Assembly (NCBI GenBank): GCA_016879935.1
Contig: JAACJQ010000200.1
Location: forward strand, 1-33,982
Length of the DNA stretch: 33,982 bases
Source: Archangiaceae bacterium
GTDB taxonomy: Bacteria > Myxococcota > Myxococcia > Myxococcales > Myxococcaceae
Reading direction: 5' to 3'
Numbering within the stretch: the stretch's first letter is position 1; every line of letters starts with the position of its first letter. Of this stretch, positions 1 through 33,982 are shown in pieces. Under the pieces are notes generated by a model. It was not told where the DNA came from and made no database searches. It saw nothing but the letters and a program-made list of their open reading frames with translations. The translations under genes were made by a program, and so were the position numbers.

Positions 1-915
1 AGTGGCTTCGGTCGCCGCGACGTTCGCCTGACGAATGCGCTGCGCCGCCTGCCGGAGGATCAGGAAGATGTCGACGACCGCCGCGCCCATGATGGTGCCG
101 AGCGCGACGAGGAAGGCGAACTTGCGGAACGGCTCCTTCTCACCGAGCCAGTGGTTCTCGCGCAGCCACGGCGTCATCGCGTCCCATGCGACCGCGTAGA
201 TGAACGCGGGCACCGTCACGCGCGCGCCGAGAATGATGCCGGCGCCGATGGTCGAGATGCTGATGTCGAGTGAGAGCAGCTTCGCCACGATGCCCGGCTG
301 GTAGCTCTGCCCGGCAGCCTTCTCGGCCGCGGCCTCGGCGTGAGCCAGCTGCTCCAGCCCGAGGGGAATGATGGTGCCGAGGCCAACGCCGGCGGCGAGC
401 TGACCGACGCTCCGCTTGAGCAGGCGAACGTCGGTGAGCGCGCGAAGAATGTTCGCGACCGCGAGGCCCGACGGGTACGTGAGCTGCAACTTGTCGACGA
501 GTAGCGGCGTGAAGATCATGCCGACGCCGACGCCGAACATGCCGACCGAGAGGAAGTAGAGAATCAGCTTCCACACCGGTGGCTCTTCGAGGCCGAGCCA
601 CACCATCGCCTGAATGAGCACGCCCATGGCCGCCATCGACGCGACCGACGCGGCGGCGGTCTGCATGTAGTTCGCGCCGTGTTTGCCCTCGGGCCCGTAG
701 AAGTAGGTGATCGTCGAGCCGAGAATGCCGGCCAGCACCTGCCCGCCGACGAAGAAGCCGAGCGAGAAGTTCATGTAGCTGGCGGTGATGCCGCCGAGGG
801 GGCCGAGCACGAGCACGGCGATGGCCGCGAGGAACACGTAGTAGCGGGTGGTGCCCAGCGGGAACCAGCGCGCGAACAGGCGCGGGCTCGAAGGTGCGGT
901 CGTCTCGGTCGACAT
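1..915 (-). CDS. OPT-family oligopeptide transporter, N-terminal part (runs off window)
   Basis: This frame is read from the ATG at 915 and is still open at base 1, giving 305 residues. The protein is hydrophobic with about seven likely membrane segments, starting with a helix near residues 27-45. Recognisable stretches are ANYMQTAAASVASM (about residues 81-94) and LTYPSGLAVANILRAL (about 144-160); the latter matches the YPSG motif of the oligopeptide transporter (OPT/YSL) superfamily. Members import small peptides or metal chelates across the inner membrane and usually have 550-700 residues, so roughly half is missing. A purine-rich GAGAGGGG lies about 11 bases before the start. It is divergent from the gene at 999. 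The family is assigned from motif memory; the substrate cannot be told. Confidence 0.82.
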   Translation of the reverse strand, partial: MSTETTAPSSPRLFARWFPLGTTRYYVFLAAIAVLVLGPLGGITASYMNFSLGFFVGGQVLAGILGSTITYFYGPEGKHGANYMQTAAASVASMAAMGVLIQAMVWLGLEEPPVWKLILYFLSVGMFGVGVGMIFTPLLVDKLQLTYPSGLAVANILRALTDVRLLKRSVGQLAAGVGLGTIIPLGLEQLAHAEAAAEKAAGQSYQPGIVAKLLSLDISISTIGAGIILGARVTVPAFIYAVAWDAMTPWLRENHWLGEKEPFRKFAFLVALGTIMGAAVVDIFLILRQAAQRIRQANVAATEAT

Positions 916-984
916 CGGGTGTTTTTCCCCTCTCGTGGAGGGCGCGGCATAGCCGAACGCGCTCGGAAACGCAGGCGGTCGCGT

Positions 985-990
985 TACGCT
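985..990 (+). promoter_or_regulatory. -10-like hexamer 8 nt before a GTG start
   Basis: TACGCT at 985-990 resembles a -10 element (TAnnnT). The GTG start of the next gene is at 999, so transcription would begin almost at the start codon. No good -35 and no Shine-Dalgarno sequence are visible. Confidence 0.3.
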
Positions 991-998
991 GTGCGTCC

Positions 999-1604
999 GT
1001 GAGCAGCGTCTACCCGAGCCAGTACCAGCTTCCCGAACTCACCGCGCACCTGGTCGCCCTCCTGGAGCGACGCCGCGCCGCCTTCGACGTGTGGGACGAG
1101 AAGACCGAGGCCGCGCTCACAGAGGCAGCGCAGGAGGCGCTCGTCGAGGCAGGCAAACAGTTCAAGGAGCTCGCCGCCGACGCTCCCTATTGGCAGCGCA
1201 CGACCGAGGCGCTGCTCGAGGTGGCGCTCCCGCGGTACTTTCGCCTCGCGAAGGAGCAGCACGCGCTCGAGAAGCGGGGCTACGGCGCATGGCGTGGAGG
1301 AGACTTCATCTCTCGCGCGGCCTTCGCCGGCATCGGCCTTGTCGTTGGCTTCATCATCTTGCGCACGGCCGTTCCCGACTGGCTCGAGCCGTTGCCGCTC
1401 GCGATGTTCATCGGTGGTCCGTTGATTCCCGATGCGCAGGCGTTCTTCGCGAAGCGCAAGTACTCGAAGCAGCTGCTCACGCTCGTCGAAGACATGAAGG
1501 CCGAAGCGAGCGACCGGCGCACGTACCAGCCGCTCGGCGTCGACGAAGGCGCGGTGACGGACTCGACGCCGCCGCAGAAGTCGTCGAACTCGGTGAAGGG
1601 ATGA
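999..1604 (+). CDS. small hypothetical membrane protein upstream of pseudokinase
   Basis: 201 residues if read from the GTG at 999. The frame is open further upstream to 894, but that extension runs over the start of the divergent transporter gene and reads as low-complexity Arg/Ser, so GTG 999 is preferred. The first 105 or so residues are helical and charged. They are followed by two probable membrane segments (about residues 109-127 and 131-152) and a polar tail. It shares an ATGA overlap with the pseudokinase gene at 1601, so the two are probably co-transcribed and translationally coupled. I do not recognise the family. It may be a membrane partner of the kinase-like protein, an inference from context only. 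Confidence 0.72.
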   Translation: MSSVYPSQYQLPELTAHLVALLERRRAAFDVWDEKTEAALTEAAQEALVEAGKQFKELAADAPYWQRTTEALLEVALPRYFRLAKEQHALEKRGYGAWRGGDFISRAAFAGIGLVVGFIILRTAVPDWLEPLPLAMFIGGPLIPDAQAFFAKRKYSKQLLTLVEDMKAEASDRRTYQPLGVDEGAVTDSTPPQKSSNSVKG

Positions 1605-2761
1605 GCACGCCGTACCAGCCGATTCCCGAGACGACGCAGGTGCACGTCGACCGGCTCGTGGGCTCGACGGTCGGCGCGTATCGGGTCGTTCGGCACGTCA
1701 CCGAAGGCCGCTACGGGACGATCTATCGCTGTGAGCACCTCGAGACGGGCGCGCCGACGACGCTCGAGGTCTTGCGCACGCAGCTCAAGGGTAACGATCA
1801 AGACGCGCGCGCGGCGAACGCCATCAAGAGCCCGGGCGTGGCGACGGTGACGGGCTTCGGCGATCTGCCCGATGGGCGGCATTGGCGAATGATGGAGCTG
1901 CTCGACGGAGAGTCGCTCGGTCAGCTGATCGCCAGGCGCGGCCCGATTCCGCCCGCCGAGGTGGTGAGCATTCTCGAGCGCGTGGCCACGGTGCTCGAGG
2001 CTTCACACGCGTGGGCGATCGTGCATGGCTCGCTGGGCGCGACGAACGTGTTCCTCGTCAAAGACTCGGTGAAGCTCACCGACTTCGGCCTCGCGCGAGA
2101 GCGCCTGACGGCCGCCGCCGATCTCCGCGCGCTGGGCTGGTTGGGCACGGCGCTGCTCGCGGGAGAAGACGCCGCCGATGGTCGGCGTGCTCCGCCGGGA
2201 ACGTCTGGCATCGCGCCGGTGCTTCGCGCGTTGATCGATGGGCAGCTGGCGACTGCGACCATCGCGCGAAAGGCGCTGCTCGATTCGGTCGCTGCCGCGG
2301 TCTCGCCGCCGCCGGTCGCGAAGTCGAAGCTGCCGCTCGCCCTTGGAGTCGCCGTGCTGCTCGTCGTGCTGATCGGCGCGGGCCTCGCCTTCATTCCCCG
2401 AGAGGCTCCCGCGCTCACGGATGACGAAGCGACGATGCTCGATGACGAAGATCCCTCGGCGGCCGAAGAGCCGCAGCTCGCTCCGCCGACCACCCTCGAG
2501 CCCGTGCCCGTCATCGAGAAACCCGTTCGCCCTTCGCGCCCCCGGTTGGGCAGCGCTCGACCGGTGCCCGAAGCCGCAGAGCTGCAGGTGCTGATCAACA
2601 GCCTCGAGCGTCGCCTGCAGAAGCGTGGCACCGGCGACGTCGATCAGGCGCTCTCGGTGCTCAACAAGCAGCGGCTGCGATTGACGGGTTCTCCGACCCT
2701 CAACGAGCGACGCGACGTGGTTCGGCAGCTCGCAGGCTGGCGCAGGAGCTACCTGCGCTGA
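1601..2761 (+). CDS. membrane-anchored serine/threonine pseudokinase
   Basis: 386 residues. The N-terminal part (about 20-235) follows the eukaryotic-like Ser/Thr kinase fold: YRVVRHVTEGRYGTIYRCEH as a degenerate glycine loop, then TTLEVLR, IVHGSLGATNVFL and KLTDFGLAR. The ATP-binding lysine of VAIK is Glu56. The catalytic HRD reads His142-Gly-Ser144, so the catalytic Asp is absent, while DFG is intact (161-163). The C-lobe is short, with no APE motif. One membrane helix at about 244-265 leads to an acidic, Pro-rich linker and a helical C-terminal domain outside the cytoplasm. The start is the ATG overlapping the upstream TGA. A catalytically dead, signal-sensing or scaffold role is inferred. 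Its stop abuts the stop of the convergent sigma gene. Confidence 0.85.
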   Translation: MSTPYQPIPETTQVHVDRLVGSTVGAYRVVRHVTEGRYGTIYRCEHLETGAPTTLEVLRTQLKGNDQDARAANAIKSPGVATVTGFGDLPDGRHWRMMELLDGESLGQLIARRGPIPPAEVVSILERVATVLEASHAWAIVHGSLGATNVFLVKDSVKLTDFGLARERLTAAADLRALGWLGTALLAGEDAADGRRAPPGTSGIAPVLRALIDGQLATATIARKALLDSVAAAVSPPPVAKSKLPLALGVAVLLVVLIGAGLAFIPREAPALTDDEATMLDDEDPSAAEEPQLAPPTTLEPVPVIEKPVRPSRPRLGSARPVPEAAELQVLINSLERRLQKRGTGDVDQALSVLNKQRLRLTGSPTLNERRDVVRQLAGWRRSYLR

Positions 2762-3970
2762 TCACCGCCCACCATCGAGCGTCGACAGCACGAGCGGGTA
2801 GTTCACGTTGATCGGCCCGTTGAGCGGCGGGTCGAAGCGCAGATCGGACAGCGACGAGAGAATGCAGCCCTCGAGTGGAACGTGGCCGATGCCGGCGTCT
2901 CCCACGGCGATCTGCGTGATGCGCCCTTCGACGGCGTCATCGGTGTCGATGGTGAAGGTGACGACGAGCCTGCCGCCCAGCCCGGGGTTCATCGGGAGCC
3001 ACGACTCGTAGCAGTCCTTCACCTCGGGAATCGCCGAGCGCATGGCCGCGCGAATGCCCTCACGATCGATCGCGAAGCGGGTGCCTCCGTCGCTCGCGGC
3101 GTTCGTCGTGACGCTCGTTCTTGCGCGGTCGCTGTCGGAGGCGCCGTGTGATGGCTCGGCTGGCGGCAGACTGGCGGCGGGCAGCCCCGTCGCAGGCGTG
3201 ACTGCGACCGCTTCCTGCAGTGGCCTCGCTGCCTGAGGCACCGCAACCGCGGTGGGGCCGGGCTTCGTCTTCACGGGAGCGCTCGAAGACGGCGACTGCG
3301 AGACCGACGTCGGCTCGGCGTGATGTGCCGACGACGGCCACGACCACCCGAGCGTTCCGGCCAACAGCAGACAGGCAGCGATGACAGCGAAGCGGATCTT
3401 CTTGTCCATGAGTGCGACTCCAGCGGTGAGCCATGGGCCTGCGGTCGGCAACACGAGCGGCGCCACCGACAGCCGCCACGCCTCGCGGCCCTCGGTGTCG
3501 AGCGAGACGCGCAAGCGGTCGAGCGCTTCCTTCAACCTCCAGCGAACCGTTCCCGCGGGAACCTGGAGCCGCTCGGCGATCTCGGCAGACGACAGGCCCT
3601 CGAAGAACCGCAGCAACACCGTCTGGCGAAACGGCTCTTCCAGTTCGAGCACGTGTCGAACGAGGCGCTGCTGAACCTGAACGCGACCGACGAGCTCCTC
3701 CGGCCCTGCGTCGTGCTCAGCCGGTGTCAGCGCTTCGTTTCTCGCTCTGATCGCCTCGTCTCGGAATCGCTTCCGGGCAGCGTTCTGCAGCACCCGCGCG
3801 AGCCACGGCCTGGCAGGCCGCTCCGAATCGGGAGGCGCCTTGATCGCAGACAGCCACAGCTCCTGCACCGCGTCGTCTCGATCATCACGGACCAGGCGCG
3901 TCGCAAGCACCCGAACCCACTCGGCATGTCGGAGCAGTTCGCTCACGTCGCTGGTCTGCCGGGAACTCAT
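2762..3970 (-). CDS. ECF sigma factor fused to TM segment and AgmX/PglI-like C-terminal domain
   Basis: 402 residues. Residues about 15-75 resemble sigma region 2 (DDAVQELWLSAIKAP, WLARVLQNAARKRFR). Residues 104-156 are region 4, with a clear helix-turn-helix (LSSAEIAERLQVPAGTVRWR). A hydrophobic helix at 192-210 and a long Ala/Pro/Ser linker follow. The last 100 residues (about 300-402: AIPEVKDCYESWL, GGRLVVTFTID, Cys320 and Cys369) resemble the AgmX/PglI C-terminal domain found in myxobacterial envelope proteins. The architecture implies a promoter-recognition module tethered to the inner membrane with a periplasmic sensor. A ribosome-binding site and ATG at codon 188 could also release the membrane part as a separate product. 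It is divergent from the SPFH operon across 82 bases. Confidence 0.85.
   Translation of the reverse strand: MSSRQTSDVSELLRHAEWVRVLATRLVRDDRDDAVQELWLSAIKAPPDSERPARPWLARVLQNAARKRFRDEAIRARNEALTPAEHDAGPEELVGRVQVQQRLVRHVLELEEPFRQTVLLRFFEGLSSAEIAERLQVPAGTVRWRLKEALDRLRVSLDTEGREAWRLSVAPLVLPTAGPWLTAGVALMDKKIRFAVIAACLLLAGTLGWSWPSSAHHAEPTSVSQSPSSSAPVKTKPGPTAVAVPQAARPLQEAVAVTPATGLPAASLPPAEPSHGASDSDRARTSVTTNAASDGGTRFAIDREGIRAAMRSAIPEVKDCYESWLPMNPGLGGRLVVTFTIDTDDAVEGRITQIAVGDAGIGHVPLEGCILSSLSDLRFDPPLNGPINVNYPLVLSTLDGGR
3407..3421 (-). promoter_or_regulatory. internal ribosome-binding site and ATG inside the sigma fusion gene
   Basis: On the minus strand GGAG lies 8 bases before the ATG at 3409, which is codon 188 of the sigma fusion. 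Translation from here would give a 215-residue protein that starts MDKKIRFAVIAACLL, i.e. just the membrane anchor, linker and periplasmic domain. Spacing and sequence are those of a normal start; use in the cell is unproven. Confidence 0.45.
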
Positions 3971-3991
3971 CGCCCCTTCCTATCCACGCCA

Positions 3992-4023
3992 CGTCGAAAG
4001 TGTTGGCGGCGGCAATTTCGACG
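3992..4023. promoter_or_regulatory. 8-bp inverted repeat, candidate operator between sigma and SPFH genes
   Basis: CGTCGAAA at 3992-3999 is matched by its exact reverse complement TTTCGACG at 4016-4023, with a 16-base spacer. It sits in the 82-base gap between two divergent starts (3970 and 4053). The position suits a dimeric regulator acting on one or both genes. No T-tract follows on either strand, so it is not an obvious terminator. Confidence 0.4.
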
Positions 4024-4052
4024 AGGCGACGATCCCGGGGGAAAACCGCGGC

Positions 4053-5102
4053 ATGACTCCAGCTGAACGTTTGCGCGGCACTCTGGTGAGGCGCGGTCGC
4101 TTCCTCTGGCCGTTGCTCGCCATCTTCCTGATCCTGGTCTTTGGCTACACCTCGTGCTCCTCGTACGTGCGCCCGGGGCAGTGGGGTGTGAAGCAGGTGA
4201 CGTTCGGCTCGGGCCAGGGCGTTCACACCGAGATCTACGAGCCGGGCCTCTATTTCCTCACGCCTGGCGCCGAGCGCATGCACCTGTTCCCGGCAGACCT
4301 GCAGGTGCTCGAGATGAGCGACGCGCAGGAGCCGTCGGCCCACATTCCCAACCTGCGCGCGGTGCCGGCGCTGAAGATCCAGACCTCCGAGGGCTACACG
4401 GTGTCGGTCGACGTCACCGTGCTCTACCGCGTCGACGATGCGTACAAGGTGATGACGCAGATCGGGCCGGGCCGGCTGTACGAAGACTCGGTCGTCATTC
4501 CGCGCACCGAGCAGCAGCTGCGGCGCACGTTCGGCGAGCTCGACGCCGAGGAGTTCTACAAAGGCGACACGCGCGAGAAGGCCGCGGAAGAAGCGCAGCG
4601 GCTGTTGATCGAAGACCTGTCGCCGCGCGGCATCAAGGTGACGCACGTACTCGTGCGCCAGTACCGCTACGACTCGCGCTACCAGGCCGCGATCGAGCAG
4701 CGGAAGATTCAGGACCAGACGGTCTTCAAGAACCAGGCAGAGGCGCTCGCCGCGCAGGCCGAAGCCGAGAAGAACAAGATCGTAGCCGAAGGCGCCGCGC
4801 TGGTCGAGGTCGAGTACGCCCGCGGCAAAGCCGAGGTCGAGAAGCTGCGCAGTGAGGCCGATCTCTACACGCGCACGAAGGCGGCTGAAGGTGAGCTCGC
4901 GGTTCGCCTGGCGAAGGCACAGGGCACCGAGCTCGAGAACAAGGCACTGCGCGGCGCAGGCAGCGAGAACATGGTCGGGCTCAAGATGGCTGACGTGCTC
5001 GAGGGCGTCGACGTGATCGTCGTGCCGAGCGACGGAGAGGGTGGAACGAACCCGCTCGATCTCAATCAGCTGCTCCGCCGCTTCGACGTGAGGGGTGAAT
5101 GA
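4053..5102 (+). CDS. SPFH/band 7 domain protein, membrane-anchored
   Basis: 349 residues from the ATG at 4053, with GGGGGA upstream. The frame is open further upstream to 3840, but that stretch overlaps the sigma gene and is not protein-like. A membrane helix at about 18-32 is followed by an SPFH domain (about 36-215) containing PGLYFLTPGAERMHLFPADLQ, VSVDVTVLYRV and LSPRGIKVTHVLVRQ. A charged coiled coil (about 220-310: QAEALAAQAEAEKNKIVAEG) follows, then a short conserved tail. This is the plan of HflK/HflC, prohibitin and stomatin proteins, which form large membrane-bound rings. It overlaps the next SPFH gene by ATGA, so the two are probably made in fixed ratio and may assemble together. 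The exact role is unknown. Confidence 0.88.
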   Translation: MTPAERLRGTLVRRGRFLWPLLAIFLILVFGYTSCSSYVRPGQWGVKQVTFGSGQGVHTEIYEPGLYFLTPGAERMHLFPADLQVLEMSDAQEPSAHIPNLRAVPALKIQTSEGYTVSVDVTVLYRVDDAYKVMTQIGPGRLYEDSVVIPRTEQQLRRTFGELDAEEFYKGDTREKAAEEAQRLLIEDLSPRGIKVTHVLVRQYRYDSRYQAAIEQRKIQDQTVFKNQAEALAAQAEAEKNKIVAEGAALVEVEYARGKAEVEKLRSEADLYTRTKAAEGELAVRLAKAQGTELENKALRGAGSENMVGLKMADVLEGVDVIVVPSDGEGGTNPLDLNQLLRRFDVRGE

Positions 5103-6115
5103 CCATGAAGACCTTTCACTTGATGGTCGCGGCAGTGGTCGTGTCGTCCGTGAGTGGCTGTGCGTGTCACTCGACCGATGCGAACGAGGTCGGCGTCCTC
5201 ACCAGAAAGCTCGCTCCGTTCGGCAAACGAGGTGTGCAGGAGGAGGTCTATGCCTCGGGCGCGACCTACTTCTTCGCGCCGATCATCACCGACTGGCACA
5301 CCTTCGAGACGAAGCTGCAGAACCTGCGAATGCAGAAGATGCCGGGTGCCGATGGCGTGATCGACGACGTCGAGTTCAAGACCGTCGACGGCAACGACAT
5401 CTCGGTCGACGTGACAGTCACCTGGCGCATCGACCCTGCGAAGGCGCCGCACGTGTTGCAGCGGGTGGGTGAGTCGACCGACGACGTGCAGGAGCGCCTC
5501 GTTCGTCCGGCCGCGCGTGCGTACGTGCGTGACGCGCTCAATCGCCTGCGCTCGGAGGACTTCTACGTGGCCGACAAACGGTTCGCCGCCGCCGAGGAGT
5601 CGCGCAAGCTGCTGCTGCTTGCGCTCGGGCCCGAGGGCGTGATCGTCGAGCAGGTCATTCTCGGCGAGCACCGGTTCGCGCCCGCATACGAAGAGGTGAT
5701 TCGCGAGAAGAAGCTGGCCGAGCAGAACGGCGAGAAGCTGAAGAGTGAAGCGCAGGCGGCGGCCGAGGAGTCGAAGCGAAACCTCGAGTCGGCGCGCGGC
5801 GTGGTGTCGAAGGACATCGCGACGGCGAAGGGCGAGCTCGAGCAGGCGAAGCTGGGGGCCGATGCGCAGTTGGTGAAGGCGAAGAACGAAGCGACGGCCT
5901 CGTTGACCGAAGCGAAGACGCGCGCCCAGTCGATCGAGAAGGAGAACGCGGCGCTCGGTGGTGCGGGCGGTCGCACGATGGTGAAGCTGAAGATCGCCGA
6001 GGCGCTGCAGGGCAAGCGCATCGTGATGATCCCGACGGGGAAGGGCGCGAACCTGCAGACGCTCGACGTGAACGATCTGATCAGCGTGAAGGCGGCTCAG
6101 AAGGTGACGAAGTAG
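5099..6115 (+). CDS. SPFH/band 7 domain lipoprotein
   Basis: 338 residues; the ATG at 5099 overlaps the TGA of the preceding SPFH gene, and a second in-frame ATG lies at 5105. The N-terminus is a lipoprotein signal ending in the lipobox VSGC (Cys21), unusual for a family normally held by a membrane helix. An SPFH-like domain spans about 28-200 (TKLQNLRMQKMPG, ISVDVTVTWRID, LGPEGVIVEQVILGEHR). A long Ala/Glu/Lys coiled coil (about 203-285) and a tail resembling that of its neighbour (GGRTMVKLKIAEALQGKRIVMIP) follow. The matching ends suggest an old duplication and a hetero-oligomer in the periplasm. Asp/Gly at +2 cannot be judged from Cys-Ala, so retention in the inner membrane is not predicted. 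Confidence 0.85.
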   Translation: MTMKTFHLMVAAVVVSSVSGCACHSTDANEVGVLTRKLAPFGKRGVQEEVYASGATYFFAPIITDWHTFETKLQNLRMQKMPGADGVIDDVEFKTVDGNDISVDVTVTWRIDPAKAPHVLQRVGESTDDVQERLVRPAARAYVRDALNRLRSEDFYVADKRFAAAEESRKLLLLALGPEGVIVEQVILGEHRFAPAYEEVIREKKLAEQNGEKLKSEAQAAAEESKRNLESARGVVSKDIATAKGELEQAKLGADAQLVKAKNEATASLTEAKTRAQSIEKENAALGGAGGRTMVKLKIAEALQGKRIVMIPTGKGANLQTLDVNDLISVKAAQKVTK

Positions 6116-6134
6116 CCGTCACTTCGGCGTCGAA

Positions 6135-6662
6135 GTGTGCGCGGCCGCTCGCTCACGCCGTCGCTCTATCGTACGAGCGCTCATGCTCTCGCTGCTCGTC
6201 TCCGTGTTCGTCTCGCAGCACCCCGTCGCGGCCAATCCTCCCGCCGACCCGAAGCTCGCGGCCGTTGCAGCGATTCACGGTGAAGCGGGCCCCTGGGCCG
6301 TCGCCGGCTACCGCATGGGCGCCTTCGCGCTCCAGAAGCTCGGCCTTCCTGCGCAGAGCCACGACCTCAAGGTCCTCCACCGCTCACCGAAGACGCCGCA
6401 GTTCGCCTGCGTCGCCGACGGAGCCCAGGCCGCCACCGGCGCCAGCGTCGGCAAACTGAACCTCGCGCTCGAAGAGGCACCGTTCGAGCAACTGCAGACG
6501 ACCTTCACCAACGCGAAGACCGGAGCATTCATCACGCTCAAGCCGGCCAAGGCCTTCGTCGCGCGCTTCACCAACACGCCGCGTGAGAAGGCGCTCGAGA
6601 ACGGAAAGGCCGTGCTCGCGCTCAAAGACGCCGAGGTCTTCGAGATCGTCGCCGAGAAGTGA
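6135..6662 (+). CDS. secreted FmdE-like (formylmethanofuran dehydrogenase subunit E family) protein
   Basis: 175 residues from the GTG at 6135, which supplies an Arg-rich n-region (SRRRSIVRA) before the hydrophobic core and a VAANPP cleavage zone. The ATG at 6183 is an alternative start with a poorer signal peptide. The mature part follows the FmdE pattern: AIHGEAGPWAVAGYRMGAFA (near His48), then FACVADGAQAATGASVGKLN (Cys92 onward). In typical FmdE proteins the second motif reads GCT; here the Cys is Ala, so metal binding may be altered. It begins 19 bases after the second SPFH gene, so it is probably in that operon. The family assignment is by motif; the function is unknown, and secretion argues against a role with methanofuran. 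Confidence 0.68.
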   Translation: MCAAARSRRRSIVRALMLSLLVSVFVSQHPVAANPPADPKLAAVAAIHGEAGPWAVAGYRMGAFALQKLGLPAQSHDLKVLHRSPKTPQFACVADGAQAATGASVGKLNLALEEAPFEQLQTTFTNAKTGAFITLKPAKAFVARFTNTPREKALENGKAVLALKDAEVFEIVAEK

Positions 6663-7559
6663 TCACTCCCGCTCGACGATGAACACCTGCTCGAGCAGCG
6701 CACGGGTGAACGCCTTGCGCGTCTCGGGCGTGCCGTTGCTCAGCGGAGACGACACCGTGAACGCTGCGTGATCTCCGCGCAGCACGCCGAGATCGTGACC
6801 GATGCCGGGCAGCCACTGGTCCTCTTCGAGCAGAAGGCCGTCGTTTCGACCCGACCCATGCGTCGCGACGAACGCGTGCGTCAGCGCCAGCTCCTGCGAG
6901 ACCTGCCCCGTCGTCTCAGAGCTGCGCACGTAGCGAACGTGCCGCTGGTACCAGTCGATCATCGCGGTCGACGGCGGCGCGGCTCGAAACGACGCCTCGG
7001 CTTTCTCCCGGGTCAGCGTCGTCGGCCCGCGAAACGCATCGTGGAGCAACGGAATCGGCAACGACTTCACGATGCCGTCTGCCAGCGGGCTGCCCCTGAG
7101 CGCGCCCTGAATCGAGACCACGTGCACCACCCGGCCCGAGCGCACCAGCTCGGGTGAGCGCAACACCGTGAGCACCGCGCCCGCACCGCCCTTGCTGTGC
7201 CCGATCAACACGACCGGCCGCTGCAGCTCGTCCGTCAGCCGCGACACCTCGGCCCGAATCAGCTCGGCGTCGGTCTCGAGGTCTCCTCCCGATGGCGGAA
7301 AGAACATCGACGCGCTCGCGCCAAGCTCGTCGGTCACCACCTCGGCGTTGTCCTTGAAGTAGCCGGGAATGCCCTCGCTCAAGAAGCCGGCGACGAAGAG
7401 AAAGTGCAGCTTCGACGCCTCGGGCATCGTGGTGCGATCGAGCGGCTTCGGGTTCGTCACCTCCGAGCGCACCAGCTCGACGAACCCATCAATCGACGGA
7501 GCCGGCACATGGCGCACGCAACTGCTGCACAGCACCAGCAGCACCCCGAGTCGTCGCAT
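6663..7559 (-). CDS. alpha/beta-hydrolase lipoprotein (lipase/esterase-like)
   Basis: 298 residues from the ATG at 7559, chosen because it opens with a lipoprotein signal (MRRLGVLLVLCSSC, probable lipid Cys14). The frame continues upstream to 7700 but overlaps the divergent peptidase gene. HFLFVAGFLSE near 52-62 is the first core strand and oxyanion region. RPVVLIGHSKGGAGAVL holds the nucleophile elbow G-H-S-K-G with Ser122. DHAAF near the C-terminus is a candidate for the catalytic His. The fold is that of serine esterases and lipases acting on esters or acyl chains in the periplasm or at the cell surface; the substrate is unknown. Its stop abuts that of the convergent FmdE-like gene (TGATCA at 6660-6665). 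Confidence 0.8.
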   Translation of the reverse strand: MRRLGVLLVLCSSCVRHVPAPSIDGFVELVRSEVTNPKPLDRTTMPEASKLHFLFVAGFLSEGIPGYFKDNAEVVTDELGASASMFFPPSGGDLETDAELIRAEVSRLTDELQRPVVLIGHSKGGAGAVLTVLRSPELVRSGRVVHVVSIQGALRGSPLADGIVKSLPIPLLHDAFRGPTTLTREKAEASFRAAPPSTAMIDWYQRHVRYVRSSETTGQVSQELALTHAFVATHGSGRNDGLLLEEDQWLPGIGHDLGVLRGDHAAFTVSSPLSNGTPETRKAFTRALLEQVFIVERE

Positions 7560-7610
7560 GCGCCGTTGGATGCCAGAGCGGCGAACGTGGATCCACCGGG
7601 CGCTGCGGGG

Positions 7611-7616
7611 TACGAG
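7611..7616 (+). promoter_or_regulatory. -10-like hexamer 7 nt before the peptidase ATG
   Basis: TACGAG at 7611-7616 sits 7 bases before the ATG at 7624. There is no Shine-Dalgarno sequence between them, which fits a leaderless transcript. No convincing -35 element is present. Confidence 0.25.
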
Positions 7617-7623
7617 CCTCGAC

Positions 7624-8912
7624 ATGACACCACGCGTTCGCGCTCGTGAGCTCGGCCTGCCGCTGGGCCGCTTCAAGCCCGGCAAGTACAACGCCATCAC
7701 CGACGTCGAAGGCGTGCTCGTCGGTCACTCGACGATCATTCGCGGAGACGCGGGCCCCTGAAGCCCGGCTTCGGCCCCGTGCGCACCGGCGTCACCGCGA
7801 TTCTGCCGAACGAGTCGAACATCTTCATGGACCGGCTCGCCGGCGGCGCCTTCGTGCTCAACGGCGCGGGCGAGGTCTCTGGCCTCACGCAGGTGGTGGA
7901 GTGGGGCCTGCTCGAGACGCCGATTCTGCTCACCAACACGATGTCGGTGGGCGCGGTCTCTGACGCCGTCGCGCGCGTGATGGTCGAGCAGTACCCGGGC
8001 ATCGGCTCGGAGCACGACGTGATCATTCCCGTCGTCGGCGAGTGCGACGACAGCTACCTCAACGACATCGCAGGGCGGCACGTCACCGAGGCGCACGTGC
8101 GTGAGGCGCTCGCGAACGCCAAGGCCGGGCCCATCACCGAAGGCTGCGTCGGCGGCGGCACCGGCATGATCACCTGCGACTTCAAGGCAGGTATCGGCAC
8201 TTCGTCGCGAAAGCTGCCGCAGGTCTTCGGTGGCTACACGCTCGGTGTGCTCGTGATGAGCAACTTCGGAAAGATGCACAACCTTCGCGTGGCCGGCCTG
8301 CCCGTCGGAGAGTTCCTCGCCGAGAAGTTCAAGAACACGCCGCGCCGGCAGTTCAGCTACGGCTCGATCATCGCGGTGGTGGCGACCGACGCTCCGCTGC
8401 TGCCGCACCAGCTCACCCGACTGTGCAAACGCGTGGGCCTCGGCATCGGGCGGGTCGGGTCGTACGCGGCGCATGGCTCGGGCGAGATCGTCGTCGGCTT
8501 CTCGACTGCCAACGTGGTGCCGCGGCGCACGCAGAAGATGGTCTACAAGATGAAGATCCTCCTCGATCAGCGCCTCGACCCTCTCTACGAGGCCGTGATG
8601 GAGGCGACCGAGGAGGCGATCCTCAACTCCCTCTGCATGGGCACGCCGATGTCGGGCGTCGACAACCACGAGGTGCCGGCGCTCCCGCTCGACGAGGTGC
8701 GCCGCTTCATCGACGCCACCCGGCCCATCTTCGCGACCGTGAAGAAGACGCCCGATTCGCCGGCCGTGCCCGCAGGCACCGAGCCGCTCTCGGACACCGA
8801 TCGTCAGGTCGAGTTCGACCTCTCACAGGCAAGGCCCACCGACGTGCGCAGCGCAGAGGGCATTCCGTTTCCCACCAACCCCGCGCCCAACGCTGATGAC
8901 GATGACGAGTGA
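7624..8912 (+). CDS. P1 family (DmpA/BapA-type) N-terminal nucleophile peptidase, interrupted by -1 frameshift
   Basis: Codons 1-45 run from the ATG at 7624 to a TGA at 7759. The rest of the protein continues in the -1 frame to 8912. Joining them at the C-run 7755-7758 gives 429 residues that read smoothly across the join (GDAGP-LKPGFGPVRTGVTAILP). The family is the autoprocessing L-aminopeptidase/D-esterase DmpA and beta-peptidyl aminopeptidases. Conserved features are TDVEGVLVGH, PVRTGVTAILP, GCVGGGTGM, and FSYGSIIAVVATDAPLLPHQ, with Gly-Ser248 as the expected self-cleavage site and nucleophile (codon 8364-8366). An acidic tail ends the protein. Without frameshifting only the 45-residue leader, or a shortened protein from the GTG at 7779, would be made. 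A sequencing error, a real mutation or programmed slippage are all possible. Confidence 0.85.
7752..7772 (+). other. possible -1 frameshift site: slippery heptamer, stop codon and hairpin
   Basis: G-GGC-CCC at 7752-7758 is a heptamer of X-XXY-YYZ form in the incoming reading frame. It is followed directly by TGA. GAAGC (7760-7764) pairs with GCTTC (7768-7772) around a three-base loop, just downstream. Slipping back one base puts the ribosome in exactly the frame of the remaining peptidase. The hairpin is small and no spacer separates it from the heptamer, which is weaker than known stimulatory structures. Confidence 0.35.
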
Positions 8913-8978
8913 CCCCGACCGGGTCGTTTGCTAGGCCGAGCGCCCCTCAACGCTTCACCATCAGCCAAAGGAGCCACC

Positions 8979-9092
8979 ATGGCCCGCAGCAAGAGCAAGC
9001 ACCGCCGAGTTCGTTCGAAGATTCGCCTGCACTGGAAGAAGCGCGACCAGCGCAAGAAGGCCGCTGCCGCGAAGTCCTCGAAGAAGAAGTAA
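8979..9092 (+). CDS. 37-residue basic protein, COX24/bL37-like
   Basis: The ATG at 8979 follows AAGGAG with good spacing, and the frame closes at TAA 9090-9092. The product begins MARSKSKHRRVRSKIRLHWKK and ends in a Lys tail; more than half its residues are Lys or Arg and there are no acidic clusters. The pattern of Ser/Lys, KHRR and KKR resembles the AURKAIP1/COX24 (DUF1713) group and other tiny ribosome-associated proteins, so an rRNA-binding role is plausible but not shown. It lies alone 66 bases after the peptidase gene and 9 bases before the next gene. The strong ribosome-binding site and non-random composition argue that it is real. Confidence 0.72.
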   Translation: MARSKSKHRRVRSKIRLHWKKRDQRKKAAAAKSSKKK

Positions 9093-9101
9093 CGCCGTCC
9101 C

Positions 9102-9956
9102 TTGAGCGCTGGCCTGCTCGCGGTCGCTCTGATCACGAGCGCCACGCTCGAGTTCGAGTGGAGTGCCCCGGCGACGTGCCCGACGGCTGAGGTCGTACGG
9201 GCCCGCCTGGGAGCCGTGAGTGGAAAGGCGAGCGCTACCGTCACCGAGCGCGCGTCTGGTTGGCTGCTGCAGGTTCGAGCGAACGACTCGGTTCGAGAGC
9301 TCACCTCGCGCACCTGTGAAGACGCTGCCGACGCTGCGGTGTTGATCATTCAGCTCGCGCTGAAGCCAGGCCCAGCGCCCGCCGATGTCGCCTCGGTCGT
9401 CGAGCCGGTGATGGCCGTCGCGGCGCCAGCTCCCCTCGCTCCGCCTGCCTGGCGACTTCATCTCGGGCTGTTGGGCGGCGTGCTCGGTGGTTGGTTGCCG
9501 AAGGTGGTGGGCCGGCTTGGCGTCACGGCCGCGTTGGAGCGAACCTCGCTCGTCGTGCTGCTCACCGTGCACACCGGACTCCCCCAGCGCTACGAGGGCG
9601 GCCCGACGCCGACCGCCGCGGTGAACGTGCATCACCTCGTCGACGCGCAAGCTGGTGCCTGTTGGGTCTTCACGCTGAGTCGACTGCGCGCTGGGCCCTG
9701 TCTCGACGCCGGTGCCGGCCTGCTCCTCGTTCAGGGCGTCAACGTCGACACGCCGAGATCGAGCGTCGTGGTGGTGCCGCATGGCGGGCCGGGCGTTCGT
9801 GCCACCGTGGCGCTCACCGACTGGCTCGAGGTGCTCGCGATGGTGTGGGGGCGGGCGAGCGCGCGCCCTTCGATCTCGTTCGAAGGATCTCAGCCGGTTG
9901 TCGAGGCGTCATGGGCGGGCGGGGAGCTCACGCTCGGCCTCGGCGGTGTCTTTTGA
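9102..9956 (+). CDS. hypothetical envelope protein in sigma-factor operon
   Basis: 284 residues from a TTG at 9102. The N-terminus is a short hydrophobic stretch (GLLAVALITSATL) that could be a signal peptide lacking positive residues, so the start is uncertain. Residues about 18-90 contain a Cys pair (TCPTAEVVRARL, RTCEDAADAAVLIIQL). After a Pro/Ala linker, residues about 118-284 alternate short hydrophobic and polar runs rich in Gly and Val, like a small outer-membrane barrel. It overlaps the following sigma gene by TTGA. A coupled order of envelope protein, ECF sigma and TM/TPR-like protein suggests one regulatory unit. I do not recognise a named family. Confidence 0.68.
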   Translation: MSAGLLAVALITSATLEFEWSAPATCPTAEVVRARLGAVSGKASATVTERASGWLLQVRANDSVRELTSRTCEDAADAAVLIIQLALKPGPAPADVASVVEPVMAVAAPAPLAPPAWRLHLGLLGGVLGGWLPKVVGRLGVTAALERTSLVVLLTVHTGLPQRYEGGPTPTAAVNVHHLVDAQAGACWVFTLSRLRAGPCLDAGAGLLLVQGVNVDTPRSSVVVVPHGGPGVRATVALTDWLEVLAMVWGRASARPSISFEGSQPVVEASWAGGELTLGLGGVF

Positions 9957-10537
9957 CGGATTCGACGCTGCCCGGCCACGCACGGCCCGTGCACGCCCGC
10001 ACCCTGTCACCCGCGCTGTCGAGGCCCGAGCCGATCGACTTCGACACGCTCTACGACCAGACCGCTGAGCTCGCGTTTCGGGTGCTCGGCGGCATGGGCG
10101 TGCGGGCTGACGAGCTCGATGACGCGCTCCAGGACGTGTTCGTCGTCGCGCACCGGAGGCTGCCCGAGTTTCGCGGTGACTCGAAGCCCTCGACGTGGGT
10201 CTCCGGCATCGCCGTTCGGGTCGCGCACGACTATCGCCGCAGACACTCGCGCAAACCGAGTGAGCCGCTCGAACCGCACGCGCAGGGTCTGGTCGCGCCG
10301 GGAGAGCTGCCTGACACGAGCTTGATCCGGGCCCAGGCGCTCGACTCGGTGCAGACGTTTCTCGAGCAGCTGCCTGCCCCGCAGCGTGAGGTGTTCGTGC
10401 TGGCCGAGCTCGAGCAGCAGTCGGCTCCGGAGATCGCCCTGTCGCTGCAGGTGCCGCTCAACACCATCTATTCCCGGCTGCGGTTGGCGCGAGCCCACTT
10501 CGAAGATTGGGTGCAGGCGCGTGGAGGTGAAGAATGA
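9953..10537 (+). CDS. RNA polymerase ECF-type sigma factor
   Basis: 194 residues from the TTG at 9953, which overlaps the upstream stop codon; a GTG at about 9989 is an alternative. Region 2 lies at about residues 27-95: FDTLYDQTAELAFRVLGGMG, then DELDDALQDVFVVAHRRLPEF and STWVSGIAVRVAHDYRRRH. Region 4 lies at about 125-185: LPAPQREVFVLAELEQQSAPEIALSLQVPLNTIYSRLRLAR, given here in pieces QREVFVLAELEQQ and NTIYSRLRLAR, with the recognition helix-turn-helix between them. It directs RNA polymerase to a small regulon, probably including its own operon. It overlaps the downstream gene by ATGA; that product, with a membrane helix, is the natural candidate for its regulator. Confidence 0.92.
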   Translation: MTDSTLPGHARPVHARTLSPALSRPEPIDFDTLYDQTAELAFRVLGGMGVRADELDDALQDVFVVAHRRLPEFRGDSKPSTWVSGIAVRVAHDYRRRHSRKPSEPLEPHAQGLVAPGELPDTSLIRAQALDSVQTFLEQLPAPQREVFVLAELEQQSAPEIALSLQVPLNTIYSRLRLARAHFEDWVQARGGEE

Positions 10538-11586
10538 CGCCGTTGAGTCGCAGAGCGACCGACGTGTTGCAGGAGGCGCGAGCCCAGCGCCCGCAACTCG
10601 ATCGCCGTCGGAAGACCGCTGTGAAAGAGGCGGTCATGCTGTCGGTCGCAGGGGCAGCCACGACGGGCGCCTCGTCAGCCGAGTTGGCGAGTGGAGCGAA
10701 GGCCGCCTCGTGGGCGGCCACGACGACTGGGAAGATCGTGGTGGGCCTTGCCGCGGCGATCGTCGGTTCGTCGGCGACGGTCGGCGTGATGAGCGCGCGG
10801 AAAGCGATGGTCCGATCTGCAGTGCCGAGAGAGGTGAAGCCGAACGTCGGGAATCGGGCGACCGCCGCCGCGATTCCGACCGTCGCGGAGAAGGGTCCGA
10901 GCACCGCGGGGAATCCGACCGTCGCTGCGATTCCGACTGTCGCCGCGATTCCGACCGTCGCCGTGATTCCGACCCCTGCCGAAATTCCAACCGTCACCGC
11001 GATTTCGACCGTCGCAAAGAGCTCGAACACTGCGAGGAATCCGACCGTCGTCGCGAATCCGTCCGCCGCGAATCCGTCCGCCGCGAATCCGTCCGCCGCG
11101 AATCCGTCCGCCGCGAATCCGTCCGCCGCGATTCCGTCCGCCGCGATTCCGTCCGCCGCGAATCCGTCCGCCGCGAATCCGTCCGCCGCGATTCCGCCCG
11201 TGAATCGCTCCGAGACGAACTCCGCGCTCTCCGTGCGCCACATCGCGCCGCTCCCCGAGCGCCAAGTCGTCGATTCCTCCCCTGGCGCTCCCCGCAACGC
11301 CGCACCCGACTCGTCGCTCCCGTTGCGCGACGAACTCAGCGTGCTGCGTCTCGCAATGACCCACCACGACGCTGGCAATGACGCCGCCGCCCTCCTCAAC
11401 CTCGACGAGTACCAGGCTCGTTTCCCAGCAGGCGTGATGCTGGTCGAGGCACGCGTCCTGCGCGTGCTGGTGCTGTGTGCGCTCGATCGTCAGCAGGAAG
11501 CCACCTCGCTGCTCCGAGACCTTCAGCGCAGCACGCCGACCTCTCCAGCGCTGCAGCGGCTCTCGTCCTCCTGTGCGGCGCGGTGA
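10534..11586 (+). CDS. membrane protein with NPSAA repeats and TPR-like C-terminus, partner of sigma factor
   Basis: 350 residues; the ATG overlaps the sigma stop codon. Residues 1-60 are cytoplasmic, and a membrane helix lies at about 66-83 (KIVVGLAAAIVGSSATVGV). Residues about 110-225 are low-complexity: degenerate IPTVA units, then nine near-identical pentapeptides (seven NPSAA and two IPSAA, residues 175-219). The C-terminal 90 residues (ELSVLRLAMTHHDAGNDAAA, then a helix-rich stretch with FPAGVMLVEARVLRVLVLCAL) resemble one or two TPR-type helix pairs found in myxobacterial proteins encoded beside ECF sigma genes. The likely role is membrane control of the sigma factor, by inference. The repeat would act as a stiff periplasmic spacer of variable length. 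Confidence 0.78.
   Translation: MTPLSRRATDVLQEARAQRPQLDRRRKTAVKEAVMLSVAGAATTGASSAELASGAKAASWAATTTGKIVVGLAAAIVGSSATVGVMSARKAMVRSAVPREVKPNVGNRATAAAIPTVAEKGPSTAGNPTVAAIPTVAAIPTVAVIPTPAEIPTVTAISTVAKSSNTARNPTVVANPSAANPSAANPSAANPSAANPSAAIPSAAIPSAANPSAANPSAAIPPVNRSETNSALSVRHIAPLPERQVVDSSPGAPRNAAPDSSLPLRDELSVLRLAMTHHDAGNDAAALLNLDEYQARFPAGVMLVEARVLRVLVLCALDRQQEATSLLRDLQRSTPTSPALQRLSSSCAAR
11056..11190 (+). repeat. 15-bp tandem repeat, nine copies, coding for pentapeptides
   Basis: Nine adjacent 15-base units of AATCCGTCCGCCGCG, two of them with ATT in place of AAT, run from 11056 to 11190. The unit is a multiple of three, so copy-number change would lengthen or shorten the protein without a frameshift. 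More diverged units of the same length (ATTCCGACCGTCGCG-like) extend upstream to about 10870. Confidence 0.95.
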
Positions 11587-11643
11587 CGGTTTCAGAACTC
11601 GCGGCCACTCACCTGCGTGTCACCCATTCCCCGGAGACACTCC

Positions 11644-12624
11644 ATGCACCGCGTCCTCATCCCGCTCCTCGTGCTGTCGTTCAGTTCATGTCTGCTCGCG
11701 ATCGACGCGGGCTCGAACAGCGCGTGTCTCGCGAGCACGAGCAGTGCGTGCGACGCAGGCGCTGACGTCTCCGACGGAGGGAAACGCGACGGTGGGTTGC
11801 CAGCCGTCATGTTGCTGGTCGACACCTCGGGCTCGATGAACGCGCCGCTGATGCCGTCGTCGCCAACCTGCATGAATTGCTCTGGCAATGCGTGCCCGCA
11901 GACCTGCCCGACGCGTGCGCGAGTCCTCACCTCGGGGCTCGACCAGTTTCTCCAGACGCAGCCGGGCGCGGCGTGGCTCGGACTCACCACCTTCCCCGAT
12001 GGTGTCGCGAGCATCGGCTTCATGCCGTCTGGCTGTGCGCCTGCCACCGCCCAGACGATTGCGCTGACGCCGACGCCCTCGGACTCTCAGTCCGCGGTGA
12101 GCGCCCAGACGCAGTTGGTGCTGCAGGCCGTTCGGTCCTTCGGCACCACGGTTCCCTTTACCGGAGGGACGCCCACTGCGCCGAGCCTGCGCTACCTCGC
12201 GACGCTCCCTGCGCTGACCGCCACCTCGCGACCGGCGGGCGTCATTCTCGTCACCGACGGCCTGGCCAACTGCAACCCGAACAACGTGCTCTCGTGCACG
12301 TCGACCCCACTGCCTGCGGCTGAGCTCTGCACCCTCGGCGCGAACTGCGTCGGCGCCTACTGCCGTGCTGGCTACTCCGACCAGGAAGAGACGGTGCTGG
12401 CGGTGCGTGCGCTCCGCGCTGCAGGCGTGAAGGTCGCCGTCATCGGCCTCGGCTCCGACTTCTCGTTCTCGATGTCGGCTGCCCTCATGAACACGATGGC
12501 CGACGAGGGCGGAGCCACCGCTTGCGCACCAGGCGTCACCTGCACCACCCGCTACTTCCAGGTCGACAACGAGGCGCAGCTGCTCGGCGCGCTCGGCACG
12601 GCGCTGCTGCGCGTCTCTCAGTGA
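11644..12624 (+). CDS. von Willebrand factor A domain lipoprotein
   Basis: 326 residues from the ATG at 11644, preceded by CCGGAGAC; an in-frame GTG at 11617 has no ribosome-binding site. The N-terminus is a lipoprotein signal (MHRVLIPLLVLSFSSC, lipid Cys16), then an Asp/Gly-rich linker. The vWA domain begins PAVMLLVDTSGSMN, with the metal-site residues Asp60, Ser62 and Ser64. It continues through FTGGTPTAPSLRYLA (the Thr of the site) and GVILVTDGLANCNP (the Asp). Paired cysteines (CMNCSGNACPQTC, TACAPGVTC) suggest an oxidising, extracytoplasmic location. vWA domains bind protein partners through a metal ion; a surface adhesion or envelope role is likely. Its stop lies one base from that of the convergent lipoprotein gene. 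Confidence 0.85.
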   Translation: MHRVLIPLLVLSFSSCLLAIDAGSNSACLASTSSACDAGADVSDGGKRDGGLPAVMLLVDTSGSMNAPLMPSSPTCMNCSGNACPQTCPTRARVLTSGLDQFLQTQPGAAWLGLTTFPDGVASIGFMPSGCAPATAQTIALTPTPSDSQSAVSAQTQLVLQAVRSFGTTVPFTGGTPTAPSLRYLATLPALTATSRPAGVILVTDGLANCNPNNVLSCTSTPLPAAELCTLGANCVGAYCRAGYSDQEETVLAVRALRAAGVKVAVIGLGSDFSFSMSAALMNTMADEGGATACAPGVTCTTRYFQVDNEAQLLGALGTALLRVSQ

Positions 12625-12625
12625 G

Positions 12626-13060
12626 TCAGAGCCGATCGGCGGTGTAGTTCTCGGTCAGGTCGCACGCCTTCGCGCCCGAGCTTCGAGTCGAGAGCGTGCC
12701 CACCAGATGAACGCCCGCCGCCACCGTTCCTCCGTCGGCCGACGTGGTGGCGCTGCCGACCACGGCCCGTCCGCGAAGGGAGTAGGTGTTCTCGTTGCGG
12801 CCTCCCAGCATCGAGAAGTCGTAGGTGTCGTAGAGCGTGCCGCGCAGCTCTTCGCCCCCCACGAGCACCGAGAGCTGATTGCCCATCTGGGTGAAGTTCA
12901 GGTTCACGGGGCGCGGGCCCATCGCGGGGCAGCCGTCTTGCGGAAAGCCCGACTGCCACGACACCAGGTACGCCCCGCCGATCATCGGGCACGTCAGACA
13001 GGGCTGTTGATCACCACACGCGATCACGAAGAACGGGAGCACCATCAACAGTCGACGCAT
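12626..13060 (-). CDS. small lipoprotein, unknown function
   Basis: 144 residues. The start MRRLLMVLPFFVIAC is a clean lipoprotein signal with lipobox VIAC (Cys15). The mature protein has four further cysteines (QPCLTCP, QDGCP, AKACDL), probably two disulfides. Short alternating strands (VNLNFTQMGNQLSVLVGGEE, LRGTLYDTYDFSML) suggest a small beta-sandwich or lipocalin-like fold. No family is recognised. Its start is only 14 bases from the divergent HAD gene start at 13075, so its promoter must lie within that gene. Confidence 0.75.
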   Translation of the reverse strand: MRRLLMVLPFFVIACGDQQPCLTCPMIGGAYLVSWQSGFPQDGCPAMGPRPVNLNFTQMGNQLSVLVGGEELRGTLYDTYDFSMLGGRNENTYSLRGRAVVGSATTSADGGTVAAGVHLVGTLSTRSSGAKACDLTENYTADRL

Positions 13061-13074
13061 GCGAGGCTTCTACC

Positions 13075-13785
13075 ATGGCCGCACTCGACCGACTGCCCAC
13101 GCCCGTTCAACGAGCCATTCGCCCCTTCCTCGCTGATGCGTCTGCGCCACGTGCCGCGGTGTTCGACGCCGACGGCACGCTCTGGCGGGGAGACGTCGGA
13201 GAAGATCTGCTCCGCTACCTCGGCGCGAACGCGCTCCTGCCCCACGCACCGCCCGGCGTGTTCGCGAAGTACGACGCGCTCCACGGCGAGACACCGGTCG
13301 AGGCGTACGGCTTCGCCGTGCAGGTGATGCAGGGACTCTCCGAGGTCGAGCTCAACCGCATCAGCGAGTCGTTCTTCGCGCAGCGCTTCGCGGGCCGCGT
13401 GTTCCCCTTCGTTCGCCCGCTCTTCGACGTGCTGCGCACCAGCGGGGTCGACGTGTGGATCTGCTCGGCCTCGCCTCGGTGGATCGTCGAGGCCGGCGCG
13501 CGCAGCCTGGGTCTCGAGACGCGCAACGTCATCGGCGTCGACGTCGAGGTCGAGCAGGGCGCCTTGACCAACCGACTTCGCCTTCCCGTCACGGCGGGCC
13601 CCGGCAAGGTCACCTGGCTTCAGCGAAAGCAGGTCTCGTTCGGCTTCGCCGCGGGGAACGGTGAGCTCGACCTCGACATGCTCCTGGCCGCCGCGCACCG
13701 GCTCGTGGTCGCGCCGTTCGATGGCTCCGAGAACTCGCTGGTGCGCCACGCCCGGAGCCACGATTGGCCGATTCTCAAGACTTGA
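13075..13785 (+). CDS. HAD-superfamily phosphatase (SerB-like, subfamily IB)
   Basis: 236 residues. Motif I is AVFDADGTLWRGD, with the nucleophile Asp31 and acid/base Asp33. Motif II is WICSASPRW (Ser), motif III the Lys of AGPGKVTWL, and motif IV GFAAGNGELDLDML, where the usual GDG reads GNG but the later Asp residues are kept. The helical cap between motifs I and II is that of phosphoserine-phosphatase-like enzymes. The enzyme hydrolyses a phosphomonoester in the cytoplasm; no signal peptide is present. Substrate is not evident, and no serine-pathway neighbour supports calling it SerB. Confidence 0.85.
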   Translation: MAALDRLPTPVQRAIRPFLADASAPRAAVFDADGTLWRGDVGEDLLRYLGANALLPHAPPGVFAKYDALHGETPVEAYGFAVQVMQGLSEVELNRISESFFAQRFAGRVFPFVRPLFDVLRTSGVDVWICSASPRWIVEAGARSLGLETRNVIGVDVEVEQGALTNRLRLPVTAGPGKVTWLQRKQVSFGFAAGNGELDLDMLLAAAHRLVVAPFDGSENSLVRHARSHDWPILKT

Positions 13786-13809
13786 GAGGCCCTCGCCGTT
13801 GACCGCTGG

Positions 13810-13822
13810 CCGTCAATGACGG
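13810..13822. promoter_or_regulatory. 13-bp palindrome, candidate operator
   Basis: CCGTCA, one base, TGACGG: a perfect dyad 16 bases before the ATG at 13839 and 6 bases after TTGACC at 13799-13804. It could be an operator for the barrel gene. No good -10 follows the TTGACC. Confidence 0.25.
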
Positions 13823-13838
13823 CAGAAGGCCGCCATCC

Positions 13839-15440
13839 ATGCGTGCTCTTCCGCTCGCGCTGTCCCTTGCCGTGGTCCTGTCGTCTCCTGCGCTCGCCCA
13901 GAAGTACCGGGTCGTCGTGCTGGAGATCGATGGTGATCAGAACAACAAGCTGCGCAACCAGATCGAAGCCACGCTGCTGAAGGCCGACAGCGTCGAGGTC
14001 GTCGCGCTCGACGAGTTCCGCGCCGCCGCCGCGAAGAAGAAGCTCAACGGCGCCGCCGCGATGACCATCATCGGCATCAAGCGGGTCGGCAAGCAGCTCA
14101 AGATCGACGCGGCCGTCACCGGTGAGGTCGGCGACAAGTACAAGGTGCTCATCTACGACCGCGTCGGCAACGACCTGTGGACGAAGGAGCTCGCGGTCAA
14201 GAAGGGCCTGCTCTCCGACGACTTCGCGCAGAAGCTCGCGCGCGCGATCACCGCAGCAGCAGAGCAGGGCGCCGCCAAGAACCCCGACTCGGCCGATGGC
14301 GCCGAGGGCACGGGCGGCGGCGACACCGGCTCTGGCACCACCGGAGGGGGCGACACGGGCAGCGGCCCCGAGATCGATCTCACGGGCGGCGGCTCCGACA
14401 CCGGCAGCGGCAACACCGGCGGCGGCACCAAGACCGGCGGCGGACGAACCGTCGTCACGCCAGGCTCCGGAAACGGAAACGGCTCCACCGGGTCGGGCTC
14501 GGGTGACGAGAAGGACAACCGCGACACCGACCTCGACTTCGAGTCGTTCAAGAAGAAGAAGAAGATTGGCCCACGCACGATCTCGGTCTCGATCGCCGGA
14601 GCGACCACGTGGCGTTCGCAGTGCCTGCGCCCGGGCAGCCTGCAGCTCGCCAGCTGCGCCGACTTCGATCGTCTGCCTGAAGCGCAACAGCCCGTCGGCA
14701 CCACCGTCACCTTCACGCCGCAGGTGCCGTACCTTGGCTTCCACGCGAACCTCGAGCTCTTTCCGCTCGCGAGCTTCGAGAGCCGCATCGTCAACGGCTT
14801 CGGTCTGCTCGGCAGCTTCATCTACGGCTCGTCGGTGACGACGATCTCCGAGATCAACATGCAGGGCATGAGCGAAGAGAAGCAGGTGCAGAGCGCCGAC
14901 CTCGGGTGGACGGTGGCCGCCACCTGGCGCTTCCACTTCGCCATGGGCGCCGGAGAACCTCAGGGCATCGGCTACGTCGGCGTGCGTGGCGGCCTCTCGT
15001 CACGCAGCTTCAACATCGACCCCAACGCGGGCGTGCCGCTGCCGTCGAGCCAGCGCGTCGCTCCCACCGGAGCAGGCTTCCCCTCCATCGGTGCCGACGT
15101 CGCGTTCCCCATCGTGCGCTTCTTCCGCCTCGAGCTCGGCGCCTCGCTCTTCTTCAACCCGCGCCCGGCGAACGAGCAGATCATCGGCTTCGGCAACCTG
15201 ATGGATGACACCGGCGGCGCGATCTCCACCGGCTGGGGGCTCGACGTCGGCGGCTCGGGTGACATCGTCGCGCTCGGCCCGACGATGCTCGGGTGGACGC
15301 TCAAGGCCCGGTACCTGTCGTTCTTCGATCGCTATTACGGCCAGGGCCAGAAGTGGACCGTCTGCAACGAGCAGCAGTGCGGCGGCCTCGGCGAAGAGTC
15401 GTACCTGAGCATCACCTGGGGCGTCTCACTCTCGTACTGA
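13839..15440 (+). CDS. outer-membrane protein with Gly/Thr/Ser linker and beta-barrel domain
   Basis: 533 residues. A signal peptide ends at SPALA (about residue 20). Residues 21-140 form an alpha/beta domain (YRVVVLEIDGDQNNKLRNQI, VEVVALDEF, IDAAVTGEV) like periplasmic domains that precede barrels in myxobacterial proteins. Residues about 155-230 are a flexible linker of Gly, Thr, Ser and Asp (GGGDTGSG units). From about 247 to the end, alternating strands with aromatic girdles (YLGFHANLELFP, LGWTVAATWRFHFAMG, YLSITWGVSLSY) and a final Tyr are typical of outer-membrane barrels. The function is not known. Confidence 0.78.
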   Translation: MRALPLALSLAVVLSSPALAQKYRVVVLEIDGDQNNKLRNQIEATLLKADSVEVVALDEFRAAAAKKKLNGAAAMTIIGIKRVGKQLKIDAAVTGEVGDKYKVLIYDRVGNDLWTKELAVKKGLLSDDFAQKLARAITAAAEQGAAKNPDSADGAEGTGGGDTGSGTTGGGDTGSGPEIDLTGGGSDTGSGNTGGGTKTGGGRTVVTPGSGNGNGSTGSGSGDEKDNRDTDLDFESFKKKKKIGPRTISVSIAGATTWRSQCLRPGSLQLASCADFDRLPEAQQPVGTTVTFTPQVPYLGFHANLELFPLASFESRIVNGFGLLGSFIYGSSVTTISEINMQGMSEEKQVQSADLGWTVAATWRFHFAMGAGEPQGIGYVGVRGGLSSRSFNIDPNAGVPLPSSQRVAPTGAGFPSIGADVAFPIVRFFRLELGASLFFNPRPANEQIIGFGNLMDDTGGAISTGWGLDVGGSGDIVALGPTMLGWTLKARYLSFFDRYYGQGQKWTVCNEQQCGGLGEESYLSITWGVSLSY

Positions 15441-15518
15441 GCGGCGAGCCTTCGACCTGATCAGCGCCAAATCGGACGCAGCGCGTGAGATCGATGTCGG
15501 AGCCGCTGCACTCGTGTG

Positions 15519-15547
15519 TTGACACCTCACACCGCGCTGCATAGGAC
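15519..15547 (+). promoter_or_regulatory. sigma-70-type promoter of the Cys-rich lipoprotein gene
   Basis: A perfect -35 box TTGACA at 15519-15524 is followed by a 17-base spacer and TAGGAC at 15542-15547. Transcription would begin near 15554, about 34 bases before the GTG at 15588. It is the clearest promoter in the window. Confidence 0.65.
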
Positions 15548-15587
15548 GGCGCGCCTTCTTTCGGCCGCAATTCACAGGGGTAATTCC

Positions 15588-17135
15588 GTGAAGATGATTC
15601 GAGTCGTCGCGCTGGTCGCCGTCACCACGTCGGTCTTCATGGGCTGCCCTCCGCCGCCACCGGAGAAGGACGGTGGGATGGACGCGAGCACTGGCTCGAA
15701 CCCCGACCCCATCCTCGCGTGCTCGGGTGGCTGCGCCGACAACCAGATCTGCGACGCTGACGGCGGCCTGCGTGGCACGCCCCGCACCTGCGTCGATGGC
15801 TGCGGTGGCTGTGACGCCGGCCTCTGCCGCCGCAACGCCGCGACGAACACCTTCTCGTGCGTGCAGCCCGTCACGACCTGCAACGGCGCGGCATGCGCGG
15901 GCGGCCAGTCGGCGTGCGTGTCGAACGAGTGCAGCTGCCTCGTCTCGGCGCGCTCCACGCAGGACACCTGCCAGTCCGAAGCGCAGTGGTGCCGCGGCAA
16001 GAACTGCAGCAACCCCAAGCGCTACGAGGAGTGCAAGCCCGGCTCGGCCGCCTCGTGCCCCACGGGTGAAGCGTGCGTGCCGCTCTTCAGCAACGGCGAC
16101 ATCGCGGTGTGCCTCAAGGACTGCCAGGCTGGCGACAACCTCTGCGATGTCGGTGAGCAGTGCTTCGGCCCGATCCGCACGTTCCCCAGCGGCAAGATCT
16201 GCTTCCCCGACGGTCTGCTCAACGAGTGCAGCCAGAACATTCCCCTCGACGCTGGCTTCAACGATGCCGGTCAGCCGCTCCCCACCGATGGCGGCTTCGA
16301 GCGTCTCCCCGACGGCGGCTTGATTCTCAAGACCGTGCCTGTCGGCAACACCTGCCTCACCCGCTCGGGCGCTGGCGTCATCACCGACACGCCGGGCGCG
16401 GGCCGCGGTAACTGCACCTACGCCGCCTTCAAGGTCTGGCGCTTCGGCTTCTTCCCCATCGACACCTGCCTGCCTCCCGGCACCGCGGGCCTCGGCGACA
16501 AGTGCACGCGTGACTTCACCGCCGGCACCCAGGCGACCCGTTGCGGCACCGGTCTCGAGTGCGCGTACACGGGCGGCACCACCGACGGCGGCATCGACGA
16601 AGGCGTCTGCCTCAAGACGTGCAACGCGAACCCCGGCAAGGCTGGCTTCGTCTCGCAGCCTGCGTATGGTGGCGGCGAGTCGTGCGTCAACCTGTACCGC
16701 TACACCGACCCGAACGACAACGCGGTGCTCGGCGTCTGCATGAAGGACTGCAACGTCTTCAGCGCCACCTCGTCGACCTGCACCAACCTCGGCGCGACGC
16801 CGACCAGCTGCGTGCCCGCCTCGGCCGACGGTCAGCTGGCCCTCACGCTCGATGGCGCTGGCATCTGCGTGCCGCAGCAGAAGACGATCGCCAACCCCGG
16901 TGAGCGCTGCTCCACCACCGACACGTTCCGCGGCGCGGCTTGCGGCAACGCGCAGGTGTGCTCGGGCCTCTCGTTCACCGACGCACCGACGTGCACGCCG
17001 GTCTGCGATCTCTCGTGCAACGTGGCCAACCCGCCCGCGCGCTGCATGAACCAGCCGAACGCCCGCTGCGCCAACGGCAAGACGTGCAAGCGCGCGTCGA
17101 GCACCACCGGCGCCAACGTCGGCTACTGCAACTGA
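15588..17135 (+). CDS. Cys-rich secreted lipoprotein, unknown function
   Basis: 515 residues from the GTG at 15588 (AGGGG upstream); the ATG at 15594 is an alternative. The start MKMIRVVALVAVTTSVFMGC is a lipoprotein signal, followed by PPPPPEKDGG. The mature protein is rich in Cys, arranged in short EGF-like or small disulfide modules: GGCADNQICDADGG, NACAGG-type turns, CLKDCQAGDNLCDVGEQC, and similar ones to the C-terminus. There is no membrane helix or MYXO-CTERM motif at the end. Such proteins are common on myxobacterial cell surfaces. A binding role is likely, but nothing identifies the ligand. It is monocistronic, between a good promoter and a strong terminator. Confidence 0.8.
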   Translation: MKMIRVVALVAVTTSVFMGCPPPPPEKDGGMDASTGSNPDPILACSGGCADNQICDADGGLRGTPRTCVDGCGGCDAGLCRRNAATNTFSCVQPVTTCNGAACAGGQSACVSNECSCLVSARSTQDTCQSEAQWCRGKNCSNPKRYEECKPGSAASCPTGEACVPLFSNGDIAVCLKDCQAGDNLCDVGEQCFGPIRTFPSGKICFPDGLLNECSQNIPLDAGFNDAGQPLPTDGGFERLPDGGLILKTVPVGNTCLTRSGAGVITDTPGAGRGNCTYAAFKVWRFGFFPIDTCLPPGTAGLGDKCTRDFTAGTQATRCGTGLECAYTGGTTDGGIDEGVCLKTCNANPGKAGFVSQPAYGGGESCVNLYRYTDPNDNAVLGVCMKDCNVFSATSSTCTNLGATPTSCVPASADGQLALTLDGAGICVPQQKTIANPGERCSTTDTFRGAACGNAQVCSGLSFTDAPTCTPVCDLSCNVANPPARCMNQPNARCANGKTCKRASSTTGANVGYCN

Positions 17136-17161
17136 GTCGAGCTCACGGCTGATGCAGTGCG

Positions 17162-17197
17162 ACGGGCCAGGTCACTTCGACCTGGCCCGTTTCGTTT
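17162..17197 (+). terminator. intrinsic terminator after the Cys-rich lipoprotein gene
   Basis: ACGGGCCAGGTC (17162-17173) pairs perfectly with GACCTGGCCCGT (17179-17190) around a five-base loop, followed by TTCGTTT. The 12-bp GC-rich stem and T-rich tail make a strong rho-independent terminator. Confidence 0.9.
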
Positions 17198-17224
17198 CTG
17201 CCGTCACTTCGAGAATTCGGGTGA

Positions 17225-17251
17225 TTGACCGCGGCGGCGGATCGGTAGTCT
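17225..17251 (+). promoter_or_regulatory. candidate dnaE promoter
   Basis: TTGACC at 17225-17230 and TAGTCT at 17246-17251 resemble -35 and -10 boxes. The 15-base spacer is shorter than ideal. The position between the terminator and the dnaE start supports it. Confidence 0.35.
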
Positions 17252-17287
17252 ACGACGCCTCGTATTCCCCGCCGGGAGGGCGACCGC

Positions 17288-20890
<3,603 letters not shown>

Positions 20891-20913
20891 ACGTTTCAGG
20901 CAGGCCCACGTCG

Positions 20914-21467
20914 ATGGCCTGCATGCGATCCATCCTCGTGGCGCTCCTGACTGTGGGCTGTGGCCGAACCGCGCTGCCCTCGGAGGAGGTCGCCGAACCC
21001 GCGCCGGTGCCCATGGCCGTCGAACGATGCCCGTCGTGGTCGCGACGAGCCACACTGGAGAGGGCACGGGCGCGCTCGCTCGAGACGGCAACCCCGACAC
21101 GGGCTTCGTCTCGAAGCACCTCGACTGGCAATACCTGCAAGTCGACTTCGGCTGTGCGGGGTCGTTCCGCGGGCTGCGGCGAATGCTGGTGGGCGGCGCG
21201 ATGGGCTCGACTTCGCGTGGGCTCCAGGGAGAGGGCGTCGCCCATTCACTCGATGGCCAGAACTGGACGACGTTGACCGCCGCGACGTCCTCGGGCTGGG
21301 AGGGCGCCGTGAACTACGCTCCTTCGGCCTGGCACTCGTTGCCGAGGGGCTGGACGCCTTTCATTCGCCCGAAGACCGACGTCACTGCGCGGTTCGTTCG
21401 TTTCAACTGGGACGGCGACGGCGACTCGTTGCGCGAGGTCGAGATCGACTTTCTGGCTGCGCCCTGA
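20914..21467 (+). CDS. discoidin (F5/8 type C)-like lipoprotein, interrupted by frameshift
   Basis: The first 40 codons, from the ATG at 20914 (another ATG at 20923), give a lipoprotein signal with LTVGC. The frame is then lost at the C-run 21030-21032, and the rest is read in the -1 frame to 21467. Adding one C there gives 184 residues that join as VERCP-VVVATSHTGEGTG. The second part has the F5/8 type C pattern: ATSHTGEGTGALARDGNPDT, then QYLQVDFGCAGSFRGLRRM, HSLDGQNWTTL and ARFVRFNWDGDGDSLREVEI. Such domains are carbohydrate- or surface-binding jelly rolls. It starts just after dnaE, but its role is unrelated. It is either a sequencing error or a recently broken gene; there is no slippery heptamer here. 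Confidence 0.72.
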
Positions 21468-21468
21468 C

Positions 21469-22482
21469 TCACACCAGTGGCGTCCACTCACCGTCCGGCA
21501 GCGGCGCGAAGAGCCCCTGCAGGTCCACCGGCGCGTTCGACCACTTCGGAGCGTTGTCCTTCTCGACGATCACCGCCCGCACGCCCTCCTGGAAGTCGTG
21601 GGTGCGGACCATGCGGGTCGCGAGGCGGAACTCCATCGCCATCACGTCTTCGAAGCGCGTCGCCACGCGACCACGGCGGAGCTGCTCCATGGTGACTGCG
21701 AGCGACTGCGGAGAGCGGCTGCGAATGACTCGCGCCTGCTCCCGCGGCCAATCGTCACCCCTGGTCTCGAGCGCGTGCAGCACTGCGTCGATCGTGTCGT
21801 GCCCGAACAACGGCACCAACGCACCGTCGTGATGCGGCATGCGCGGGCCCCGCATCGTGAGGCCCTTCATCGCGTCGATGCCACGGTCGCTGAGCCGCTG
21901 CTCGAGCGCGGTGATGTCGGACGAGTCGGTGAAGTGGGTCGCAACGCCGACGCTGAGCGTTTCGAGCCCCTTGATGCGTGCTCCCGTGAGCGCGAGCCAG
22001 GTGCCGACCTCGCGTTCGAGCCGCGGAAGAAACCAGCCGCCACCCACCTCGGGGAAGAGGCCGATCGCCGTCTCGGGCATCGCGAAGACGGTGCGCTCGG
22101 TCGCCACGCGGTGACTGCCGTGCACGCTGATGCCCACGCCGCCGCCCATCGTCACGCCATCGAGCACGGCGACGATCGGCTTCGGGTACGCCTGCAGCAG
22201 GTGGTTGAGCCGGTACTCTGTCAGGAAGAACCGCGACGCCTCGGCTCCGTCCGAGCGCCCGCTCTCGGCCATCATTCGAAGATCGCCGCCGGCGCAGAAG
22301 CCTCGCTCGCCCGAGTGATCGATGACGATGAGTTCGACGGCCGCGTCGGCACGCCACGCCACCAGTGCGTCGGTCATCAACTGACACATCGTGGTGTCGA
22401 GCGCGTGCAGCGCCTTCGGTCGGTTGAGCGTGATTCGGCCTGCTCGCCCGTCTCTTCGCGTCAGTACGACTGGCTCCGTCAT
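21469..22482 (-). CDS. enoyl-CoA hydratase/isomerase family protein, 3-hydroxyisobutyryl-CoA hydrolase-like
   Basis: 337 residues from the ATG at 22482 (MTEPVVLTRRDGRAGRITLN); the open frame extends upstream to 22653 but that part crosses the divergent gene and is not family-like. Crotonase-fold signatures are LNRPKALHALD, GERGFCAGGDLRMM (first oxyanion hole), VTMGGGVGISVHGSHRVATE (second) and MPETAIGLFPEVGGGWFLP. The MPE-GLFP-VGG run and the length of about 340 residues point to 3-hydroxyisobutyryl-CoA hydrolase, which releases 3-hydroxyisobutyrate in valine breakdown, rather than a 260-residue enoyl-CoA hydratase. The C-terminal region (DFQEGVRAVIVEKDNAPKW) is also typical. It is cytoplasmic. 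No other valine gene is nearby. Confidence 0.9.
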   Translation of the reverse strand: MTEPVVLTRRDGRAGRITLNRPKALHALDTTMCQLMTDALVAWRADAAVELIVIDHSGERGFCAGGDLRMMAESGRSDGAEASRFFLTEYRLNHLLQAYPKPIVAVLDGVTMGGGVGISVHGSHRVATERTVFAMPETAIGLFPEVGGGWFLPRLEREVGTWLALTGARIKGLETLSVGVATHFTDSSDITALEQRLSDRGIDAMKGLTMRGPRMPHHDGALVPLFGHDTIDAVLHALETRGDDWPREQARVIRSRSPQSLAVTMEQLRRGRVATRFEDVMAMEFRLATRMVRTHDFQEGVRAVIVEKDNAPKWSNAPVDLQGLFAPLPDGEWTPLV

Positions 22483-22517
22483 GGGTCGGCAGTCAAACCC
22501 CGCGGAACGCTTTGGGC

Positions 22518-22523
22518 TACAGT
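22518..22523 (+). promoter_or_regulatory. -10-like hexamer before the coiled-coil membrane protein gene
   Basis: TACAGT at 22518-22523 fits a -10 element and would start transcription near 22530. That is one base before an in-frame ATG at 22531 and 57 bases before the ATG preferred here (22588). No clear -35. Confidence 0.35.
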
Positions 22524-22587
22524 GTCGTGAATGGTGGGGTTCGCCGCAGGCACGAAGAGACATGCACGCTCGGGAGCCGGCCGACTC

Positions 22588-23823
22588 ATGCGCGGGTTGA
22601 TGGTGGTTTGTGCGTTGGTGGCGAGCGTCTCGTTCGCCGAAGACGACGCTCAACGCCGAGCGCGTGAAGAGCTCGAGAAGCAGCTCAATCAGATGGTCGA
22701 GAAGGCGCCTTCACGGGTGCGTGTGGAGTTTCAGCCCGTCGACGACCCGAACTTTCAGGTCGAAGAGCTCGAAATCTCGCTCGACGGCAAGGCGCTCAAG
22801 ATGCCGACCGCGGCCGCCATCTCGGGTTGGGTGCAGGACGGCGCGATGCCGATCACCACGCTCGACGTCACCCCCGGTCGCCACAAGGTCGTCGCGAAGG
22901 TGACCATTCACAACACCGCCAGCCCGATGGTGAGCGACGAGGGCGACTTTCGCTGGCGCATTGCTGGAGACGTCGGCTTCGACGTGGCGAGCGGCATCGA
23001 GGTGAAGGTGATCGTCACGCCTGTTCGTGACGCGAAGCAGACGGATCTGGGCAAGCGCATCAAGCTCACGTTCCCCAGCCAGCCCGTGATGATCGCGAAG
23101 CTCGACGATGGCTCGATGCCCGAGCCGACGAAGGTGAAGCCCGCGCCCGTGGTGATGGCACCCGTTGACGCTGGCCCCACGAAGGAGCAACTCGCAGAGG
23201 CGAAGAAGGCCGCAGACGACGCCGCGAAGGTCGCCGCGGCCGACGCGAAACGGGCCGCCGCCGAAGAGAAGCAGCGAAAGCTCGAAGAGGCGAAGCTCGC
23301 CAGCGCGCAGGCCGCGGAAGAGAAGAAGCGGAAGCTCGAAGAGGCGAAGCTCGCGAAGGCGCAGGCCGCGGAAGAGAAGAAGCGGAAGCTCGAAGAGGCG
23401 AAGCTCGCGAAGGCGCAGGCGGCGGAAGAGAAGAAGCGGAAGCTCGAAGAGGCGAAGCTCGCGAAGGCGCAGGCCGCGGAAGACGCGAAGCGCGCTCAGG
23501 CCGAGAAGCAGCGGCTGGCCGAAGAGGCGAAGCTGGCAGCAGCAGCACCGAAAGAAGCGCCTGCGGTGGCCGACGCTGGCGCGGCTGTCGTCGCCGAGGT
23601 TCCAGTCGTGGTCGACGCGGGAGTTGCGGTCGTCGCCGAGGCGAAGCCTGCCGAACCCGTCGACGCCGGCGCTGCAATCGCAACGGCACCGAAGCCCGAA
23701 TCAGCTCCCGAGTCGGAAGGGCCGCCGTGGATGATCATCGGTGGCGTGATCGCGGTCGCTGCGCTCGGGTTGATCGTCGTCCTGGTCCGCCGCGCTGGCC
23801 GCGTGCCCGAGCTGAAGGACTGA
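22588..23823 (+). CDS. periplasmic coiled-coil protein with C-terminal membrane anchor
   Basis: 411 residues from the ATG at 22588, which starts a compact signal peptide (MRGLMVVCALVASVSFA) 11 bases after GGGAG. An in-frame ATG at 22531, possibly leaderless, would add 19 basic residues. Residues about 30-190 form a beta-rich periplasmic domain (VRVEFQPVDDPNFQVEELEI, LDVTPGRHKVVAKVTIHNTA). Residues about 192-318 are a charged helical rod with four 18-residue repeats (AEEKKRKLEEAKLAKAQA) like the rod of TolA. A Val/Ala/Asp-Ala-Gly linker leads to a membrane helix (WMIIGGVIAVAALGLIVVLV) near the C-terminus. A spacer or envelope-bridging role is inferred. No named family is recognised. Confidence 0.78.
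   Translation: MRGLMVVCALVASVSFAEDDAQRRAREELEKQLNQMVEKAPSRVRVEFQPVDDPNFQVEELEISLDGKALKMPTAAAISGWVQDGAMPITTLDVTPGRHKVVAKVTIHNTASPMVSDEGDFRWRIAGDVGFDVASGIEVKVIVTPVRDAKQTDLGKRIKLTFPSQPVMIAKLDDGSMPEPTKVKPAPVVMAPVDAGPTKEQLAEAKKAADDAAKVAAADAKRAAAEEKQRKLEEAKLASAQAAEEKKRKLEEAKLAKAQAAEEKKRKLEEAKLAKAQAAEEKKRKLEEAKLAKAQAAEDAKRAQAEKQRLAEEAKLAAAAPKEAPAVADAGAAVVAEVPVVVDAGVAVVAEAKPAEPVDAGAAIATAPKPESAPESEGPPWMIIGGVIAVAALGLIVVLVRRAGRVPELKD
23260..23475 (+). repeat. 54-bp tandem repeat, four copies, coding for coiled coil
   Basis: Units start at 23260, 23314, 23368 and 23422; the last three are almost identical and the first differs at a few bases. Each codes for 18 residues (AEEKKRKLEEAKLAKAQA), about five helical turns, and a diverged partial unit follows. 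The unit keeps the reading frame. Confidence 0.95.
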
Positions 23824-24012
23824 CACCCAGGCCCAGAATCATCGAGCGCGCGTTGGTCAGTGCCGTCACCTGGCCTCGTCGAGCGGCGGAGAGATCCAGG
23901 GCCGACAGCCGTCGCCTGCTGGTTCGAGGTCTCCGGACGTCACGCCGCTCCGGGCCCTCGCGGAGTTTCAGCCGCGAACCTTCGATACGTGGCGCACCAT
24001 GGTCGCTGCAGT
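23824..24012. other. 189-bp intergenic stretch without recognisable gene
   Basis: This gap separates two convergent genes and is the only sizeable space between convergent stops in the window. No protein-like frame, strong terminator hairpin with T-tract, or tRNA is visible. A GGTTCGA at 23931-23937 has no matching arms. Confidence 0.6.
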
Positions 24013-26421
24013 TCACCACAGCGGCTTCGCCCGGCGCGCGTGCACTGGCCGCGGCGCGAACGTCTCGATCGTCACGTCCTTGCCGTCGCTGCGAAACGTG
24101 ATCGCTCCGTCACGATCGGTTCGGTAGCACCGTGCGCCTGCGCGCTCCCAGCGCTCGACGACGTCTTCACGTGGAAACCGGAACCGGTTGTTCACGCCGA
24201 CACAGAACACGACGTACTTCGGCCGCGTCGCTGCCACGAAGCCCGGTGACGACGACGTGTCGGAGCCATGGTGCGGTGCCTTCACCACCGTGACTTCACC
24301 GGTCGGCCCGAGCAGCTCTTCGGCGACCTCTTCGATGTCTCCCGTGAGCAGGAACGAGACGTCGTGGTGCACGAGCTTGAGCACGATCGATCGATCGTTC
24401 TCGTCTTCGATGGTCGCGCGATCGACCGGCGGGCCCAGCACCTCGAGGCGAACGTCTCCGAACGAGAGGCCTTCATGACCGCGCTCCACGACGTCGACGT
24501 CTGCGCCTTCGGCAGCTGCCATGAGATCGGTCGTCAGCGGGCCTGCAGGAGACGGCGACAACCACAGCCGCTTCGTCGACACCTGCTCGAGCGTCGAGAT
24601 GAGGCCCAGCGCGTGATCGGGGTGGGCGTGGCTCAACACCGCGAGGTCGAGCTCCCGAATTCGTCGCTGCCGCAGAAACGGAATCACGAAGCGCTTTCCG
24701 GTGTCGGAGCCCTGCGGAACACCGCCACCGTCGATGAGCACGTGGTGCCCACGATGACTGATGACCGTCGCGTCGCCATGGCCGACCGCGAGGAAGGTCA
24801 CCTCGAGCGACTCCGCTGGCTGTACGGGCGCGAGCAGGTGAATCGCTGCAGCGACCGGTGTCGCGAGAGCCGTCCACCGCCAGCGACCCTTCACGAGCAC
24901 GAAGCAGGCGAGACCGACCCACCAGAGCAACGCGACGGCGAGGGATGGCGCGGCGAGCTCCCAGGTCGAGAAGGGCAGGGCGGCGAACCACTGCGCGATC
25001 GCAAGCAGCACCGACGACAGCCGCGTGCCGAGCCACAGAATCGGCACCGCGAGCGGCGGCGCGATCACGAACACGGCCGCCGAAGAGGCCGCCAGCAACG
25101 TGAGCGCGCCCGAGATGGGCATCGCGACGACGTTCGACACGAGCCCCGCCACGCCCAGTCGCTGAAACGTCATCGCGACCAATGGCGCCGAGACCACGGT
25201 GACCGCCAGGCTCGCGATGGCCGTCATCAGCCCCGCCTCATGCCACTTCCACAGCTTCAGCCGCATTCCCTGCACGACCGCAGGAGACGGAACCGGAACG
25301 GGCACGAGCTCCCGAATCGTCGGCGTGAGCAGCACGAGCGAGAGCACCGCCGAGAACGAGAGCTGCAACGAGAGATCGAAGATCGCCGAAGGGTCGATCG
25401 CGATCATCACGCCCGCCGCGAGCGCGAGCGCGTTGAGCCCATCGGAGCGTCGTCGCAGCGTGTGCCCCAGCAGCAACACCGAACACATCACCGCCGAGCG
25501 CACGGCCGGGGCCTGCAGGCCCGTGAAGACGACGTACGCCCACGTCAGCGGCAACGAGAGGGGCGCGGCCACGCGACGAGGCTCCACGCGACGAAAGAAC
25601 CTCCCCGGCGCGCGAATCGCGAGCCAGCGAAGCAGCCCGAACCACGCGAACGCCAGCACCGCCACGTGCAGGCCGCTCACTGAGAGCACGTGCGCCAGCC
25701 CGCTCTTCGCGAAGTCGTCTTCGACCTGCTCGTCGAGGCTCGCGCGAAGCCCGGCCGAGAGCGTGAGGAACAACGAGGCCGACGCTTCACTCGGTGCGAG
25801 CCGTCGCGTCTCCTGCTCCAGCGCCGCGTGTGTCTTCGTCAGCCACCGTCGCCACGCCCACGCAGGCGCGACCTTCACCAGTCGAACGCCCTCGAAGCTG
25901 CCGGTGACGAGCTGGGCCCGCGTCAGTGCTCGTCGAAAGCCGTTCCACTCGCCGGGGTTCGCGGTCGCGATGATCGGCTTGAGCTTCGCTTCGACGGCGA
26001 TGCGTTCACCGACCTCGACCGGCGGTGAATCGAACCCGAAGAGCTGCGCCCGAAACCGGGCCGGCTGACCTGCCGCGCGCGACACCTGCACGAGCAACTG
26101 CACGCCACCCTCGACGCGTCTCGCCGACTCGACCTCGCCTTCGATCACCACGCGCTTGCCCGGCTCGAGCTCGGGCCCTTCGGTGGCTCCGTGGATTGAC
26201 GCGAGCCCACCACCCAACGCGAGACACGCGATCAACATCGCGACGCGCGAGAAGGGCTTTCCCTGTCGCCAGAACGCGACCAGCCCACCCAGACAACCGA
26301 TCGCGAGGAACAGCCAGAGCGGCGGCTCCGTTTCAGCTGCGAGTGCAGCCCCCACGAGCAACGCCACCACTGGAAACACCGCCGGGCGATTGCCCAGCGC
26401 CCACCACGTCCACCCGCCCAT
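24013..26421 (-). CDS. comEC: DNA internalization competence protein ComEC/Rec2 family
   Basis: 802 residues, near the usual length. It forms the inner-membrane channel that takes single-stranded DNA into the cell during natural transformation. The N-terminus has membrane helices and a DUF4131-like OB region ending in ATANPGEWNGFRRALTRAQL. The ComEC core has the signature FAKSGLAHVLSVSGLHVAVLA, followed by about eight membrane helices. The C-terminal metallo-beta-lactamase-like domain starts EVTFLAVGHGDATVI and has DGGG and LSHAHPDHALG, with His598, His600, Asp602 and His603 as metal ligands, so the domain looks catalytically complete. It is divergent from cdnL. No other competence gene lies in the window. 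Confidence 0.93.
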   Translation of the reverse strand: MGGWTWWALGNRPAVFPVVALLVGAALAAETEPPLWLFLAIGCLGGLVAFWRQGKPFSRVAMLIACLALGGGLASIHGATEGPELEPGKRVVIEGEVESARRVEGGVQLLVQVSRAAGQPARFRAQLFGFDSPPVEVGERIAVEAKLKPIIATANPGEWNGFRRALTRAQLVTGSFEGVRLVKVAPAWAWRRWLTKTHAALEQETRRLAPSEASASLFLTLSAGLRASLDEQVEDDFAKSGLAHVLSVSGLHVAVLAFAWFGLLRWLAIRAPGRFFRRVEPRRVAAPLSLPLTWAYVVFTGLQAPAVRSAVMCSVLLLGHTLRRRSDGLNALALAAGVMIAIDPSAIFDLSLQLSFSAVLSLVLLTPTIRELVPVPVPSPAVVQGMRLKLWKWHEAGLMTAIASLAVTVVSAPLVAMTFQRLGVAGLVSNVVAMPISGALTLLAASSAAVFVIAPPLAVPILWLGTRLSSVLLAIAQWFAALPFSTWELAAPSLAVALLWWVGLACFVLVKGRWRWTALATPVAAAIHLLAPVQPAESLEVTFLAVGHGDATVISHRGHHVLIDGGGVPQGSDTGKRFVIPFLRQRRIRELDLAVLSHAHPDHALGLISTLEQVSTKRLWLSPSPAGPLTTDLMAAAEGADVDVVERGHEGLSFGDVRLEVLGPPVDRATIEDENDRSIVLKLVHHDVSFLLTGDIEEVAEELLGPTGEVTVVKAPHHGSDTSSSPGFVAATRPKYVVFCVGVNNRFRFPREDVVERWERAGARCYRTDRDGAITFRSDGKDVTIETFAPRPVHARRAKPLW

Positions 26422-26474
26422 GTCCCACCCCCGCCCACCAACACGCCCACGTGCAGGCTAGGGGATGTGTGAGT

Positions 26475-26504
26475 TTGTAGTCAACGCCAAGATGTGGTAA
26501 GAAT
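26475..26504 (+). promoter_or_regulatory. cdnL: candidate cdnL promoter
   Basis: TTGTAG at 26475-26480, a 17-18 base spacer and TAAGAAT at 26498-26504 fit a sigma-70 promoter. The tract is noticeably AT-richer than its surroundings. Transcription would start near 26511, about 50 bases before the GTG of cdnL. Confidence 0.45.
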
Positions 26505-26560
26505 AGGCACTTCCGACCGAAACGGACGGAAAATCCGCAGCAAAACCAAGGAGTTGTCGA

Positions 26561-27049
26561 GTGTTCAAGCCAGGTGACAAGGCGGTCTACCCCGGCCACG
26601 GCGTCGGGGAAGTGGTGGGCATCGAGCACACCGAGGTGGCCGGCCAGCGACAGAGCTTTTACGTGCTCAAGATGCTGGAGAAGAACGGCGGCCGGTTCCT
26701 CATCCCCATCAACAAGATCGGCCAGGTCGGGCTGCGCGAGATCATCAGCGAAGACGACGTGAAGCAGGTCTACGCAATCCTCAAAGAGAAGGACATCTCG
26801 GTCGACTCGACGACGTGGAACCGTCGGTACCGGGAGTACATGGAGAAGATCAAGACGGGCTCCGTGTTCGAGATCGCCGAAGTGCTCCGCGATCTGTACC
26901 TGCTCAAGGGCGACAAGGACCTCTCGTTCGGCGAGCGCAAGATGCTCGACACCGCGCGTTCGCTGCTCATCAAAGAGCTCGCATTCGCCAAGGGCGTCAC
27001 CGAGCAGGACATCGAGAACGATCTGAAGAAGATCTTCAACATGGCCTGA
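26561..27049 (+). CDS. cdnL: CarD-family transcriptional regulator CdnL
   Basis: 162 residues from the GTG at 26561, 7 bases after AAGGAG. The N-terminal RNA-polymerase-interacting domain (MFKPGDKAVYPGHGVGEVVG, about 1-65) binds the beta subunit. The helical C-terminal domain (about 70-162) contains STTWNRRYREYMEKIKTG and LSFGERKMLDTARSLL, which help stabilise the open promoter complex, notably at rRNA promoters. The length and near-invariant central run are those of CdnL, a standalone CarD-like protein essential in Myxococcus xanthus, and not of CarD itself, which has an added HMGA-like tail. It lies alone between its promoter and a terminator. Confidence 0.97.
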   Translation: MFKPGDKAVYPGHGVGEVVGIEHTEVAGQRQSFYVLKMLEKNGGRFLIPINKIGQVGLREIISEDDVKQVYAILKEKDISVDSTTWNRRYREYMEKIKTGSVFEIAEVLRDLYLLKGDKDLSFGERKMLDTARSLLIKELAFAKGVTEQDIENDLKKIFNMA

Positions 27050-27079
27050 AGCGTTCGAGCCGGGTCTTCCCGCTCGAGT

Positions 27080-27120
27080 GAACCCCGGACTGCCCAGCGC
27101 ACTCCGGGGTTCTTTCTTTT
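27080..27120 (+). terminator. intrinsic terminator of cdnL
   Basis: GAACCCCGGA (27080-27089) pairs with TCCGGGGTTC (27103-27112) around a 13-base loop, and TTTCTTTT follows. It closes the cdnL transcript 30 bases after the stop codon. Confidence 0.88.
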
Positions 27121-27144
27121 CTGCGCATCACGAGGGTCTTTGTC

Positions 27145-27846
27145 GTGACCGACAACGAGAGTCCGCCGCCGAGCGCCGATGAAGGGCCCATCAAGGAGCC
27201 CACCGCCATCGAGGAGCGCCGCGAAGAGCAGGAGAAGCGCATCGCCGAGCTCGAGGCGAAGCTGGCGCGCCCGAGCAACGTGGGCGTCACGCCCGTCGTC
27301 GCCATCGTCGCGCTCGCGTTCTCGCTGTACCTGATCTGGGGCCAGCGCTCCGATCTCGAGTACCAGTTCACCGCACCAAAGGAGCCGATCGATCTCGGCA
27401 CCGAAGGCGGCTACCGCTTCGATCTCGCGCAGTCGAATCGCTACGTGATGGTGCACGGCAGCCCGTCGCCGCGTGGCTGGTTCTTCATCGAGCGCAACAC
27501 GACGGTGGTGGTGGTCGGCATTCTCGACACGCCCATCATTCTTCGGCGGCCGACCCTACCTTCCGAGAAGTGGACGCCCGGAGAGCCGCCTCCACGCCCC
27601 GACCCGCGGCCGTTCACCGTGAAGGGGCGGCTGCTCTCGCGCGAAGAGGCGCCGGTTCGCTACGTCGACGCCTTCACGGAGTACGAGAAGTGGCTGGGCA
27701 CGCCCGCAAAGTGGATTCTGCTGCAGGAGGACAAGCCCGGCGGCGACCTCGGCGGGCAGGCCTGGGTCGCAGTGCTCGGGCTCTTCGCGGCCCTGAACTT
27801 CTGGCTGCTGGTGCGCGGCACCATTCGTCTCGTCGTGCGCCGCTAG
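27145..27846 (+). CDS. hypothetical membrane protein with N-terminal coiled coil
   Basis: 233 residues from the GTG at 27145 (GAGGG upstream). Residues about 18-42 form a short charged coiled coil (EERREEQEKRIAELEAKLA). A membrane helix lies at about 46-66 (VGVTPVVAIVALAFSLYLIWG), a soluble, probably periplasmic beta-rich domain follows (about 70-205), and a second helix lies near 209-226 (AWVAVLGLFAALNFWLLV). The ends are therefore both cytoplasmic. No family is recognised. It starts 25 bases after the cdnL terminator, and its stop overlaps that of the convergent gene within CTAG. Confidence 0.78.
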   Translation: MTDNESPPPSADEGPIKEPTAIEERREEQEKRIAELEAKLARPSNVGVTPVVAIVALAFSLYLIWGQRSDLEYQFTAPKEPIDLGTEGGYRFDLAQSNRYVMVHGSPSPRGWFFIERNTTVVVVGILDTPIILRRPTLPSEKWTPGEPPPRPDPRPFTVKGRLLSREEAPVRYVDAFTEYEKWLGTPAKWILLQEDKPGGDLGGQAWVAVLGLFAALNFWLLVRGTIRLVVRR

Positions 27847-28433
27847 TTCAGCTCGGCGCGTGACTCCGGTGGTCGCACGAACACGTTCACGGCAGGCGCT
27901 GGCGCCATCTCACCCGTTCGCTGAACCGAGGCGAACAGCGTGTCGGCCAGCGTCTCCTCCTCGAGCGTTCCCGTGAACTTCGCGCCCAGCACGCGCCCGT
28001 CACACTCGACCGCGTAGAGCACCGTCATCTGCTCCGCGGCGAAGAGGTGCAGCCGCAGGCCTCCCCAGCGCAGGCCCTGCGCGATGCCGAAGCCCTTCTC
28101 GAGACACCGCACCATCATCGGGTCGACGTCGGCACGCTCGGCGGGGCGGAAGAACTCGAGCTGGCCTCCGCTCGGCAGCTTCAGCTTCAGCCCAAGCACC
28201 CCCGACACCGCCCACGGCCCCCGTTCGAACGTCACGTTGAACGAGGGCACGGGCTGGTACCGACCCTCGGGCTCGTCGCGCATGAGCACGAGCGCGGGCA
28301 AGGCACCCAGCAAGAACGGGCTCAAGAGCAGCCACCCGGTCCACCGCAGCGGTGGAATCGGGCGCAGCACCCGGTCAGCGCCGAAGAAGATGAAGCCGCA
28401 CAGCAGGGAAGGGAGCAGAAGCAGAACGCGCAT
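27843..28433 (-). CDS. hypothetical membrane protein
   Basis: 196 residues. The start MRVLLLLPSLLCGFIFFGAD is a membrane helix or uncleaved signal, and a second helix follows at about 33-50 (GWLLLSPFLLGALPALVLM). The remaining 145 residues are soluble and mixed alpha/beta (SGGQLEFFRPAERADVDPMM, LHLFAAEQMTVLYAVECDGR), with a proline-rich end. With two helices both termini would be on the same side. No family is recognised. It is the last gene downstream of the FHA gene on this strand, but a terminator at 28471-28508 separates them. Confidence 0.72.
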   Translation of the reverse strand: MRVLLLLPSLLCGFIFFGADRVLRPIPPLRWTGWLLLSPFLLGALPALVLMRDEPEGRYQPVPSFNVTFERGPWAVSGVLGLKLKLPSGGQLEFFRPAERADVDPMMVRCLEKGFGIAQGLRWGGLRLHLFAAEQMTVLYAVECDGRVLGAKFTGTLEEETLADTLFASVQRTGEMAPAPAVNVFVRPPESRAELN

Positions 28434-28470
28434 GCCTGTGGTTGGCGCGGGCGCGCGGTTTCCGTCACGA

Positions 28471-28508
28471 GAAAATGAAACAGGGACGACCCGTGCTGGC
28501 GTCGTCCC
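28471..28508 (-). terminator. intrinsic terminator of the FHA/TPR gene
   Basis: On the minus strand GGGACGAC (28508-28501) pairs with GTCGTCCC (28490-28483) around a ten-base loop and is followed by TGTTTCATTTTC. It lies about 26 bases after the stop of the gene at 28535. Confidence 0.8.
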
Positions 28509-28534
28509 CGTTGGCTGCGAGCGCTGTGACCGGC

Positions 28535-30118
28535 TCAGTCGCCGAACGCGTCGTCGATGCTGGTCTTGCTCGGCGCCTTCTTCGGGGCCGGCTTGGGCGC
28601 AGGGGCGGGCGCCTCGTCATCGCCACCACCGCCGCTCAGGTTCGCCAGCGCGCCCTTCGCCTTCGAGTTCGCCGGGTCGTTCTTCAGCGAAGCGGCGTAG
28701 GCGGCCTTGGCCTTCTCATCGTCACCGTTCGCCTCGTACTGCTTGCCGACGAGGAAATAGAGGTTGCCGAGGTGCTTGCGAATCTCGCTGCCATACTTGC
28801 CCCAGCCGCTCGAGAGCTGCTCGTCGAGGGCGAGCGCCTTGGTGAACTCCTTGATGGCGACGGTGCCGTTGTTCGAGAGCAGCGCCTCCTGGCCGGAGTC
28901 GTACGACGAGATGAACTTGAGCAGCTTGTCCGAGAGCTCCTTGTCGCCAGCCGACTTCGCCAGCTCGAGTGAGCCTTCGGCGTTGCCACGCTCATAGGGC
29001 GCCAGAATCTGCGAACGCTTGCCGCCGCCCTTGGCCGAAGCAGCGCTGTTGTCTTCGTCGTCGCTCGAAGCAGCCGCCGCGTTCCGCGCGCCAGCCGCAG
29101 CTCGTTTCGCCGCAATGGCAACACGGTTGGGGGCCGTGCGCGCTGGAGCCACGGAGGGCGCCGAGCCCGTGACGCCCGGCACCGACTTCACCGTCGCTGG
29201 CCCTTCGTCGATGCTGGGCTCTTCCTGTGCCGGCTCTTCGTTCTGCACCGCAGCAGCGGGCGTTGTGCGCGTGACGACGACCTTGCCGCTCTCGGCCTGC
29301 TTGCGCTTGAGCGCGTCGGCGATGGCATCGTTGGGCTCGTTCGTGATGGCGGCCTTGGCCGTCTTCTCGCCGCTCGTCGTGGTGCTGCCAGTCGCCATCC
29401 GAATGAGCGCGAACGCGAGGACGGCGGCGAGGCCGAACCCGACCGCGCCGGCGAAGACCGCGATCTTCACCATGCGGTTGGAGTTGACGGGGCGAACGTG
29501 GCCGCTGGTCTGCGCCGCGGTCGGCCGGGCGACGACGGCGGTCGGAACGCGGGCCTTGCCAGTCGACGGCGCGACGGGCTTCTCGCCCTTCTGCATCGGG
29601 CCGCGCAGCCGAATGAGCGCGTTGCCGAGGGCGAGCGAGTCGCCGATCTTCACCTCGACCTCGCTCGCGATGCGCGTCTTGTTCACGAAGGAGCCGTTCT
29701 GCGACCCGAGATCCTTCACGAAGAACTGCTCACCGATGCGTCGAACCTGTGCGTGCCGCCGCGAGATCGACGGGTGCTGCAGGCGCAGATCGGAGACCGA
29801 CGCGCGGCCGATCACGACCGTGCCCTGCTTCACCTCGAGCAGCTGACCCGCTCCGGGGCCGCGCTCGACGTAGAGGAACGCTGGTTTGTAGCTCTGTTCG
29901 CCCATGCCGTACGACGCCTGCATCTCCTGGTCTGCCTTCTCGGTGTCGTAGATGGCCGTGGGAATCGCTTCTTCTGCCTTCTTCAAGGGCCGCCTCGCTC
30001 CGGTGGTGCTGCTGGGGTACTGGGGAACCCGCTGCGGGCGGGGATCATCGGCTCTGAGAATGTTCTCTTCAGAAATCGGAAAGTCATCGGCGTCAGAGCG
30101 CTTGGGGTGCGGCGGCAT
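28535..30118 (-). CDS. FHA-domain membrane protein with TPR-like C-terminus
   Basis: 527 residues from the ATG at 30118, closely preceded by GGAG; the frame is open further upstream into cysS but is not protein-like there. Residues 1-78 are disordered and charged. An FHA domain spans about 79-172: VVIGRASVSDLRLQHPSISR, RRHAQV and VKDLGSQNGSFVN hold the phosphothreonine-binding residues Arg105, Ser117 and Asn141. A linker and a single membrane helix (about 217-240) follow, then a long Ala/Pro/Thr region. The C-terminal 110 residues contain TPR-type helices (NGTVAIKEFTKALALDEQLS, DDEKAKAAYAASLKNDP). It would read Thr phosphorylation inside the cell and carry a protein-interaction domain outside. 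The kinase partner is not identified; the pseudokinase at 1601 is distant. Confidence 0.87.
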   Translation of the reverse strand: MPPHPKRSDADDFPISEENILRADDPRPQRVPQYPSSTTGARRPLKKAEEAIPTAIYDTEKADQEMQASYGMGEQSYKPAFLYVERGPGAGQLLEVKQGTVVIGRASVSDLRLQHPSISRRHAQVRRIGEQFFVKDLGSQNGSFVNKTRIASEVEVKIGDSLALGNALIRLRGPMQKGEKPVAPSTGKARVPTAVVARPTAAQTSGHVRPVNSNRMVKIAVFAGAVGFGLAAVLAFALIRMATGSTTTSGEKTAKAAITNEPNDAIADALKRKQAESGKVVVTRTTPAAAVQNEEPAQEEPSIDEGPATVKSVPGVTGSAPSVAPARTAPNRVAIAAKRAAAGARNAAAASSDDEDNSAASAKGGGKRSQILAPYERGNAEGSLELAKSAGDKELSDKLLKFISSYDSGQEALLSNNGTVAIKEFTKALALDEQLSSGWGKYGSEIRKHLGNLYFLVGKQYEANGDDEKAKAAYAASLKNDPANSKAKGALANLSGGGGDDEAPAPAPKPAPKKAPSKTSIDDAFGD

Positions 30119-30163
30119 GTGAACTCCAGAAGACAGTCGTTTGGCTGACGAGGTATCGCACAT

Positions 30164-30193
30164 CTGACACCATGAGTTTCCTCCAGGTAAAGT
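30164..30193 (+). promoter_or_regulatory. cysS: candidate cysS promoter
   Basis: CTGACA at 30164-30169, an 18-base spacer and TAAAGT at 30188-30193 match a sigma-70 promoter. The -10 ends 9 bases before the cysS ATG at 30203, so the message would have almost no leader. Confidence 0.5.
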
Positions 30194-30202
30194 CCCCTCC
30201 CC

Positions 30203-31684
30203 ATGGCGCCCCCAGACATCCGCATTTTCAACACGATGCAACAGACGAAGGTTCCGCTGGTTCCTCTCAACCCAGGGAAACTCGGCATCTACGTCTGCGG
30301 CCCCACCGTCTACTCCTGGGTCCACATCGGCAACGCCCGTACCTTCACCTCGTTCGACACGATCGTCCGCTACCTGCGGTTTCGCGGCTTCGAGGTGCGC
30401 TACGTGCGCAACTACACCGACGTCGACGACAAGATCATCAAGGCGGCGAACGAGGCGAAGGAAGACCCGATCGCGCTGGCCGCTCACTTCATTCGTGAGT
30501 TCGAAGCCGACACGAAGGCGCTTCATCTGCTGCCGCCCGACGTCTCGCCGAAGGTCTCAGACACGATCCCCGAGATCGTGGCGATCATCGAGAAGCTGAT
30601 CGCGCGCGGCGCAGCGTACGCAGCCGGCGGAGACGTCTACTTCGAGGTTCGCAAGTACCCCGGCTACCTCAAGCTCTCGAAGAAGAACCTCGACGATCTC
30701 GTGTCAGGCGCCGGCGAACGCGAGCTCGTGCTCGACTCGAAGAAGGACCCGATGGACTTCGCGCTGTGGAAGGCCGCGAAGCCGGGCGAACCCTCGTGGG
30801 ACTCTCCGTGGGGCAAGGGCCGGCCGGGGTGGCACATCGAGTGCTCGGCCATGAGCGCCAAGTACCTCGGCGAGACGTTCGATCTGCACGGCGGCGGGCT
30901 CGACCTGATCTTCCCCCACCACGAGAACGAGATCGCGCAGTCGGAAGCGGCGAGCGGCAAGACGCTCTGCAACTGCTGGATGCACGGCGGCTTCCTCGAC
31001 CTCGAGGGCGCGAAGATGTCGAAGTCGCTCGGCAACGTCGTGCGGCTGCGCGACGCGCTCCAGCAGGTCGATGCCGAAGCGCTGCGCTTCTTCTTCCTCA
31101 CCACGCACTATCGCCAGGCGCTCTCGTTCTCGGACAAGCAGCTCGCCGATGCCGAGACGCGCATGGAGTACTTCTACGAGACGCTCCGCAAGGTCGATGA
31201 GCGCGTCGAGGGGAAGGACTTTGGCCAGGGCGCCCTGCACGGAGACCCCGAGCGGTTCCTGCGCGAGCTCGACGAGGCGATGGCCGACGACTTCAACTTC
31301 CCTGGCGCGCTCGGTGCGCTCTCAGGGTTGTTCAACGAACTCAACCAGCTCACCGACAAGCCACCCGTGAAGGACAAGGCGATGGTGGGGCGCACGTTGC
31401 TGGCGCTCCGTGACATCGCGAAGAAGGCCTCGCTCGCGCTGGGGCTCTTCGAAGACAAGCCCTCCGATTGGCTGCTGCGTCGCCGCGATCGTCAGGTCGC
31501 GCGGCTCGGCATCGACGTCGCGAAGGTCGACGCTGGCATCGCAGCCCGCCAGGAAGCGCGGGTGGCGAAGAACTTCCAGGAAGCTGATCGCATTCGCGCC
31601 GAGCTGAAGGCCATGCGCGTCGAGATCATGGACACGCCCGCTGGCACTTCCTGGAAGGTGCTCAGCGAGCTGCCGACGACCTGA
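30203..31684 (+). CDS. cysS: cysteinyl-tRNA synthetase
   Basis: 493 residues, the normal length of CysRS, which charges tRNA-Cys with cysteine in the cytoplasm. The first family motif IRIFNTMQQTKVPLVP lies close to the start, so the ATG at 30203 and not that at 30236 must be used. The class I signatures are HIGN (41-44) and KMSKS (271-275). The zinc ligands are Cys32, Cys214, His239 and Glu243. LHGGGLDLIFPHHENEIAQS and WMHGGFL are further hallmarks. The C-terminal helical domain ends with RQEARVAKNFQEADRIRAEL. No Shine-Dalgarno sequence is visible, consistent with a very short leader. Its stop abuts that of the convergent protease gene (TGATCA at 31682-31687). Confidence 0.98.
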   Translation: MAPPDIRIFNTMQQTKVPLVPLNPGKLGIYVCGPTVYSWVHIGNARTFTSFDTIVRYLRFRGFEVRYVRNYTDVDDKIIKAANEAKEDPIALAAHFIREFEADTKALHLLPPDVSPKVSDTIPEIVAIIEKLIARGAAYAAGGDVYFEVRKYPGYLKLSKKNLDDLVSGAGERELVLDSKKDPMDFALWKAAKPGEPSWDSPWGKGRPGWHIECSAMSAKYLGETFDLHGGGLDLIFPHHENEIAQSEAASGKTLCNCWMHGGFLDLEGAKMSKSLGNVVRLRDALQQVDAEALRFFFLTTHYRQALSFSDKQLADAETRMEYFYETLRKVDERVEGKDFGQGALHGDPERFLRELDEAMADDFNFPGALGALSGLFNELNQLTDKPPVKDKAMVGRTLLALRDIAKKASLALGLFEDKPSDWLLRRRDRQVARLGIDVAKVDAGIAARQEARVAKNFQEADRIRAELKAMRVEIMDTPAGTSWKVLSELPTT

Positions 31685-33121
31685 TCAGCGGCGACGACGG
31701 CGGAGCAGCGCGAGGAGGGGGAGAAGCGTGAGCCCGCCCACGCTGCTGCAGCCCGTCTTCGCGATGGGGCCTGCAATGGCCGCCTTGGGCAACAGGATCT
31801 GCGGCTTGGGCGGCTCCTGACAGAAGCGGAAGCCGTTCCACCCGTTCGCGCACTGCCAGTTGTCGGGGCAATCGCCCTGGTTGCGGCAGGTGAGCTGACA
31901 GATCGAATCGCCTTCGGTCGGGCCGGTGCAGACCGTGTCCATCGCGCAGAAGTTCGTGTTGATGCGGCACGCCGCGCCAACGGCGACGATGGGGAGCTGC
32001 TTCTTGAGGCAGAAGCCAGTGAGGCACTCGAAGCCCATCGCGCAGTCCGCGGCGCCCGTGCAGGCCCGCGTGCAGTACGGCTGCAGGTTCTGGGGGTCGT
32101 TGCGGCACTCGCGGTTCACGCACTGCGTGGCCATCGTGCAGTCGCCTCCCTGGGGAACACAGTCAGGGTCGGGGTCTGCGCAGGCGGTGGTCGCGCACAG
32201 GCCGTTGGGGCCGCAGTCAGGGCAGTCGGGGTCGACGCCGCCCATGAGACCGAGGCACACCGAGCTGCAGATGTTGTCCTTCGCGCAGACGCAGTCGAAG
32301 TCGGGCATCGCGCAGTTGGTGGCGCAGCGGCCGTCGCGGTCGCACGACGGCGCTTCGTACATCGTCAGGTACATCTGCACGAACGACGCGAAGGCGTCGA
32401 CGCGGGTATCGGCTCCGTAGGTGCACGTCTGCGAGGTGGTGAAGCTGTGAATGCCGACCTGCCGCTCGACCCCATCGGGGAACGTGTAGAACGTGGGGCC
32501 GCCCGAGTCGCCCTGGCAGATGCCCTTCGACTGGTTGTCACCCATGAAGATCAGCTGCTGGGTGAGCTGAGCGACGGTCAGGTTGACCTGCCGCCGAGTG
32601 CCATTGCCCGAGCCCGGCATCGTGTTGCCGTAGCCGACCGCGCGAATGGGCCGCCCTTGCGTGCCGTTCATCGACTGGTTGTTCCACGGCTTCGGGTTCA
32701 CGTTCGCCGGAGCGCTCTCGAGCAGGATGATGGCGATGTCGTTGCGGAGATCCTGGCCGTTGGGGTTCCACTGCGGGTGGGTGTTCCACCTGAGGGCGCG
32801 GTAGGTGTTCACGCCAAACCGGATCTGCTGATCGGTGGGCGCGTTGTGCGCGATCACCGAGCGGGCGGAGTCGACACAGTGCGCAGCCGTCAGCAGGGTG
32901 CGTGAGCCGATCAAGGTGGCGGTGCAGATGCCCATCTGGCCGCTGGTCTCGGTCATGATGAGCTGAAAGACGTTGTTGTCGGTGGCGGGCGCGACCGTGC
33001 CGCCGACGATGGCGCCGCGTTGATAGGCGACGGGAGGCAGCTCGGAGGAACCGCCCTCTTCGACAGTCAGCCCACAGGCGACGGTGAACAGCGCGAACGA
33101 CGAAAGAAGGCGGAGTTTCAT
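31685..33121 (-). CDS. trypsin-like serine protease with Cys-rich modules and MYXO-CTERM tail
   Basis: 478 residues. The N-terminus is a lipoprotein-type signal (MKLRLLSSFALFTVAC, Cys16). A trypsin-family domain spans about 38-255, with the triad His81 (LTAAHC), Asp128 (RNDIAIILL) and Ser206 (CQGDSGGP) intact and IVGGT at its expected activation start. Residues about 258-440 are Cys-rich modules (CDRDGRCATNCAMPDFDCVC, CPDCGPNGLC). The last 21 residues are a MYXO-CTERM-like sorting signal: Cys458-Ser-Ser, a hydrophobic stretch, then five Arg. Such tails are processed by myxosortase and leave the protein at the cell surface. The gene lies 3 bases downstream of a paralogue, so the two probably form an operon. 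The substrate is unknown. Confidence 0.92.
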   Translation of the reverse strand: MKLRLLSSFALFTVACGLTVEEGGSSELPPVAYQRGAIVGGTVAPATDNNVFQLIMTETSGQMGICTATLIGSRTLLTAAHCVDSARSVIAHNAPTDQQIRFGVNTYRALRWNTHPQWNPNGQDLRNDIAIILLESAPANVNPKPWNNQSMNGTQGRPIRAVGYGNTMPGSGNGTRRQVNLTVAQLTQQLIFMGDNQSKGICQGDSGGPTFYTFPDGVERQVGIHSFTTSQTCTYGADTRVDAFASFVQMYLTMYEAPSCDRDGRCATNCAMPDFDCVCAKDNICSSVCLGLMGGVDPDCPDCGPNGLCATTACADPDPDCVPQGGDCTMATQCVNRECRNDPQNLQPYCTRACTGAADCAMGFECLTGFCLKKQLPIVAVGAACRINTNFCAMDTVCTGPTEGDSICQLTCRNQGDCPDNWQCANGWNGFRFCQEPPKPQILLPKAAIAGPIAKTGCSSVGGLTLLPLLALLRRRRR

Positions 33122-33124
33122 GGG

Positions 33125-33982
33125 TCAGTTCCGGCGGCGGCGCAGCATCGGGACCATCAGCATGAGCACGCCCAACAGTCCACCGGGCGCTGAGGTGCAG
33201 CCGCCCTTCGGCACGTTCCCCAGCTGAGGCAGAACGCCCGGGACCGTCTTCGGAATGAAGTCGAGGGTCGCTGGACGGCAATAGCGGCCACCCATCTTGC
33301 CGCCTTCGCAGTTCGCGCCATCGCCACAGTCAGCGGTGACGCTGCACGACTGCACGCAGCGGGTGATGCCGTTGTTGGGCCCGTTGCAGGTGCTGGTGAC
33401 GCAGAAGTCGAGCATGGGCGAGCACGCGTCGAAGAGCTGGCGTTCGGGTCGGGGGAGAATTCGGCAGGCTCCGGAGACGCACTGCATGCCCGACTGGCAT
33501 TCGCTGTTCTGCCCGCAGGCGCGGCTGCAATAGGTGTCTTTGTTCTGCGCGTCGTTCACGCACTGACGGCCCTGGCACTGCGTCGCTGCCGTGCACAGGC
33601 CACCCTCGCTGACACAGTCGCCATCGGCGCGCGGGCATTGGCCGACGGCACAGATGCCGTCGGCGCCACAGTTGGCTGGGCAATCGGCGTCGCGCGAGAA
33701 GTCCGTGCATTCGACGGAGCACTGCCCATCGCCACTGGCGCACGCGCAGTCTTGATCGATCACGGCGCAGCCCTGCTTGCAGAGGCCATCGAGCTCGCAG
33801 GTTGGCTCTTCCCACGCGCTGGAGGTCTGCCGAATCCACGGGACGACGGTGTCGACGCGCATGTCGACGCCGAAGTTCGTGCACCCCTGGTCGCCGTAGC
33901 TGACGACGCCGATGAGCTTCTCGTCGGTCGTGCCGGGCAGCACCATGAAGGCCGGCCCGCCCGAGTCGCCCTGGCAGGTCTG
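33125..33982 (-). CDS. trypsin-like serine protease with MYXO-CTERM tail, C-terminal part (5' end outside window)
   Basis: The frame enters at the window end at QTCQGDSGGPAF, which contains the catalytic Ser motif, and runs 285 residues to the stop at 33125. The rest of the protease domain (KLIGVVSYGDQGC) is followed by Cys-rich modules (CELDGLCKQGCAVIDQDCAC, CPANCGADGIC) closely matching those of the downstream gene. The C-terminus is again MYXO-CTERM-like: GGC, a hydrophobic stretch (GLLGVLMLMVPML), then RRRRN. It is a tandem paralogue of the gene at 31685, three bases apart. The His and Asp of the triad lie beyond the window. Confidence 0.9.
   Translation of the reverse strand, partial: QTCQGDSGGPAFMVLPGTTDEKLIGVVSYGDQGCTNFGVDMRVDTVVPWIRQTSSAWEEPTCELDGLCKQGCAVIDQDCACASGDGQCSVECTDFSRDADCPANCGADGICAVGQCPRADGDCVSEGGLCTAATQCQGRQCVNDAQNKDTYCSRACGQNSECQSGMQCVSGACRILPRPERQLFDACSPMLDFCVTSTCNGPNNGITRCVQSCSVTADCGDGANCEGGKMGGRYCRPATLDFIPKTVPGVLPQLGNVPKGGCTSAPGGLLGVLMLMVPMLRRRRN

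Follow-up and report, generated by a model that had tools for sequence, protein, structure and literature searches.

A membrane-fused ECF sigma factor with an AgmX/PglI-type tail and conserved internal start signals in a myxobacterium

Few sigma factors are fused to a membrane sensor of their own, and most of these are explained by proteolysis. A gene of this kind in an Archangiaceae bacterium raises the question of whether one reading frame yields a single tethered protein or two products. The window (the whole 33,982-nt stretch of DNA that was analysed) carries a 402-codon gene, described in the first-pass annotation as sigma regions 2 and 4 joined to a transmembrane (TM) helix and an AgmX/PglI-like domain with two cysteines. 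GGAG 8 nt before an ATG at codon 188 had led to the proposal that both the fusion and a separate membrane protein are made.

Domain architecture of the fusion gene

The ORF list and translation place the gene on the minus strand, from an ATG at window position 3970 to 2762, and all its features are given on that strand. No coding was found in the corresponding frame of the plus strand across 2762-3970. The ORF, its translation and its orthologues give the order ECF sigma, hydrophobic linker, TM helix, Pro-rich linker and myxo_SS_tail over 402 aa. Sigma-70 region 2 (residues 14-72; 3755-3931; PF04542, 33.3 bits, cut-off 24) and region 4 (residues 110-154; 3509-3643; PF04545, 40.9 bits, cut-off 24.1) score above their curated cut-offs, and TIGR02937 matches residues 14-156 with 63.1 bits against a cut-off of 42.9. 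Sigma70_r3 reaches only 10.5 bits in the Pfam search, below its cut-off of 25.3. The presence of regions 2 and 4 without region 3 identifies the protein as an ECF sigma-70 factor.

The sigma part is followed by a conserved hydrophobic linker, apparent in alignments (residues 165-187; 3410-3478; W..L..APL.LP.AGPWLTAGVAL). A single TM helix lies at about residues 192-210 (3341-3397), with MDKK or MEKK just before it. Hydropathy shows one hydrophobic TM core, with 192 as its first residue, and the full-length model has a helix at 190-207; with an overall pLDDT of 51, a low-confidence value, that model was too poor to be interpreted as a fold. The next segment, at about residues 211-295 (3086-3340), is rich in Pro, Ala and Ser and poorly conserved, with pLDDT mostly <50, and is expected on the periplasmic side. 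The C-terminal domain (residues 301-395; 2786-3070), with C320 and C369, matches the AgmX/PglI profile NF033768 'myxo_SS_tail' with 60.2 bits (cut-off 40), and would face the envelope. Profile matches, hydropathy and translation thus agree with the architecture first annotated.

Two classes of known fused sigma factors were considered for family assignment. Membership in ECF48/52/53 was rejected because there is no ZAS between sigma region 4 and the TM helix: no ZAS or zinc-finger family was found in the protein at E up to 1 (Pfam), and residues 157-187 contain neither Cys nor His. An IutY-type FecI-FecR fusion (ECF243) was rejected because no FecR family was found at E up to 1 (Pfam), the tail being NF033768 instead.

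NF033768 matches all ten related tails compared, and TIGR01352 (TonB_Cterm) matches three of them. C320 and C369 are invariant in all ten, and the sequences suggest that the tail is a candidate disulfide-capable domain. The tail modelled by itself reached a pLDDT of 78, and TonB/TolA C-terminal domains fill most of the leading rows when this model is compared with known folds. The scores are modest and below usual significance (Foldseek E 0.03, TM 0.39; VIA Z 4-6), the TonB matches by sequence are weak, and the likeness of the modelled tail to a TonB/TolA C-terminal domain is tentative. If it holds, the tail, the single TM helix and the Pro-rich linker together give the layout of a TonB/TolA protein, with a sigma factor at the cytoplasmic end. 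A further difference from TonB/TolA proteins is that the SxxxH motif for ExbBD/TolQR coupling is absent from the TM region (MDKKIRFAVIAACLLLAGTLGWSW), which lacks any His. With this ExbBD-coupling motif missing, energised action is not expected.

Relatives, neighbours and known counterparts

Three further genomes of the genus (G136, G134 and G133) contain orthologues of the whole fusion, with 55-61% identity over the full length. A further copy, in G131 (L039/L063), has its frame broken at either end of the sigma part, lacks a recognisable tail, and represents either a decayed copy or poor assembly. It was set aside as decayed, and "intact" refers below to the window gene and the three orthologues. 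The four intact genes form one lineage, two of them being near relatives (90% identical).

More distant fusions in G052 (L066, 8530-11973) and G138 (L067, 5471-8125) have a sigma domain ~40% identical to that of the window gene, a TM helix at the same place and a related CCAACA-N15-GSA promoter. Their periplasmic part consists of 5-6 CarboxypepD_reg repeats and a PDZ domain, C-terminal in both, in contrast to the myxo_SS_tail of the window gene. When 195 genomes of the phylum were searched with a profile, seven members had E <1e-50, followed by a wide gap to E ~1e-22, and the borderline match beyond these seven lacks a tail. Long open frames among the weaker matches were mostly upstream read-through, and the sole true extra fusion was that of G159.

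Related genera also contain stand-alone TM and tail genes without a sigma part (L031 in G049, L033 in G051, L035 in G052). Their products start MRWRVL... at the position of the fusion's internal Met. L031 and L033 have a GroEL-like gene, a DnaC-like ATPase gene and a small lipoprotein-like gene as neighbours.

In the window, a kinase gene and an SPFH gene flank the fusion gene. The protein-kinase-like gene (1601-2761, plus strand), with a C-terminal TM region, has its stop codon at 2759-2761, abutting the convergent fusion-gene stop at 2762. The tandem SPFH/Band-7-type genes (4053-5102 and 5099-6115, plus strand) have relatives in G132, G133 and G136 at ~90% identity. The pair lies elsewhere in these three genomes, with no sigma fusion gene beside it, indicating that the fusion gene is an insert in the window. 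No conserved neighbours of the fusion gene were found, and synteny rules out the flanking kinase and SPFH genes as functional partners.

A second ECF sigma gene lies at 10058-10537 (plus strand), with Sigma70_r2 and r4 above cut-off. It shares an ATGA overlap with a 350-aa gene (10534-11586, plus strand) whose product has a possible TM helix and a series of five-residue repeats of the NPSAA type. This pair is a two-gene counterpart of the fused arrangement.

Membrane-fused ECF factors are already known. IutY of Pseudomonas putida (ECF243), a FecI-FecR fusion, shares with the window gene an ECF sigma domain, a TM helix and a periplasmic domain in one polypeptide, and its release by proteolysis via Prc and RseP is expected (PMC8999054). 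It carries a FecR/anti-sigma domain, whereas none was found in the window gene, whose tail is of the AgmX/PglI type (TonB/TolA-like); nor does the section consulted describe for IutY a conserved internal start, which is a feature of the window gene. SCO4117 of Streptomyces coelicolor (ECF52) has the same order of sigma, TM helix, Pro-rich extracytoplasmic linker and C-terminal domain. PMC5826349 and PMC8999054 propose positive autoregulation for it and describe ECF52 as exclusive to Actinobacteria, with a ZAS before the TM helix and a carbohydrate-binding tail, both of which the window gene lacks. IutY and SCO4117 show that release can be a means of regulating ECF sigma factors of the fused type.

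The closest layout outside sigma factors is that of GltG/PglI and GltJ/AgmX of Myxococcus xanthus, which likewise join a cytoplasmic N-terminal domain, a TM helix, a Pro-rich linker and a myxo_SS_tail; the cytoplasmic part is an FHA or motility domain in those proteins and an ECF sigma factor in the window gene (PMC3169522). Unlike these genes, the window gene has no gliding cluster in the examined neighbourhood.

Start signals at the sigma/anchor border

The GGAG (3421-3418), which resembles a Shine-Dalgarno (SD) sequence, lies 8 nt 5' of the ATG of codon 188 (3409-3407) at the border between the sigma part and the anchor, as annotated. Initiation here would yield a 215-residue protein of TM helix and tail. 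In other genomes, where conservation was looked for, the ATG is kept in five of five same-genus copies, including the broken one in G131, and in the distant G052 fusion. All four intact copies retain the GGAG, and G052 has AAAGGAG-8-ATG at the same border. The boundary codons are GGA-GTC-GCA-CTC-ATG in the window gene, GGA-GTT-GCC-CTG-ATG in G136 and G134, GGA-GTC-GTC-CTC-ATG in G133, GGG-GTT-GCG-CTC-ATG in the broken G131 copy, and AAA-GGA-GCG-CTG-TTC-ATG in G052. Of the 15 Gly columns that are conserved, Gly184 is the sole one with GGA in all four orthologues, and G052 has GGA there too; GGC is the commonest Gly codon in these genes, with GGA making up roughly a fifth, and other synonymous sites are about half diverged among the orthologues. 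The border Met is absent from the sigma-TM fusions of G138, which has a CTG codon behind GGGAG, and G159, and the internal-start feature is therefore not universal.

In the window gene, no ATG in any frame other than that of codon 188 reaches an anti-SD energy of -5.9. Across five genes the internal site has energies of -5.9 to -6.6, and in every gene it is either the strongest ATG site or one of a strong pair. SD strength alone did not differ significantly from that of synonymous shuffles, gene by gene (P 0.15-0.41). The mRNA around the internal ATG falls within the least-structured 2, 22, 5, 4 and 4% of codons in the five genes, and is less structured than synonymous shuffles with P values of 0.07, 0.34, 0.05, 0.04 and 0.03. 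The low structure is partly due to synonymous codon choice, beyond the amino-acid constraint.

As controls, 53 ORFs with the first TM helix after residue 120 were taken from three genomes of the genus, covering ~0.8 Mb in total. A Met near the TM helix was present in 12, and a border Met plus an SD of -5.0 or better in 2. These two look like overextended ORFs, with a non-coding-like upstream frame and a border Met that is probably the true start. The control TM borders (n = 53) showed no lack of mRNA structure (median percentile 0.52). We conclude that codon 188 carries the marks of a real initiation site, in few independent lineages and with G138 and G159 lacking the Met. The dual-product proposal is partly supported: the loss of GGAG/ATG among homologues that would have spoken against it was not found, and it is strengthened by the conserved start signals, the low mRNA structure and the rarity of both in controls, and weakened by the two fusions without a border Met.

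Promoter element and proposed mode of action

A conserved promoter-like element, CCAACACTT-N12-GGATAGGAAGG, lies at 3975-4006 on the minus strand (-35-like part 4006-3998, -10-like part 3985-3979). Neither this element nor the TonB/TolA-like character of the tail featured in the first-pass annotation. The pattern CCAAC(A/G)-N15-GGATAGGAAGG occurs just upstream of the first ATG in all four intact genes, and related elements are present in G138 (CCAACACTT-N12-GCATCAT) and G052 (CCAACACCC-N12-GCAACAT). The common form CCAAC-N16-G(G/C)A is found in six genes, including the two fusions with only ~40% sigma identity. The AAC core and 16-nt spacing are typical of ECF promoters. Because the gene itself encodes an ECF factor, autoregulation is the simplest reading, and the conserved element suggests that the gene may be transcribed by its own sigma domain.

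In each of the six genes, the -35-like element opens 36-39 nt ahead of the ATG. Transcription is thus expected to start at the ATG or a few bases before it, suggesting an mRNA that is leaderless or nearly so. Against a strictly leaderless mRNA stands the AGGAAGG beside the first ATG in the genus, which could act as an SD. The full motif occurs once per genome in each of four genomes, so that, as far as this pattern can detect, the sigma factor has no strong target that can be recognised other than its own gene. At two mismatches, matches were no more numerous than with a reversed control in the four genomes, and no further regulon targets can be named.

From the architecture, internal start signals and promoter conservation established in these sequences, we hypothesize, with a probability of roughly 55%, a self-transcribed, tethered sigma factor that is released by proteolysis and accompanied by a second, anchor-sensor product. 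The sigma domain would read the ECF-type promoter CCAACA-N15-GGA to give the mRNA. Translation from the first ATG would produce the full-length sigma factor, tethered to the inner membrane by one helix, with its Pro-rich arm and its TonB/TolA-CTD-like, disulfide-capable domain facing the envelope. By analogy with IutY-type precedents, an envelope signal may trigger proteolysis at or near the hydrophobic linker or the TM helix, and the freed sigma domain would make more of its own mRNA in a self-amplifying manner. The internal GGAG-ATG at codon 188 would add the 215-residue anchor and tail, which could compete for an envelope partner or protease; alternatively, this sigma-free product may be the bulk structural form, on which the full-length form merely reports.

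A more specific version, which we regard as doubtful, assigns two modes of initiation to two proteins from one self-transcribed, (near-)leaderless mRNA. The first ATG would be read in a leaderless manner to give the tethered sigma-sensor, and the SD-led internal ATG to give the free sensor or anchor. The product ratio would set the response of a small ECF family whose sole strong target is its own promoter.

The simplest alternative, possible although we consider it unlikely, is a single product, a tethered sigma factor freed by proteolysis. The Met and lysines before the TM helix may be conserved because the protein needs them, as membrane-flanking charge, and Gly184 as part of the hydrophobic linker, with GGAG arising as a by-product of Gly-Val codons. 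This would agree with SD energies no better than those of shuffled genes, with the G138 and G159 fusions managing without a border Met, and with the explanation of the known fused factors (IutY and ECF52, in the parts of the sources covered) without an internal start. It does not account for Gly184 being invariantly GGA where GGC dominates, for a lack of mRNA structure exceeding the amino-acid constraint, or for the absence of the signature from the 53 control TM proteins, bar the two apparent true starts.

The same signals could be unused leftovers of a recent gene fusion, in which the loss of a stop codon joined an ECF sigma gene to an overlapping downstream TM and tail gene. The stand-alone TM and tail genes of relatives and the two-gene version in the window, overlapping by ATGA at 10534-10537, would fit such an origin. 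An unused signal should decay where other synonymous sites are about half diverged, and the persistence of these signals in the differently built G052 fusion and in orthologues of only 55-61% identity makes this improbable. A role in elongation is more improbable still. GGAG, positioned just ahead of the TM segment, might slow the ribosome just before the helix emerges, aiding membrane targeting or sigma folding, with Met188 being incidental. SD-induced ribosome pausing is disputed, and a pause requires neither an ATG nor unstructured mRNA, yet both are conserved; moreover, no comparable SD-ATG placement was found in the 53 controls, bar the two likely true starts.

A literature search covering few subscription papers found no description of this architecture or of an internal start in a sigma-membrane fusion. 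As far as the searched literature shows, three features are apparently undescribed: a sigma factor bearing an AgmX/PglI, TonB/TolA-like tail, a conserved start at the seam, and a shared promoter of the near-leaderless kind. If the self-transcribed, two-product reading is true, the conserved seam start would mean that a fusion of this kind can also supply a free sensor, and one gene could hold a signal transducer together with its competitor or structural partner. A TonB/TolA-like domain, possibly reaching the outer membrane and placed directly on a transcription factor, suggests envelope-contact signalling without a separate anti-sigma factor.
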